NCBI RefSeq assembly: GCF_010078235.1
Contig: NZ_JAABOS010000006.1
Span: 1-64,000 of the forward strand
DNA from: Cognatundibacterium crateris
Lineage (GTDB): Bacteria > Pseudomonadota > Gammaproteobacteria > Burkholderiales > Burkholderiaceae_D
Direction of reading: 5' to 3'
Length of the DNA stretch: 64,000 nucleotides
In this document: in pieces, positions 1-64,000 of the stretch
Numbering within the stretch: the stretch's first letter is position 1
How the letters are laid out: every line of letters starts with the position of its first letter
The notes under the pieces: model-generated
Told to the model about the DNA's origin: nothing
Databases searched by the model: none
What the model saw: only the letters and a program-made list of their open reading frames with translations
Made by a program: the position numbers and the translations under genes

Positions 1-1
1 A

Positions 2-40
2 AACAAAGGGAGAACGCTCGCGCATTCTCCCTTTGTTGTT
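2..40 (+). terminator. Intrinsic terminator-like hairpin at window edge
   Basis: A perfect 13-bp inverted repeat (2-14 with 25-37, 10-nt loop) is followed by a T-rich but interrupted tail. It most likely ends a plus-strand gene to the left of the window. The loose T-tract makes the direction uncertain. Confidence 0.6.
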
Positions 41-110
41 TCTAGGGTTTACTCAGTTAGTTCCGAATTATTCAAACGAATAGCCAAGCTTAGATGAGTA
101 GCCAAGCTTC

Positions 111-1214
111 TTAGGATGCGAGTTCCTGAAGCTCTCTTAAAGGATGTGCATAGTCTGGCCACACCTGCGCAAAGAAACCGAGAACCTGGTCACGGCTGAC
201 TTCTGCCAGACTGGCCGGTGACCACGCTGGCGTATTGTCTTTATCGACTACCAAGGCGCGTACGCCTTCAATCACTTCGCCATGCTTGAAGCAATGTCTG
301 ACCATATCGCGCTCCATGCGCAGGCAATCAGACACTGTCATAGAGGCACTGCGTCGGAGTTGTTCTAATGTGACGCACATCATGAGTGGTGAGCGCTTGG
401 CCATGGTGTTCACAGTTTTTTGTGCAAAATCACTGCCTTCTTCACGCAGTGCTTGCATGATGTCGCTGACAGAGTCCGCACTGAAGACCGCATCAATCAG
501 GCTGCGTTGTTGCGCCAGTTGAGAACCTGCAGGGTCAGCCTGGTTGCGGTAGGTTGCTGCAAACTGATGAATCTGCGCGCGCAGATCCGCTGCATCGCTG
601 GTATGTAACAGCTGTATCAATGCGGGTAACTCGGTCGAAGGAATAAATACGTCAGCAAGGCCTGCATATAAGGCATCGGCAGCACCGATCACTTCACCGC
701 TTAAACCCAGATAGCTGCCGCATTGGCCAGGGGTGCGTGACAGAAAATAACCGCCGCCTACATCAGGGAACAGTCCGATATTCACTTCCGGCATGGCCAT
801 CTTGGTACGTTCCGTTACTATCCTGACGCAGGATTGGGGACCTGCCTGGGCGATGCCCATGCCACCGCCCATGACCACACCATTCATCAATGCGATGTAA
901 GGTTTAGGATAGAAATGAATCAGATGATTGAGGGCGTATTCTTCGGTGAAGAAGTCTTCCAGTAATGCGCTGTCGCCTTGTGGACTGGTCGTGCCCACAT
1001 CGTAAAAGAAGCGGATATCACCACCGGCACATAAGGCTTTCTCGCTACTGCTTTGTAATACTACTGCGCGTATTTCGGGATTATCGCGCCATGCCATCAG
1101 CGCCGCGGTAATGCCACGTACCATATCAAGCGAGAGTGAATTCAGTGCCTTTGGTCTATCCAGCGTGATGTAGCCTATGTGATTGTGTACGGAGGTAAGA
1201 AGATATGCGCTCAT
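111..1214 (-). CDS. Enoyl-CoA hydratase/isomerase family, probable 3-hydroxyisobutyryl-CoA hydrolase
   Basis: 367 aa, the usual length of the HIBYL-CoA hydrolase branch (ECH_2) of the crotonase fold. The CoA-binding segment near residue 60 (KALCAGGDIRFFYD) and the oxyanion-hole stretch VVMGGGMGIAQ near residue 114 are present. The run MPEVNIGLFPDVGGGYFLSR, with its Glu and Asp, is typical of 3-hydroxyisobutyryl-CoA hydrolases rather than hydratases. That enzyme releases 3-hydroxyisobutyrate from its CoA thioester in valine breakdown, in the cytosol. No other valine-catabolism gene is adjacent, so the exact substrate is inferred from family. The gene is monocistronic as far as visible; an 11-bp direct repeat (81-91, 99-109) lies just beyond its stop. 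Confidence 0.85.
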   Translation of the reverse strand: MSAYLLTSVHNHIGYITLDRPKALNSLSLDMVRGITAALMAWRDNPEIRAVVLQSSSEKALCAGGDIRFFYDVGTTSPQGDSALLEDFFTEEYALNHLIHFYPKPYIALMNGVVMGGGMGIAQAGPQSCVRIVTERTKMAMPEVNIGLFPDVGGGYFLSRTPGQCGSYLGLSGEVIGAADALYAGLADVFIPSTELPALIQLLHTSDAADLRAQIHQFAATYRNQADPAGSQLAQQRSLIDAVFSADSVSDIMQALREEGSDFAQKTVNTMAKRSPLMMCVTLEQLRRSASMTVSDCLRMERDMVRHCFKHGEVIEGVRALVVDKDNTPAWSPASLAEVSRDQVLGFFAQVWPDYAHPLRELQELAS

Positions 1215-1298
1215 AGAGAATCAGAAAATTCATTAAGGTCAGCAATTCTATGCTGTGATCTGCCTGCAGATCAAACTTTGCTTACATTTTATGCCAAC

Positions 1299-1325
1299 AA
1301 AAAAGGACGCAAGCTGCGTCCTTTT
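1299..1325 (-). terminator. Terminator downstream of hpf
   Basis: An 11-bp stem (1301-1311 with 1315-1325, 3-nt loop) runs into a T-tract on the minus strand. It ends the rpoN-hpf transcript. Confidence 0.85.
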
Positions 1326-1349
1326 GAGTGATCCCCTGGGGGAATGGCT

Positions 1350-1694
1350 TTATGCCGACGCTGGGTCAGGCATGTGTTTGATCGCTTCGTGGTGATGATC
1401 CTGGATCTTGTCTTTGTGTTTAATCACCTGACGGTCCAGTTTGTCTATCAGTGCATCGATCGCTGCATACAGATCGTGCGCCAGACTTTCAACATGAATA
1501 TCTTTTCCGCTGATATGCAGATTGATGTCAGCCTTATGGCGTTTCTCTTTTTCGCGGAGCTTATCGACCGTCAGGATGACGGCAATATCAATGACTTGAT
1601 CGAAGTGACGCCGGACGCGTTCCAGCTTGGTTTGTACATATTCACGGATTGCAGGAGTTACTTCGACGTGATGTCCACTGATGGTGAGATTCAT
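1350..1694 (-). CDS. hpf: Ribosome hibernation promoting factor, short form (sigma-54 modulation protein)
   Basis: 114 aa, matching the short HPF/YfiA class: one beta-alpha-beta domain without the C-terminal extension of long HPF. It begins [20 protein letters not shown] and carries the basic, lysine-rich middle expected of a protein that sits in the 30S decoding centre. It dimerises or inactivates ribosomes in stationary phase. Its place just downstream of rpoN is the conserved proteobacterial order that gave it the old name sigma-54 modulation protein. A 119-nt gap from rpoN may hold its own promoter; a strong terminator follows. Confidence 0.93.
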
Positions 1695-1813
1695 ACTGTG
1701 CTCCTATGGTGACGTTAATGCCAGGTACTCGCTATGATGATGCGCTCATCTCATCTGCTTGATACTGAGCTAAATCATATATAGCAATTAAAGCCGTGAT
1801 TACAAGAACTGAG

Positions 1814-3286
1814 TTACAAAGTTTTACGCAAACTGACTGGTGGGATTTTCAGGGCTTCGCGGTATTTGGCAACGGTGCGTCGCGCAATGACCATACCCTG
1901 TTCGCCCAGCATGTCTGCGATTTTACTGTCAGAGAGTGGGCTCTTCTGGTCTTCTGCTCCTATTAGCTGCTTGATGAGAGCGCGTATTGCGGTGGACGAT
2001 GCTTCCCCCCCGGTTTCCGTCGCAACGTGGCTGCCGAAAAAGTACTTCAACTCAAACATTCCATGCGGGGTCAGCATGTATTTTTGGGTCGTTACACGAG
2101 AAATCGTACTTTCGTGTAAACCTAGTGTATCAGCAATTTCGCGCAAAACAAGGGGGCGCATGGCGACAGCGCCATGGGTGAAAAAATTCTTTTGTCTTTC
2201 TACAATCGCTTGTGCAACGCGCAAAATGGTATCGAAGCGTTGTCGCATATTTTTGATCAGCCAGCGCGCTTCCTGCAGCTGGGTGCCAAGACTGCATTCA
2301 TTTTTATTATCTTTTGCCATTTGTGCATACATGCTGCTGACACGCAGTTTAGGCATCACATCCTGATTCAGTAATACCTGCCATTGCTGACCGCATTTAC
2401 GCACGATCACATCGGGAACCACATAGTCTGCAGCTTGCTGCGCAAAGGCGGACCCGGGACGTGGGTCGCACAGGCGAATCACAGCCTGTGCTTCACGCAA
2501 ATCCTCATCGTCACAGGCAAAGATTTTTTTTAACTTCGTGAAATCACGCTGAGCGAATAAGTTTAACTGCTGCTCAATAATCGCCAGTGCCAGTCTGCGC
2601 GTGACGACAGGAATTTTCGGGAGACGGCGTAACTGTAATGCCAGGCATTCAGACAGATTGCGCGCTGCTATGCCAGCGGGTTCAAAACTCTGCACCATAT
2701 TTAAGGCAAACTGTAACTCTTCCGGTTCCACGCATAATTCCAGTGGCAGACTGGAGTGGATATCGTCCAGGCTCTCAGTCAAATAACCATTATCATCGAG
2801 CGCATCGATAATCAGCTCACACAAAGCAAGGTCACGAACACCGCGCAAATTGACACGCATCTGTTCCAGCAAATGTTCACGCAGACTGATGCTGGCCGCT
2901 TCCAGCTGAGGACGGCCATCGTCGTCGTCCGCCTGACGCGATCCGGATGGAAGTTCGTCAAAGCTCCAGTCTTCCGCGCTCACACTCTCGCTGGCGGCAA
3001 AGTCGGCTTCTGCTGGAACGTCGGCCACAGTCTGTTCGTTCTGGCCATTGCTGTCCTTGTCTGCCGTAGCATTCGGGGTATTCTGTGTCATCGCGCCATC
3101 GGCCAGCAGGCGGATGGCATGGTCCAGCGGATCATCCACGCGCTCTAACAAAGGATTTTCGATCAGCAGGGATTCCAGCTCCTGATGCAACTCAAGCGTG
3201 GAGAGTTGCAACAGGCGGATAGACTGCTGCAGTTGCGGCGTCAGGGCAAGGTGTTGAGAAGTGCGGAGTTGCAGACTTTGTTTCAT
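1814..3286 (-). CDS. rpoN: RNA polymerase factor sigma-54
   Basis: 490 aa, full length. Region I (residues 1-50) is the Gln/Leu-rich activator-interacting segment (MKQSLQLRTSQHLALTPQLQ). An acidic, low-complexity region II follows (about 60-130), then the core-binding domain and the C-terminal HTH. The RpoN box ARRTVAKYRE at about 468-477 recognises the -24 element. It directs transcription from -24/-12 promoters that need AAA+ enhancer-binding proteins. It starts 11 nt after the lptB stop and so is probably cotranscribed with the LPS-export genes, the standard order in this class. Confidence 0.97.
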   Translation of the reverse strand: MKQSLQLRTSQHLALTPQLQQSIRLLQLSTLELHQELESLLIENPLLERVDDPLDHAIRLLADGAMTQNTPNATADKDSNGQNEQTVADVPAEADFAASESVSAEDWSFDELPSGSRQADDDDGRPQLEAASISLREHLLEQMRVNLRGVRDLALCELIIDALDDNGYLTESLDDIHSSLPLELCVEPEELQFALNMVQSFEPAGIAARNLSECLALQLRRLPKIPVVTRRLALAIIEQQLNLFAQRDFTKLKKIFACDDEDLREAQAVIRLCDPRPGSAFAQQAADYVVPDVIVRKCGQQWQVLLNQDVMPKLRVSSMYAQMAKDNKNECSLGTQLQEARWLIKNMRQRFDTILRVAQAIVERQKNFFTHGAVAMRPLVLREIADTLGLHESTISRVTTQKYMLTPHGMFELKYFFGSHVATETGGEASSTAIRALIKQLIGAEDQKSPLSDSKIADMLGEQGMVIARRTVAKYREALKIPPVSLRKTL

Positions 3287-3297
3287 GATGCGCCCGG

Positions 3298-4050
3298 TTA
3301 CATGCGGAAGTGTTCTCCGAGATAGACCCGGCGCACAGATTCGTTTTGAATAATATCATCTGGCTTGCCGCTGGCCAGTACTGCACCCTGATTGATAATG
3401 TAGGCATGATCACAGATGCCCAGGGTTTCGCGCACATTATGGTCGGTAATCAGTACCCCGATGCCACGTTCTTTCAGAAAGCGCACGATGCGTTGTATCT
3501 CGATGACGGCAATTGGATCGACACCGGCAAATGGTTCATCAAGCAAAACAAACAAGGGATCGGTCGCGAGTGCACGTGCAATTTCCACCCGGCGGCGCTC
3601 ACCACCAGACAGAGATAAGGCCGGATTTTCACGTATATGTTCTATCTGCAGATCGGCTAATAACTGATTCAGGCGTTGACTGATTTCGTCCTTGCTCAGA
3701 TATTTTCCCCGCTTGTCTTTTTTTAACTCCAGCACGGCACGTATATTTTCTTCTACCGTCAGCTTGCGAAATACGGAAGCTTCTTGCGGCAGATAGGATA
3801 AGCCGAGTACCGCGCGCTGATGGATAGGCAATGCGGAAACATCGACACCGTTAATGCCTATCTCGCCGCTGTCTGATGGAACCAGCCCGACTATCATATA
3901 AAACGAAGTCGTCTTACCGGCACCATTCGGCCCCAGCAAGCCCACTACTTCACCGCTTTTCACCATCAGTGATACATCTCTGACCACCTGGCGCGCGCCA
4001 TAGCTTTTTTGCAGCCCTTTAACCTGCAATGTGTTATCTGTAGCCAGCAT
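3298..4050 (-). CDS. lptB: LPS export ABC transporter ATP-binding protein LptB
   Basis: 250 aa from the chosen start [10 protein letters not shown]; a longer reading frame would overlap lptA by over 70 bases. Walker A GPNGAGKT lies at 40-47, the ABC signature LSGGE near the middle, and Walker [13 protein letters not shown] follows, then the switch His in [10 protein letters not shown]. LptB is the cytoplasmic ATPase that, with LptFG, extracts LPS from the inner membrane. Its start is 1 nt past the lptA stop, indicating translational coupling. LptF and LptG are not in the window, as usual. Confidence 0.97.
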
Positions 4051-4051
4051 C

Positions 4052-4624
4052 TTATTGTGCCTGTGTTGTACCTGACGCTGATTTGCTGCGCAGGATAAGT
4101 TGAGTCCGGGGCTTCGCTGTGTCATGTTCGCCGCTGACGCTATTGGTACCTGTCAGTACTTCATTGCGGCTGTCATAGGAAAGATATTCGCCGAACTGCT
4201 CCTGCATTACCTTGTTACCTTCAATATTGCGTACCTTGGCGCGGGTGGTGAAAACGACGATTTCAGTTTTTTCATTGTAGACAGCTTTTTCCGCTTCACC
4301 TTCTAACCAACGCTCATTCGGGCCATCCATTTTTTGGCGGAAGCTAATCAGGCCATGATTTTTTCCCAGCAGGGTGACTATCTGGGTACCGTCTTTTTCT
4401 TCCTGTATGGTCGCATTATCTGCCTGAATTAGCAGTGTGCCACGAGTGATGGTGACACCGAGTGACAGCACATTCAGATTTTTTTTCAAATCATAGAAGC
4501 TCTTACCTGCTTCAATCACCGCATCTTTCAAAGCGTCAGCTTTTTCCGCGTGAGCAAATGGCGACAGGCTGCAGGACAGCAGCAGGCTGGCAACAGTGAT
4601 GAGGTGTCGTAGAGAGTGGCGCAT
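4052..4624 (-). CDS. lptA: Lipopolysaccharide transport periplasmic protein LptA
   Basis: 190 aa with a signal peptide (about residues 1-26, cleavage after AHA) and an OstA/LptA beta-jellyroll domain (about 35-160; [13 protein letters not shown] at its beginning). LptA forms the periplasmic bridge that carries LPS from LptC to LptD. The Ser/Thr/Gln-rich C-terminus ([11 protein letters not shown]) is unstructured. It lies 4 nt after lptC and 1 nt before lptB in the same operon. Confidence 0.95.
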
Positions 4625-4628
4625 ACAA

Positions 4629-5288
4629 TTATTTCCTGATATCTGGTTGTGAGGGCGGTGCCGCCAGGTCTGGGCGCCGCTTAATACGCATATTGACTTT
4701 ACTGAGAAAGCTGACTTGCTGAGTCAGATTGTTCGCTTCAATTCCTATCGCAGTGGCATCTACTTTGTAAGTCTGCATACGTACCGCCTGATCCGTCTTG
4801 ACGATGTCTGAATCAGGCAGCATCAGCAGGTATTGAGTCGTCAATTGAAAAAAGTTTTTGGGTTCAGCCGAGGTCTGCGCTACCACTACGTCGTCATAAA
4901 AATGAACTTGATCATAGCTGCGGTTTAACTGTGGATTAGCTGACTTTTGCTCCACCAAAGCGCGTTTGGCCTGTATCGTGACGGGTTGTCTGCGTTCGTC
5001 AAAACTATGTATCAGTGGATTGGTGATTTCATACTGATCGGTCTGCGGCAAATGGATCAGCTTATCGCCCTGGACGTGATAATTGGCCTGACCGTTATTG
5101 GACAATTTAATGAAATTAAATTTTTCCACATAATAGTCAGGTTCTTTACGATTCTGCAGACGACCGGCAGCTTCATCACCCTGACGGTGTATGACCTGAT
5201 GGATCCAGATACTGGCCAGCACCACGATGCCGAGTGCGATCACTCCCATCCAGCTGCGTGCCTGATCGATAGTGACTTGAGGTTTCAT
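4629..5288 (-). CDS. lptC: LPS export ABC transporter periplasmic protein LptC
   Basis: 219 aa, one N-terminal membrane anchor (about residues 14-30) and a periplasmic LptC jellyroll domain (about 50-195). It receives LPS from the LptB2FG transporter and hands it to LptA. The ATG overlaps the kdsC stop as ATGA, so translation is coupled. The Pro/Ala-rich tail after residue 205 shows no motif. Confidence 0.94.
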   Translation of the reverse strand: MKPQVTIDQARSWMGVIALGIVVLASIWIHQVIHRQGDEAAGRLQNRKEPDYYVEKFNFIKLSNNGQANYHVQGDKLIHLPQTDQYEITNPLIHSFDERRQPVTIQAKRALVEQKSANPQLNRSYDQVHFYDDVVVAQTSAEPKNFFQLTTQYLLMLPDSDIVKTDQAVRMQTYKVDATAIGIEANNLTQQVSFLSKVNMRIKRRPDLAAPPSQPDIRK

Positions 5289-5809
5289 GACAGATAGCGG
5301 GCCAAAGCCTGATCATACTTACCCTGGGCACGCAGGATGAGGTCACAGATTTCGCGCACTGCACCTTTGCCACCACCCGCAGTCGTGACGAAATCCACGC
5401 GCTGCCGGACTTCGGCGTGACCATTTGGTACGCTGACAGAAAATCCGACCCGGCTCAATACCGGTAAGTCAATCACGTCATCTCCGATGAAACCGCAGGC
5501 AGTCGCAGGGATTTGTAATTCTTCGATTAAGCTCAGAAAGGCAGACTGCTTATCATGTATACCCTGACGCACATGGGTGATACCGAGATCAGCCGCACGT
5601 TTTGACACGATAGCTGACTGGCGGGCGCTGATAATTGCGGTCGCGATGCCTGCATCCTGCAGCAGGCGTATACCCTGGCCATCAAGCACATTGAAGGTTT
5701 TTAAAGCTTCGCCCTCAGGACCAAAATGCAAACTGCCATCAGTCAGGATGCCGTCTACATCAAATATCATCAGCCTGAGCTGCGCCGCTTTTTGCAGAGT
5801 GTCGCTCAT
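5285..5809 (-). CDS. kdsC: 3-deoxy-D-manno-octulosonate 8-phosphate phosphatase
   Basis: 174 aa HAD-family C0 phosphatase, the normal tetrameric KdsC size. Motif I is DVDGILTDG (residues 17-25, nucleophile Asp17, acid/base Asp19), motif II is the Ser in IISAR, and motif III/IV includes FIGDDVIDLPVL. It removes the phosphate of Kdo-8-P to give Kdo for LPS core synthesis. It overlaps kdsD upstream by one base (TGATG) and lptC downstream (ATGA). Confidence 0.96.
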   Translation of the reverse strand: MSDTLQKAAQLRLMIFDVDGILTDGSLHFGPEGEALKTFNVLDGQGIRLLQDAGIATAIISARQSAIVSKRAADLGITHVRQGIHDKQSAFLSLIEELQIPATACGFIGDDVIDLPVLSRVGFSVSVPNGHAEVRQRVDFVTTAGGGKGAVREICDLILRAQGKYDQALARYLS

Positions 5810-6849
5810 CAGATCACCTTGGCACGGGTTAAGTCGTGGATATGCAGCGCACCGACCAGATGGCCATCAGCATCTGCCACCAGTAACTGGTTAATGCGGT
5901 AGGTTTCCATGATCTCCACGGCTTCCACCGCGAGTTGATCCGGACGTATGCGACGCGGATTCGCACGCATCACGTCAGCAATCGAAATCTGCGTGAAATC
6001 CTGTACGGTTTCCATCATGCGGCGTAAGTCACCGTCGGTGAACACGCCTATGATCTGATTCTGTGCATTTACCACCGCCGTCATCGCCATGCCTTTTTTG
6101 GTGATTTCGAGCAGTGCGCTGGTCAGTTTGGTATCTGGCCTTACACTGGGAATTGCATCCCCGGTACGCATGACATCTCTGACATGGGTCAGCAGGCGGC
6201 GACCCAAGGCGCCACCCGGATGAGAACGCGCAAAGTCTTCCTCCCGAAAGCCGCGTGCATCGAGTACGGCAACAGCCAGTGCATCGCCCAGCGCCAGAGT
6301 GACGGTAGTACTGGCAGTTGGTGCCAGATTCAATGGGCAAGCTTCTTTTTCGACATGCAGGTTCAGGTGCGCATCAGCGATTTGCGCCAGACTGGATTGC
6401 GGCTTACCGGTCATCGCGATCAGTTTTACCCCAAGACGCTTGATGATGGGGACGATAGACATCAGCTCGGACGCTTCGCCGGAATAGGAAATGGCAATAA
6501 ACACATCCTGCGGAGTGATCATCCCCAGATCGCCATGCGCCGCTTCGGCCGGATGGACAAAAAAGGAGGGGGTGCCGGTAGAGGCGAAAGTCGCCGCGAT
6601 TTTGCGACCGATATGGCCAGATTTGCCAATGCCGGAAACGACTACACGGCCGTTGCATGAAAGCAACATGTCGACTGCCTGTGCAAAAGCCGCGGCATCT
6701 TCTGCCTGCAGGCGCTGACGCAGATGGTTGAGCGCATCAGCTTCAATTTGCAGGGTAGTTGCGGCCAGCATGACCGCCCGCTGTGCTGCACTGGTGCAGC
6801 CAGACTTTGACGTGTCGTCAGAGGTTAAGGGAGCAGTGAATTGATTCAT
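5809..6849 (-). CDS. kdsD: D-arabinose 5-phosphate isomerase
   Basis: 346 aa from MNQFTAPLTS; an in-frame extension upstream lacks a ribosome site and resemblance to the family. A SIS domain (about 50-190; SGIGKSGHIGRKIA, then the SYSGEASEL segment) is followed by two CBS domains (about 215-345; GVFTDGDLRR in the first). It interconverts ribulose-5-phosphate and arabinose-5-phosphate, the first committed step of Kdo synthesis. It is the first gene of the minus-strand LPS operon; the promoter must lie in the 220-nt gap to the divergent antiporter gene. Confidence 0.96.
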   Translation of the reverse strand: MNQFTAPLTSDDTSKSGCTSAAQRAVMLAATTLQIEADALNHLRQRLQAEDAAAFAQAVDMLLSCNGRVVVSGIGKSGHIGRKIAATFASTGTPSFFVHPAEAAHGDLGMITPQDVFIAISYSGEASELMSIVPIIKRLGVKLIAMTGKPQSSLAQIADAHLNLHVEKEACPLNLAPTASTTVTLALGDALAVAVLDARGFREEDFARSHPGGALGRRLLTHVRDVMRTGDAIPSVRPDTKLTSALLEITKKGMAMTAVVNAQNQIIGVFTDGDLRRMMETVQDFTQISIADVMRANPRRIRPDQLAVEAVEIMETYRINQLLVADADGHLVGALHIHDLTRAKVI

Positions 6850-7069
6850 GCCCGAAGTATAAACGAAATCCTGTAAGCAAAAACTCTGCCAGATGTAACA
6901 TAATTTGCTTTGTCGGAATCTGTATGGCATCCGGGTGGCCGCTGGTTCATAGGAGCATATCAGGTGCGCGATAGCATACTCAGCAGATCCAGCGACAGAC
7001 TTTCTTGAAATCGCGCAATTTATTCAATGGAAACACCGGTTTTCCAGCATTTTCGGCAATAATGTCTTT

Positions 7070-9052
7070 ATGAATGCTCTCGACACCACCTTATCTTTAC
7101 TGGCCGCCGCTGTTCTGGGGGTGGTGGCTTTTCGCATGCTGCAATTGCCGCCGATACTGGGCTATTTGGTGGTCGGTGTGGTCATCGGCCCCTTTGGCCT
7201 GGGTTTTGCTGAAGACAGCGCTGTGACCCATGAAATGGCGGAATTCGGCGTTGTGTTTCTGATGTTTTCAATCGGCCTGGAATTCTCACTGCCTAAGCTG
7301 ATGGCCATGCGCAAGCAGGTATTCGGGCTAGGGATGGCGCAGGTATTGGTGACCATTCTGGCCAGCCTGTGCAGTGGCTGGCTGGCCAGCTACTGCTTGC
7401 CCAAGTTCTTTCAGATAGGCTGGGAAGCCGCATTCGCATTGGGTGGCGCGCTTGCCATGTCGTCCACCGCCATCGTCTCGAAAATGCTCACGGAACGTCT
7501 GGAGCTGGAAAGTCTGCATGGCCGTCAGATTATCAGCATCCTGTTATTTCAGGATCTGGCCGTGGTACCGCTGCTGATCCTGGTACCGGCACTGGCTACC
7601 CACTCAGACAATATAGTCACCACATTGCTGTGGGCTGGTGGCAAGGCCGTCTTGGTGCTGGTCTTGCTGCTGGTGGTCGGGCAAAGCATGATGCGCAATT
7701 GGTTCAAGCTGGTGGTGAAGCGACGATCGCAGGAATTATTCATGCTGAACCTGCTATTGATCACGCTGGGCGCCGCCTGGCTGACCGAAAAAGCCGGTTT
7801 GTCGATGGCGCTCGGTGCGTTCGTTGCAGGCATGCTGATTTCCGAAACTGAATACCGGCATCAGGTGGAAGAGGACATTAAGCCCTTCCGTGACGTGTTG
7901 CTGGGTCTGTTCTTTATCACCATAGGCATGCTGTTGAATCTGAAGCTGGTGGCACAGAACGTGTGGATGGTGTTGTTCCTGTTTATCGGCCCCTTGATGC
8001 TGAAACTGGTGTTGATTGCTGGCTTAGCACGTCTGTTTGGCTCATCCACCAGCGTCGCTTTGCGTACCGGACTGGCCTTGGCGCAGGCAGGTGAATTCGG
8101 CTTTGTCTTATTGAATCAGGCCGGTGCGCTGAACCTGATAGACCCGCAACTGCTGCAGCTGATTCTGGCCTCGATGGTGCTGTCTATGTTGGTCTCACCC
8201 TTCATCCTGGCCAAGTCGGATGCGATCGTGATGAAGTTCTCTTCGAATGAATGGATGATGCAGTCGCTGGCCCTGACGCAAATCGCTGCGCGCACGATGT
8301 CAACCCGCAAACACGTGATCATCGCGGGTTTCGGTCGCAGCGGCCAGAATCTGGCGCGTTTGCTGAGTGAAGAAAAAATCGACTATCACGCATTGGATCT
8401 GGACCCGGACCGGGTACGTGAGGCTCAGACGGCCGGTGCCAACGTGTCTTATGGCGATGCCGCACGTAAGGAAAGCCTGGTCGCGGCTGGCATACACCGC
8501 GCTGCCGCTTTGGTCATTACTTATACCAGCACCGCATCAGCGCTTAAGATTTTGCACTTTGTGCATGAACTGCAGCCTGGCTTACCGGTGATCGTGCGCA
8601 GCCATGATGATGTCGATCTGGAAAAGCTGCGCGACGCCGGTGCCACCGAGGTGGTGCCCGAGCTGATGGAGGGCAGTCTGATGCTGGCTTCGCATGCACT
8701 GGTCTTGCTGGGTGTGCCTTTGCGGCGCGTGGTGCATCGGGTTCATGCTGCGCGCGATGAGCGTTATGAATCGCTGCGCGGCTTCTTCCATGGTGCCAGC
8801 GATGCGGCTGATAGTCCGGATGCTATGCAAATCCGCTTACACTCAGTCACCTTAAGCGAACGTGCCAGCGCGGTTGGCAAGCGCATTGCCGAGCTGGCGC
8901 TGGCTGATCTGGAGGTAGATATTCATACCATACGGCGCGGCAAGGCCAGGCAGGAAGCGGATGATACGCTGGTTTTGCAGAGTGGTGATGTGATCGTGGT
9001 GCGCGGAACCTCAGAAGCAGTCGCAAGAGCGGAGCTGAGGCTGTTAAAATAG
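7070..9052 (+). CDS. Kef/YbaL-type monovalent cation:proton antiporter with TrkA domains
   Basis: 660 aa. The first 385 or so residues form about 12 hydrophobic helices of the CPA2 Na+/H+ exchanger fold. A cytoplasmic RCK/TrkA-N domain (about 408-525) has the nucleotide-binding signature [12 protein letters not shown], followed by a TrkA-C domain (about 575-660). Such proteins exchange K+ (or Na+) for protons and are gated by nucleotide, or glutathione in KefB/C. The closest architecture is YbaL/KefB; substrate and gating ligand cannot be told from sequence. apt follows after 34 nt, so the two may be cotranscribed. Confidence 0.88.
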
Positions 9053-9086
9053 CGGGTTATTTTTAAAAATTGAAGGACATCTGGCG

Positions 9087-9629
9087 ATGTTAAATCCATC
9101 CGAGTACATTAAAGAACATATCCGCACCGTGCCAAACTGGCCACAAGAAGGCGTGATGTTCCGCGATATCACCCCTTTGCTGCAAAACCCCAAGGTGTTT
9201 CGTGTGCTGATCGATATGTTCGTACACCGCTATATGGATGAAAAAATTGATGTGATCGCTGGGCTGGACGCGCGCGGTTTCATTATCGGTTCAGTGCTGG
9301 CTTATGAGCTGAATCTGGGATTTGTGCCTATCCGTAAAAAAGGTAAGCTGCCTTTCCATACCGTATCCGAAGAATATGTACTGGAATACGGCAGTGCGAC
9401 TGTGGAATTGCATGCGGATGCCTGCAAAAAAGGCGATCGCGTAGTGCTGATCGATGACCTGATCGCGACTGGCGGTACCATGATGGCTGGTAAAAAACTG
9501 CTGGAGCGTCTGGGCGCTACCGTGGTTGAAGGTGCGGTCATCGTCGATTTGCCGGAATTGGGCGGCTCTAAGATCATCAAAGACAGCGGCATGCCTTTGT
9601 ATACGATTTGCAATTTCGACGGCCATTAA
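9087..9629 (+). CDS. apt: Adenine phosphoribosyltransferase
   Basis: 180 aa, standard length. The PRPP-binding motif [13 protein letters not shown] lies at about 121-133 and the substrate-lid region [14 protein letters not shown] at about 66-79. It salvages adenine to AMP using PRPP. A purine-salvage enzyme next to a cation antiporter has no obvious functional meaning. A strong terminator ends the unit 22 nt downstream. Confidence 0.97.
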
Positions 9630-9650
9630 AACTGCGCTTTTGCCAGCGTT

Positions 9651-9689
9651 GACAAAAACGGATGCCCGCATGGCATCCGTTTTTGTTTT
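9651..9689 (+). terminator. Terminator after apt
   Basis: A perfect 15-bp stem (9651-9665 with 9671-9685, loop CGCAT) has a T-rich 3' arm. Confidence 0.9.
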
Positions 9690-9823
9690 ACAGCGATATT
9701 GCTGCGGTATGACTGCGGTATGCACCTGATTTGTACGATCAGAAGCAAAACCCCGGCTGGGGTGGCTTAGCAGTAAATACTGTGCGCAGTTCAGCTTGCT
9801 ATGCAGAAAACCCTGAGCTGCGC

Positions 9824-9829
9824 TATACT
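9824..9829 (+). promoter_or_regulatory. Candidate -10 box of the ahcY transcript
   Basis: TATACT, with no convincing -35 at 16-18 nt. Its spacing would place the transcription start at about 9836, exactly where the P1 stem of the riboswitch begins, which supports the assignment. Confidence 0.45.
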
Positions 9830-9835
9830 TCCCAG

Positions 9836-9905
9836 CTTCCAAGGAGCGTTGCGACGGAAATCTGTTTTCCGCCAGGCTTGGAATCACAGGCGTAAGCCGG
9901 TAGTT
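9836..9905 (+). ncRNA. S-adenosylhomocysteine (SAH) riboswitch
   Basis: The conserved core AAGGAGCGTTGCGAC (9841-9855) and CCAGGCTTGGAA (9872-9883) match the SAH-I riboswitch class. P1 pairs 9837-9843 with 9877-9883 (7 bp, perfect). P2 pairs 9855-9860 with 9866-9871 (6 bp). A GGC-GTAA-GCC hairpin (9889-9898) corresponds to P4. The class binds SAH and turns on methyl-cycle recycling genes; here ahcY begins 114 nt downstream, with metF in the same direction. Family identity and the on-switch behaviour are established knowledge; binding here is inferred. Confidence 0.93.
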
Positions 9906-9969
9906 TGACTTTCTTGTTTCTGATGATGCAAAAATGAACAAATTTCCGGCCTTGCTGACCACAACCGCG

Positions 9970-10012
9970 CTCACGTTACTTTTTTCTTTAGAAAGGAGGG
10001 CGTGAGAACGCC
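9970..10012 (+). promoter_or_regulatory. Possible riboswitch expression platform and displaced Shine-Dalgarno of ahcY
   Basis: The Shine-Dalgarno AGGAGG (9994-9999) stands 19 nt before the ATG at 10019, too far for normal initiation. A hairpin GGCGT-GAGA-ACGCC (9999-10012) fills the gap and would bring it close when folded. CTCACG (9970-9975) can instead pair with CGTGAG (10001-10006), which excludes that hairpin. Two exclusive folds around a ribosome site suit translational control by the upstream aptamer. Confidence 0.5.
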
Positions 10013-10018
10013 GCCATC

Positions 10019-11428
10019 ATGACTACTCAAACAGCACATCAAGACTACCTCGTCGCCGACATCAGCCTGGCTGACTGGGGCCGTAAAGAAATTCAGATCG
10101 CTGAAACAGAAATGCCTGGCCTGATGGCGATCCGTGAGGAATTCGCTGCCAGCCAGCCACTCAAAGGCGCACGCATCACCGGTTCGCTGCATATGACGAT
10201 ACAGACTGCAGTTCTGATCGAGACACTCAATGCACTGGGCGCACAGGTACGCTGGGCTTCCTGCAATATCTACTCGACTCAGGATCACGCTGCTGCGGCC
10301 ATCGCAGCCGGCGGTACACCGGTATTCGCATTCAAAGGCGAAAATCTGGATGAATACTGGGAATTCACGCACCGCATTTTTGAATGGACCGACGGTGGTT
10401 ATTCCAACATGATTCTGGACGACGGCGGCGATGCGACTTTGTTGCTGCACCTCGGCACCCGTGCAGAAAAAGATATTTCTGTACTCGATAATCCAGGCTC
10501 CGAAGAAGAAGTCTGCCTGTTCAATGCGATCAAATCCCATCTGAAAACCGATGCGACCTGGTACTCCAAGCGCCTGGCTGAGATCAAAGGCGTGACCGAA
10601 GAAACCACGACCGGTGTGCATCGCCTGTATCAGATGCATAAAGAGGGCAAGCTGGCTTTCCCTGCAATTAACGTCAATGACTCCGTCACCAAATCGAAAT
10701 TCGATAACCTGTATGGCTGCCGTGAATCGCTGGTTGATGGTATCAAACGCGCCACTGACGTGATGATCGCGGGTAAAGTCGCTGTGATCGCCGGTTATGG
10801 TGATGTCGGTAAAGGTTCTGCACAAGCGATGCGCGCTTTGTCTGCTCAGGTATGGGTCACAGAAATCGATCCTATCTGCGCCTTACAGGCAGCGATGGAA
10901 GGTTACCGCGTGGTGACTATGGATTATGCAGCGGAACATGGCGATATCTTCGTGACCACCACAGGTAACTATCATGTGATTTCGCACGCACATATGCAGA
11001 AGATGAAGGATCAGGCCATCGTCTGCAATATCGGTCACTTTGATAATGAAATCGATGTGGCTTCGCTCAAGCAATACACGTGGGAAAACATCAAACCACA
11101 AGTGGATCATGTGATTTTCCCTGACGGTAAGCGCATCATTCTGCTGGCTGAAGGCCGTCTGGTGAATCTGGGTTGCGGTACTGGTCACCCATCTTATGTG
11201 ATGAGCTCTTCGTTCGCGAATCAGACTATCGCCCAGATCGAACTGTTCCTCAACAATGCACAATACCCGGTTGGCGTGTACACCTTGCCTAAGCATCTGG
11301 ATGAGAAAGTCGCGCGTCTGCAATTGAAAAAACTCAATGCACAATTGAGCGTGTTGACGGATGAACAGGCTGCCTATATCGGTGTGAAAAAAGAAGGCCC
11401 TTACAAGCCGGAACACTACCGTTATTAA
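10019..11428 (+). CDS. ahcY: Adenosylhomocysteinase
   Basis: 469 aa, the proteobacterial length. The NAD-binding glycine motif [14 protein letters not shown] and the substrate region [11 protein letters not shown] with downstream Lys/Asp are intact, and the C-terminal dimer arm ends [13 protein letters not shown]. It splits SAH, the product inhibitor of methyltransferases, into adenosine and homocysteine. It is preceded by an SAH riboswitch and followed by metF, so the product homocysteine can be remethylated. The initiator has a distant SD bridged by a small hairpin. Confidence 0.98.
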
Positions 11429-11440
11429 TATCTGAACCTG

Positions 11441-11476
11441 TCCCCGCTCTGTCAGCGCAGAACGGGGATTTTTTTT
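11441..11476 (+). terminator. Terminator between ahcY and the holin-like gene
   Basis: TCCCCG (11441-11446) pairs with CGGGGA (11463-11468) with a further inner 3-bp helix, followed by eight T. It would limit readthrough from ahcY into the metF part of the unit. Confidence 0.75.
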
Positions 11477-11488
11477 ACAGGAGATGCG

Positions 11489-11833
11489 ATGCGTCTGCTT
11501 GCTATCTGGCTGGTGAATGCGCTTGCATTACTGGCGATTCCTTATCTGATGCACTCGGTGACTATCGATAGTCTGGGTACCGCGTTGTTAGTCGCGCTGG
11601 TGCTGGGCTTTGCCAATACCGTATTGCGTCCAGTTCTGTTGCTGCTGACTTTGCCGGTCACCGTCATCAGCATGGGCTTATTCATTTTTGTGATTAATGG
11701 TCTGCTGTTCTGGGGTGTGGCGAGCATGGTGGATGGTTTCCATGTGGCTGGTTTCTGGTCTGCAGTGGGTGGCGCCTTGTTATACAGCGTGATCTCCTGG
11801 ACTTTGTCGACTTTAATTTTGCAAAAATCATGA
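11489..11833 (+). CDS. Small four-helix membrane protein, phage holin family 4 / YvlD-like
   Basis: 114 aa, almost entirely hydrophobic, with four predicted membrane helices (about 5-22, 28-48, 55-78, 88-110). It fits the Phage_holin_4_2 / YvlD family, found on bacterial chromosomes without any prophage; the holin name does not imply lysis. It has a good ribosome site and its stop overlaps the metF start (ATGA), so the two are coupled. No function is known for the family in this setting. Confidence 0.8.
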   Translation: MRLLAIWLVNALALLAIPYLMHSVTIDSLGTALLVALVLGFANTVLRPVLLLLTLPVTVISMGLFIFVINGLLFWGVASMVDGFHVAGFWSAVGGALLYSVISWTLSTLILQKS

Positions 11834-12657
11834 ATCAACATAACTTCAGCATAGAATTTTTTCCGCCTAAAACCGCTGAAGGGGTGGAGAAACTGCGCGT
11901 TACCCGCACTAAACTGGCTGAGCTGCAGCCTAAATATTTTTCCGTGACTTTCGGTGCAGGTGGCACTACCCAGCAAGGTACGCTCGATACCGTGGTCGAT
12001 ATCCGGCGCGAGGGTTTTGACGCGGCTCCGCATTTATCCTGCGTTGGTGGCAGCCGTGACTCGATACGTCAGATTCTGCAGCAATATCAGGCGCATGATA
12101 TTCGTCGCCTGGTTGCACTGCGCGGTGATTTACCCAGCGGTTATGGCATGGGTGGCGAGTTCCGCTATGCGAATGAGCTGGTTGAGTTTATCCGCGCTGA
12201 AACCGGCGACTGGTTTCATATCGAGGTCGCTGCCTATCCGGAAATGCATCCGCAGGCGCGTTCGCCACAGGATGATCTGCAAAACTTTGTACGCAAAGTG
12301 AATGCCGGTGCGAATTCCGCAATTACCCAGTATTTTTATAATGCTGATGCTTATTTCCGTTTTGTGGAAGAAGCACGCAAACTGGGTGTGGATATACCTG
12401 TGCTGGCCGGTATTATGCCGATCACCAATAGCAGTCAGTTACAGCGCTTCTCAGAAATGTGTGGTGCTGAAATTCCACGCTGGATACGCCTGAAGCTCAA
12501 TAGCTACGGGGATGACAGCGCATCGATCAAGGCCTTTGGTCTGGATGTGGTCAGCAGTATGTGTGAGCGTCTGCTGGCAGGCGGCGCACCGGGCTTGCAT
12601 TTTTACTCCCTGAATCAAGCCGCACCCACTACAGCGATTTGGAAAAACCTGACTTAA
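11830..12657 (+). CDS. metF: Methylenetetrahydrofolate reductase [NAD(P)H]
   Basis: 275 aa, the bacterial single-domain FAD-containing form. It begins NFSIEFFPPKT, the family hallmark with the catalytic Glu, and has LRGD in the sheet binding FAD/folate. It reduces 5,10-methylene-THF to 5-methyl-THF, the methyl donor for homocysteine remethylation. With ahcY it closes the methyl cycle downstream of an SAH sensor. Its ATG overlaps the stop of the membrane-protein gene. Confidence 0.97.
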   Translation: MNQHNFSIEFFPPKTAEGVEKLRVTRTKLAELQPKYFSVTFGAGGTTQQGTLDTVVDIRREGFDAAPHLSCVGGSRDSIRQILQQYQAHDIRRLVALRGDLPSGYGMGGEFRYANELVEFIRAETGDWFHIEVAAYPEMHPQARSPQDDLQNFVRKVNAGANSAITQYFYNADAYFRFVEEARKLGVDIPVLAGIMPITNSSQLQRFSEMCGAEIPRWIRLKLNSYGDDSASIKAFGLDVVSSMCERLLAGGAPGLHFYSLNQAAPTTAIWKNLT

Positions 12658-12676
12658 TTTCTCTTATCGTCATGCC

Positions 12677-12716
12677 AAAAGCAGCAGCGGAACCCGGGTT
12701 CCCCTGCTGCTTTTTT
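12677..12716 (+). terminator. Terminator after metF
   Basis: GCAGCAG (12681-12687) pairs with CTGCTGC (12704-12710), flanked by A4/T4 pairing and a T6 tract. Confidence 0.88.
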
Positions 12717-12940
12717 ATTTCGTTGTGGAAAATCGACGCTCTGCACAAACAAATTGGAAATTTCTGGAAAGCATGACTAGACTGAGTTTAACAATGCGCT
12801 TCTGGTACTGACTACTTGTGAGCAGTCCGTAAAATCAGTCCTTGTATCACCTGTAATCTGTTCCCCCACCCGTATTTTCCCTGAAATAGTCTCATTGTCA
12901 GTCCTGTTCTGCTGTCGCAGTTTTTACCGGAGGATGAGTT

Positions 12941-13351
12941 ATGAAGTGCCGATACCTGAGTCTGCTTTCTGTAATCGTGGTGGGATGCCTGAGCATGCCA
13001 GCCCATGCTGAGATGGTCATCATCGTCAATAAAGAAAATCCCGCCACCAAAATGTTCCTGAATCAGGTCGCACAATTTTATCTGGGCGGCTCTAATTTAT
13101 TTGCGCCGGTGGAGCTCGCAGAAAACTCACCGATGCGTGCAGAGTTTTATAAAAAAGTGCTGGATAAAGATCCGGCACAGGTGCAGGCCATCTGGTCCAA
13201 GCTGCTTTTCACAGGAAAAGCCAAAGCACCGAAAGAGTTCAAATCCAGTGCGGAGGTGAAGAAGTATGTCAGTGAAACCCCGAATGCGATGGGGTATATA
13301 GAAAAATCTGCGGTAGACGACAGCGTTAAAGTTGTCGCCATCGTACCGTGA
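12941..13351 (+). CDS. Small periplasmic phosphate-binding-like protein (PstS-like half domain)
   Basis: 136 aa with a clear signal peptide (about 1-23, ending AHA). The mature part resembles one segment of PstS-like substrate-binding domains: VIIVNKENPATKMFLNQVAQFYLGG, then a segment around AIWSKLLFTGKAKAP and the closing PNAMGYIEKSAVDDSVKVV. It is far shorter than a transport-type binding protein (about 320 aa) and no ABC permease is nearby, so transport is doubtful. It lies 35 nt upstream of an outer-membrane barrel gene; the two probably work together at the envelope. Function unknown. Confidence 0.75.
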   Translation: MKCRYLSLLSVIVVGCLSMPAHAEMVIIVNKENPATKMFLNQVAQFYLGGSNLFAPVELAENSPMRAEFYKKVLDKDPAQVQAIWSKLLFTGKAKAPKEFKSSAEVKKYVSETPNAMGYIEKSAVDDSVKVVAIVP

Positions 13352-13386
13352 TCTGCTGGGCTGACATCAAGATAAGGAGAATAGCG

Positions 13387-14547
13387 ATGAAGAAGTTAGT
13401 ATGTGCCATGCTCTTGCTGCCAGGTCTGGCTTCAGCGATTGATCTGGATGAAAGCGGCTCGCTCAAACTGAGCGGTTTTTATAATCTCACTGCAGGTAAG
13501 GTACTTAGCGGTTCTGCATTAGGCAGCTCCACACCCTGGACTTATCAGCAATATCAATGCCCATGTTCGATACAAAACTGGGAATACACCGGTGTGTATG
13601 AGAAATCCAAGGGCTGGCAACTGGATCAGGAATCGCTGCTGGGTCTGCAATTGAAAAAAGAATTTTCACCTACGCTGTCAGCGACCGCGCAAGTGGTGAT
13701 GCGCGCACAGAATCCGAATAAAGGTTCACGCCCAACCGTAGACTGGGCTTATCTGAGCTGGCAACCGAGTGCAGAATCTGACTGGACTTTCCAGGCTGGG
13801 CGCTTCCGCATTCCTTTGTATTACTACAGCGACTATTTGTACATTGGTTACGCTTATCCCTGGTCGCGCCCGGCACCGGATGTGTATGGCTGGCCGATTT
13901 ATGCCTACGATGGTGGCAATGTCAGTTACCGCCGTCAGCTAGGCGAATCTGACTGGGCGATGACAGCAAGCGCCTGGACCGGCAGCTTTACTTCGGATAA
14001 CAATCCCTACTACACGCGGCTGTATTACACCACGCCGACCAATGATGCATGGAAAAAAATTCTCGGTGCTTCAGTCAGTGTCAACAATGGGATTTTCGAT
14101 GTACGTGCGATGATGATGCGGCATGAAGAAACCGTGTCACAAAATGACCCGGTCGCTGGTACTACCTTCCTGCTGAAAGATCAGCCGACCCGGATTATGG
14201 GCTTATCCATCAATATGGATTACAAAAACTGGCAGCTTAAATCCGAGTTTGACCGCTTTGAACAAAAGGATGCATCTAAGGGTATCAACAATATCTATAA
14301 GTACGCCTTGTTTGGTATTGGCTATAACTTCGGTGCCTGGACACCGATGTATACCTACTCGCAATACACGACGGTGACCGAGCCGACAGAAGGACGTCAG
14401 TCGCATTATCTGTCTTTGCGCTGGGACTTCCGTAAAAACATGGCGCTGAAACTGCAATACGATATTTCTAAAGACAAGTCACATTATCCCTATCCTTTCT
14501 TTGGTGATTCCAAGTTGCTATCCCTATCACTGCAAGGCACGTTCTGA
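13387..14547 (+). CDS. Outer-membrane beta-barrel (porin-like) protein
   Basis: 386 aa from MKKLVCAMLL, chosen for the AAGGAG site just upstream; a signal peptide runs to about residue 18 (ASA). The mature protein alternates aromatic/hydrophobic and polar residues in a long series of beta strands and ends in LSLQGTF, a typical C-terminal Phe of a barrel inserted by BAM. No specific porin family is recognised. It is cotranscribed with the small PstS-like protein, which might feed or sense a ligand at its pore; that link is inference. Confidence 0.75.
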   Translation: MKKLVCAMLLLPGLASAIDLDESGSLKLSGFYNLTAGKVLSGSALGSSTPWTYQQYQCPCSIQNWEYTGVYEKSKGWQLDQESLLGLQLKKEFSPTLSATAQVVMRAQNPNKGSRPTVDWAYLSWQPSAESDWTFQAGRFRIPLYYYSDYLYIGYAYPWSRPAPDVYGWPIYAYDGGNVSYRRQLGESDWAMTASAWTGSFTSDNNPYYTRLYYTTPTNDAWKKILGASVSVNNGIFDVRAMMMRHEETVSQNDPVAGTTFLLKDQPTRIMGLSINMDYKNWQLKSEFDRFEQKDASKGINNIYKYALFGIGYNFGAWTPMYTYSQYTTVTEPTEGRQSHYLSLRWDFRKNMALKLQYDISKDKSHYPYPFFGDSKLLSLSLQGTF

Positions 14548-14570
14548 CAAAGTAAACTCTGCTCCTCTTG

Positions 14571-14608
14571 AGGCCACCTCAGCTGCCGCTGCGGTGGTCT
14601 TTTTTTTT
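14571..14608 (+). terminator. Terminator after the porin-like gene
   Basis: AGGCCACC (14571-14578) pairs with GGTGGTCT (14593-14600, one G-T), followed by nine T. Confidence 0.85.
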
Positions 14609-14609
14609 C

Positions 14610-14711
14610 AGGACTTACGCAAAACCGCCCCAGCTGCGTTATGGCTCCTTGTCGTACTATGCGTACTGCCTGCGTCGCCATGCCTTGCTGGGACAATTTT
14701 GCGTCAGTCCT
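14610..14711. repeat. 102-bp MITE/REP-like palindromic element
   Basis: The 15-bp ends AGGACTTACGCAAAA (14610-14624) and TTTTGCGTCAGTCCT (14697-14711) are inverted copies with one mismatch. Resemblance continues inward through GCCCCAGC / GTCCCAGC, and the centre has GTAC-TATGC-GTAC. It has no coding capacity and sits directly behind a terminator. Similar elements ending in a TTACGC..AGTCC motif are, from memory, repeated in betaproteobacterial genomes; copy number here cannot be seen. Confidence 0.65.
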
Positions 14712-14826
14712 ATCTGTTTGATTCATTTCTCCTTGAACATCGTTTTGATATAAGTCAACGTTGCCTGTGTAGTAATGGTTACAATCAAATGTCCGATTTT
14801 GGATGACAGCGCAGCGGGGAGAAAAA

Positions 14827-15612
14827 TTGGCTATCGAACTTTACAACGACGGAAAACATGTCTGTATCATGTTTAATGATCTGATCAAGGACGATGCAGC
14901 AGATCATGCTGTGCAGGCCAATCAGTTTCTGATCGTGTCCGACGGTGAAGGTGCGATGATCGATCCTTCCGGTCACCTGACGTATAACTCGCTGGTACTG
15001 GCGATGCATAAATACCTGCCCAAGCAGCAGTTAAAGTATCTGTTTGCTTCGCATCAGGATCCTGACATTATCGGTGCGCTCGATAAGTGGTTATTCAGCA
15101 CAGAATGTAATTTATACGTGTCTAAACTATGGTCGCGCTTTGTACCGCATTTCTGTAATCTGAACCGGGCAGAAGGCCGTATCATCGGCATTCCCGATGA
15201 AGGCATGCCTGTGCATATGCGTGACACCGTGATACATGCGGTACCTGCGCACTTTTTGCATGCCGAAGGAAATTTCCAGTTTTACGACAGCAAGTCGAAA
15301 ATCCTGTTTTCCGGCGATATGGGTGCCTCCATGGTGGATGCAAAAGATATAGAACGTCCCATCACCAGCAAAGAAGAGCTTTATCAGGAATTGCACTCCA
15401 TGAGCGGTTTCCACAAGCGCTACATGGTATCGAATAAGGTATGTCGTTACTGGGCCAATATGGTACGCGGTATGGATGTGGACATGCTGGTGCCTCAGCA
15501 CGGCCGTTACTTCCAGGGTAAAGAAGCCATCCATGCCTTCCTCGACTGGATAGAAAATCTGCAGTGCGGGATAGATTTGTTCACGCAGGAACACTATCGC
15601 TTCCGCGGTTAA
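14827..15612 (+). CDS. Oxygen-binding di-iron protein of the metallo-beta-lactamase fold (flavodiiron-like)
   Basis: 261 aa from a TTG start, chosen because GGGGAG (14816-14821) lies 5 nt ahead and homologues start near (M)AIELYNDG; an ATG at 14803 in frame lacks a ribosome site. The motif SHQDPD (H-x-D-x-D, about residues 76-81) replaces the H-x-E-x-D of flavodiiron proteins. Further metal ligands fit HFLHAEGNF, SGDMGAS and PQHGRYF. This is the ODP type, which binds or reduces O2 or senses it. It lacks the flavodoxin and rubredoxin domains, so it needs a separate electron donor. Confidence 0.75.
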   Translation: MAIELYNDGKHVCIMFNDLIKDDAADHAVQANQFLIVSDGEGAMIDPSGHLTYNSLVLAMHKYLPKQQLKYLFASHQDPDIIGALDKWLFSTECNLYVSKLWSRFVPHFCNLNRAEGRIIGIPDEGMPVHMRDTVIHAVPAHFLHAEGNFQFYDSKSKILFSGDMGASMVDAKDIERPITSKEELYQELHSMSGFHKRYMVSNKVCRYWANMVRGMDVDMLVPQHGRYFQGKEAIHAFLDWIENLQCGIDLFTQEHYRFRG

Positions 15613-15623
15613 GCACCAGGATC

Positions 15624-16106
15624 TTAAGTTTGCCGTGCCGCCTTGATGTTCACATAATCGAGCGGCAGGGCAGTGGTACTCTTAATCACTTCCATTACAA
15701 AGCTGGAACTCACATCCTGCAGGTCGACGACGCGTACCAGTTTTTTGTAGACCTGATCAAAACCCGCCATATCCGGCACATGGACTTTTAACAGATAGTC
15801 GATATCGCCACTCATACGCAGGATTTCCACGATTTCCGGTATGTCTTTCACGCCGCTGATGAATTGCTGCATCCATTGTTCATTGTGGCGTGCCGCTTTC
15901 AAGGTCACCATCACGGTCAGGCCCAGATTCAGGCGCACCGGATCACACAGCACCACATGCTGACGGATCACGCCATCCTCCTGCATTTTTTGCACCCGCC
16001 GCCAGCACGGCGTGACAGACAAATGCACGGCCTGGGCCAGTTCTGCCATGCCGATAGATGCATCTTTTTGTAATAAATGCAGAATTTCTAGGTCTTTTTT
16101 ATCCAT
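15624..16106 (-). CDS. Lrp/AsnC family transcriptional regulator
   Basis: 160 aa from MDKKDLEILHLLQ. An N-terminal AsnC winged HTH (residues 1-60; GMAELAQAVHLSVTPCWRRV) is followed by a RAM ligand-binding domain (about 65-150). It is divergent from a cystathionine beta-lyase gene with a 147-nt shared region full of A/T tracts, suggesting it controls that gene in response to an amino acid. The MdeR/methionine-lyase pairing in Pseudomonas is a known parallel. The ligand is unknown. Confidence 0.9.
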   Translation of the reverse strand: MDKKDLEILHLLQKDASIGMAELAQAVHLSVTPCWRRVQKMQEDGVIRQHVVLCDPVRLNLGLTVMVTLKAARHNEQWMQQFISGVKDIPEIVEILRMSGDIDYLLKVHVPDMAGFDQVYKKLVRVVDLQDVSSSFVMEVIKSTTALPLDYVNIKAARQT

Positions 16107-16120
16107 ATTTATCAAATAAT

Positions 16121-16175
16121 AGAAAATTTTTCTTAATTTAGCATGAAATACATGGAAAATTGGTAAAAAATTTCC
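16121..16175. promoter_or_regulatory. Candidate Lrp-type operators between regulator and metC
   Basis: Two A/T-rich inverted repeats stand in the divergent gap: AGAAAATTTTTCT (16121-16133) and GGAAA (16154-16158) with TTTCC (16171-16175). Lrp/AsnC proteins favour such degenerate palindromes. Assignment is inference. Confidence 0.4.
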
Positions 16176-16253
16176 TGGCAGGATAGGTAGGATGTGAACC
16201 TCTGTGACAGCACGTCATGTGCTGCAGAAAATGATTTAAACCGAGGAGCCCGT

Positions 16254-17468
16254 ATGAATCCGCACGATACCAGCCTGCACACTGCAACCCGCCTGACCCA
16301 TGCCGGCCGCAAAGGAAAAAAACATCATGGCCCGGTCAATCCGCCGCTGGTGCGTGCGTCTACCATGCTGTTTCCTGACTGTGCGTCCTTGCAGGATGCG
16401 TATGGCACCCGCAGTTGCTATGGCCGTCACGCGACCGAGACCACGATGGCTCTGGAGCAAGCCCTGTGCGCAGCGGAAGGTGCTGCGGGCTGCATGCTGA
16501 CTTCTTCGGGTTTATCGGCGATCACCACCACTTTGCTGGCGCTGCTGGGCCCTGGTGATCATTTGCTGATGGTCGATACGGCTTATGATCCTACCCGCCA
16601 GTTCTGTGATGGCTTGCTCAAACAGATAGGTGTGACCACTACTTACTACGATCCGCTGATTGGTACTGGCATCGCCAGCCTGATGCGTGCGGAAACCAAG
16701 GTGGTGTTTGTTGAGTCACCAGGCTCGCTGACTTTCGAAGTGCAGGACATTCCTGCGATTGCAGCCGTCGCGCATGCAGCAGGCGCTGTGGTGGTGGCGG
16801 ATTCAACCTGGGCTACGCCTATAGGCTGGTCTTCATTCGATTTGGGCATTGATGTCTCTATCCATGCCGCGACTAAATACATCGTCGGTCACTCAGATGC
16901 CTTGATGGGTGCCATTCTGACTAACGAAGCTTTGCATGCACGTGTCAGAGCTACCTACAAACAGCTGGGTATGTCAGTTGGTGGTGATGATGCAGCGCTG
17001 GCTTTGCGTGGCTTACGTACCATGGCAGCCCGTCTGGCGGTACACCGCGAGAGTGCGCAGGTCGTGGCGCGCTGGCTTAGTGAGCAGCCGGAAGTCGCAG
17101 AAGTTCTCTATCCACCTATGCCAGGTGCTGCTGGCCACGAATTATGGAAACGCGATTTCCGTGCAGAGTATGCCTGTGGTTTGATGGGTGCCGTATTCCG
17201 TGCCGATATCACGCAGCAGCAAGTCGCTGCATTAATCGACCGTACTCAGTTGTTTGGTATTGGTTTCAGCTGGGGTGGATATGAAAGTCTGATCCTGCCA
17301 ACCAATCCGCAATCCTACCGTACTATCAATGCAGAGAAATGGGCTGCGCCTATGCTGCGTCTGCATGTGGGACTGGAAGCGGTTGAAGATCTGCTGAGTG
17401 ATCTGGACTCAGGTTTTGCTGCCTTGCGTACACAAGACGAAAAAAATGCTCTTGCTTGTGCAGCCTGA
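16254..17468 (+). CDS. metC: Cystathionine beta-lyase (Cys/Met metabolism PLP enzyme)
   Basis: 404 aa from MNPHDTSLHT, preceded by GAGGAG. The PLP-lysine motif HAATKYIVGHSDALMG and the late motif FSWGGYESLILP identify the MetC branch of the trans-sulfuration family rather than MetB or methionine gamma-lyase. It cleaves cystathionine to homocysteine, pyruvate and ammonia in the cytosol. Divergent from an AsnC-type regulator that likely controls it. The homocysteine formed joins the ahcY/metF/metK cycle elsewhere in the window. Confidence 0.88.
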   Translation: MNPHDTSLHTATRLTHAGRKGKKHHGPVNPPLVRASTMLFPDCASLQDAYGTRSCYGRHATETTMALEQALCAAEGAAGCMLTSSGLSAITTTLLALLGPGDHLLMVDTAYDPTRQFCDGLLKQIGVTTTYYDPLIGTGIASLMRAETKVVFVESPGSLTFEVQDIPAIAAVAHAAGAVVVADSTWATPIGWSSFDLGIDVSIHAATKYIVGHSDALMGAILTNEALHARVRATYKQLGMSVGGDDAALALRGLRTMAARLAVHRESAQVVARWLSEQPEVAEVLYPPMPGAAGHELWKRDFRAEYACGLMGAVFRADITQQQVAALIDRTQLFGIGFSWGGYESLILPTNPQSYRTINAEKWAAPMLRLHVGLEAVEDLLSDLDSGFAALRTQDEKNALACAA

Positions 17469-17568
17469 ATTCTGACTTGAAGAGGCAGTCGGCATGTCAT
17501 TGTCCTGTCATGCTGTATCGTTAAACTACGAGCGTCCTACTGCTTCTCCTCCAAAGGTCAGGATATTT

Positions 17569-17596
17569 ACCCACAGCTTGCTGTGGGTTTTTTTTT
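17569..17596 (+). terminator. Terminator after metC
   Basis: A perfect 8-bp stem (17569-17576 with 17581-17588, CTTG loop) is followed by a T9 tract. Confidence 0.9.
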
Positions 17597-17634
17597 GCTG
17601 CTGATTGTTGAGGATTGTGGACTAAGGCTGAATC

Positions 17635-19902
17635 CTACTGCGCTGTGCCAGCCTGATTATTCGAGGTGACCGGTGTGGCAGGAGCTGCTTCATCCATGTC
17701 CAGGGTACGCACGCCGCCGCCATTCAGAAATTCAGCATACATCCAGTCGCCCTCTGCATTGCTAAGACCTTCCGGTACAGCACGCTGCACTTCCGCTTTC
17801 CCAGCCAGCGCAGCACGCATACTGTCTATCCAGATCGGTAAGGCCAGCGTCGCACCGAATTCACGTCCACCCAATGATTTAGGCGTGTCATAACCCATCC
17901 AGGCCACAGCCACGACATTCCCTGCATAACCGGCAAACCAGCCGTCGACGGCATCGCTGGTGGTGCCGGTTTTTCCGGCCAGATCATGCCGCCCCAGTCT
18001 GACGCTGGCGGCAGCGGCGGTGCCACTGCGCGTTACCTCACGTAACATGGCATCCATGATAAAGGCATTACGGCTATCGATCACCCGGTCTGCATCCTGG
18101 GCTATCGCTGGCGCCGGATAGGATTTCAGCACATTGCCTTTGCTATCGGTGATTTTGGTGATCAGATTCGGCTGTACCTGATAGCCGCCATTGGCGAATA
18201 CCGCATAGGCTGCCGCCAGTTGTACCGGTGTGACTGAACCCGTTCCTAAGGCCAGCGTCAGATTATCCGGATGTTTATCCTTGCTGAAACCGAAATGGCT
18301 GATCCAGTTTTGCGCATTGCTGACACCGACCGCTTTGAGGATACGTACCGACACCACATTCTTTGATTTCGCCAATGCTGTGCGCATCGTGATCGGGCCA
18401 TCGTATTTGCCATCATCATTGCGCGGGTCCCAGCGCAGCGCTTCTTCTGAGGTGGCGGACAACTGCACATCATTGATCAGCGTCGCTGGCGAAAAGCCTT
18501 TTTCCAGCGCTGCGGAATAGACGAAGGGCTTCATGCTGGAGCCGGGCTGACGCCAGCCGCTGGTGACATGATTAAATTTCTTACGGTTGAAATCAAAGCC
18601 ACCTACCAGCGCCCGGTAAGCACCAGTTTCCGCATTCAGCGCCACATACGAGCCTTCGACTTCCGGCAACTGCGTGATGCTCCAGCGTTTTTTCTGATCC
18701 TGTAGCACACGGATCAGCGCACCTGGTGTGATCTTCAGGTCAGACTTAGCCTTCGCCTGCAATCCGGCTGCAGCAAACTTTAAGCCATCACCATCGATCA
18801 CGATGGTGTCGCCATTGGCCAGCTCGGCTTTGACCACTTTCGTACTGACTTCAGTCACAACGGCGGCCAGTAACTTATCGCTGGACGGATGCTTGCGTAA
18901 AGCGTCATCGATTGCATCATCGCGTTCATCTTCATCGGCGGGTAGCTGGATAAAGGCTTCCGGCCCACGGTAACCATGGCGCTGATCATAGGCCATCACA
19001 TTGTTACGTACCGCTTCATACGCCGCTTCCTGATCCGTTTTCAGCAGCGTGGTATAGACCTTGATGCCACTGGTGTAGGCTTGCTCCTTGTATTCCTCAA
19101 CCACAGTCTGTCTGACCATCTCTGCGACATAGTCGGCATGGGTGTCATAAATCTGTTTGCCGGTCACTGTGATTTTTTCATGTAAAGCCTGGTCGTACTG
19201 TGCTTCGGTAATCACGCCTCGGTTGAGCATGAGTTTAAGCACCACTTCCTGTCTTTGTTTGGCTTTCTGAAAATTGCTGACCGGATTGTGCCGCACCGGA
19301 TTTTTCGGTATCCCGACCAGCATTGCTGCTTCCGCCAGACTCAGATCATTCAGGGATTTATTAAAGTAAGTACGTGCTGCACCGGCAAAGCCGTGGGTGC
19401 GCTGTCCCAGATAAATCTGGTTCATATACAACTCCAGAATCTGGTCTTTGCTGAGCGCGGCTTCGATGCGGGTAGTGAGTAATATTTCCTTGAGTTTGCG
19501 GTTCACGGTTTTTTCCTGCGACAGGAAAAAATTTCTGGCAACCTGCATGGTGATGGTGGAAGCTCCCTGATGAAAACCACCGCGCAAATCCGCCAGCACG
19601 GCGCGACCGGCACCGATAAAGTCGATACCACTGTGATCGTAAAAGCGTGCATCTTCGGTCGACAGCAGCGCGGTTTTCAGTTTTTCGGGAATATCTTTAA
19701 TCGGCACAAATTCCCGGTGTTCTTCGCCGAATTCACCGATCAGTGCATTGTCGGCGGTATAGATACGCAGCGGTATCTTAGGGCGGTAATCCGTCACCGC
19801 ATCGAGCGCAGGCAGATTCGGGGCTAGCACCAGAAACACATAGGCCAGCACGGCCCCTGCAACTACGCCCAGCGCTGCCAGTACGACGGCGATCCATTTC
19901 AT
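17635..19902 (-). CDS. Class A penicillin-binding protein 1A (glycosyltransferase/transpeptidase)
   Basis: 755 aa. One N-terminal membrane anchor (about 5-27); glycosyltransferase 51 domain with ALLSTEDARFYDHSGID (catalytic Glu) and GASTITMQVARNFFL; an OB-like insert in the middle; and a transpeptidase domain with S-x-x-K in GSSMKPF, S-x-N in AKSKNVV and KTG in AGKTGTTSD. It polymerises and crosslinks peptidoglycan in the periplasm. It is the last gene of a minus-strand run behind the two ABC exporter subunits, starting 6 nt after the second. The mrcA/ponA symbol is plausible but paralogues are common here. Confidence 0.93.
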   Translation of the reverse strand: MKWIAVVLAALGVVAGAVLAYVFLVLAPNLPALDAVTDYRPKIPLRIYTADNALIGEFGEEHREFVPIKDIPEKLKTALLSTEDARFYDHSGIDFIGAGRAVLADLRGGFHQGASTITMQVARNFFLSQEKTVNRKLKEILLTTRIEAALSKDQILELYMNQIYLGQRTHGFAGAARTYFNKSLNDLSLAEAAMLVGIPKNPVRHNPVSNFQKAKQRQEVVLKLMLNRGVITEAQYDQALHEKITVTGKQIYDTHADYVAEMVRQTVVEEYKEQAYTSGIKVYTTLLKTDQEAAYEAVRNNVMAYDQRHGYRGPEAFIQLPADEDERDDAIDDALRKHPSSDKLLAAVVTEVSTKVVKAELANGDTIVIDGDGLKFAAAGLQAKAKSDLKITPGALIRVLQDQKKRWSITQLPEVEGSYVALNAETGAYRALVGGFDFNRKKFNHVTSGWRQPGSSMKPFVYSAALEKGFSPATLINDVQLSATSEEALRWDPRNDDGKYDGPITMRTALAKSKNVVSVRILKAVGVSNAQNWISHFGFSKDKHPDNLTLALGTGSVTPVQLAAAYAVFANGGYQVQPNLITKITDSKGNVLKSYPAPAIAQDADRVIDSRNAFIMDAMLREVTRSGTAAAASVRLGRHDLAGKTGTTSDAVDGWFAGYAGNVVAVAWMGYDTPKSLGGREFGATLALPIWIDSMRAALAGKAEVQRAVPEGLSNAEGDWMYAEFLNGGGVRTLDMDEAAPATPVTSNNQAGTAQ

Positions 19903-19908
19903 CTTGGT

Positions 19909-21675
19909 TTATTCCTCTAAAGTTTGCAGCAGATACAGCTTCTGGTAAATACCTTGCTCTATCTGCATTAATGCCGCATGGCTGCCTTGTTCGCTGATAC
20001 GGCCATGATTCAGGACCACGATATTATCGGCATCACGGATGGTGGACAAGCGATGCGCGATGGCGATGATGGTAACGCTACCTCTGAGCGCATTGAGTGC
20101 TACCTGGACGATTTGCTCAGTTTCGCTGTCTATATGCGAGGTTGCCTCGTCCAGAAACAGAATGCGCGGCTTGCCAGCCAATGCGCGCGCAATCGCGATC
20201 AACTGTTTCTGACCGGTCGATAAGCGTGCGCCGCCTTCGCCTAGCTGGGTATCGTAGCCGTGTTCCAGCTGCAGGATAAAGTCATGTACATGTGCAGCTT
20301 TGGCCGCAGCAATCAATTCTGCTTCGGGAATGTCACGGCCCATGGCGATATTCTCGCGTGCGCTGGCCGCCAGCAGAAACGGTTCCTGTGGCACCAGCCC
20401 GACTGCAGCTCGGAAGTCGGCTTCGGAAAATCCGGCGATGTCCTTGCCATCCATAAGTATGCTGCCAGCCTGTGCGTTATAAAAGCGCAACAGCAGACTC
20501 ATCAGGCTGGACTTGCCACTGCCAGTGTGACCGACGATGCCGAAAAACTGACCGGATGGAATGTGCAGATGGATGTCATGCAGTACCGGATGGGCCGCAT
20601 CATAGCCAAATCGCAGCCCATCGATATCGACCCGGCCGCTATGCATCTGTGCCTGGCAACTGTGATCTGCAGTCAGTGTTTCAGTCAATAGCGTGTTAAC
20701 GCGCGCAGCCGACACAACGGCTTGCTGTATCTGTCCAAACTGCAAAGTAATCTGTATCAGCGGCTCCACCACACGGGCGATATAACTGACAAACGCATAC
20801 AAGATGCCTATCTCTATGCCGGAAAAACTGCGCTGGCTGAAACTGTAAATCACAATCACCAGTAAGCCGGTATTCATCAGATCGAGTGCCGGTCTCAACA
20901 GCCAGGCATTGGCCCGCAACTCATCGAGTCTGGCCTGATAATGCAATTGATTGGTGCGCCCGAAGCGCTCACCAAAACGCTGTTCTGCATTGCTGGCCTG
21001 TAGCGCTGCCATGCCCTGTATGCTTTCCGCGACCTGGGCATTGATTTCACTACGCAACTGCCTTGCACGTGTGACGGCGGGCGCACTCCAGCGTTGATAA
21101 AACCAGACGATCAGCACCACTGCAGGAATTAACATCAGTACGATCAGCATCAGACGCCATTCCAGCCAGGCCATGGCCAGCAGCGCACCAAGCACCACGA
21201 TAGAGCTGTCCAGCATTACGAATAAAACCTGTACATACAGATTCTTTACCGCCTCGGTATCGTTGGTCACACGGCTGACCAGCTGCCCTGTCATGGCTTT
21301 ATCGAAGAAGGCCATAGGCAGACGCAGCACATGCTGATAGACCTGTTCACGTAAGCGCCGTACCGAGCGCATCGCGACACCTGCCAGCCGTGTCAGTTGC
21401 AGATAGCGTAACCAGGTCGCGCCCCAGCCAGTCAGCAAATAAGCTGCCAGCAGCATTGCAATCATGCCCCAGTCCATCTGGCGTGGTAACAGATAATGAT
21501 CGATAAATGCCTTGCCCAGCAAAGGGCCTAAGGCTTCCAGCCCAGCCGCGGCGAGCAGGAAGAATACACCGGCCACCACCTGACGCCGTTCCGGCTGGGC
21601 GGCATTGACCAACAGTTGTACCGCGAGTTTTTTTTCAGACTTTGCTGACATAGGGGTAATGTGTTCAGATTGCAT
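19909..21675 (-). CDS. ABC exporter, fused membrane and ATPase domains (MdlB/SmdB-like)
   Basis: 588 aa: six membrane helices in about residues 25-320, then a nucleotide-binding domain with Walker A GHTGSGKSS, signature LSTGQKQL and Walker B RILFLDEATSHID. The signature has T for the second Ser/Gly (LSTGQ), common in one subunit of heterodimeric exporters. Start ATG 21675 is supported by GGAGG 9 nt upstream, inside the preceding gene, giving an 11-nt overlap. It pairs with the next upstream gene as a heterodimeric type IV exporter of lipids or drugs. Confidence 0.88.
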   Translation of the reverse strand: MQSEHITPMSAKSEKKLAVQLLVNAAQPERRQVVAGVFFLLAAAGLEALGPLLGKAFIDHYLLPRQMDWGMIAMLLAAYLLTGWGATWLRYLQLTRLAGVAMRSVRRLREQVYQHVLRLPMAFFDKAMTGQLVSRVTNDTEAVKNLYVQVLFVMLDSSIVVLGALLAMAWLEWRLMLIVLMLIPAVVLIVWFYQRWSAPAVTRARQLRSEINAQVAESIQGMAALQASNAEQRFGERFGRTNQLHYQARLDELRANAWLLRPALDLMNTGLLVIVIYSFSQRSFSGIEIGILYAFVSYIARVVEPLIQITLQFGQIQQAVVSAARVNTLLTETLTADHSCQAQMHSGRVDIDGLRFGYDAAHPVLHDIHLHIPSGQFFGIVGHTGSGKSSLMSLLLRFYNAQAGSILMDGKDIAGFSEADFRAAVGLVPQEPFLLAASARENIAMGRDIPEAELIAAAKAAHVHDFILQLEHGYDTQLGEGGARLSTGQKQLIAIARALAGKPRILFLDEATSHIDSETEQIVQVALNALRGSVTIIAIAHRLSTIRDADNIVVLNHGRISEQGSHAALMQIEQGIYQKLYLLQTLEE

Positions 21676-23416
21676 TCAGGCTGGCCTCCAGTTGCTGGTA
21701 GCGCCACTGCGAGGCATACCAATGCGGCTGCGCGAGTAATTCAGCATGTGTGCCTTGTTCCAGAATTTGCCCGTTTTTGAGCACGATGATGTGGTCGGCA
21801 TCGGCCACAGCGCTGAGGCGATGACTGACGATCACGGCCGCGCGCTGGTGATGGGTTTTTCTGAGCGTGGCCAGATGTTGCAGGATACGGGTTTCAGTAT
21901 CGGTATCCACTGCCGACAGCGCATCATCGAGTAACAGCAGGGGGCTGTCAGTCAGCAGCGCGCGCGCAATTGCCACGCGCTGGCGCTGGCCGCCGGACAA
22001 GGTGACACCTCGCTCACCGACCGGTGTGTCATAGCCTTGAGGGAAGCGCATGATATCGTCGTGTACCGATGCCAGCGTCGCTGCATGCATGATTTGCTCA
22101 CGCGTGGCATCCGGTCTGGACAGCGCGATATTGTCAGCGATTGAAGCAGAAAACAGAAAAGGCTCCTGCGCCACCCAGTTAATGGCAGTACGCAGCGTGT
22201 GCAAGCGGTAGTCAGCGATGTTCTGATCGCCCCACACTATCTGACCTTGGCTGCTTTCTATCTGACGCTGTAATAAACGAATCAGGGTGGACTTGCCCGC
22301 CCCGGTTGGGCCGACGATACCTATCGTCTGACCAGGTGCAATGTGCAGGCTGACATTGTCCAGTGCAGCAAGTGTCTGGCCCGGATAGCGGTAGCTGAGT
22401 TGCTGTACGCGGATGCTACCTTGTGGTGTGGTGCTCAGCTGGCCACGATCTGTGACAGCGATCTCCATGTTTAATACCGGCTCCAGCCTGGCCCAGGCTG
22501 CTTTACCGCGCTCCAGTAAGGCCAGCACCCAGCCAGCAGCAAACATAGGCCAGATCAGCTGGCCCAGATACATGCTGAAACTGGTCAGCGAGCCTATCGT
22601 CATTTCACCATGCCACACCAGATAGCCACCGACACCCAGCGTCAGCGCACCAGCCGAAGTCAGGGCCAGACCTACTGCCGGTTCATACGCGGCTTCCCAG
22701 CGCTGTGCGGTCAGGCTGGCTTGCGCCGCCTGTTCTGCCAGCAGCGCAAATTGCTGTGCACTGCGCTGTTCCAGCCCGAGTGCACGTACTGTGCGCACAC
22801 CGGCCAGTGTTTCCTGAACCTGATCATTCAAATGGCTGAAACGCTGCAAGGCATCACGCGATGCCTCGTGAATATGATGCGTGATACGGCGGAACGCCAG
22901 CGCCATCAAGGGGAAGGGCAGCAGCGCTGCGAGCGCCAGTCGCCAATCCACGCCGATCAGCATCATGCCTATCACCAGTGCGAAGGTCAGGCTGCCATCA
23001 AAGCCTGCCAGTGCCGCTTCACCGGCCGCCAGCTCAATCGCATCGGCATCATTGGTACCTAAGGCCATCAGATCGCCGGTACGCTGTTTCTGAAAAAAGT
23101 CTTGCCCTTGCAGGCTCAGACGCTGGTACAGCCTGGTGCGTAATTCCGCACCCAGCTGATAGGAAGCAGTGAATAGCTGCATGCGCCAGCCTACCCGTAA
23201 GAAGTAAATTGCCAGCCCCATCAGCAGCAGATAACTGAGTTCCAGCAGCAGCGCCTTACCCTGCAACTGATGGCTGACCAAGCCGTCTATCACGACACCG
23301 ACACGGCGCGGTATCCAGACCGACAGCAGCGCTACCGCCCCCAGCATGGCTGCCGCCAGCCAGTATTGACGCCAGTGACGGCGTATAAATTGAAATAAGA
23401 GTTGATTCAGTGTCAT
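21665..23416 (-). CDS. ABC exporter, fused membrane and ATPase domains (MdlA/SmdA-like)
   Basis: 583 aa with six membrane helices (about 15-310) and an ATPase domain: Walker A GPTGAGKST, signature LSGGQRQR, Walker B LLLLDDALSAVD. The Asp in place of the catalytic Glu after Walker B (LLDDA) marks a degenerate ATP site, the normal asymmetry of heterodimeric exporters such as MdlAB/SmdAB and BmrCD. It is the first gene of the unit with the SmdB-like partner and the penicillin-binding protein. Confidence 0.88.
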   Translation of the reverse strand: MTLNQLLFQFIRRHWRQYWLAAAMLGAVALLSVWIPRRVGVVIDGLVSHQLQGKALLLELSYLLLMGLAIYFLRVGWRMQLFTASYQLGAELRTRLYQRLSLQGQDFFQKQRTGDLMALGTNDADAIELAAGEAALAGFDGSLTFALVIGMMLIGVDWRLALAALLPFPLMALAFRRITHHIHEASRDALQRFSHLNDQVQETLAGVRTVRALGLEQRSAQQFALLAEQAAQASLTAQRWEAAYEPAVGLALTSAGALTLGVGGYLVWHGEMTIGSLTSFSMYLGQLIWPMFAAGWVLALLERGKAAWARLEPVLNMEIAVTDRGQLSTTPQGSIRVQQLSYRYPGQTLAALDNVSLHIAPGQTIGIVGPTGAGKSTLIRLLQRQIESSQGQIVWGDQNIADYRLHTLRTAINWVAQEPFLFSASIADNIALSRPDATREQIMHAATLASVHDDIMRFPQGYDTPVGERGVTLSGGQRQRVAIARALLTDSPLLLLDDALSAVDTDTETRILQHLATLRKTHHQRAAVIVSHRLSAVADADHIIVLKNGQILEQGTHAELLAQPHWYASQWRYQQLEASLNAI

Positions 23417-23549
23417 GCGAATAGTTGAAAAGCGATTGTCAGACGACCATCATGCGACCGTTTTGTCATGAACAGAAGATGAAAAGCAAACTGGAAGTAG
23501 CGTACCGCGCTGCATCAGCAGGGCTTAGGTCGCCGCGATGGTTTTGCTC

Positions 23550-23817
23550 AGGGCCTGTTAACATTTAAATTACGTGTGCGAAAGGGGTGAAACAGTTGCA
23601 GGGCTAGGCGCAGCCCGCGCAGCAGTGTGATCACTGTCAGCGGGATGCAACAACGCCATGCGGCTGTTTCCCCCCTTTCCCTCCGGGTTCAAGCCAAAAC
23701 GCACGCTGGACTGCGTTGCGTGTCTTGTCAGGGGCACCAGCCCTGACGGCGACACACGCCTTGCCAGCCCACGTTTTGGCTTGAACGCATCTCGCAATTT
23801 AAATGTTAACAGGCCCT
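23550..23817. repeat. 268-bp MITE-like element with 22-bp perfect terminal inverted repeats
   Basis: The ends (23550-23571 and 23796-23817) are exact 22-bp inverted copies beginning AGGGCCTGTTAAC. Inside, a second perfect 14-bp inverted pair TTCAAGCCAAAACG (23688-23701 and 23772-23785) makes a nested palindrome. A 75-codon frame inside has no ribosome site or family match. No target duplication is evident. Nested palindromic structure and intergenic position fit a non-autonomous mobile or REP-type repeat; the family is not identified. Confidence 0.75.
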
Positions 23818-23825
23818 AGCCCAAA

Positions 23826-23860
23826 TAAAAAATCCGTTACCCCTGACAGGATAACGGATT
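23826..23860 (-). terminator. Terminator after the prolyl oligopeptidase gene
   Basis: AATCCGTTA (23831-23839) pairs with TAACGGATT (23852-23860); on the minus strand it is followed by seven T. Confidence 0.85.
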
Positions 23861-23902
23861 GTGCTGCTTAGCGGGTTACCCGGCTAACAGGCGGAACTGC
23901 TA

Positions 23903-26014
23903 TCAGTGGATGCGGTACTCTGCATTATCCCATTTCAGCATATTCCATAAGAAGGTATAGGTGATCGCACTCATATCAGCACGTTGCGCATTATTGGCCG
24001 CACCGCCATGACCACCTTCGATATTCTCATAGTACCAGACGTTTTTGTGACCTTGTGCCAGCATCTTGGCCGCCATTTTACGGGCGTGACCAGGATGGAC
24101 GCGGTCGTCCCGGGTGGAGGTAATGAACAATACATTCGGATACTTCACTTCAGCTTTCACATTCTGATAAGGTGAGTAACGCTGAATAAATGCCCATTCT
24201 TCAGCCACATCCGGATTGCCGTATTCACCCATCCAGGAAGCGCCTGCCAGCAATTGGTTGAAACGCTTCATATCGAGCAAAGGGACCTGGCTGACGACCG
24301 CATTGAACAAGTCAGGACGCTGGGTCAGCGCCACACCGGCCAGCAGGCCGCCATTGCTGCCACCCATCGCACCCAGATGTTGCGGGCTGGTGATTTTGCT
24401 GCTGATCAGATGTTCGGCGACTGCTGCAAAATCATCATAGGCACGCTGGCGATTGCCTTTCAGCGCAGCCTGATGCCAGCTCGGGCCATATTCACCGCCA
24501 CCACGGATATTGGCGACCACATAGACCCCGCCTTTTTCCAGCCAGTTCTTGCCTAAAGCACCGGAGTAGGAAGGCGTCAGCGATACCTGGAAGCCGCCGT
24601 AGCCATACAACAGAGTAGGGTTGTTGCTATCCAGTTTCAGGTCTTTGCGTTTCACCATAAAGTAAGGCACTTTGGTGCCATCTTTGGAGGTGGCAAACTG
24701 CTGCACTGTTTCATACGGACTCGCATCAAAGAAGGCTGGCGCAGACTTCAGTTTTTCACGCTCATCGCTGCCGGCCTTAGCCATCAGGTAGACGCTGGGG
24801 GTCAGATAATCGGAATAGCTGAGCAGGTATTCGTCGCTGTGATCCGGGTCCCAGGCCATGACGCCCACGCTGCCCAGAGTCGGCAGGCTGACTTCGCGTT
24901 GTGTCCAGCTGCCGTCTTTGAAGCTCCATTCCACCAGCTTGCTTTTCACGTCGTTCAGGGATTGCAGCAGCAAAGTATTGCGCGTCGCTGCCATGCCTGT
25001 GAATGAGGTGCTGCTGCTTGGTGTGAACAGCGCCGTGAATTGACGCTCACCTTTCATGAAGGCGTCGAAATCCATCGCCAGCACACTGCCTGCGGCAAAA
25101 GTCTGACCACCCGTGGTCCAGTTTTCTCTCGGGGTGACGATGATTTGCGTACTGAAGAAGGACACATCGGATTGGGCCGGGACATCCAGACGCGTCAGTT
25201 TGTCGCCATTGCGCAGGAATTGTTCCGAGGTGTAGAAGGTGATTTGTCGGTGTACCAGTTCGTGCCGCACACCACCGTGCTCGCTGTTTTGTGCCGCCAC
25301 GCTCATATCGGTTTTCTGTGCTTCCAACAAGGTGCGTGCCTTGCTCAGCGGCGTGCCACGCTTCCATTCTTTGACGATGCGTGCATAGCCAGAGTCAGTC
25401 AGCGAACCTTTGCCGAAATCCGTCGCCACATATAGCGTATCTTTATCTCGCCAATCTACATTCATCTTGGCTTCTGGCAGGGTAAAGCCGCCTTTGACAA
25501 AGCTTTTGGATTTCAGATCAAACTCACGCAGTGTGACTGCATCGGCACCGCCACGCGATAACTCGATCAGGCAGCGATCGTATTCCGGTTCGCGGCAATT
25601 AGCGCGTTTATAGACCCAGTTTTCATTTTCCTGCTTAGCAAGTGCATCCACATCCAGCACTACTTCCCAGACTGGCTGCGGCTTACGATATTCGTCCAGT
25701 GTGGTTTTGCGCCACAGGCCGCGCGGATGTTCGGCATCGGTCCAGAAGTTATAGACCGCATCGCCCATTTTATAGATGCCAGGAATCCGGTCTTTGGAAT
25801 TCAGGATCACACCCAGATCGTCGCGCAGTTTGATAAAACCCGCATCTTTGTCGAGTTTGCTGCGGGTTTCTGCATTGCGTGCCTTGACCCAGTTCAGCGC
25901 CTTATCGCCGCTGACATCTTCCAGCCATTGATGCGCATCTTGTGTTTGAGCGTAGCTGACGCTGGCCGCAGCCAGCAGTGTCAGCGCCGCCAGAAATTGA
26001 CGTTGTGGTTTCAT
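23903..26014 (-). CDS. Secreted prolyl oligopeptidase family serine peptidase (S9)
   Basis: 703 aa with a signal peptide (about 1-22, ending SYA). An N-terminal seven-blade propeller region (to about 400) is followed by an alpha/beta-hydrolase domain with Ser553 in GGSNGG, Asp636/637 in STRDDRVHPGH and His669 in EGGHGG. Such enzymes cut short peptides after Pro or related residues. Export to the periplasm is inferred from the signal peptide. It stands alone, divergent from a DUF481 gene, at the start of a peptidase-rich stretch. Confidence 0.9.
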   Translation of the reverse strand: MKPQRQFLAALTLLAAASVSYAQTQDAHQWLEDVSGDKALNWVKARNAETRSKLDKDAGFIKLRDDLGVILNSKDRIPGIYKMGDAVYNFWTDAEHPRGLWRKTTLDEYRKPQPVWEVVLDVDALAKQENENWVYKRANCREPEYDRCLIELSRGGADAVTLREFDLKSKSFVKGGFTLPEAKMNVDWRDKDTLYVATDFGKGSLTDSGYARIVKEWKRGTPLSKARTLLEAQKTDMSVAAQNSEHGGVRHELVHRQITFYTSEQFLRNGDKLTRLDVPAQSDVSFFSTQIIVTPRENWTTGGQTFAAGSVLAMDFDAFMKGERQFTALFTPSSSTSFTGMAATRNTLLLQSLNDVKSKLVEWSFKDGSWTQREVSLPTLGSVGVMAWDPDHSDEYLLSYSDYLTPSVYLMAKAGSDEREKLKSAPAFFDASPYETVQQFATSKDGTKVPYFMVKRKDLKLDSNNPTLLYGYGGFQVSLTPSYSGALGKNWLEKGGVYVVANIRGGGEYGPSWHQAALKGNRQRAYDDFAAVAEHLISSKITSPQHLGAMGGSNGGLLAGVALTQRPDLFNAVVSQVPLLDMKRFNQLLAGASWMGEYGNPDVAEEWAFIQRYSPYQNVKAEVKYPNVLFITSTRDDRVHPGHARKMAAKMLAQGHKNVWYYENIEGGHGGAANNAQRADMSAITYTFLWNMLKWDNAEYRIH

Positions 26015-26365
26015 GTGTCTTCAGTCTCGTTTAGTGTTGTGATCATCGTATAGAACATGGGCAAAGGCGGAGGGCTTAATCCGGACAAACGGATATCACG
26101 GATCGCTTGATTACATCGCCTGAGCTGCCAGCCTGCCACGAAAGTTTCATGCAGACAAGCCGCTTTTTCGACCGCGGACCTGGGGGATTAGTTCAAATTC
26201 CGATCGTTATTGAATTTTTTTGCTTAACATTGCTTTACATTGGCAGCCATGCATTTTGACGGTATTTATCATTTTGACTTGCTAGCTCTCCTTATAATCC
26301 GGCCTGGCTATTTTCCCGGGGCGCACTTTGAGGCGGCCGTGTAATTTTATTGATGAGGTCATACG
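26015..26365. other. Divergent intergenic region, 351 bp
   Basis: It separates the oligopeptidase and DUF481 genes. A perfect TATAAT stands at 26293-26298 on the plus strand, but the nearest TTGACT (26274-26279) is only 13 nt away, so the promoter is uncertain. No coding frame is convincing. Confidence 0.5.
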
Positions 26366-27127
26366 ATGCAATTTTCTGGTAAGTACATGCTTAAGTCCGT
26401 ATTCATGATCAGTGCTTTAGCGGCAGGTGCAGTGCAGGCGCAAACCGTTACGGATGGACAGTGGCATGGTGCTCTTTCTGTTGGTGGTTCATTTGCCAAT
26501 AATAATTCGACGACACAGAATTTGAATCTGAATGCAGACGGCAGCAAGGCAACTCTGCAAGATAAAGTATCTTTGTACAGCCTGGCAAACTATGGCAGCA
26601 GTACTGTGAACGATGTCAAAACCCGCACTGCGCAATTATTGCGTGCCGGTGGACGCTATGATTACAACCTGTCGCCGGATGCGTTTGCATTTGGTGGCGC
26701 GGAACTGGAAACCAATAAGCCGCAAAATATCAACTCCCGCTATGCATTGAATGCGGGTGCCGGTTATCACGTGATCCGCAGCAAAGAAACCGCATTCGAT
26801 GTATTCGCTGGTATCGGCTATTCCGGTAAACGTTTTACCGATGCCGTGGCTCCGGCACCATCCAGTGTGAACGGTGCAGAATTATTGTTGGGTGAAGAAT
26901 ACAGCCATCAATTGAGCGCCACCTCGGCGTTTAAACAAAAACTGGTGATTTATCCGGGGCAGTCTGATATGGGCCTGCGCAGTACACTGGACATGTCACT
27001 GGCTACCGTGGTTGCCAATGCCTGGACGCTGAATCTGGGGGCGAACATCAACTACAACAGCAAACCCGGAGCAGGATTTAAAACGACATCCAGTCTGCTG
27101 ACCGTGGGCTTTGGATACAAATACTGA
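26366..27127 (+). CDS. DUF481 outer-membrane beta-barrel protein (YdiY-like)
   Basis: 253 aa with a signal peptide (about 1-26, ending VQA). The mature region SVGGSFANNNSTTQNLNLNA and the closing LLTVGFGYKY fit the DUF481 family, ten- to twelve-stranded barrels including the salt-induced protein YdiY. A GAGG site precedes the ATG. The function of the family is not settled. It is monocistronic, with its own terminator. Confidence 0.8.
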   Translation: MQFSGKYMLKSVFMISALAAGAVQAQTVTDGQWHGALSVGGSFANNNSTTQNLNLNADGSKATLQDKVSLYSLANYGSSTVNDVKTRTAQLLRAGGRYDYNLSPDAFAFGGAELETNKPQNINSRYALNAGAGYHVIRSKETAFDVFAGIGYSGKRFTDAVAPAPSSVNGAELLLGEEYSHQLSATSAFKQKLVIYPGQSDMGLRSTLDMSLATVVANAWTLNLGANINYNSKPGAGFKTTSSLLTVGFGYKY

Positions 27128-27169
27128 TAGCGTCCAGTTTGCCCGTCTTCACGACGGTGTTTACTGTGA

Positions 27170-27208
27170 AAAAAAGCAGACCAGGACAGATCCCGGTCTG
27201 CTTTTTTC
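27170..27208. terminator. Bidirectional terminator between DUF481 and M28 genes
   Basis: AGCAGACC (27175-27182) pairs with GGTCTGCT (27195-27202), with A5 before and T6 after, so it serves both converging genes. Confidence 0.88.
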
Positions 27209-27257
27209 TTTACTAAAGCAGCGCATGACGCTGCATTGAACATACAGTCAAATACGC

Positions 27258-28832
27258 TTATTGCGGTGTATAAGTGACTTTCAGGCTATAGGTGGAAGCG
27301 GTATAACCCTTGAGTAAAACATACACATCACCGTTGGCGCTCTGGTTCAGGCTGCAGCTTTCCGTCGCAGTTGAACCATCGGATTTACAGTCATAGGTCG
27401 TGGTGGTTGGCACGCTGGATTTACGTGCATACAGATCCACATCTCCGGTACCTGTGGTCGCTACTGTCACGCTGCCTGAGGCGGTTTTGAAGGGGCCAAA
27501 GCTCTTGGTCTGATTTTGTGTCAGGCTGCCGCTATAGCTGTCCGTGACGGGTGGCTTTCCCGGTGTGGCCGGTCCATCGCTACCCAGTTCGACGGCAAAC
27601 GATAAACCCAGACGTGCAAATTTCAATGAGTGATTAGCCTGCCCGCCGCTGTTGGCGAACGTATCGTTTTCAGTGTGAATGTAAGGATTATCCTGATTGA
27701 ATGCAGTTTCAAAAGGCATGGATGCTGCATAGCCCTGGGCATTCCAGGAGGCATGATCCGAGCAGCCATAGCCGCATTTATCGTAGCCTATGGTCAGGCT
27801 GGGCTGATAGGTGGTGATCAGATTGGCGACAAACTGATTTTGTGCTGCATTGGTATAGTCGGTGTACAGATAGATGTCTTGTGGCGAGCCCTTGTAATTC
27901 GTCATATCCAGCTGCATCACACCAACCACATTGGTATTGGCCGCTTTATAGCTCTTGGCGATATCCTGCGAACCGCGCAAACCGACTTCTTCTGCTGAAT
28001 AACCCATGAGTTTAATCGTGCGGCGTGGCTTGTAATTATTCGCCACCATCACACGCAGGATTTCCGTCAGGCTGGCGATGCCGGATGCATCATCATCTGC
28101 GCCAGGGGCCTTGGTGGTTTCTGTGGTTCCCTTGGTATTGATGGAGTCCAGATGCGCACCCAGAACCACGACTTCAGCGCTGTTGTCGCTGCCTTTAATG
28201 GTGACGATGACAGATTTTTGCGCCCAGCCTGCGTGGGTGAATTGTTCGACCGTGATATCGCTGCGGCCGCTACTCATGCTGCTCCATTTTTGCTTGAGCC
28301 AGTTGGAGGCATTCACGCCATTATTGGTGGTGTAGTAGCGGTTGGCAAAGGCAGAGAAATCGACGATGGTTTGTCCGATATTGGTAGCCTGCATTTGCGT
28401 CAGCATCGGTGTCACGGTGGACTGATTATCGATGGTGTACGAGGGGGCGGCGAGTGTAGCCAGCCCCGCTTTATTTTGAGCTGAGAGTTTGCTGAGGCTG
28501 GTTTTTGCGCTGTTCAGATCGCGGTGAAACATGAAGCCGCCGCAGCGTTTCAGTTCATGATGTATGGCATCGGACAAACGCAGCATCTGATCCTGACTGA
28601 CTTGCACCAGATGGACTTGCTCTTCTTGCGCAGCTTGTTTGCTCAGGCTGTTGGCCGGGGTGGCCAGCACCATGCTGGATTGCTGGATGACGGTGGCAGG
28701 GGCAAGTTTTTGTAATTGCTGAAAGGCTTTGTCGCCGATAGAGATCCAGACTTTATCTTCTGCAGCACTAGCCTGGTGACTGAGTAGGGCAAACAGACTG
28801 GAAATCAACAGGGATGACATTCGTTTTTGCAT
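27258..28832 (-). CDS. Secreted M28 family metallopeptidase with C-terminal PPC domain
   Basis: 524 aa from an ATG with AGGAG 7 nt upstream; signal peptide about 1-24 (ASA). The M28 zinc aminopeptidase domain shows GAHLDS, APGADDDASG, SAEEVGLRGS, MQLDMTNY and the final His in HTENDTF. A PPC (pre-peptidase C-terminal) domain covers about the last 90 residues, with paired Cys. It resembles Vibrio-type leucyl aminopeptidases, which are secreted and trim peptides. The same PPC module ends the neighbouring M4 peptidase, so both may be processed and exported alike. Confidence 0.9.
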   Translation of the reverse strand: MQKRMSSLLISSLFALLSHQASAAEDKVWISIGDKAFQQLQKLAPATVIQQSSMVLATPANSLSKQAAQEEQVHLVQVSQDQMLRLSDAIHHELKRCGGFMFHRDLNSAKTSLSKLSAQNKAGLATLAAPSYTIDNQSTVTPMLTQMQATNIGQTIVDFSAFANRYYTTNNGVNASNWLKQKWSSMSSGRSDITVEQFTHAGWAQKSVIVTIKGSDNSAEVVVLGAHLDSINTKGTTETTKAPGADDDASGIASLTEILRVMVANNYKPRRTIKLMGYSAEEVGLRGSQDIAKSYKAANTNVVGVMQLDMTNYKGSPQDIYLYTDYTNAAQNQFVANLITTYQPSLTIGYDKCGYGCSDHASWNAQGYAASMPFETAFNQDNPYIHTENDTFANSGGQANHSLKFARLGLSFAVELGSDGPATPGKPPVTDSYSGSLTQNQTKSFGPFKTASGSVTVATTGTGDVDLYARKSSVPTTTTYDCKSDGSTATESCSLNQSANGDVYVLLKGYTASTYSLKVTYTPQ

Positions 28833-28886
28833 GATCAACTCCTTGAAAGGTGTGAGGACAGCTGAAACAGAGACGAAACAGAGGCG

Positions 28887-28915
28887 AAAAAAATCCCGCT
28901 CCGGTCGGAGCGGGA
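28887..28915 (-). terminator. Terminator after the M4 peptidase gene
   Basis: TCCCGCTC (28894-28901) pairs with GAGCGGGA (28908-28915); seven T follow on the minus strand. Confidence 0.85.
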
Positions 28916-28943
28916 AAATTGTAAGTGTGACTTGAGGAAGGAA

Positions 28944-31404
<2,461 letters not shown>

Positions 31405-32352
31405 TCAGGATTTGCCAGCAGTTTTGAGTGGCGCAGCGATATGCTGGCGTATCCATTTCTGCATATCGGTCCAGATACGCTGAACGTCTGCATCCGGCGG
31501 CATGGCCGATGCATGTGGCAGCTCTATGGTCACGACAGGAATATCTTTGTGTATGCCGCTGTAATTTCCCAGTGAGCCTGGGTAAATGCCGACGCGGTTG
31601 TAGACCAGGCGGCCAAAGCGGGTAGGCGGATCAGTCGGGCCATCAAAATCGAGCACACCGAAGGGTGCGTGCACCGAAATAATCACATCGGGTTTGTAGC
31701 GTTCTATGGTGTCATAGACCCAGCGGCTTTCCGGCTCGGAGACTGGCTTCTTGCCGGGGAAGCGGCGCGGATCTTTACGCGTCACGCGGGCCCAGTAAGC
31801 AGGCGCTTCTTTTTCCCAGTTCGGAGTCGGGAAGTTGCGGTTCAGATCAATGCCACGTGCATTCACGCGTTTAGGCTTAGCCGCCAGCAATCCGTCCGGG
31901 TTCACCACCGGTGCAATGCGCCAGTTAAATTCTGCCGCGCCGGGACGCTGTAACAGCTCCATCCATTTGAAGACGATAGAAGATGCGGTTTGTTCATCAC
32001 CATGTATGCCGCCTAATAACAGTACGCGTATTGCGCCGGGATGGCGCGCGTCGGCCTGCATATCGCGGAACAACACCGGAAAACCATTGAGCGAATTGAC
32101 GCCTGTCGGTTTGAGCTGTGCATTGCGGCAGTCAGCTACAGATACTTTGGGGAGTCTGGCAGTTAAAGCCGGACACCAGTCAGTGATTGGTTTCGCTGCT
32201 TTAGTGACAGCGGGTGTGGCATTTGCTGCTGGCGCTGCCGCATAGACATGCGTAGCGGCCAGGGCCGCCTGGATGGCTGCAGCAGCCAGCAGGCGTAAGC
32301 AAAAAGCGGAGCGCGTCAGCGATACTGTGTTCAAACGATACTGCACAAGCAT
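31405..32352 (-). CDS. M14 family zinc carboxypeptidase (MpaA-like)
   Basis: 315 aa with a probable signal peptide (about 1-40, AYA/AAP region). Zinc ligands fit H-x-x-E in GGIHGDEQ and the His in SVHAPFG; the RGIDLNRNFP segment binds the substrate carboxylate and the catalytic Glu is in VTIELPHAS. MpaA-type enzymes cut the gamma-D-Glu-diaminopimelate bond of murein peptides in the cytosol; this one appears exported, so it may act on envelope or external peptides. Downstream of metK in the same direction with a 27-nt gap. Confidence 0.85.
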   Translation of the reverse strand: MLVQYRLNTVSLTRSAFCLRLLAAAAIQAALAATHVYAAAPAANATPAVTKAAKPITDWCPALTARLPKVSVADCRNAQLKPTGVNSLNGFPVLFRDMQADARHPGAIRVLLLGGIHGDEQTASSIVFKWMELLQRPGAAEFNWRIAPVVNPDGLLAAKPKRVNARGIDLNRNFPTPNWEKEAPAYWARVTRKDPRRFPGKKPVSEPESRWVYDTIERYKPDVIISVHAPFGVLDFDGPTDPPTRFGRLVYNRVGIYPGSLGNYSGIHKDIPVVTIELPHASAMPPDADVQRIWTDMQKWIRQHIAAPLKTAGKS

Positions 32353-32379
32353 TGTGACGCTGGCTCCTTCATGACGTAA

Positions 32380-33561
32380 TTACAGACCGGCTGCAGCGCG
32401 CAGGATAGCCGCTTTGTCGGTACGTTCCCAGCTGAATTCCGGCTCTTCGCGACCAAAGTGACCATAGGCCGCAGTCTTGGAGTAAATCGGACGTAACAGA
32501 TCCAGCATCTGGATGATGCCTTTCGGGCGCAGGTCAAAATGTTCATTGACCAGTGCTGCGATCTGATCATCCGGGATCACGCCGGTACCTTCGGTATAGA
32601 CCGTGACATTCATAGGACGTGCCACGCCAATCGCATATGCCACCTGAATCTGGCATTGACGTGCCAGACCCGCTGCTACGATATTTTTTGCCACATAACG
32701 CGCAGCATAGGCAGCGGAACGATCCACTTTTGTCGGATCTTTACCGGAGAACGCGCCGCCGCCATGCGGGCAGGCACCGCCGTAAGTATCAACGATGATT
32801 TTACGGCCAGTCAGACCGCAATCGCCTTGCGGACCGCCGATCACAAAGCGACCGGTAGGATTAATCAGGTACTTGGTATCCTGCAGCCATTCTTTAGGCA
32901 GCACAGGTTTAATGATTTCTTCGATCACCGCATCGATGAAGGATTGCTTCATCTTGGTGGAAGTTTCGCTTTGGTCCGGGCTATGCTGTGTCGACAGCAC
33001 GACGGTGTCTATGCTGTGTGGCTTGCCATCGACATAGCGCATGGTGACCTGGGATTTCGCATCCGGACGCAGGAAAGGCAGGCGGCCATCTTTACGCAAT
33101 TGTGCCTGACGCTCAACCAGACGGTGTGCATAGTAAATCGGCGCTGGCATCAGCTCAGGTGTTTCATCGCAAGCGTAACCAAACATCAGACCCTGATCAC
33201 CCGCGCCGATGTTCAGGTAGTCATCACTGGCGCGATCCACGCCCTGGGCGATGTCATTCGATTGTTTGTCATACGCGACCAGCACCGCGCAGCCTTTGTG
33301 ATCAATACCGTATTCTGTATTGTCGTAGCCTATGCGCTTGATGGTATCGCGTGCCACCTGGATGTAATCCACATTGGCTTGCGTCGTGATCTCACCGGCC
33401 AGCACCACCAGACCGGTATTGGTCAGGGTTTCAGCTGCAACGCGGGAGTAAGGATCTTGTTCGAGGATTGCATCCAGAATCGCATCGGAAATCTGATCTG
33501 CAACCTTATCCGGATGTCCTTCGGACACGGATTCAGAGGTAAAAAGGAAGTCATTCGCCAT
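32380..33561 (-). CDS. metK: Methionine adenosyltransferase (SAM synthetase)
   Basis: 393 aa, full length. The N-terminal [11 protein letters not shown], the ATP-binding GAGDQG and the phosphate loop [16 protein letters not shown] are intact. It makes S-adenosylmethionine from methionine and ATP. With ahcY, metF and metC it completes the methyl cycle encoded in this window. Its promoter (33638-33666) is well formed and the leader about 70 nt. Confidence 0.98.
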
Positions 33562-33637
33562 CGCAGGCTCCTATAAAAATTGACCGAAAAAATGTGCCGC
33601 AGTCGAAAATTAGAACCTGCGACGCTTTAGCGGAACT

Positions 33638-33666
33638 TATATACCGCCTCGCAAGTTGTCTGTTAA
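33638..33666 (-). promoter_or_regulatory. metK promoter
   Basis: On the minus strand TTAACA (33661-33666) is separated by 17 nt from TATATA (33638-33643), close to the sigma-70 consensus, giving a leader of about 70 nt. Confidence 0.7.
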
Positions 33667-33783
33667 CTCGGCGGTCGGCTTGCTGAGGATCGTTCATCAG
33701 CCAGCCAATGTATGATATTTTACGCCTTTCGGCGCATCTATGTCGAATACCCCTCCATTTTTCATTGATTCTTGCGCGGCGTC

Positions 33784-34641
33784 ATGCTTGTCCATCTATT
33801 CCGATTTCTATCCCGTTTCCCTTTACCTGTGCTGCATGCAGGCGGCGCAGTGCTTGGCTGTCTGGTGTATTTGCTGTCTGGTTCTTATCGTCGTCGCCTG
33901 CAGGAAAACCTGCAGCGGGCCGGTTTTTCTGATCAACGCTGGCATGCCGTGCGCGAAGCCGGTAAGAACATCGCCGAACTGCCATTTATCTGGTGCGCGC
34001 GTCCTGAGCGGGTGCTGAAAACCGCTACGCTGGAAAACTGGGAACTGGTGCAGCAGGCGCTGGATGCAAAAAAAGGCGTGATTTTTTTAACGCCACATCT
34101 GGGCTGCTTTGAAATCGTGGCGCAAATGATTGCAGAGCGTACCCGTCTGACCGTGATGTACCGGCCACCGCGTAAAGCAGCGCTGAAGCCGCTGATCGAG
34201 GATGCGCGCGCGCGTGACAATCTGCTACTCGCTCCGGCCAATTTGTCCGGCGTGCGCATCATGGCCAAAGCGCTCAAAAAAGGCGAAGCGATAGGCCTGT
34301 TGCCGGATCAGGTGCCGCAGGAAGGTGAGGGCGTATGGGCACGCTTTTTCGGTAAGCCCGCTTACACCATGACCTTGTCGGCCAAATTGCATAGCATGAA
34401 TGGCGCGCCGATTATCCTGACCTATGCCGAACGGCTGCCAGCCGGTAAAGGCTATATCGTGCGCTTTGTACCGTTTGAAGAAAATCTGGACGGCGATACT
34501 GCAGCGCAGGCAGCAGCGATTAACCGCGCCATGGAAAAACTGATCGCACGTTCACCGGCGCAGTACTTCTGGAGTTATAACCGCTATAAGCAGCCTGATG
34601 GCGTGGCAGCACCGGACGCAGAGAATAAGGAGTCTGCATGA
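33784..34641 (+). CDS. Lysophospholipid/lipid A acyltransferase, LpxL (HtrB) family
   Basis: 285 aa from the ATG at 33784 (a TTG lies four codons upstream). One N-terminal hydrophobic anchor, then the LPLAT domain with the acyltransferase motif HLGCFE (H-x4-E) and the DQVPQEGEGVWARFFG block typical of Kdo-dependent late acyltransferases. It adds a secondary acyl chain to lipid A at the inner membrane. The second paralogue overlaps its stop, a pair that often follows metK divergently in this group. Confidence 0.9.
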   Translation: MLVHLFRFLSRFPLPVLHAGGAVLGCLVYLLSGSYRRRLQENLQRAGFSDQRWHAVREAGKNIAELPFIWCARPERVLKTATLENWELVQQALDAKKGVIFLTPHLGCFEIVAQMIAERTRLTVMYRPPRKAALKPLIEDARARDNLLLAPANLSGVRIMAKALKKGEAIGLLPDQVPQEGEGVWARFFGKPAYTMTLSAKLHSMNGAPIILTYAERLPAGKGYIVRFVPFEENLDGDTAAQAAAINRAMEKLIARSPAQYFWSYNRYKQPDGVAAPDAENKESA

Positions 34642-35504
34642 GAGCCGTGCTGGTGCTGATGTGGTTGTTGCACTGGTTGCCGCTGCCGGTTTTAGGAAGA
34701 TTAGGGGAAGCTGTCGGCAGTTTGCTGTTTGGACTGCTGCGCAAACGGCGTCATATCGCGCTGACCAATTTACGCTTATGTCTGCCGCACTTGAGTGAGC
34801 AGGAGCGTCATCAGATCGCTAAGCAGCATTTTCAAATGTATGCACGCAGCGTGTTCGAGCGCGGTATTTTGTGGTGGGGCTCTGAAGCCCGTCTGAAGCG
34901 CCTGATTCAGGTTGAGCCTGCAGTTCCGCTGGATGTGATACAGTCCGGCCCGACCATACTGATGTGTCCGCATTTTGTGTGTCTGGATGTAGCCGGTGTC
35001 GCCGTGATGCTGGAGTCTTCACTGTGTTCGATTTATACCGAGCAGCGCAATAAAGTGTTTGATCAGGCTTTGCGCAAAGGCCGCTCGCGCTTCCGTCCGG
35101 TCAAACTGTTTTCGCGCGCTGAAGGCGTCAAGCCGATTATCCGTGCCATGAGCAATGAAGGGCTGCCTTACTTTATGTTGCCGGATATGGATTTTGGTGT
35201 GAAGAATGCTGACTTCATTCCCTTCTTCGGCATCCCCGCCGCAACCCTGACTGCACTGCCGCGCCTGGCTGCGTCTACCAACGCCAAAGTCGTGCCTGTG
35301 ATCGCCACCATGCTGCCTGATTATCAGGGATGGAAAGTCACTTTCCATCCCCCCTGGGACAATTATCCCTCCGGTGATCTGGCATCCGCCACCCGTGAAA
35401 TGAATGCGTTTATCGAACAGGAAGTATTGAAAGCCCCCTCCGAATACTTCTGGGCACACAAGCGTTTCAAGACCCGTCCCGAAGGTGAGCCCGGCGTGTA
35501 CTAA
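34638..35504 (+). CDS. Lysophospholipid/lipid A acyltransferase, LpxL/LpxM family, second paralogue
   Basis: 288 aa; ATGA overlap with the upstream acyltransferase. The motif HFVCLD (H-x4-D) and the DMDFGVKNADFIPFFG block match the family. It presumably installs the other secondary acyl chain of lipid A, LpxM-like in function, though the acyl length and position cannot be told. A 10-bp perfect terminator follows. Confidence 0.9.
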   Translation: MRAVLVLMWLLHWLPLPVLGRLGEAVGSLLFGLLRKRRHIALTNLRLCLPHLSEQERHQIAKQHFQMYARSVFERGILWWGSEARLKRLIQVEPAVPLDVIQSGPTILMCPHFVCLDVAGVAVMLESSLCSIYTEQRNKVFDQALRKGRSRFRPVKLFSRAEGVKPIIRAMSNEGLPYFMLPDMDFGVKNADFIPFFGIPAATLTALPRLAASTNAKVVPVIATMLPDYQGWKVTFHPPWDNYPSGDLASATREMNAFIEQEVLKAPSEYFWAHKRFKTRPEGEPGVY

Positions 35505-35530
35505 ACACGATCGGTCAGCACACTCAGAAG

Positions 35531-35562
35531 CTGCATGCCTAACAGGCATGCAGTTTTTTTTT
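35531..35562 (+). terminator. Terminator after the acyltransferase pair
   Basis: Perfect 10-bp stem CTGCATGCCT (35531-35540) with AGGCATGCAG (35544-35553), AAC loop, T9 tract. It marks the left edge of the accessory region. Confidence 0.93.
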
Positions 35563-35992
35563 GTTTTTTTGTTTTTTTTGTTTTGTTTTAATTGGAATCG
35601 TTGATTCCGTAATTCAACAATACCACTATAGGTTTTATTTATAGATTTACCTGTTTTAAATAGGTGTTTGGATATCGTTTTGTTTGAGTTTGTTAATACC
35701 AGTTAATAAATCGTATTTTGCAAACAACAATCCAAAAAAATAAATAAATTACTGTAATTTTATAAAAGTTTGCGTGTTAAATTAAAAAAAATGAAACATT
35801 TTTATGGTTAAAAAAAACGATTTGGGACGCCATAAACACCCTCCCCGATTTGTCTGGCAACACAACTTAAAACTGAGTGATGTTGATGAGTAAATAGCTA
35901 TACCGCACATTTTTGTAAGCAAAATTTTTCGGGCAATGATTATGAAAACTCAAGATTTTATTTCTAACCCATCTAACGCAGGAAGCACTCAA
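35563..35992. other. AT-rich region with T-tracts at the head of the accessory region
   Basis: About 430 bp without a gene, starting with broken poly-T (35554-35590) and staying far more A/T-rich than the surroundings. It must hold the promoter of the outer-membrane gene. AATTA-CTG-TAATT occurs near 35749. Such composition is typical of recently acquired or silencer-bound DNA; that reading is inference. Confidence 0.6.
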
Positions 35993-36634
35993 ATGAAGAC
36001 CAGGATTTCTATTTCAATTTGTGTCGCAACGCTGGCACTTGTTTCTTTCCCTTGTCTGGCTGCGTCGGAAACCGGTTTTTACACTGGGCTCAGTTTGGGG
36101 AAGTCGTACAATAAATTTGATTCCGAAGATACGGGCAAGATCATGGGCCCAACTACCTTGAATACGGTCGTAGAAAGCGATACTGCGATCGCCTTGATGG
36201 GCGGATATCAGTTCACGCCGATGTTTGGGCTGGAAGCGGAATATCTGAAATTAGGTCAATTCAAAATTCACGTGACCATGCCAAATGGTGTCGGCATTGC
36301 CGAAGACTATAAGGTCGATGCGTTGACTGCTGCGGCAACGGTCAAATTTCCTATCAATGCCAAATTCAGCGCATTTGGCAAAATCGGTGTTGCGGCGACT
36401 AGCGTGAATGACAATTATAAATTCTCAAATTCGCCGACTTTATATTCTTTCTCTAAGAGCCGGACATCCGCGTTATTTGGCGCTGGCGTGAGCTATGCAA
36501 TGACACCGCAAGTCGATTTGCGTGCTCAGTATCAGTATCTGGGTGAGGTGGGTAGCGCAATTAATGCCAATGGTGAAGGGACTGCACGTGCGCAAGCCAG
36601 TCTGTTTTCCTTCGCTCTCGTCTACCGCTTTTAA
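35993..36634 (+). CDS. OmpA-like/OMP beta-barrel outer-membrane protein
   Basis: 213 aa from MKTRISISIC, preceded by AGGAAG at 8 nt. Signal peptide about 1-22 (CLA), then a small eight-stranded barrel of the OMP_b-brl type: GFYTGLSLGKSYNKF at the start, VDLRAQYQYLGEVG late, and a terminal aromatic SFALVYRF. There is no peptidoglycan-binding OmpA domain. It lies 82 nt before the putative pathway genes and may or may not belong to them. Confidence 0.8.
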   Translation: MKTRISISICVATLALVSFPCLAASETGFYTGLSLGKSYNKFDSEDTGKIMGPTTLNTVVESDTAIALMGGYQFTPMFGLEAEYLKLGQFKIHVTMPNGVGIAEDYKVDALTAAATVKFPINAKFSAFGKIGVAATSVNDNYKFSNSPTLYSFSKSRTSALFGAGVSYAMTPQVDLRAQYQYLGEVGSAINANGEGTARAQASLFSFALVYRF

Positions 36635-36716
36635 GCATGCATAGCTGCTCGTCGCGAGCTCACCAGCTTCAGCGAGCCAGCTTGTTTAGCTGTTGAATCC
36701 ATACGGAGAAGACCCT

Positions 36717-37637
36717 ATGCTGCCGATTTTCTCATCACTGCTAACCCCGGTGTTGCGTCCATTGATGATACGCCGTATGCGCTTTAATCAGTCAGAGATT
36801 GAAGGCGTCGTTTTCAAAATTGCAGACACACTGGAAGAAAAAACCGCAGCATTCAAACTGGTACACGAGATGTACGTACGCCGTGGAATTATTCCTGCTT
36901 CGGAAAAAAACTGGCGCTTATCGGTGTTTCATTTGCTTCCGACTACCACCATCTTCGTCGCCAAGAGCGGCGACCGGATAATTGGCTCAGTGTCGCTGAT
37001 TGAGGATTCACCACTAGGCGTCCCTATGGAAGAGACGCATCCGAAAGAGATACTTTCGCTACGGCTGGCCGGCTTGCGTTTTGCCGAAGTAGGGGCACTT
37101 GCGGTCACGCAGGAAAGACGCGGCAAAGGCGTGTCTCTCATGCTGTATAACATCCTGTTGCGCTGGGCCAGGCAGTATCGCCTGATCCGCAATCTGGCCA
37201 TCGCTGTACACCCTCGTATTGAAAAATTTTTCAGTGTGATTTTTCTCTTCAAACGTATGGGGCCGGTTCACTCATACAAGAAGCTCAATTGCGCTCCGTC
37301 AGTGCCGCTGTGCGTTGATTTATCGACCGGATTGAAGCAATTCCGCGCTATCTATGATCGCCCTGACATGCATATAGGCCTCAGTCGCCATTCGGCCAAT
37401 GTATATCGTTTTTTTTGTGAGGAGTGGGAAGCAAATCTCTGCTTGCCTCAGCGCTCGCCTTTTATGCCGTGCTTACAGTCGCCACCGATATGGGGGCCGG
37501 ACGAGCTCATGTGGATTTTACGAAAAGGCGGCGTACGTCCTGCTGATTTGCCGCGTCAGCAAAGACGTGTGCTGACAAAGTACTACAGTAGTCTGCCCGA
37601 TCCCTCCATGCACACACTGCGACAAGAGGTATGCTAA
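36717..37637 (+). CDS. FeeM-like N-acyl amino acid synthase (GNAT/LuxI-like fold)
   Basis: 306 aa from MLPIFSSLLT; GGAGAAG lies upstream, and a TTG eight codons earlier is less likely. The region around EVGALAVTQERRGKGVSLML matches the acyl-binding loop of the GNAT superfamily, and the layout (residues about 35-215, ending KKLNCAPSVPLCVDL) fits the FeeM branch, which transfers acyl groups from ACP to tyrosine or other amino acids. A C-terminal extension of about 90 residues has no match I recognise. A TIGR03694-like exosortase-associated acyltransferase is the alternative, but no exosortase is in the window. First gene of a tight run. Confidence 0.7.
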   Translation: MLPIFSSLLTPVLRPLMIRRMRFNQSEIEGVVFKIADTLEEKTAAFKLVHEMYVRRGIIPASEKNWRLSVFHLLPTTTIFVAKSGDRIIGSVSLIEDSPLGVPMEETHPKEILSLRLAGLRFAEVGALAVTQERRGKGVSLMLYNILLRWARQYRLIRNLAIAVHPRIEKFFSVIFLFKRMGPVHSYKKLNCAPSVPLCVDLSTGLKQFRAIYDRPDMHIGLSRHSANVYRFFCEEWEANLCLPQRSPFMPCLQSPPIWGPDELMWILRKGGVRPADLPRQQRRVLTKYYSSLPDPSMHTLRQEVC

Positions 37638-37639
37638 TT

Positions 37640-38512
37640 ATGTTATTCGACTTCGGCTTACTGAAAACGATTTGGCGTGAGACCGGTACTCATCCACCCT
37701 TTACCCGGACTCCGGAAACAGATCTGGTCATGAACGATGAAGGATCGGTACTCGCCTATGAAAAAGGTGGGCGTCCGACCGGCGCGCTGGCGGGCGCATA
37801 TTTGTATCATTTGGCTCAGATGTGTGCATTGATCAAATCTGGGGATCTGGTGCTGGATCTGGGCTGTGGTCCGGGTAACTTGCTGGCGCAGGTTGCTAAA
37901 CTGAATCCACGCGCAGAATTTATCGGCGTTGATTTGTCCGAATCTATGCTGGCTCTGGCCGATTTACGCTTCAGGCAAGCTGAGATTCCCAACGTCGAAT
38001 TGCAGCTTGCCGATATGACCAGGCTCAGCCAGTTCGGTGATGCGAGTTTTGACACCATCATCTCTTCTATGGCGCTGCATCATCTGCCAGACATATCTGC
38101 TTTGGAGTGCTGCTTTGCCGAAATGGGACGGGTGCTGCGACCAAATGGTCGCATCTATCTGAATGATTTCGGGCGTCTGAAATGCCGTGAATCAGTCGGC
38201 TACTTTGTCGGGCGTGCAGCGGCCGGTGAAGAGCAGGCACTGGCCGATGATTACACGCAATCGCTGCACGCCGCATTTTCGAAAGAAGAATTCGAAGCGC
38301 TTGTCGCACGTTATTTGCAAGGAAGGGCCAGGGTATTTAGCACGATAATCAGCCCATTGACCGTGGTCATCAAAGGCGGCAGTTCCTCTCCTTCATTGGT
38401 GCCGAAGCGGGAACTGGACATGATCTATCGTGCTCTGCCTGCGCCACGCAAAAACGATGTGCAGCAACTGAAATTATTTCTGCGTCTGGGAGGGCTGCCA
38501 AGTGCACTCTGA
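37640..38512 (+). CDS. Class I SAM-dependent methyltransferase
   Basis: 290 aa from MLFDFGLLKT (an ATG three codons upstream overlaps the previous stop). Motif I VLDLGCGPGNLLAQV lies at about 70-84, the acidic SAM-ribose residue in FIGVDLS follows, and the post-II stretch FDTIISSMALHHLPD is a Methyltransf_11/25 hallmark. The N-terminal 65 residues and the late region may bind substrate. Which O-, N- or C-position is methylated is not visible. It is coupled to the acyltransferase upstream and overlaps the oxidase gene downstream. Confidence 0.85.
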   Translation: MLFDFGLLKTIWRETGTHPPFTRTPETDLVMNDEGSVLAYEKGGRPTGALAGAYLYHLAQMCALIKSGDLVLDLGCGPGNLLAQVAKLNPRAEFIGVDLSESMLALADLRFRQAEIPNVELQLADMTRLSQFGDASFDTIISSMALHHLPDISALECCFAEMGRVLRPNGRIYLNDFGRLKCRESVGYFVGRAAAGEEQALADDYTQSLHAAFSKEEFEALVARYLQGRARVFSTIISPLTVVIKGGSSSPSLVPKRELDMIYRALPAPRKNDVQQLKLFLRLGGLPSAL

Positions 38513-40184
38513 TTCCGGCGTCTGCTCCTCTGTAGCTGATTGCGGCAGCTTACATGCTGCCATACTCGAATGGCGTCTGGCGCTGGGTGAGCATGCAGTG
38601 CAGGATGCTCATGCGGCGATGCTCAGATTTGGTATGGATACATGCTCGCAATTGCGACAGATCGATGCGGTCATCACACCGGATAGGCAGGAGCAGCTAA
38701 GCGTATTAGTGAAGATCGCACGTTACCATGAAATTACGCTGTACCCAATCAGCACCGGACACAATTGGGGCTATGGTAGCGCTAAGCCAGCTGTCGATCA
38801 TTGTGTGATCGTCGATCTCGCGAAATTGAAGCGCATCATTGCGATGGATGTGGAATTGGGCCTGATCACTATTGAGCCTGGTGTTACCCAGGCTGATTTG
38901 AGGGCTTACCTCGATCAGCATAAGCTGCCTTTCCTGGTTCCCGTGACCGGGGCGGGGCCAAGCTGCAGTCTGATCGGTAATGCGCTTGAACGCGGCTATG
39001 GCGTCACTCCTGTCGCGGACCATTTTCAGGCTGTCACCTCGCTTGAAGCGATACTGCCTAACGGTGATTTGTACCGTTCTCCACTGACAGCCACGAGCAA
39101 GGCAGGTGCGCCATCCCAGGTATTCAAATGGGGCATAGGCCCTTATCTTGACGGCTTATTTGCACAGGGTAATTTCGGTATCGTGACTCAGATGACGATT
39201 GCACTTGCGCGGCGCCCGCAGCAGGTCAAGGCTTTTTACTTCTGGGTCGAACATGATGCGGATTTGGAGCGCGTGGTCGTCGCTGTACGGGAAGTGCTAC
39301 AGATCGTGGGTTCAAATGTCGGCGGTATCAACCTCATGAGCAGTGCACGTGTGCTTGCGATGTCTGTTCCTTATCCTGAAGAACTGGCAGAGAAAAATGC
39401 TGCACTGTCAGCCGCCACGATAGACGCACTCGCTAAACAACACGGAATCACAGCCTGGACCGGTGTGGGATCTGTTTATGGTAGCCGTGAACATGTCAAG
39501 GCGAGCTGTGCAGTCATCAGGCGCCTGCTCGCGCCCCACGTCAAACGTATCGTGTTCGCAGACCGTGCCCGTGTGCAGCTGTTGCAAAAGTTAGTCAGAC
39601 TCTTGCCTGCAAAGTTCTCGGCAAATCTGCCCGCGATGATAAATAAGATGGCTGGTGGCCTTGATTTGATGGAAGGCATACCCAATGAAGTCGCGTTGCC
39701 GCTGGCTTACTGGAAATCCGGTGTTACGCCGCCGTCATCGAAGCTGGATCCAGCGCGCGATGCCTGTGGATTGCTATGGTATGCACCAATAATTCCTATG
39801 CGCGCGCAAGCGGTACGTGATTACCTCACGATGGTACGCAGTGAGTGTGCACGCTTTGGAATCGAGCCAGCGGTCACGCTCACTTCGCTATCCGAACGCG
39901 GCTTCGACAGCACCCTGCCTATCCTGTTCAAGCGTGACCATTCTTGCCAGGAAGCCCGTGCTTTACAGGGATACCGTGCTCTTTTTGCTGCTGGTAAGGC
40001 GCTCGGCTTTGTTCCATATCGTGTCGCCAGCCAATTCATGGATCTGGTTGTTGATGCAGAGCAGACTTGCTGGCGCATGGCGCAAACTATGCAGCAATCC
40101 ATAGATCCCGGTGGCGTAATGGCAAATGGCCGCTATTCGCTGTGTGGCGTTAAAGAGCAGCGTGCAACTGAAAATAAGGATTAG
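38502..40184 (+). CDS. FAD-linked oxidase of the vanillyl-alcohol oxidase / p-cresol methylhydroxylase type
   Basis: 560 aa from a GTG start with GGGAGGG 7 nt ahead, overlapping the methyltransferase stop by 11 nt. The PCMH-type FAD-binding domain has ISTGHNWGYGSAK (about 77-89) and the LERGYGVTPVADHF segment, both close to VAO/4-cresol dehydrogenase/eugenol oxidase. A C-terminal FAD-oxidase domain follows (about 240-550). Relatives oxidise para-substituted phenols. No partner cytochrome gene is adjacent, so O2 may be the acceptor (oxidase type). Whether FAD is covalently bound cannot be told. Confidence 0.82.
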   Translation: MHSDSGVCSSVADCGSLHAAILEWRLALGEHAVQDAHAAMLRFGMDTCSQLRQIDAVITPDRQEQLSVLVKIARYHEITLYPISTGHNWGYGSAKPAVDHCVIVDLAKLKRIIAMDVELGLITIEPGVTQADLRAYLDQHKLPFLVPVTGAGPSCSLIGNALERGYGVTPVADHFQAVTSLEAILPNGDLYRSPLTATSKAGAPSQVFKWGIGPYLDGLFAQGNFGIVTQMTIALARRPQQVKAFYFWVEHDADLERVVVAVREVLQIVGSNVGGINLMSSARVLAMSVPYPEELAEKNAALSAATIDALAKQHGITAWTGVGSVYGSREHVKASCAVIRRLLAPHVKRIVFADRARVQLLQKLVRLLPAKFSANLPAMINKMAGGLDLMEGIPNEVALPLAYWKSGVTPPSSKLDPARDACGLLWYAPIIPMRAQAVRDYLTMVRSECARFGIEPAVTLTSLSERGFDSTLPILFKRDHSCQEARALQGYRALFAAGKALGFVPYRVASQFMDLVVDAEQTCWRMAQTMQQSIDPGGVMANGRYSLCGVKEQRATENKD

Positions 40185-40187
40185 CGC

Positions 40188-40994
40188 ATGGCGACGATAA
40201 ATACCAGCCGCTTGGCTGCATTGAATAATGGCACTGTGGCTGCGAGCACCTTAGGCGAGTGTCTGGCGGTCGACCAGATTGTACTGCTTAGACATATTTT
40301 GACTGCACTCAATTTGACTGTGGATAACAGTGCGCTCGCGACATTGGATGAGCGCTGCGCAGGTATGGGTATCAGCATTCAGGTCGCGATCATCGGGGAA
40401 TTTCTTGGCGAGGTGACCGCGCGCATGCCAAAGGCGAAACGTGATGCCACATTGGCGCAACTGAGCACCCATCCGTCAGACACCGTTCGCAGTTGGGCTG
40501 CCTTTGCTGTCGGCCGTACCAGTGCCGTACATAGTCTTACACAAAGGCTGGATTACATGAGGCCGTTCGCCGCAGATTCCCATTTTGGCGTTCGTGAGTG
40601 GGCGTGGATCGCAGTACGGCCCTATATTGCGGCTGATCTTGATCTCGCCTTGCATTGTTTGTTGCCATGGACTGCAGATTCCGATCCCAATATCCGTCGT
40701 TTTGCCTGTGAAAGTACGCGTCCACGCGGTGTCTGGTGCGAACACATAAAGCAACTCAAAGAACGCCCGGCTCAGGGTGAGGCTTTGCTTGAATGTCTGA
40801 AGGCTGACACTGAACGCTATGTCCAGAATTCCGTCGCCAACTGGATCAATGATGCCAGCAAGAGTGCGCCGGACTGGGCCATCCAGCTTTGTACGCGTTG
40901 GAAAAAAGAAGCCAATCCCGATACCAATAAAATCATTACGCGCGCCTTGCGCACCTTGAGTAAGAAAGATACATCGTTATTGAATATGTCTTAA
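40188..40994 (+). CDS. HEAT-repeat protein of the AlkC/AlkD DNA-alkylation-repair type
   Basis: 268 aa, all-helical HEAT repeats. The stretches ADSHFGVREWAWIAVRP (about 119-135), RRFACESTRPRGVWCEHI (about 165-182) and YVQNSVANWINDASKSAPDW (about 205-224) follow the pattern of AlkC/AlkD-like DNA glycosylases. AlkC and AlkD remove alkylated bases; relatives in antibiotic clusters give self-resistance to DNA-alkylating products. The start is 3 nt after the oxidase stop, so it is a full member of the operon. Catalytic residues were not aligned; a structural or non-enzymatic HEAT role is possible. Confidence 0.7.
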   Translation: MATINTSRLAALNNGTVAASTLGECLAVDQIVLLRHILTALNLTVDNSALATLDERCAGMGISIQVAIIGEFLGEVTARMPKAKRDATLAQLSTHPSDTVRSWAAFAVGRTSAVHSLTQRLDYMRPFAADSHFGVREWAWIAVRPYIAADLDLALHCLLPWTADSDPNIRRFACESTRPRGVWCEHIKQLKERPAQGEALLECLKADTERYVQNSVANWINDASKSAPDWAIQLCTRWKKEANPDTNKIITRALRTLSKKDTSLLNMS

Positions 40995-41008
40995 CGGACA
41001 TTCGTCGG

Positions 41009-41029
41009 GACACGTGCGGGTGTCTTTTT
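41009..41029 (+). terminator. Weak hairpin with T-tract after the HEAT-repeat gene
   Basis: GACAC (41009-41013) pairs with GTGTC (41020-41024), then T5. The short stem would give partial termination at best. Confidence 0.35.
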
Positions 41030-41053
41030 CATTGATGTTCAAAGGAGAAGTCT

Positions 41054-41706
41054 ATGTTATTGCAACAGGAATTGGATCAACTCAGCGCTGGGCTGGCACA
41101 ACAGGTACCGGCGCAAGTCTTGGCTACGTTTGGACGCGCGATACAGGAAATGAAGGTGTCGGGTATTGAGCAGAACAGTCTGCGCGTCGGTGACAGTGCG
41201 CCTTTTTTTCGTTGCCAGCTGCTGATGGTGAAACGGTCACTTTGAGCGGTTTGCTCGCACAGGGACCGTTGGTGCTGAATTTCTATCGCGGACTTTGGTG
41301 CCCATATTGCAATCTTGAGCTGGCAGCGCTGCAAAAAAGCCTGGCGACAATAGAGGGGCTGAATGCGACTCTGGTTGCGGTATCGCCGCAGACGCCGGAA
41401 GCGAGTGCCGCAACAGCGAGCAAGCTTGGCTTGTCATTCAAAGTATTGGTCGACCAGGGAAATCAGTTGGCCTGGGAGTTCGGTCTGGTCTTTACCTTGT
41501 CCGAATCCTTGCGCCCGATCTACGCAGCAATAGGCATAGATCTGCCAGCAGCTAATGGTGACAACAGCTTTATGCTGCCTATGCCAGCCACTTACATCAT
41601 CGCCCGTGACGGCACGATCGCGTATGCATTTGTCGATGCCGACTACACGCATCGTATGGAACCAAGCGACATGTGTGCTGTGCTTGAGCGCTTGAAGTCT
41701 GCCTGA
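41054..41706 (+). pseudogene. AhpC/TSA peroxiredoxin-like protein, frameshifted at a T7 tract
   Basis: Two frames make one protein of about 217 aa. The first (41054-41245) gives residues through VGDSAPFF and then reads nonsense to a stop. The second continues as FSLPAADGETVTLSGLL and runs to 41706, with the thioredoxin-fold motif GLWCPYCN and an intact C-terminus. The switch falls in T7 (41203-41209); one more T would restore the frame. Possible causes are a real mutation, a sequencing error, or slippage. Intact relatives reduce peroxides with the Cys-x-x-Cys. It lies within the pathway run, 59 nt after the HEAT gene. Confidence 0.8.
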
Positions 41707-41867
41707 TTGTCCAAACCCGGCGCGCTGCTGCGTTTCAGGGGAAAGCTCAGCTACGCGCGATTGCGCACGATTGCACACGAATACATGACTACGCACGACC
41801 AGGTATAACCAGGTACGAATGCGTACGTTTGTGCAGATTGATGAAATTGCCGGAGACTGGAATTGTT

Positions 41868-43634
41868 ATGAAAAAACTCGTCATTATCGGTGCCGGAATC
41901 GCTGGCAATCTGACAGCCATGTATTTTCGCAAGCTGCTTCCGGAGATTGATATTACCTTGGTTGGGAGGTTAGACCGCAAGCGTCCGATAGTCGGTGAGT
42001 CGACGGTGGAATTGACCACACACTTTCTTGAAGCCTTGGGACTCGGCACTCTCCTTGAGGAAAGTCATTACCATAAATATGGGCTGACCTATTACTTCAA
42101 ATTGCAGCCTGATCCCAGCTGTCGCCGTTATGTAATTCACGAAGCGCCGGGCGTACTGCGTATGCCAGCCTATAACATTAACCGCAACAGGTTTGATCGC
42201 GATATAGCAGGCATCAATCAGCAGTTGGGTATCCGTATTCTGCGTGCAGATATCGCTGAGGTGTCACTGGCTGAAAAACGGCCAGACCGTCACGTCCTGA
42301 CTGTACGTCACAGCGAAGGTGAGCAGAGTACTCTGGAAGCTGACTGGATAGTCGATGCGAGCGGACGTAACCGTTTTCTCGCGAGAAAATTACAGCTGAA
42401 CAAACCCGTCCCTTATCAACGCAGCAGTTTCTGGTTTCGCCTGACGAAATTCGATCGTACCCGCCTGCGAGAAATAGACGACACGCGGACCGAGCACCGT
42501 TGCTACGACCCCTACTATGTGACCCACCATTTTTACGGCAAAGGATATTGGATCTGGCTGATTCCTATGCGGTCGGAAAATGGTGATGACCTGATCAGCA
42601 TAGGCGTGACTTACCGTGCCGAGCTGATGTACGGAGAGGTCACATCGATAGAACAATTCATCGCCCTGATGCAACGTGACCACCCGGTGATTGCCGGGCT
42701 GATCCACACTGGCGTGATCGTTGATACGAATTTGTACAAAAATTATATGTACGAGTCGTCTCAGTATTATTCGGAAAACGGCTGGTTCCTGGTGGGTGAT
42801 TCTGGCTTTACCTTTGATCCTGCCAATAGTGCAGGTCTGGCCTATTTGGCGCATCAGATTCCGCAAGTTGCGGCCATGATCAAGAAGGATATGGCTGGAA
42901 CCCTGACACCAGCCTACGTCGCCTCACTGGAGCGGCATTTGGTGGCGCAATTGGCACTGCAGGATGCCTGGAGCAAATGGTATGAGATCATGCATGAGCC
43001 GCTCAAAATGGCGTGGACGCTGCTGGTTGCCAATCTGGGTTATTTTCATATCAGCCTGCCCAATTACGTGAATGGCGGATTCCTTGACGGGCACCAGGCG
43101 CGGCATTTTGCCGATCTGGTACCGCGCTACATGCCCGACAAACAGCCGGCAGCATATCCTTTTCCCTGCCTGATTGATGCCGTGCTGGCTTCCGATGGTA
43201 ACAAGTTGGCCGACTGCATTCCCAATCTCTATCCAAAAACAGTTAACTGGGATTTGTACCGGCCGGATGAGGCGGCGCGGCCGCGCTATGCGGCTCGGTA
43301 TTTCCGTATGCTGGTTCGCATGCGTCTGAAGTTGATGGGGATGGTGAAGTGGCAGTTCAAGCTCTCCCATTTCATATTATTACAAAAGCATATACGTGGT
43401 CTGATAGCAGATGCTGGACAAAGCGTTGCGCTGACGCTGTTTCCCAGTCTGTTTTATAAATATGGAACTCCGCCTGAATCACTGGCTTCACCATTTGAGC
43501 CGCATGCTGCTTTCCTCCGTCTGGCGTCTCATGACGCGGCAGCATGTGCGCCTTTGCTACAAAAAAATGGACGCCAGTTGTCTGCTATTGCTGCCGGGAG
43601 CATGCAAGCGAGCTCAGCCGAGATGCACGTTTGA
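41868..43634 (+). CDS. Flavin-dependent halogenase-like FAD oxidoreductase
   Basis: 588 aa from MKKLVIIGAGIAG. The N-terminal GxGxxG (8-13) binds FAD; GES (43-45) matches the halogenase GESxxP region without its Pro. Lys70 in HKYGLTYYF sits where the catalytic lysine of tryptophan halogenases stands, WxWxIP is present as WIWLIP (228-233), and FDPANSAG (316-323) fits their FxPxSxG motif. Such enzymes use FADH2, O2 and chloride or bromide to halogenate indole, pyrrole or phenol rings. Substrate is unknown, and a non-halogenating member of the fold remains possible. No flavin reductase is adjacent. Confidence 0.72.
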   Translation: MKKLVIIGAGIAGNLTAMYFRKLLPEIDITLVGRLDRKRPIVGESTVELTTHFLEALGLGTLLEESHYHKYGLTYYFKLQPDPSCRRYVIHEAPGVLRMPAYNINRNRFDRDIAGINQQLGIRILRADIAEVSLAEKRPDRHVLTVRHSEGEQSTLEADWIVDASGRNRFLARKLQLNKPVPYQRSSFWFRLTKFDRTRLREIDDTRTEHRCYDPYYVTHHFYGKGYWIWLIPMRSENGDDLISIGVTYRAELMYGEVTSIEQFIALMQRDHPVIAGLIHTGVIVDTNLYKNYMYESSQYYSENGWFLVGDSGFTFDPANSAGLAYLAHQIPQVAAMIKKDMAGTLTPAYVASLERHLVAQLALQDAWSKWYEIMHEPLKMAWTLLVANLGYFHISLPNYVNGGFLDGHQARHFADLVPRYMPDKQPAAYPFPCLIDAVLASDGNKLADCIPNLYPKTVNWDLYRPDEAARPRYAARYFRMLVRMRLKLMGMVKWQFKLSHFILLQKHIRGLIADAGQSVALTLFPSLFYKYGTPPESLASPFEPHAAFLRLASHDAAACAPLLQKNGRQLSAIAAGSMQASSAEMHV

Positions 43635-43636
43635 GC

Positions 43637-45115
43637 ATGAATCGCCCCGATTTTTTACACATGGGAGCAATGGAAATTGCGCAGCGTATACGACGCCGTG
43701 AGGTGTCAGCGCTGGAAGTGATGCTAGCCCACATCGCGCGTGCCGAGGCGCTCAATCCTGGCTTGAATGCGATTGTCGTACCACGCTATGAACTGGCACT
43801 CGCGGAAGCGCGGCAGGCAGATATCGCCTTGGATACAGAGCTTGTAATCGGTCCGCTTCATGGTGTGCCATGCAGCATCAAGGAAGGGCTGGGCATGGCG
43901 GGTTTACCACACACCAGCGGATCGGTCCTGCGCATGGGCAAGCTGGCAAAGAGCGATGGAAGCATCGTTGCGCGGGTGCGTCAGGCCGGGGCAATTCCTA
44001 TAGGCCTGACGAATATGTCTGAGATGGCACTGTGGCCGGAATCGGACAATCATGTTTATGGACGTACCAGCAATCCATATGACCTGCGTCGCACCTCGGG
44101 CGGCAGCAGTGGCGGGGAGGCGGCGAGCGTCGCTGCCGGTGCTGCCGCCTTCGGACTTGGTACCGATGGTGGTGGGTCTATCCGTATTCCGGCTGCCTAT
44201 TGCGGTGTTTTTGGGCATAAGCCCAGCAGCGGTCTGGTACCCCTGAGTGGCCATCTACCTTTGGATGATATGTTCGCAGCTGAACCTGGCGCACAAGCCA
44301 TGGCCAGATATTTTGCCGCCGGTCCGATTGCCAGGTCTGCTGCAGATTTGATGCCGCTGCTGCGCATCATCGCAGGTCCCGATGGAATCGATAGCAATAT
44401 GTGTCAGTCCGTTCTGCGAGACCCGGCTAGCGTCGATTTCGCTGGCAAGACCGTGCTGGTATGCGAAGCACCGTCGGTTCGCGGAGTCGGGAAGATTAGC
44501 TCTGCCGCACAACAAGCGGTGGCACGGGCTGCACATGCTTTCGAATTACGTGGTGCCAGAGTCCGTTCGTGGGAGCATCCCTTATTGCGCGATTCGTTTG
44601 ACATCTGGCTGGCAACGACGATGGCAGCTGCGGGGCCATCGCTCAATCGACTTGTGGGCAATGGCAGTCCTGTTGCCTTGCTCTCTGCTGCAATGGCAGC
44701 TTTGCTGGGTAAGCCTCGCCACACGCCAGGCCCGCTGCTCGCCTGCGTGGTGGAACGCTACGCTTCGCCGGGGCCGGCGCGCGTTGCCAAACTGCTGGCG
44801 GCGGGAAGATCGCTGCGTGAGGACTTGAGTAAGGCGCTTGGCCCTGACGGCTTGTTGCTGTTGCCGGTGACGCCAGGCCCGGCACCTTTGCACGGTGGTT
44901 CGCTCTGGCATCCATTCGATGTGGCCTATTGCGCACTGTTCAATGCTCTGGAATTGCCTGCGACAGTTGCGCCCGTGGGGTTGGCGGAGTCAGGGTTACC
45001 CGCTTCGGTGCAACTGGTCGCTTGTCACAACGCGGACCATATCACGATCGCCGGTGCTTTATTGCTCGAGGATGCATTGGGGGGCTGGTTTCCACCGCCA
45101 ATAGCAGAGCCTTGA
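43637..45115 (+). CDS. Amidase signature family hydrolase
   Basis: 492 aa from MNRPDFLHMG, 2 nt after the previous stop. The catalytic triad is complete: Lys82 (PCSIKEG), cis-Ser157 (GGSSGG) and nucleophile Ser181 (TDGGGSIR), with the same spacing as fatty acid amide hydrolase (142/217/241). No signal peptide, so cytosolic. The family cleaves amide bonds of fatty amides, peptides and aryl amides. In a run that begins with an N-acyl amino acid synthase it could remove or exchange the acyl group; that is inference. Confidence 0.88.
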   Translation: MNRPDFLHMGAMEIAQRIRRREVSALEVMLAHIARAEALNPGLNAIVVPRYELALAEARQADIALDTELVIGPLHGVPCSIKEGLGMAGLPHTSGSVLRMGKLAKSDGSIVARVRQAGAIPIGLTNMSEMALWPESDNHVYGRTSNPYDLRRTSGGSSGGEAASVAAGAAAFGLGTDGGGSIRIPAAYCGVFGHKPSSGLVPLSGHLPLDDMFAAEPGAQAMARYFAAGPIARSAADLMPLLRIIAGPDGIDSNMCQSVLRDPASVDFAGKTVLVCEAPSVRGVGKISSAAQQAVARAAHAFELRGARVRSWEHPLLRDSFDIWLATTMAAAGPSLNRLVGNGSPVALLSAAMAALLGKPRHTPGPLLACVVERYASPGPARVAKLLAAGRSLREDLSKALGPDGLLLLPVTPGPAPLHGGSLWHPFDVAYCALFNALELPATVAPVGLAESGLPASVQLVACHNADHITIAGALLLEDALGGWFPPPIAEP

Positions 45116-45161
45116 ATTCACCAGTCCTTCTCTTTGTTGTCAACTTTCAGGTGAATCAAAT

Positions 45162-46370
45162 ATGTATCCATCTATGAGTGTCACTGAAATATTTCTGATC
45201 GCAATGCTAATGATATTTGCGATTCCTTATACCATTTGGCGCGTGTGCAATACCGACTATTACGCACCTTTGGTTGTGGTACAGATCATTGCCGGCATTG
45301 TGCTTGGTCCTGGCGTGCTTGGCGCGCTGTATCCGGAATATTACAAGTTTGTTTTCAGCGCGCCGGTGATTCAATCGTTGAACGGGATTGCACTCTGGGC
45401 CGTCATGATTTTCGTCATGATCGCCGGTATAGAACTCGACTTTCGCAAAGTCTGGGAATACAGAAAAGAAAGCACGATCACTGCACTCTTGGCACTAGGT
45501 ACGCCGATGTTGTTTGGCTGTGTCACCGCCCTTGGCATCTTGATGTACGACGGTTGGAAAGGACCACTTGCATCGGACTGGCAGTTCGTGATCGGGATAG
45601 GCATGGCGTGCGCAGTGACGGCATTACCTATTTTGATTTTGCTGATGGAAAAACTGGACATCTTGCGCCAACCGATAGGGCAACGCATACTGCGCTACGC
45701 CAGTCTGGACGATGTTGCTATCTGGGGCGTACTGGCGATACTCCTGCTTGACTGGACGCGTGTGGGGCGGCAGTTGGGGTTTTTACTGGTTTATACCGTA
45801 GTCACTATCCTGTTTCGCGCAGTGATGGTGCGGCTGCAGGAACGTGACCGTTGGTATGTCGCCCTGATCTGGCTTGCCAGCTGCGCATTGGCTGCGGATT
45901 GGGCAGGTCTGCACTACATGGTTGGCGCATTCCTGGCGGGTGTGGTGATGGATGCGGATTGGTATGATCAGGAAAAAATGGACCAACTCCGGCATCACGT
46001 ACTACTCGTCATCATGCCGGTATTCTTTCTCAGCACCGGATTAAAAACGAACTGGGCGATGGGGGGCACGATGGTGTTTGTCGTTGCTGCCTTTCTGTTG
46101 CTGGCTTCGGTCAGTGGTAAGCTGGCTGGTGTCCACCTCGCTGGAAGGATACTCAAATGGGGCGAAGGCGAAGCCTCGGTGATCGGATGGCTGCTACAGA
46201 CTAAGGCCTTAATTATGATTATTTTTGTCAATATTCTGCTCGAAAAAGGTATTATCGCCAGTGAGACATTTACCGCACTGCTACTGATGGCCATAGGCAG
46301 CACCATGCTTACCGTACCCGTGGTACATCCCAAACTGGCACGCTTCCGGGCACTCATTTTCAAACACTGA
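45162..46370 (+). CDS. CPA2 family cation:proton antiporter, membrane domain only
   Basis: 402 aa with about 12 hydrophobic helices of the Na+/H+ exchanger fold (PF00999); MIAGIELDF and GAFLAGVVMDADW contain the acidic and polar residues of the ion site. Unlike the antiporter at 7.1 kb it has no TrkA regulatory domain. A second start five codons downstream is possible. Last gene of the accessory run, 46 nt after the amidase. It could protect the cell by ion homeostasis or be unrelated to the pathway. Confidence 0.82.
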   Translation: MYPSMSVTEIFLIAMLMIFAIPYTIWRVCNTDYYAPLVVVQIIAGIVLGPGVLGALYPEYYKFVFSAPVIQSLNGIALWAVMIFVMIAGIELDFRKVWEYRKESTITALLALGTPMLFGCVTALGILMYDGWKGPLASDWQFVIGIGMACAVTALPILILLMEKLDILRQPIGQRILRYASLDDVAIWGVLAILLLDWTRVGRQLGFLLVYTVVTILFRAVMVRLQERDRWYVALIWLASCALAADWAGLHYMVGAFLAGVVMDADWYDQEKMDQLRHHVLLVIMPVFFLSTGLKTNWAMGGTMVFVVAAFLLLASVSGKLAGVHLAGRILKWGEGEASVIGWLLQTKALIMIIFVNILLEKGIIASETFTALLLMAIGSTMLTVPVVHPKLARFRALIFKH

Positions 46371-46797
46371 GTTCCACTTCGTGCATCCATTATTTACTCT
46401 TGTTCGGAGGCGCTTTCGCCTGAGCCATGATGGCGAGTGGCTCTCGATATGGATCTTTGCAAGATGGGGGGCAAAGGCTGGAGCTGATTGGCGATTTCGC
46501 GCAACAGCGCCAACAGTCTGATTGACAGCGACTTCAGCCTGACTTTACAATCGCGGCTCAGGTGCTCAGGGGCGCCTGCCCGCAAAAGAGGCTCTCACCC
46601 TGTGTTATCGCATCCTTACCGGCCAGCCGGTTTGGCCATCATCAGATGTGATCAGCGATTATTCGTTTGACGTAGCGGGTCGTCAGATAACGAATTGGAG
46701 CGATCATGTTGTCTTTAGTTTTATTTCAGTTTTACCCCTGTCCGGTTTCCTGTTCCATGTATGCACGGCCTGTCTTCAGTTACAGCGAGGTGCAGGT
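46371..46797. other. Intergenic region, 427 bp
   Basis: I see no supported gene. A short hairpin AGGCG-CTTT-CGCCT stands near 46410 without a T-tract. Small frames on both strands lack ribosome sites and family resemblance. It separates the accessory run from the core genes and may include decayed sequence. Confidence 0.5.
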
Positions 46798-47640
46798 ATG
46801 AATCCGCTGATACAGGAAATGAAAACGCGCGCACGTTTGTTGTTGAAGCTGTTGCAGCAGGGACATGCACCTGCATGCAAACATGCGCTGGTGCTCAGTC
46901 GTCAGCAGCACTGGACTTTGCCAGAGTGCTGGCAGTTACGCCATAGTCTGAACCTGTGCGCCGCTGAGCTGGGCTTTCAACATTGGGAGCATGCCTTGCA
47001 GGTCTTATCCGGTAAAGCGGCGCCCGGCAGCGATATGGCGACTTTATGGCATGGCGCTGAAGTCGCAGGCCTGACCAATCTGTGGTTCAGTGAGTATGCA
47101 GAAGCGCGTCAGTGCGCTGAGCAGGATGCGAGTCTGTTCCTGCTCCCTTACCGCAAGCAGTTTATGTTGGTCAGAAGCGAGTATCTGCAAGCGCTGGGGC
47201 TGACTGCTGATGCCGGTGTCTGGGATGGCATACAGCGCGATCTGGTACAGGCCTATGCGACGCCAGCCTGGCAACAACTGGTGTTACAGCGTTTACGCCA
47301 TACCAGAACCGAACGTCTGCATCAGCGCTGGAATGTGCAGCTGGCGAATCTGGATTTGCACAGTAACGCGCAGGAAGCGGCGCGTGTCATGGCCAGTTTT
47401 GTACGTGATGACCGTTTACTGAAAATACCTGAGCAAAGAAAAAAACGGCTGGTGATATTGCACTGGCTGCTGGCGCAGCTGGATCAGCACAGGCGATATC
47501 CGGAAGCGGAGCTGAATCAATTCCTGCTACAGTTTCACGAAGATTGCGCGACGCTGCGAAGAGAAATGATCATGCACGGTTTGATGCAGCGTGAGAATGC
47601 AGTGTATTGGTGTGTGACGGCAGCGAACAAGGAAAGCTGA
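46798..47640 (+). CDS. DUF2087 domain-containing protein
   Basis: 280 aa from MNPLIQEMKT, chosen for the purine-rich site just before the ATG. The last 75 residues (RRYPEAELNQFLLQFHED, then TLRREMIMHGLMQRE) match DUF2087, a winged-helix-like domain seen in regulators. The N-terminal part contains LGFQHWEHALQVLSG, as in small toxin/antitoxin-adjacent or ankyrin-like proteins, but I do not recognise it firmly. No function is assigned. It converges on phhA. Confidence 0.7.
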   Translation: MNPLIQEMKTRARLLLKLLQQGHAPACKHALVLSRQQHWTLPECWQLRHSLNLCAAELGFQHWEHALQVLSGKAAPGSDMATLWHGAEVAGLTNLWFSEYAEARQCAEQDASLFLLPYRKQFMLVRSEYLQALGLTADAGVWDGIQRDLVQAYATPAWQQLVLQRLRHTRTERLHQRWNVQLANLDLHSNAQEAARVMASFVRDDRLLKIPEQRKKRLVILHWLLAQLDQHRRYPEAELNQFLLQFHEDCATLRREMIMHGLMQRENAVYWCVTAANKES

Positions 47641-47663
47641 GCCAGCTGAGGTGGCGCGTGGAA

Positions 47664-47690
47664 CGGCTGCGATCGCGTTGATCGCAGCCG
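47664..47690. other. Hairpin between converging DUF2087 and phhA genes
   Basis: A perfect 10-bp stem (47664-47673 with 47681-47690, 7-nt loop) without a T-tract on either side; possibly a Rho-assisted or transcript-end structure. Confidence 0.4.
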
Positions 47691-47708
47691 TCGTAACTGG
47701 TTGGTGGA

Positions 47709-48605
47709 TTACTGTGCAGGCAGTAATTCCACTTCATGCGGCAACAGGGTATTTGCTGGCAATGGATTACCTGATCTGAGCTTATCGTAGTAAGGCGTAA
47801 AGTCAGGCGCGGTACCGTCAAACAATTCCTGGAAACTGTCGATCACAAAATAGGTTTCCTGATAGCTGTCTATCTTGTACAAGGTATTCAGGCAGCGTTC
47901 TATCTCCAGATGGATGTGACGCGAACTGGTGCCCGGTGTCAGGCAGTATTCGACTTCACCGCCGGAAGACAGGATGCCCGCGCCGTAGATGCGTAAACCT
48001 TGCGGCGTATTGATCAGGCCGAATTCCACGGTGTACCAGTACAGGCGCGCCAGCTGATCGAGTCCACCCAGCTTCATCGCCTTGAGGCCGCCTTTGCCGT
48101 ACAGCTGAATGAAATCGGCAAACACAGGATTGAACAGCATGGGCACATGCCCGAAGAAATCGTGGAATACATCCGGCTCGACGATGTAGTTGAATTCTTC
48201 CGGTGTGCGCAGCCAGACTGTGACCGGGAAGCGGCGATTGGCCAGATGTTCAAAGAAAGTCAGTTCAGGAATCAGACCCGGTACCGCAACGATAGTCCAG
48301 CCAGTCGCAGCAAATAATTGTTGCGAGGTTTTTTCAAATTCCGGGATGCCATCGGCCGCATTCATCGCCTGTAGTGCCTCGATGAATTCATCACACGCAC
48401 GTCCTGGCAGCAAGGCCATCTGACGCTGATACAGACGTCGCCACAGCGCATGTTCTTCTTCGGTATAGGCAGCCCAATCCTGGCTGACTACATAGTGCGC
48501 ATCCGCCTTGCTATAGTCGCCGCGCAGCGCGGCACCATCTGATTTTTCAGCAACGGTGGCGAGAAAATCCGCATTGCTGACGGTGGTAACTGTATTCGTA
48601 TCCAT
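47709..48605 (-). CDS. phhA: Phenylalanine 4-monooxygenase
   Basis: 298 aa from MDTNTVTTVS. Iron ligands are the two His in FHDFFGHVP and the Glu in YWYTVEFGL, the facial triad of pterin-dependent aromatic amino acid hydroxylases; the monomeric bacterial form lacks the regulatory ACT domain. It hydroxylates phenylalanine to tyrosine with tetrahydropterin and O2. It follows hppD in the same direction but a strong terminator lies between, so each may have its own promoter. The pterin recycling enzyme (phhB) is not in the window. Confidence 0.96.
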   Translation of the reverse strand: MDTNTVTTVSNADFLATVAEKSDGAALRGDYSKADAHYVVSQDWAAYTEEEHALWRRLYQRQMALLPGRACDEFIEALQAMNAADGIPEFEKTSQQLFAATGWTIVAVPGLIPELTFFEHLANRRFPVTVWLRTPEEFNYIVEPDVFHDFFGHVPMLFNPVFADFIQLYGKGGLKAMKLGGLDQLARLYWYTVEFGLINTPQGLRIYGAGILSSGGEVEYCLTPGTSSRHIHLEIERCLNTLYKIDSYQETYFVIDSFQELFDGTAPDFTPYYDKLRSGNPLPANTLLPHEVELLPAQ

Positions 48606-48624
48606 TGTTTTAATCTTTTTTAGA

Positions 48625-48657
48625 CAAAAGGCCGACATACAAAGTGTCGGCCTTTTG
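48625..48657 (-). terminator. Terminator after hppD
   Basis: Perfect 13-bp stem (48625-48637 with 48645-48657) with T4 in the 3' arm on both strands. Confidence 0.82.
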
Positions 48658-48684
48658 TTGGAGTCTCACATTAGTGCAGCAAGC

Positions 48685-49800
48685 TTATACGCTTGCTTTC
48701 TCATCTTTCAGTACACCGCGGCGTATCTGATCCAGTTCTATGGATTCAAACAGCGCGCGGAAGTTACCTTCGCCAAAGCCCTGATCGCCTTTGCGCTGGA
48801 TGATTTCAAAGAAGATAGGGCCGATCACGGTGGTCGTGAAAATCTGCAGCAGCAATTCACGTGAAGTTTCTGTGCTCTTACCGTCGATCAGAATGCGCAG
48901 TTTGCGCAATTCTTCCAGATTTTCGCCATGGCCAGGCAGGCGGCGGTCGACCAGGTCGTAATAGGTTTCTATCGTATCCTGGAAAGAAACGCCGGCTGCC
49001 TTCATATCGGCCACGGTTTTGTACACATTGTCGGTACCCATCGCGATATGCTGCACACCTTCGCCGTGATACAGGTCCAGATATTCTGCGATCTGGGACT
49101 TGTCGTCGGACGATTCGTTGATAGGAATACGGATTTTTCCGCAAGGGGAAGTCATGGCTTTGGACTTCAGACCTGTATGCTTACCGGCGATATCGAAGTA
49201 ACGGATTTCGCGGAAGTTGAACAGGCTTTCATAGAAGTCTGCCCATTCCTTCATGCGGCCACGATACACATTGTGGGTCAGGTGGTCGATATAGGTCAGG
49301 CCATTGCCGACTGGATTAGGGGCTACGCCAGGAATAGCAACGAAGTCCGCATCATAAATGCTGATGTTGCCGATGGAACCAGGCTCAGCGCCATCTTTGC
49401 CATGCCAGCGGTCGACGAAATAAATCAGGGAATCACCGATACCTTTGATGGCAGGAATATTCAGTTCCATAGGACCGGTTTTGTTATCAAAGCCCCATGC
49501 GCCCAGATCGAGTGCGCGTTTGTAAGCGGCATTCGCATCTTTCACGCGGAACGCGAAGGCGCATACGCAAGAACCATGTTTGCGTGCGAATTTTTGTGCA
49601 AAAGAGTCAGGTTCTGCATTGATGATGAAGTTCACATCGCCTTGACGATACAGCGTTACATCCTTGGTGCGGTGTTTAGCGATAGCGGTAAAGCCCATGC
49701 TGATAAACAGTTCGCCCATGGCTTTTGGGTCCGGTGCGGCGTACTCTACGAATTCAAACCCATCGGTCCCCATCGGGTTGTCCCAAGTCTGGAAGGTCAT
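48685..49800 (-). CDS. hppD: 4-hydroxyphenylpyruvate dioxygenase
   Basis: 371 aa from MTFQTWDNPM, preceded by GGAGA. Two vicinal-oxygen-chelate domains; iron ligands fit His in YIDHLTHNV, His in GVQHIAMGT and Glu in the C-terminal GFGEGNFRALFESIE. It turns 4-hydroxyphenylpyruvate into homogentisate in tyrosine breakdown. Divergent from an Lrp-type gene that likely controls it; homogentisate 1,2-dioxygenase and fumarylacetoacetase are not in the window. Confidence 0.96.
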   Translation of the reverse strand: MTFQTWDNPMGTDGFEFVEYAAPDPKAMGELFISMGFTAIAKHRTKDVTLYRQGDVNFIINAEPDSFAQKFARKHGSCVCAFAFRVKDANAAYKRALDLGAWGFDNKTGPMELNIPAIKGIGDSLIYFVDRWHGKDGAEPGSIGNISIYDADFVAIPGVAPNPVGNGLTYIDHLTHNVYRGRMKEWADFYESLFNFREIRYFDIAGKHTGLKSKAMTSPCGKIRIPINESSDDKSQIAEYLDLYHGEGVQHIAMGTDNVYKTVADMKAAGVSFQDTIETYYDLVDRRLPGHGENLEELRKLRILIDGKSTETSRELLLQIFTTTVIGPIFFEIIQRKGDQGFGEGNFRALFESIELDQIRRGVLKDEKASV

Positions 49801-50040
49801 GCTTGTCTCCTGTGTCAAATCATCGAATGTAGAACCGATGTCGCCTGCGTCCAGTCTGCCGGATAATTGCAGGCTTGCATCAGTCTTTATGGCTGTATCA
49901 ATGTCCGTTTCCGGATACTTTTTGATGCAGATCAAACTCACAGTATAGTCCGCAAAACGCGCCATAAAATTCCAAATTTATCCAAAGCTGACTAAAATTG
50001 CGCAATAATATTGCTCATATCAATCAATCCTTGGCAAATC

Positions 50041-50538
50041 ATGACAGAGTTAGTGCTGGATAAAATCGACAGGAAAATTCTGGCGATACTGCAGGCAGAC
50101 GGTCGTCTGACCAATCAGGAAGTGGCAGAGCGGATTAACTTATCGCCATCCCCTTGCCTGCGCCGTATCAAGCGGCTGGAAGACAGTGGCGTGATACGCA
50201 AATACGTGGCTTTGCTGGAACCGGCCAAAATCGGTCTCGGCCTGCTCGCCTATGTGAATGTTCGGTTGGAAAAACATAGCGATCAGCCGGGCAAGGGTGC
50301 TTCGCGTTCGCCGCGCGAGGATTTTTCAGCATCGGTCGCGCAATGGCCGGAGGTGGTCGCCTGTTATGCGATGACCGGTGAAATGGATTATCTGCTACGT
50401 GTGCATGTCGAAGACATGGATCACTTTTCCCGCTTTATGATGGAGACCCTGTTGCGCCATCCGGCCGTGCTGGATGTGAAGTCCAGCTTCGCGCTGCAAC
50501 AGATTAAAGAAACCACGGCCTTACCGGTGGCAGGATAA
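50041..50538 (+). CDS. Lrp/AsnC family transcriptional regulator
   Basis: 165 aa from MTELVLDKID. AsnC HTH at about 8-65 (LTNQEVAERINLSPSPCLRRI), then a RAM domain with a short insert (SDQPGKGASRSPREDF, about 81-97). Divergent from hppD across 240 bp; aromatic amino acids are the likely signal. A gene for an ornithine cyclodeaminase homologue follows 55 nt later and may share its transcript. Confidence 0.9.
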   Translation: MTELVLDKIDRKILAILQADGRLTNQEVAERINLSPSPCLRRIKRLEDSGVIRKYVALLEPAKIGLGLLAYVNVRLEKHSDQPGKGASRSPREDFSASVAQWPEVVACYAMTGEMDYLLRVHVEDMDHFSRFMMETLLRHPAVLDVKSSFALQQIKETTALPVAG

Positions 50539-50593
50539 AGAACCACTCGCCCTTATTCCTTATCACTCAACACAGAGCAGAGAGAGAGCAGCT

Positions 50594-51553
50594 ATGCAGA
50601 TTATCGATGCAGCACAAGTCGGGCAGGCGCTGGATTTCCCGCGTTTGATCGATGCGCTGGCGCAGGGTTTCAGCCAGGATTTCAGCATGCCACCACGCCA
50701 GGTCTATCGCCTGTCAGAGCAAGCTGGCAACCATGAAGGCTTTGCATTGCTGCCAGCCTGGAATGAGGAGCTGATCGGGATGAAGGCCTTCACCTATTTT
50801 CCGGATAATGCAGAAAATCAGTTGCCCACTGTGTTTGCCAAAATCCTGCTGTTCCGGCGTGCAGATGGTGTTCCGCTGGCGATGATCGATGGTACCAGCG
50901 TGACCTACTGGCGCACCGCTGCGGTATCGGCGCTGGCGGCGCGCTATTTGGCCCGGCCTGATGCACAGCATTTGCTATTGCTGGGTACCGGTCGGCTTGC
51001 CTTGCCTTTGCTGCGCGCGCATCTGAGCCAGCATGCGCTGAGCCGCATATCGGTGTGGGGAAGGGATAGCGCGAAGGCACAGGCGGTGGTCGATCAGTTT
51101 TATGCTGAATCAGGCAGCGCTTATCCTGAATTGCAAGTGCAGGCAGTCAGTGAGCTGTCCCAGGTGACGGCAGGCGCCGACATCATCGTGGCCGCCACCG
51201 GTTCCGCCACGCCCTTGCTGGCGGGCGCACACATCGCGCCTGGCTGTCATGTGGATATGCTGGGCAATCACAGTCCGGACCGGCGCGAATGTGATACCGC
51301 CCTGATTACCCGTGCGCGGGTGTGCGTTGATTCGCGGGAAAACGTACTCAGGGAAGCCGGGGAATTACTAATCCCTATTGCAGAAGGTCAGTTTCAGGCA
51401 TCGGCCATCGCCGCAGATTTAGCGCAATTATGCCGCGGGGAGGGCAGACGGAAAAATGCAGAAGAAATCACCGTGTTCAAATCGGTCGGTACCGCGCTGG
51501 CGGATTTACTCTGCGCCAGTCTGGTATTGAAAACCGTGAATGGCGCTGGCTAA
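50594..51553 (+). CDS. Ornithine cyclodeaminase / mu-crystallin family protein
   Basis: 319 aa with a Rossmann domain in the second half (LLLGTGRLALPLLRAHL, about 132-148) and the N-terminal VFAKILLFRRADGVPLAMIDGTSVTYWRTAA region typical of the family. Members include ornithine cyclodeaminase, alanine dehydrogenase and ketimine (pyrroline-2-carboxylate) reductases, so the reaction is uncertain. The spacing suggests cotranscription with the Lrp-type gene. Confidence 0.85.
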   Translation: MQIIDAAQVGQALDFPRLIDALAQGFSQDFSMPPRQVYRLSEQAGNHEGFALLPAWNEELIGMKAFTYFPDNAENQLPTVFAKILLFRRADGVPLAMIDGTSVTYWRTAAVSALAARYLARPDAQHLLLLGTGRLALPLLRAHLSQHALSRISVWGRDSAKAQAVVDQFYAESGSAYPELQVQAVSELSQVTAGADIIVAATGSATPLLAGAHIAPGCHVDMLGNHSPDRRECDTALITRARVCVDSRENVLREAGELLIPIAEGQFQASAIAADLAQLCRGEGRRKNAEEITVFKSVGTALADLLCASLVLKTVNGAG

Positions 51554-51568
51554 AGCACGCACCGCGTT

Positions 51569-52234
51569 TTATTTCCAGCCCGGTAAATGGCGCAGCCACT
51601 TGGCCGCGGCGCGCGCATTGGCCTTGAAACTGTAATCGAGAGCTGCCACCTGTTCCTGCATCGCTTCCATCAAGACGCTGGCCGGACTGGCTGGCAGCAG
51701 CTTCAGATAGGCATCGGCCTCACCATATTCGCGGTGAATTTCCATGCCGGCTTTTTTAGCGATATGGATCATGGTCGCATTCGATGACAGGCAATGCATG
51801 TACAGGGTATCGACATCGGCATTGCGGCAATGGATGGCGCCACGTTCAAACAGTCTGGCGCCGACGCCTTTGCCACGTGCGTTTTGCGACACCGATACGC
51901 CGAATTCCGCGACCCTGGCTTTGTCGGTGGCTTCATCTTTTTCGGTACGCGGTGCAAATGCCAGATGACCGACACCGATCAGACGGAAACTGTGACTCAT
52001 CACGCCGAATACTTTGTCCTGTTCAAAATTAATGCCATCTACATATTTTTCTATCATGGCATCCGGCAGATAGGTACCGAAGCGCAGCAGGCGGTCGCTT
52101 TCTTCGAGTGCCAGGAAATGGTGCAAGATGCGGTGACGGTCACGTTCCGATAATTCCTTGACATGAATGATGGGACGCGACTTAGACTCCGGCGCGCCGG
52201 ATGAGGGATCGGAATAGAGGTCGGAGGGCTGCAT
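51569..52234 (-). CDS. GNAT family N-acetyltransferase
   Basis: 221 aa. Acetyl-CoA loop near residues 115-128 (VSQNARGKGVGARLF) and the following helix and strand fit the GNAT fold. The N-terminus carries ELSERDRHRILHHFLALEESDRLLRFG, as in a class of single-domain proteins near tRNA or polyamine genes. Substrate is unknown. It converges on the cyclodeaminase gene with 15 nt between them. Confidence 0.85.
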   Translation of the reverse strand: MQPSDLYSDPSSGAPESKSRPIIHVKELSERDRHRILHHFLALEESDRLLRFGTYLPDAMIEKYVDGINFEQDKVFGVMSHSFRLIGVGHLAFAPRTEKDEATDKARVAEFGVSVSQNARGKGVGARLFERGAIHCRNADVDTLYMHCLSSNATMIHIAKKAGMEIHREYGEADAYLKLLPASPASVLMEAMQEQVAALDYSFKANARAAAKWLRHLPGWK

Positions 52235-52482
52235 AACAACTCCTTACTGCATGAATGGTGCAGTGCACAATCAATTGTAGAGCAATAACTGGCTGAACTC
52301 CAGCTATTCCGCATGATAGCTGGACTCGCTGAGTAGCTGGCTGTTTTTTTGCTGTAGAGCAAGCGCACTGCCATCCGCTGCGTAGCTGCTGGCAAGCGAA
52401 AATTCAGCAGACCTATATTTGCTGCGGCTTCTGGCTCGAAAAACGGCTACGCGCCTTATTTCATGCGGACTTTGGTTTCGGC

Positions 52483-53754
52483 TTATTTGTTCTCATTAGC
52501 TGCAGCAGCTTCGGCTCCTTCAGCAAGCTCAGCACGCAAGGCACGCACAGCGGCAATGCGCGCGCTGCGTACCGCTTCCGGTATCCGCGCCGGGTTGTCT
52601 GCACATTGTGCGGCAATGGCACCGGCATTAACCTGGCGCGCTGCCTGCAGCACTGCACGCAGGAAGTCGGTTTGCGGGAAAGGCACTTGTTCAAAGCCAG
52701 TACGGCCAAAATGGTCGCATTCCGCCGCCAGCAGAAATTCCAGAAAACGTTCAGGCTTGCGGAAAGCATCATTACGCATCAGCAGGTCGACCAGACTGGC
52801 GCTGCGCATTTCCAGCGCTCTGCCCACATTGCCATGGTCGCGCGCCGTCATCACAGCCAGATCGCGGCAATCCCCCGGAACCCGCAAGCGCTGACAAATC
52901 GCCTGTACCAGTTCCACGCTGCGCGCTTCGTGGCCGTGGTGACGTGGCCATAATGCAGGATCAGTCTGGCCTTTGCCCAGATCATGTAGTAAAGCCGCCA
53001 GTCTGACCGGCAGTGTATAGCCTTGTTGTGCGGCGTAATCGACCACCAGCATCACATGCACACCAGTATCGATTTCGGGATGATGTTGTGGCGGTTGCGG
53101 CACGCCCCACAGCGCATCGAGTTCTGGCAGCAGACGTTGCAAGGCACCGCACTCACGTAATACCGCAAACATGCGCGAAGGGACGGCTTCCATGAGGCCG
53201 CGTGCAATTTCCTGCCACACCCGTTCCGGCACCAGTGCATCGACTTCACCCGCGTCCGCCATAGTGCGCATCAGCGTATTCGTTTCTGCTGCCACCTGAA
53301 ATACACGAGGTGGTTGCGAAAAGCGCGCCGCGAAACGTGCTACCCGCAGTATGCGTACCGGGTCTTCAGCAAACGCCGCCGATACATGGCGGAACACGCC
53401 GGCCTGTAAATCCTGCTGGCCGCCAAACGGATCGATGATGTGGCCGTCGCTGTCGCGCGCCATCGCATTCACCGTCAGGTCGCGCCGTATCAGATCCTGT
53501 TCCAGCGTGACTTCGGCATCGGTATGAAAAACAAAGCCTTTATAGCCCGCTGCAGTTTTTCTTTCGGTGCGGGCCAGCGCATATTCTTCATGGGTTTTCG
53601 GATGCAAAAACACCGGAAAATCCTTGCCTACCGGCTGAAAACCGGCAGCCAGCATTTGTTCCGGCGTGCTGCCTACCACTACATAATCATGGTCTTGCAC
53701 TGCCAGACCAAGCAAACGGTCGCGCACCGCGCCACCCACTTCATAAATCTTCAT
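52483..53754 (-). CDS. cca: Multifunctional CCA tRNA nucleotidyltransferase with HD domain
   Basis: 423 aa. Class II nucleotidyltransferase head with GGAVRD and the metal Asp pair in DHDYVVVGS; RRDLTVNAMA and the nucleotide-selecting helix follow. A C-terminal HD domain with ALLHDLGKGQ gives phosphatase/phosphodiesterase activity as in E. coli. It adds or repairs the 3' CCA of tRNAs. It overlaps the glutathione transferase gene upstream by one base (TGATG). Confidence 0.96.
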   Translation of the reverse strand: MKIYEVGGAVRDRLLGLAVQDHDYVVVGSTPEQMLAAGFQPVGKDFPVFLHPKTHEEYALARTERKTAAGYKGFVFHTDAEVTLEQDLIRRDLTVNAMARDSDGHIIDPFGGQQDLQAGVFRHVSAAFAEDPVRILRVARFAARFSQPPRVFQVAAETNTLMRTMADAGEVDALVPERVWQEIARGLMEAVPSRMFAVLRECGALQRLLPELDALWGVPQPPQHHPEIDTGVHVMLVVDYAAQQGYTLPVRLAALLHDLGKGQTDPALWPRHHGHEARSVELVQAICQRLRVPGDCRDLAVMTARDHGNVGRALEMRSASLVDLLMRNDAFRKPERFLEFLLAAECDHFGRTGFEQVPFPQTDFLRAVLQAARQVNAGAIAAQCADNPARIPEAVRSARIAAVRALRAELAEGAEAAAANENK

Positions 53755-54473
53755 CAGGGCGACTTCTCTAAACGTGCATCATGGGCAGGAAAGACTTCGG
53801 GTTCGGCTTCCGCTTCACGTATCCACTGCGCCACAGCCGGATGCTGAATCACGCGTTCTACATAGGCTTGCAAGGCCGGAGCCAGCGACACTTCATAGGT
53901 ACGGAAGCGCATCACGACGGGTGCGAAATAGGCATCGGCAATCGAAAAGCTGCCGAATAAATAGCCATGTGCGCCATAGCGTGCCAGACAGTCTTCCCAG
54001 ATTTCACAGATACGTCCTATATCAGCCTGCGCACCCATGGTGCGGCCTTTACCCGGCAGTGCGGCACGGATATTCATAGGCATATCAAAACGCAATGCAG
54101 AAAAACCGGAATGCATTTCAGCACAGATGCTGCGTGCATGCGCACGTGCTGCCACATCCTGCGGCCACAGATGCAGGCTGCTGTACTGGTCGGCCAGGAA
54201 TTCACAGATAGACAGTGAATCCCATACGGTGATGTCTTTGCTGGTCAGCACCGGTACTTTGCCAGCCAGCGAGTATTCACTGATCAATGACGTGGTATCC
54301 GGACGCCCGAGCAAAATACGGATTTCTTCAAACGGAATGCCAAAGGCTTTCAACACCAGCCAGGGGCGCATAGACCAGGAAGAATAATTTTTATTTCCTA
54401 TCACCAGTGTCAGCGGCGAACGCTGATCGTGCATGATGGCTGCGAGGGCAGGATGAATTTCAGTCTCTTGCAT
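53754..54473 (-). CDS. Glutathione S-transferase family protein
   Basis: 239 aa from MQETEIHPAL; an alternative ATG at 54434 gives 226 aa, and neither has a strong ribosome site. Thioredoxin-like domain (about 20-95; LVIGNKNYSSWSMRPWLVLK with the catalytic Ser, LISEYSLAGKVPVL binding glutathione) and an all-helical C-terminal domain. Probably detoxification or regulation; no specific substrate. Its 5' end overlaps the lytic transglycosylase gene, and it is coupled to cca. Confidence 0.88.
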   Translation of the reverse strand: MQETEIHPALAAIMHDQRSPLTLVIGNKNYSSWSMRPWLVLKAFGIPFEEIRILLGRPDTTSLISEYSLAGKVPVLTSKDITVWDSLSICEFLADQYSSLHLWPQDVAARAHARSICAEMHSGFSALRFDMPMNIRAALPGKGRTMGAQADIGRICEIWEDCLARYGAHGYLFGSFSIADAYFAPVVMRFRTYEVSLAPALQAYVERVIQHPAVAQWIREAEAEPEVFPAHDARLEKSP

Positions 54474-56445
54474 TGCGTTGGCTTTCATCAGGTAATTCGG
54501 CATCACTGGCGGACATGCCTTTTGGCACCACCACACCCAGACGGGCTTTCAGCGATTGCGGTTTTTTCTCGAACAGCGCAGCATAATAGGTCGCATTCGA
54601 CAATACGTTTTTGACATAGCCACGGGTTTCATTGAACGGAATGGTCTCGGCAAAAATGGCACCCTCGACCGGGTGGCTGAGCTTGGCGCGCCAGGCACGC
54701 GGACGGCCAGGGCCAGCGTTGTAAGCGGCTGAAGCCAGTGCCTGCGAACCACCCAGATCGGTCAGTACCATGTTCAGATAATTGGTGCCGAGCGCGATAT
54801 TGGTCTCTATATCATTGACCTGCTCAGGCACGAAATTGCCCAGTCCTATTTTCTTCGCCACATAGCGTGCGGTGGATGGCATTACCTGCATCAGGCCGGA
54901 GGCACCGACATGCGATTTGGCCTGCATCACAAAGCGCGATTCCTGACGTATCAGGCCATACACCCAGGCCATGTCCAGCCCGAGCGCCTGCGTCATTTTG
55001 TACATGCTGTCGTTGAATGGTGTCGGATAGCGCTGGCTGAAATCGAGCTCGCCACGGGTACGGTCTGAGGTATTTACCATGCGGTCAAGCAGATTGTTTT
55101 TACGCGCCAGTTCAGCTGCGGCCAGGGTCTGGCGCTCATTCATTTTGCGCAATTCCCAATTCCATTCGCGCGTGCCTTCCAGTCGCAGATTCATCGCATA
55201 AAAGCGCAACGCTCTTTGCAGGTTAGGATTTTTTTCCATCGGCGCCACTTCCTCGGCGCTGACAGGTTTATTGCCAGGTGGGATACCGATTTTGCGGCCA
55301 TTTTCTTCGCTCGCTAACTGACCGTAAAAATGTATCTGATCGGCGATACCATTAAACAGCTGGCGCGCTTCTTCCTGCTTGCCTTCGGCTTTCAGCGCGC
55401 GGCCCAGCCAGTAAATCCAGGCGGGTTCATTGCGCAGATTGGCGGGCATCGCCAGAATCGCATTCTTGACCAGCTTCCAGTCGCCTTCACGCAGCGCGGT
55501 GCGTACACGCCACTGATAGGCTTCCTGGCTAAAACGGGCCGCTTCTGCGCGCACCCAATAACCGAGTGCTTCGGGTTCCAGTTTCAACGCTGATTGCAAG
55601 GCGATTTGTGCCCAGCCGTTTGCGCGTTCTGTCTCATTCAGTTTGGCGCTGTAGCGTGACAATTTTTCAGCCGCATCTTCGGGGTCGGATTTGGCTGCAC
55701 GCCCGAGTGCGATGATAAATAATTCTTTACCGGCTTTCGTCCCGTCTGGGCCTTTTTTGAGCAGTGCAGCGGGTTTTTCCAGTGCTTCGCTGATTTTCTT
55801 TTCCGGCAGTTCCAGTAATTTTCCCAGGCGTTGAGCTAAGGGCATGGCGCCATATTCACCGGCCATTCTTAACTGATCCCACAGATCGGACTGGCTGAAC
55901 TGGCCATTCGCGGCCAGCGCATTGACCAGGCTGTAGCAGCCTTCGCCGTAGTCTTTGGGCGAGTTCAATAAGGCCTTGGCTTCAGCCGCGACTTTTTGCT
56001 GGCGGCTGGCGCGTGACAGCTGTGCATAGCAGCGCAGCTGGTTATCATCCGCCACCACAAATTGTGGATACTGCTGATCGAACAGCTCCCATTCGCCACG
56101 TCGTCCCAATACCAGCAGCCAGTCATTGCGCAGCCGGTCGGCAATCGCACTGCCTTCGTACTTACTCAGGAATTCGCGGAATTCAGCATTGCTGGTTTTA
56201 CTCAGACGCGAGCGCAGACGGTAGTAATCAACGTAAGAGGGAATATCGTAATTGCTGAGCAAAGCGGCATGCTGATCGGCGCCGCTGGCATCATCATGAA
56301 AGGCGGCATCGCGCAGCGCCATGAAGCGGTCATCATCGGTGACCAGGGTTTTTTTGGGTGCATTCGCCGCATGTGACAGCGGGCCCAACAAACCTGCTAA
56401 GATCGTCAGGCTTAGCCCGGCTAATTTTCTTTTGAAAGACATCAT
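54460..56445 (-). CDS. Soluble lytic murein transglycosylase (Slt70-like)
   Basis: 661 aa from MMSFKRKLAG; signal peptide about 1-27 (SHA). A long helical, superhelical U-domain (about 40-470) is followed by a lysozyme-like domain with the catalytic Glu in GLIRQESRF, SGLMQVMPSTA and the NYLNMVL and AAYNAGPGR motifs. It cleaves glycan strands of peptidoglycan to 1,6-anhydro products in the periplasm. The start is 17 nt from the divergent cyclo-ligase start, so their promoters overlap coding ends. Confidence 0.93.
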   Translation of the reverse strand: MMSFKRKLAGLSLTILAGLLGPLSHAANAPKKTLVTDDDRFMALRDAAFHDDASGADQHAALLSNYDIPSYVDYYRLRSRLSKTSNAEFREFLSKYEGSAIADRLRNDWLLVLGRRGEWELFDQQYPQFVVADDNQLRCYAQLSRASRQQKVAAEAKALLNSPKDYGEGCYSLVNALAANGQFSQSDLWDQLRMAGEYGAMPLAQRLGKLLELPEKKISEALEKPAALLKKGPDGTKAGKELFIIALGRAAKSDPEDAAEKLSRYSAKLNETERANGWAQIALQSALKLEPEALGYWVRAEAARFSQEAYQWRVRTALREGDWKLVKNAILAMPANLRNEPAWIYWLGRALKAEGKQEEARQLFNGIADQIHFYGQLASEENGRKIGIPPGNKPVSAEEVAPMEKNPNLQRALRFYAMNLRLEGTREWNWELRKMNERQTLAAAELARKNNLLDRMVNTSDRTRGELDFSQRYPTPFNDSMYKMTQALGLDMAWVYGLIRQESRFVMQAKSHVGASGLMQVMPSTARYVAKKIGLGNFVPEQVNDIETNIALGTNYLNMVLTDLGGSQALASAAYNAGPGRPRAWRAKLSHPVEGAIFAETIPFNETRGYVKNVLSNATYYAALFEKKPQSLKARLGVVVPKGMSASDAELPDESQRNARD

Positions 56446-56462
56446 TCGTTTATCTTTTGAGC

Positions 56463-57059
56463 ATGATTGCTGACAGTATGACACAGCCAGACAAGGGCGC
56501 GCATGCGCCAGAACAGTTTCTTTCCAACTCAAGACTGAGCCTGCGCCGCCAGTTATTAGCGCAGCGCAGCGCCGTGCCTGCCGCGCAGCGCGCAGCCTGG
56601 GATCGCAGCCTGCAACAACAACTGCTGGAGAAAATGCAGACGCTGCGACCAGCCAGTCTGGCGCTGTATTGGCCTATTCGCGCCGAGCCGGATTTGCGTG
56701 CGGTGTATGCAGAACTGCATGCGCTGGGCATACAGCTGGCCTTACCCTGGGTGGTGCAGGCGCAGGCGCCGCTGCGTTTTCTGGCCTGGCAGCCGGGTGA
56801 TGCGATGGAGGCTGACAGTTACGGCATTCCTTTGCCTGCTCAGCGTAGTCATTTGCTGGATCCTGTGGCGATCCTGATTCCCTGTGTAGGCTTTAATGCT
56901 GCTGCTTACCGGTTAGGCTATGGCGGTGGTTTTTATGACAGAACACTGGCGCAGTTACCGCAAGCATTGGCGTTGGGTATTGCGTATCCCGTTGCGGCCT
57001 GTGAGTTCGAGCCGGACCACTTTGACTTGCCCATGCATGAGATGCTGGTCGCGCGTTGA
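56463..57059 (+). CDS. 5-formyltetrahydrofolate cyclo-ligase
   Basis: 198 aa from the ATG at 56463 (others at 56478). The ATP/folate site includes DPVAILIPCVGFNAAAYRLGYGGGFYDRTL (about residues 135-165), the family hallmark. It makes 5,10-methenyl-THF from 5-formyl-THF, recycling the folate used in the metF and methyl cycles. Bacterial names are fau or ygfA. It is divergent from the transglycosylase with almost no gap. Confidence 0.9.
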   Translation: MIADSMTQPDKGAHAPEQFLSNSRLSLRRQLLAQRSAVPAAQRAAWDRSLQQQLLEKMQTLRPASLALYWPIRAEPDLRAVYAELHALGIQLALPWVVQAQAPLRFLAWQPGDAMEADSYGIPLPAQRSHLLDPVAILIPCVGFNAAAYRLGYGGGFYDRTLAQLPQALALGIAYPVAACEFEPDHFDLPMHEMLVAR

Positions 57060-57447
57060 GGCTCTGTTACGCTGTCAGGACTGACGCCATACCCGCGCAG
57101 CGGTGTTTTTGCTTCAGCTCTGTCTTTATGTGTTATTTCATATATGCAACTCACTTTTAATTCGTTCTCAATCTGAAGCGTGCTGATTACACTGGGCGCA
57201 TTGTTGATTATGTAAAGTGTTTCATGTCTTACTTAGTTGTATCCCGCTTTTGTTGCATCCCCGTTCTGAACACACTCTATTCACTGTGCATGGCGCAGTG
57301 CATGTGATTGTGCCCCCACGCTGAGCCGCTCTGTCGCTCAGCTTCCGTGTTACCCCCATCGATTTTTTTTCATCACCTGACCCATCAGGCTGGTGTGGTG
57401 AGCTTCATCGTTTGTGATCGCAAACGCATATATTTAAAGAGGAAATT
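57060..57447 (+). other. Structured leader region before the TonB-dependent receptor
   Basis: About 390 bp with no gene. Three inverted repeats precede the receptor: GCTGAGC (57320-57326) with GCTCAGC (57336-57342), CCTGA (57376-57380) with TCAGG (57385-57389), and GTTTG (57410-57414) with CAAAC (57421-57425). They match no riboswitch class I recognise. Confidence 0.4.
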
Positions 57448-60003
57448 ATGATACGACCCTTAAGTCTGGTGCTGGCGCTGGCCGCCATTTACCCTTCCCA
57501 CAGTTTTGCTCAAGAGGCAGAACGCGTGGTGATTACCGGTTCTAACCTGCGTGTGACGCAAAAAGAAGGTGCTGCTGCGGTGCAGGTGATCAGCGCCAAG
57601 GATATCCGTGACAGTGGCAAGACCAGCGTCGCTGATGTCTTACGCTCGATTTCTGCGAATAGCGGTAACAGCTATAACGAACAATATACCGGCAGTTTTT
57701 CAGCGGGTACTTCCGGCTTATCCTTACGCGGCATCGGTCAAAAAAATACCCTGATCCTGGTGAATGGCAAACGCGTGAGCAGCTATGCAACTGCGCAAAA
57801 TATTCAGGATGTATTCGTTGATCTGAACAGTCTGCCTATGGCTGCGGTACAACGTATAGAAGTGCTGAAAGACGGCGCGTCTTCTGTCTATGGTTCCGAT
57901 GCGGTGGCCGGTGTGGTGAATATTATCCTCTACCGTGAATTCACCGGAACCGAGCTGACGGTGCAGGGTGGTCAGTCTGCTACCGGCACCGGCCAGTCTG
58001 AGCAAAGCGCCTTGCTGCAAACAGGCTGGGGTCAGCTGAACAAAGATGGCTACAGTATTTCGCTGTCGGTGGATGCGCAAAAGCGCAGCAAATTGCAGCA
58101 GAGTGATGTGAGCTGGTTACGCGATGCGGATTTCCGCGATCAGCAAAATGGCAGTCTGGGCTGGGTCGCGACCAATTACTTCGGCTCTGATCCTACCCGT
58201 ACTTTGGGCGGTGTGCAGGGACCTTTGCAGTTGCTGCCTTACTCCGCGCTGACCCCGGGTAAGACGGGGCAGGTGCTGGCCTATAATCCTGCGCCTTACC
58301 GTACCCTGATTCCAGGCATAGAGCGTGTGCATACCGCCTTGTCCGGTACGTATCAGATCAACGCTGATACCCAGGCTTATGCAGAATGGCTGCATAGCTA
58401 TTCGCGCGCCGACCAGACTTTCAGCGCACCACTCAGCGTATCGAGTAATCTGCGTGCCTGGAATAATGCAAATCAATCGCTGACCACGATCCCGGTCGTG
58501 CTGCCGGTCGGTCATCCGAATAATCCGGGCTCCACACCGCTGGCTTTCAGCGCCACTTTATTCGATCTGGGACCGCGTCTGAAAACTGATCGCGTCACGT
58601 TTTACCGCGCACTGGCTGGGATAAAAGGCTATACCTCAGGCTGGGACTGGGATTTATCCGCCGGGAAATCCAGCAGTGTGATGGTGGAAACGGTCGCCAA
58701 TTTCGTGAACCGTTATGTGTTCCAGCAAGTGCTGGCTGACGGCAGCTATAACTTTGCCGATCAGTCGAAAAATTCTGAAGAACTCAGAAACCGTCTGCGT
58801 CTGTCTACCCGCCGTCCTGCACAATCTGAGCTGACCACTGTGGATCTGAGTGCCTCGTCCGAGTTGTGGACGCTGCCAGCCGGTAAAGTGGGTTTTGCCG
58901 GTGGTGCGCAATGGCGCAGGGAGGCCATGGATTCCCAGACTTCCACTGCAGTGTTGAGCGGCACCGAATTGCGTCCCGCGATCAATATCATCAACGGTCA
59001 GCGTGACGTGTCTGCACTGTTTGGTGAACTCAGCGTGCCGCTGGTCAAAGACCTGAATCTGAATCTGGCTGGTCGCTATGATCATTATTCCGATTTCGGC
59101 AATGCGTTTTCACCTAAGGCCAGCCTGCGTTATCAGGCGGCTGACTGGTTGCTGTTACGTGGTACTGCCTCGCGTGGTTTCCGCGCACCGTCTTTCCCGG
59201 AAATTACCAAGAGCACCTCGGTCAGCTATGGCAGTGTGACCGATCCGCGCGATCCGCTGACGCCGAATCAGCCACGTGGCGTGACCAATATCACGATCGC
59301 CAATGCGGCTTTGCAGCCTGAACGTTCCGATAATCTGAACTTTGGTATCGTGATCGCGCCTTCCGCCAATACCAGCCTGGGCATCGATTACTACCGCATC
59401 ACCCAGAAAGGCGTGATCGGTACTGAGTCCGCTGACACTATTCTGGCTTCAGAAAAAACACGTCCGGAAAAAGTGACCCGCGATGAGCAGGGCCGTATCA
59501 CGACGCTGTATCGTCAATACCGTAATCAGGGCAATCGTGAAGTATCCGGACTGGATCTCGATATACGTCAACGCTTCCAGAGCAGTGACTGGGGTCAGCT
59601 GACTCTGAATGGCCAGCTCAGCTATGTGCTGCGCTTTGCCGAGCCTTTATCTGCGGGTGCTGAACTGACAGAGGGAGCGGGCACTAATTACTTCGGTTCC
59701 ATTCCTAAGTGGCGTGGCGTCAGCTCCGTCAACTGGACTAAAGCTGCCTGGTCAAATACTCTGATCTGGAATTATGTCGGTGGCTATGAGCAAAAATCTG
59801 CCAGCAATGAAACGGTGGTGGCTTTCAGTAGCCTGGATCTGACGACTTCTTACAAGCTGAGCCCGGCAACCACGTTGAGTTTGCTGGTACAGAATCTGAC
59901 GAATCGTCGTCCATCCTGGGATTCATCAACCAGCTTCTTCGATATTACCCAGGCTGATCCGCGTGGCCGCTTTGTGTCGCTCAAAGTGCAGCATCAGTTC
60001 TGA
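57448..60003 (+). CDS. TonB-dependent outer-membrane receptor
   Basis: 851 aa, with AGAGG before the ATG. Signal peptide about 1-22 (SFA); a plug domain (about 30-165; VVITGSNLRVTQKE, then ADVLRSISANSGNSYNE and VAAVQRIEVLKDGASSVYGSDAVAGVVNII) and a 22-strand barrel ending in a terminal Phe (SLKVQHQF). No signalling extension is present. It imports a bulky ligand such as a siderophore, vitamin or oligomer with TonB energy. It resembles the vitamin/oligosaccharide-type receptors in the Asn/Gly-rich plug, but the ligand is unknown. Confidence 0.93.
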   Translation: MIRPLSLVLALAAIYPSHSFAQEAERVVITGSNLRVTQKEGAAAVQVISAKDIRDSGKTSVADVLRSISANSGNSYNEQYTGSFSAGTSGLSLRGIGQKNTLILVNGKRVSSYATAQNIQDVFVDLNSLPMAAVQRIEVLKDGASSVYGSDAVAGVVNIILYREFTGTELTVQGGQSATGTGQSEQSALLQTGWGQLNKDGYSISLSVDAQKRSKLQQSDVSWLRDADFRDQQNGSLGWVATNYFGSDPTRTLGGVQGPLQLLPYSALTPGKTGQVLAYNPAPYRTLIPGIERVHTALSGTYQINADTQAYAEWLHSYSRADQTFSAPLSVSSNLRAWNNANQSLTTIPVVLPVGHPNNPGSTPLAFSATLFDLGPRLKTDRVTFYRALAGIKGYTSGWDWDLSAGKSSSVMVETVANFVNRYVFQQVLADGSYNFADQSKNSEELRNRLRLSTRRPAQSELTTVDLSASSELWTLPAGKVGFAGGAQWRREAMDSQTSTAVLSGTELRPAINIINGQRDVSALFGELSVPLVKDLNLNLAGRYDHYSDFGNAFSPKASLRYQAADWLLLRGTASRGFRAPSFPEITKSTSVSYGSVTDPRDPLTPNQPRGVTNITIANAALQPERSDNLNFGIVIAPSANTSLGIDYYRITQKGVIGTESADTILASEKTRPEKVTRDEQGRITTLYRQYRNQGNREVSGLDLDIRQRFQSSDWGQLTLNGQLSYVLRFAEPLSAGAELTEGAGTNYFGSIPKWRGVSSVNWTKAAWSNTLIWNYVGGYEQKSASNETVVAFSSLDLTTSYKLSPATTLSLLVQNLTNRRPSWDSSTSFFDITQADPRGRFVSLKVQHQF

Positions 60004-60018
60004 TCAGGTATCAGATGC

Positions 60019-60058
60019 AAAAACGCAGGGCGGTGTGATGCTGCCCTGCGTTTTTTTT
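60019..60058. terminator. Bidirectional terminator between receptor and ggt genes
   Basis: A 13-bp stem (60019-60031 with 60043-60055) with A5 and T8 tracts; it reaches the ggt stop codon. Confidence 0.88.
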
Positions 60059-61829
60059 AGTATGCGATGGCCGCACCATCAGGATTGCGCGGATCTGAAT
60101 AACCGCTGATCCCATCGGATTTGATCAGGATAGTCTGGGTTTTGCCCATGGTGGCACCGGCTTTTAATTGCTGGCCTTTTTGTTCCAGCAGACGCAGGGT
60201 ATCGAAGCTGATACCTTTTTCGAAGCGTAGCTGATCCGGCATCCATTGCTGATGGATGCGCGGAGCGACGGCGGCTTCCGCCGGATTCATGCCAAAGTCG
60301 ATCACATTCAGAATAGTCTGCAAAGTGGTGGTGATAATCCGGCTGCCGCCCGGGCTGCCTGTCACCAGATAGGGTTTGCTGTCTTTGAGTACGATAGTCG
60401 GTGTCATCGAACTCAGCGGACGTTTCCATGCCTGCACCGCGTTGGCATCACCGCCGACTAAACCAAATGCATTCGGCACCCCGGCTTTAATCGAAAAATC
60501 ATCCATCTCATTATTCAACAGGATGCCGGTACCGGCGGCGACGATGCAGCTGCCAAAATTCAGATTCAGCGTGTAAGTGGTCGCTACCACATTACCATAT
60601 TGATCCGCCACGCTGTAATGCGTGGTCTGATCGCTTTCATAGGCCTGCGGCTGGCCCGGTTTAATCTCGGCCGAAGGCGTGGCTTTATCCTGCTTGATTT
60701 TCTGCGCTAAGGTGTCTGCATAGCGGCGTGAGGTCAGGCCAGTGACCGGCACCTTGACGTGATCCGGGTCACCCAGAAATTCCGAACGGTCGGCATAGGC
60801 AAGTTTCATGACTTCACTGAGCTGATGCAGCGTCTGGGCGCTGTTATGGCCTTGCTCGCGCAAGGGGAAACGCTCCAGCATATTGAGCATCTGGATAATA
60901 TGTACGCCGCCGGAACTTGGTGGCGGCATGGAGACGATGTCAAAGCCGCGATACTGACCGCGTACCGGCTGGCGCTGCACGGCGCGGTAAGATTTCAGAT
61001 CCGCTTCAGAAATCAGTCCCTGATGCTGACGCATTTCGGCTACGATTTTCTTCGCAATATCACCTTCATAAAATGCTTTCGCGCCTTGTGCTGCAATCTG
61101 ACGCAAGGAATTCGCCAGATCTTTTTGTATCAGACGCTCGCCGGCACGCAGCGGACGACCATCCTGAAAGAAAATCGCTTTAGCGGCAGGGAAGGCGGCC
61201 AGTTGTTCTTTACTCGCTTCCAGCATCGCAGCCAGATGCGGACTGACCACAAAGCCTTGTTCGGCATAACGGATCGCCGGTGCCAGCAAGTCTTTGAGCG
61301 GCAGGCTGCCATAGTCACGCAGTGCCATCTCGAATCCCGCCACGGTGCCGGGCACGCCGACGGCCTGATGGCTGTACAGGGATTTGCCACGTATCACATT
61401 GCCATTGGCATCCAGATACATATCGCGGCTGGCCAGTTGCGGTGCCAGTTCACGGAAATCAATCGCCACATCTTTGCCGCTTTTCGCGTGATGTATCATC
61501 ATGAAGCCGCCACCACCGATATTACCGGCATTCGGCAATACCACGGCTAGCGCAAAGCCGGTTGCAATCGCCGCATCGACCGCATTACCACCGCGTTTGA
61601 GGATATCGATACCCGCTTGCGAGGCCAGTTGATGCTCACTCGCGACCAGGCCTTTTTTGCCTTCTACCGGACTGATGATGGGATAGCTGGTGTCGTATTT
61701 GATGTTGGCCGCAATCTGCGCCTGCGCGAACTGTGCATTACTCAGTGCAGTCAGGGCCAGCAGTGTTGCACATACTGTTGGCAATAAGGTAGGAAGTAAG
61801 GCTGGTAATAAGTGGGAACGGTTCAACAA
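60057..61829 (-). CDS. ggt: Gamma-glutamyltransferase (glutathione hydrolase)
   Basis: 590 aa from a TTG start with GGAG 7 nt upstream; no ATG precedes the signal peptide (about 1-38). The autoprocessing site is Gln|Thr in DQTTHYSVAD, giving large and small subunits, and GSPGGSRIITT forms the active-site Gly/Ser loop. It cleaves gamma-glutamyl bonds of glutathione in the periplasm. Only a 53-nt interval, with a shared terminator, separates it from the receptor gene it converges on. Confidence 0.94.
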   Translation of the reverse strand: MLNRSHLLPALLPTLLPTVCATLLALTALSNAQFAQAQIAANIKYDTSYPIISPVEGKKGLVASEHQLASQAGIDILKRGGNAVDAAIATGFALAVVLPNAGNIGGGGFMMIHHAKSGKDVAIDFRELAPQLASRDMYLDANGNVIRGKSLYSHQAVGVPGTVAGFEMALRDYGSLPLKDLLAPAIRYAEQGFVVSPHLAAMLEASKEQLAAFPAAKAIFFQDGRPLRAGERLIQKDLANSLRQIAAQGAKAFYEGDIAKKIVAEMRQHQGLISEADLKSYRAVQRQPVRGQYRGFDIVSMPPPSSGGVHIIQMLNMLERFPLREQGHNSAQTLHQLSEVMKLAYADRSEFLGDPDHVKVPVTGLTSRRYADTLAQKIKQDKATPSAEIKPGQPQAYESDQTTHYSVADQYGNVVATTYTLNLNFGSCIVAAGTGILLNNEMDDFSIKAGVPNAFGLVGGDANAVQAWKRPLSSMTPTIVLKDSKPYLVTGSPGGSRIITTTLQTILNVIDFGMNPAEAAVAPRIHQQWMPDQLRFEKGISFDTLRLLEQKGQQLKAGATMGKTQTILIKSDGISGYSDPRNPDGAAIAY

Positions 61830-61964
61830 TGGTCTACTCCGGTCAGCATCAGATGTGTGGGGGCTTAGGCAAAACCATGAGGCCAGCAGGACGATGCCAG
61901 GCCATTTGCTGGCATGATTTTGCGTAAAACGAAACCTGTAGTGTAAGCGAAAAACTGCAGACGT

Positions 61965-61993
61965 AAAAAAACCAGCCCGCAGGCTGGTTTTTT
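61965..61993 (-). terminator. Terminator after rplY
   Basis: A 12-bp stem (61965-61976 with 61982-61993) with A6/T6 arms, functional on the minus strand. Confidence 0.88.
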
Positions 61994-62024
61994 CAGATCA
62001 TTCTGACGAAATCAATTCGCAGAA

Positions 62025-62612
62025 TTATTTTGCTTCAGCGTCAGCAGAAACAGCACCTGCTGGTACGGTAGCGATCGCTACAGTTGCGTCGTCGCCGTGT
62101 ACAACTGCTGTTACGCCAGCTGGCAAAACCAGTTGAGAAACGTGTACGGATTGACCAGCTTCCAGTTTGGACAGGTCAACTTCAACGAATTCTGGCAGAT
62201 CAGCTGGCAGGCAGGAAACGTCCAGCTCAACAGCAACGTGGCTGATGACTGCTGCGGACAGTTTTACTGCTGGAGATACGTCAGCGTTAACGAAGTGCAG
62301 AGGCACTTTAACGTGGATCTTTTGGTTAGGATCAACGCGTTGGAAGTCTGCGTGCAATACCAATTGTTTGTATGCGTGGACTTGGAAGTCGCGCAACAGA
62401 ACTTTTTCTACTTTACCGTCAACTTCCAGATCCAGAATGGAAGAGTGGAATACTTCTTTTTTCAATGCGTGGTACAGCGCATTGTGGTCCAGGCTGATTG
62501 CTACTGGCGCTTCTGTGCCGCCGTAGATGATGCCAGGTGTTTGGCCAGCATTGCGCAGGCGGCGGCTCGCTCCGGTCCCCTGTTCTTTGCGTGCAAATGC
62601 GATAACTTTCAT
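62025..62612 (-). CDS. rplY: 50S ribosomal protein L25/general stress protein Ctc
   Basis: 195 aa, the long (TL5/Ctc) form: an N-terminal L25 domain binding 5S rRNA (about 1-90) and a C-terminal beta domain (about 95-180). An Ala-rich acidic tail follows. Downstream of prs after a terminator-like hairpin, the standard betaproteobacterial order. Confidence 0.97.
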
Positions 62613-62677
62613 GGTGTTACTCCAAAAAATGCAAGAGCTAACTTGCGGTTTTGTATCCCCGCGACCAGGGATACAGT

Positions 62678-62706
62678 AAAAAGCGCCACCACGTACATGG
62701 CAGCGC
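62678..62706 (-). terminator. Terminator-like hairpin between prs and rplY
   Basis: GCGCCACCA (62683-62691) pairs with TGGCAGCGC (62698-62706) with two G-T pairs; five T follow on the minus strand. Readthrough to rplY is likely. Confidence 0.6.
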
Positions 62707-62732
62707 CGGAAACGGGTTCGTCGATTAGTCTG

Positions 62733-63695
62733 TTAGTCTGTGAACAGGGAGATGACCGATTCGCCTTTAGTAATACGGCGGAAGGTTTCTGCCAGCAGGC
62801 TGTCACAGGACAGTTGACGGATTTTACTGCAGGCGCGTGCTGCGTCTGACAGTGGAATGGTGTCAGTCACAACCAGCTCATCGAGCGGGGACTGGGAAAT
62901 ACGCTGAATCGCCGGGCCGGACAAGACTGGGTGAGTACAGTAAGCCAGCACTTTTTTCGCGCCGCGTTCTTTCAGTACTTCTGCTGCCTTAGTCAGTGTG
63001 CCTGCGGTATCAACCATGTCATCCATGATTACGCAGTTACGGCCTTCAACTTCACCGATGATGTTCATGACTTCGGACACATTGGCTTTTGGACGGCGCT
63101 TGTCGATAATCGCCAGATCGCAGCCCAGGCGTTTTGCCAGCGCACGTGCACGAACCACACCACCGACGTCAGGCGATACCACCAGCAGGTCATCATAGTT
63201 TTTAGAAACCAGATCACCCAGCAAAATCGGGGATGCGTAAATATTATCAACCGGGATATCGAAGAAACCCTGAATCTGATCTGCATGCAGATCCATAATC
63301 AGAACGCGGTCTACACCGGCTTCTTCCAGCATATTGGCAACGACTTTGGCAGAAATAGCCACGCGTGCGGAACGCGGACGGCGATCCTGGCGTGCATAAC
63401 CGAAATACGGAATCGCTGCAGTGATGCGGCCAGCGGATGCACGTTTGAGCGCGTCGACCATCAACATGATTTCCATCAGGTTGTCATTGGTTGGCGCACA
63501 AGTGGACTGCAGAACGAAAACATCTTTACCGCGCACGTTTTCATTGATTTCGACAGCAACTTCGCCATCAGAGAATTTGGAGACATCTGCTTTACCAAGC
63601 GGAATACCCAATTGTTTTGCAACGCCGGCAGCCAATGCAGGATTGGCGTTACCAGTGAAGACCATCATGTTGTCGTGTGCGCGCGCGTTTGCCAT
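62733..63695 (-). CDS. prs: Ribose-phosphate pyrophosphokinase
   Basis: 320 aa. The flexible loop [14 protein letters not shown] binds ATP (here RRP rather than RKD, a usual variant); the PRPP-binding signature [15 protein letters not shown] is intact. It makes PRPP from ribose-5-phosphate, used by apt and for nucleotide, His and Trp synthesis. Downstream of tRNA-Gln in the same direction. Confidence 0.97.
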
Positions 63696-63781
63696 GGCGG
63701 GACCTATCGGCTGAATTTTTTGAGGGCCAGACTATTTGTCTAATTGGTGAAGCTTTAGAAAATAATCAGAGGTATAAACTG

Positions 63782-63814
63782 AAAAAGCCGCCGCACATTG
63801 TATGCGGCGGCTTT
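63782..63814 (-). terminator. Terminator between tRNA-Gln and prs
   Basis: AAAGCCGCCGCA (63784-63795) pairs perfectly with TGCGGCGGCTTT (63803-63814); T5 follows on the minus strand. Confidence 0.85.
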
Positions 63815-63821
63815 AATTTAA

Positions 63822-63898
63822 TGGCAGGGGAAGAAGGATTCGAACCTTCGCATGCCGGAATCAAAATCCGGTGCCTTAACCAGCTTGGCGATTCCCCT
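63822..63898 (-). tRNA. tRNA-Gln (anticodon TTG)
   Basis: 77 nt including encoded CCA. Acceptor stem AGGGGAA/TTCCCCT, D arm GCC/GGC, anticodon stem CCGGA/TCCGG with loop TTTTGAT (anticodon TTG), T arm GAAGG-TTCGAAT-CCTTC and discriminator G all pair. Confidence 0.97.
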
Positions 63899-63933
63899 AC
63901 ACAACCGTTTATCTGTTGTCAGAATCTTTCGCT

Positions 63934-63962
63934 ATTCTAGCGTAAAACTCGCAACAGACCAA
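63934..63962 (-). promoter_or_regulatory. tRNA-Gln promoter
   Basis: On the minus strand TTGGTC (63957-63962), a 17-nt spacer, then TAGAAT (63934-63939), placing the transcript start about 30 nt before the tRNA. Confidence 0.65.
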
Positions 63963-64000
63963 ATTTTTATCTCTGCAGCAAATCAACTAAAGGATGTTGA

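Follow-up and report, generated by a model that had tools for sequence, protein, structure and literature searches.

Pathways for N-acyl tyrosines and dehydrotyrosines (FeeM; NasY; Tyz of Mycobacterium) place a FeeM-type synthase first, include an oxidative tailoring enzyme and, in some cases, carry a methyltransferase. The same traits are found in the eight-gene operon (genes A to H) of Cognatundibacterium crateris described here, which lies at 36717-46370 of the window, the whole 64,000-nucleotide stretch of DNA that was analysed. According to excerpts of one account, the products of NasY are thalassotalic acids, kyonggic acids and stieleriacines, with kyonggic acids coming from Massilia, and N-acyl dehydrotyrosine pathways make the dehydro bond with proteins of the ThiF and nitroreductase families (PMC12479983). 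Unlike these pathways, as far as the excerpts describe them, the operon combines an enzyme of the VAO/PCMH type with a halogenase, an amidase and a homologue of DNA glycosylases. A Pfam scan of ten proteins encoded at 35936-47637 gave no match to the ThiF or nitroreductase families, and a term search of PMC12479983 returned neither halogen, vanillyl nor FAD.

A second likeness is to the self-resistance genes of genotoxin clusters (YtkR2/AlkD and AlkZ/YcaQ types), in which a homologue of HEAT-like-repeat alkylpurine glycosylases sits inside a biosynthetic operon (excerpts of PMC8626424, PMC8934636, PMC9040887). Those resistance enzymes are of the AlkD or AlkZ type, whereas D belongs to the AlkC branch; in the same excerpts, AlkC appears only as a laboratory comparison enzyme (PMC8626424, PMC8934636, PMC9040887).

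Two of the enzymes also have individual counterparts. F resembles CmlS/PltA-type halogenases in its FAD fold, the position of the catalytic Lys, and the WxWxIP and FxPxxSxG motifs, but differs from them in its low identity, in an operon without a carrier protein, and in forming its own clade with 40-60% identical members. C resembles VAO and 4-cresol dehydrogenase in a profile match that covers most of its length and in the phenolate Tyr and Tyr-Arg positions, but no Tyr/His for covalent flavin attachment is seen at the extrapolated site. The first-pass annotation could match the gene set to no described cluster, and we likewise recognized none in the open-licence literature; a description elsewhere is possible.

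Gene content and layout

The operon consists of eight units on the forward strand. The window lies on contig C39 of a 4.3-Mb genome in 42 contigs. With preferred starts, the genes encode a FeeM-type N-acyl amino acid synthase (A, 36717-37637; alternative TTG start at 36693), a class I SAM-dependent methyltransferase (B, 37631-38512), a VAO/4-cresol-dehydrogenase-type flavoenzyme (C, 38502-40184), an AlkC-branch HEAT-like DNA-glycosylase homologue (D, 40188-40994), a frame-broken redoxin of the AhpC/TSA type that has a WCP[YF]C motif (E, 41054-41706), a flavin-dependent halogenase-like protein (F, 41868-43634), an amidase-signature hydrolase (G, 43637-45115, from ATG 43637) and a putative CPA2-type cation:proton antiporter (H, 45162-46370). 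Their spacing from A-B to G-H is -7, -11, 3, 59, 161, 2 and 46 nt, so that the frame list confirms same-strand units with a largest gap of 161 nt, and the genes may be co-transcribed. Pfam supports the product names of all eight units (FeeM, Methyltransf_31, FAD_binding_4, HEAT_2 and DNA_alkylation, AhpC-TSA, Trp_halogenase, Amidase and Na_H_Exchanger, respectively).

The AT-rich region reported upstream of the operon is present, with a GC content of 0.389 at 35500-36499; the operon genes themselves have an unremarkable GC content of 0.51-0.60. The terminator reported after H was not recovered: no plus-strand terminator-like site lies downstream of H up to 46900, and the scan of 36400-46900 gave 11 sites against a shuffle mean of 10.5. 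A promoter scan gave 4 sites where 8.4 were expected. An OmpA-like outer-membrane beta-barrel gene (35936-36634, plus strand) lies 82 nt 5' of A, and the transcript might begin with it; tblastn found no copy of it in the Pseudomonas, G1194 (g29) or Methylorubrum loci described below.

Eight units had been counted as reading units, and eight are present, but E is not a single open frame. Its frame from ATG 41054 stops shortly past a T7 run (~41201-41207), and the rest continues one frame back. In all 13 other loci that have the gene, E is one open frame; it is absent from the Methylorubrum locus. The frame change may reflect mutation, assembly error or slippage. Since E is broken in the window and missing from Methylorubrum, it is not essential to the operon. 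The T7 run stands directly 3' of a short G+C-rich stem at 41182-41201.

Conservation and distribution

The operon is real and not a chance arrangement, as shown by the eight families in order at 13 further loci and seven of them at one more. These 14 loci beyond the window are spread over distantly related bacteria and comprise 12 in Pseudomonas, one in genome G1194 and one on a Methylorubrum plasmid; the Pseudomonas and G1194 loci carry all eight families in window order. The proposal of co-inherited genes, with neither an NRPS nor a PKS within 36717-46370, is thus borne out by conserved linkage. Unlinked occurrence in related genomes had been named as what would speak against it, and we find the genes linked at 14/14 further loci.

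On the Methylorubrum populi plasmid pMPPM04, seven of the eight families are rearranged (D-A-B-C-F-G-(NAD(P)H oxidoreductase)-H); an Rrf2 regulator lies 5' of them. This plasmid is mobilizable, with a MOBP relaxase.

Copies have diverged considerably. Identity to the window proteins is 38-47% for A, 43-56% for B, 42-50% for C, 44-50% for D, 43-58% for E, 46-60% for F and 42-53% for G, ranges in which joined ORF pieces of broken genes were not averaged. One gene is frame-broken in 3/15 loci: E in the window, B in L054 and G in L059. The latter two are thus Pseudomonas copies with a broken methyltransferase and a broken amidase, respectively.

The operon is rare. A search with F of one genome per species (84,980 species) found 11 loci, six of them in Pseudomonas, and all six have the eight families in window order. 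Among 398 Pseudomonas genomes, F occurs in 12, and the six new ones also have all eight families in order; this is not a clean frequency, because six were already known from the species-wide search. In the window's family, 2/383 genomes have F: the window genome itself and G1194, of another genus, which holds the whole operon. The first-pass annotation had proposed looking for the same gene order in other Oxalobacteraceae; that order is found in G1194, but it is not a general trait of the family. A class-wide DNA search with a Pseudomonas handle gave short matches only.

Other candidate copies were rejected. The genus as a whole does not share the operon: VAO-like genes occur in 3/43 genus genomes, including the window's own. 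One of these, G573 (L020), has a VAO-like gene with two FeeM-like genes beside a PEP-CTERM protein, and lacks B, D, E, F and G, a FeeM and VAO pairing without a halogenase. L021, on a short contig, also lacks the other genes. Relatives of F in three class genomes (29-31%, weak) and in four Chloroflexota (27-29%) are not the operon, and a relative in a Rhodobacteraceae MAG (L015, 40%) has no other operon gene by tblastn. A phage origin was rejected as a lead, since C has no relative in viral_contigs. PADLOC gave no convincing match to a defence system; it reported mad2 against the methyltransferase (1.7e-22), covering the methyltransferase region of mad2, and a weak HEAT_CxxC_PDDEXK match to D.

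A genomic island

The operon is a genomic island. In the close relative G551, a variable segment of ~11 kb (35511-46517), which includes the OmpA-like gene, is absent, and its flanks, 93.0-94.1% identical to the window, lie 129 bp apart. This empty site, together with the rarity of the operon in the family, identifies the island. At the same site, G540 holds ~4.3 kb of other genes, including an AAA ATPase gene.

The variable site lies between lpxL-like and DUF2087 genes and is occupied by the operon in the window, by an AAA ATPase pair in G540 (L070) and by nothing in G551. Beside the island, on the opposite strand, 47709-49965 carries genes that by eye resemble those for phenylalanine hydroxylase and 4-hydroxyphenylpyruvate dioxygenase; these are native, since they are also in G540 and G551.

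Predicted enzymes

The assignments of an acyl amino acid synthase, a VAO-type oxidase, a halogenase and an amidase hold up in profile and motif tests. A is predicted to be a FeeM-type N-acyl amino acid synthase: it matches Pfam FeeM with 128.2 bits (cut-off 27; E 3.2e-37) and the solved FeeM 2g0b by profile with E 1.7e-16. B is assignable only to the class I methyltransferase superfamily.

C matches the profiles of phenol-oxidizing flavoenzymes, the best two being 9ffk and 4-cresol dehydrogenase. Its Tyr91 and Tyr506-Arg507 align with the Tyr and Tyr-Arg of 4-cresol dehydrogenase (1wve) that we take to be the phenolate-binding positions, and the only row without Tyr506/Arg507 is that of the truncated L021. 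At the position of the covalent-flavin residue, which is extrapolated and lies outside the aligned part, 10 rows have Asp or Asn, and none has Tyr or His. In G, the Lys, cis-Ser and Ser of the amidase signature are invariant in 8/8. Its best solved matches include the colibactin amidase ClbL (2.6e-58), a match that says nothing on the substrate of G.

F is predicted from its signature motifs to be a flavin halogenase. It has a glycine motif (GAGIAG at 8; GxGxxG in all rows), and Lys70, Trp228-x-Trp230-x-Ile-Pro and Phe316-x-Pro318-x-x-Ser321-x-Gly323 are invariant in 9/9 aligned homologues. Together these presumably fill the signature roles of flavin-dependent halogenases, including that of the catalytic Lys. 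In the HMMER alignments, Lys70 stands opposite the Lys of PltA, but opposite a Val, not a Lys, of CmlS. F could instead be a flavin hydroxylase and its product hydroxylated, consistent with an identity of ~28% to halogenases of known structure (over the profile regions) and with NCBIfam matches that include QhpG and LodB/GoxB-type monooxygenases. The invariance of all three motifs, and best profile matches to CmlS, PltA and ChlB4, make a hydroxylase improbable.

D was originally called a HEAT repair protein. It is indeed a HEAT-like repair homologue, but the AlkC profile and alignment define it more precisely as an AlkC-branch DNA-glycosylase homologue. Its Pfam matches to HEAT_2 and DNA_alkylation are weak (22 bits). 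It fits the AlkC fold and sequence profile, and lacks the C-terminal extension of 365-residue AlkC proteins. The AlkC match is far better than that to unspecific HEAT repair or lyase proteins, a reading that we rejected. The AlkC residues Glu121 and Glu156 are, we assume, catalytic, a numbering that fits the Glu at 121 and 156 of L040. The equivalent of Glu156 is Glu175 of D, kept in both the MAFFT and HMMER alignments; that of Glu121 is Glu137 by MAFFT (13 AlkC proteins) and Trp140 by HMMER. The MAFFT alignment of D and AlkC proteins gave a row for 15/17 loci (L077 and L079 are absent).

L105 and L106 each hold a free-standing pair of MarR and AlkC-like genes, homologous to the operon regulator and to D, without biosynthetic genes.

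Proposed pathway

The product is probably a small halogenated molecule derived from a fatty-acylated aromatic amino acid. We lean slightly towards a biosynthetic island operon that, without an NRPS or PKS, performs acylation, p-quinone methide oxidation, halogenation, methylation and deacylation, with D, E and H in protective roles.

In this pathway, A would attach a fatty acyl group to an aromatic amino acid, of which tyrosine is the likeliest; by analogy to FeeM, acyl-ACP would be the donor. C, whose natural substrate is likely an N-acyl aromatic amino acid, would oxidize the para-phenol side chain via a p-quinone methide. F would then chlorinate or brominate the activated ring. B would add a methyl group after C or on another atom, because methylation of the phenol oxygen before C would be expected to block C. 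Later, G may remove the acyl group or another amide; removal of the acyl group would make acylation a handle or a masking of a reactive product. D would excise alkylated bases and so protect the producer from an electrophile, and redoxin E and the Kef-like antiporter H might protect the producer or help product release.

A DNA-repair gene within the operon is a hint that the pathway product can damage DNA, and the placement of D in the AlkC branch makes a genotoxic product more likely. Quinone methides alkylate DNA, which would explain the presence of D in 15/15 loci. We also entertain a more specific version, which we regard as possible but doubtful: the operon would be a route of the type “acylate, arm, de-acylate” to a halogenated, p-quinone-methide-forming DNA alkylator, with D as an AlkC-branch self-resistance glycosylase and the last slot taken by CPA2 antiporters that are partners of halogenases.

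The product might instead be an N-acyl aromatic amino acid signal or surface lipid, with D, E and H as general stress genes travelling along. Known FeeM-family products are of this kind (thalassotalic, kyonggic and stieleriacine-type N-acyl tyrosines, in excerpts of PMC12479983), and the FeeM and VAO genes of G573 fit such a role. Against this, D is present in 15/15 loci, as is the amidase, for which a pathway ending in an N-acyl product would have no need; we consider the signal or lipid unlikely.

The operon could also be catabolic or detoxifying, the amidase and flavoenzymes degrading an external acylated or halogenated phenol. Some members of the amidase and VAO families are degradative, and a MarR gene stands 5' of the operon in 12/12 Pseudomonas loci and G1194 (13/15 loci overall), with no match in the window or the Methylorubrum locus; MarR regulators often respond to phenols. 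This reading is quite improbable given the FeeM-type synthase and a halogenase-type F with all its motifs, both of them types that are synthetic in known members, and given a conserved set without a ring-cleavage gene.

If the biosynthetic reading is true, the operon would stand for a family of conserved and mobile clusters that make halogenated molecules derived from amino acids and that searches for core enzymes (NRPS/PKS) would not flag. It would also suggest AlkC-branch glycosylases as resistance markers in the search for natural products that damage DNA, and would raise a testable connection of CPA2 antiporters with flavin halogenases.

Antiporters and halogenase neighbourhoods

Two antiporter lineages occupy the last slot of the operon. 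H matches PF00999 (Na_H_Exchanger) with 119.4 bits (cut-off 26.2) and TIGR00932 with 95.8 bits, below the cut-off of 238.3. One lineage is shared by Pseudomonas and G1194 (56% identity between them) and the other by the window and Methylorubrum (54%), with 25-26% identity across the two.

Antiporters from 32 other genomes of the genus share 61-78% identity with H. A Trp_halogenase gene lies within 500 bp of these homologues in 20/32, within 5 kb in 26/32 and within 10 kb in 28/32, and is missing from the contig for the other four; these are raw counts without a random-gene control, from genus loci related by descent. The count left out 13 weak PF04820 rows (E > 1e-25) and two second antiporter fragments. 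The PF04820 search misses divergent halogenases, since it did not report the F of the window genome itself. Our guess is that Kef-like protection from electrophiles underlies the pairing. If the DNA alkylator route is correct, the CPA2 antiporters that accompany flavin halogenases in loci for sugar uptake and for polyketides would suggest that antiporters and halogenases are general partners.

CPA2-type antiporters repeatedly adjoin flavin-halogenase-family genes, in the genus loci, among them L072, L073 and L075, and in L022 and L026. In L072, L073 and L075, H-type antiporters occur with genes that by eye are TonB-receptor-like and sugar-utilization-like. The antiporter of G298 (L022) adjoins a Trp_halogenase-family gene, and that of a Janthinobacterium plasmid (L026) precedes a polyketide synthase.
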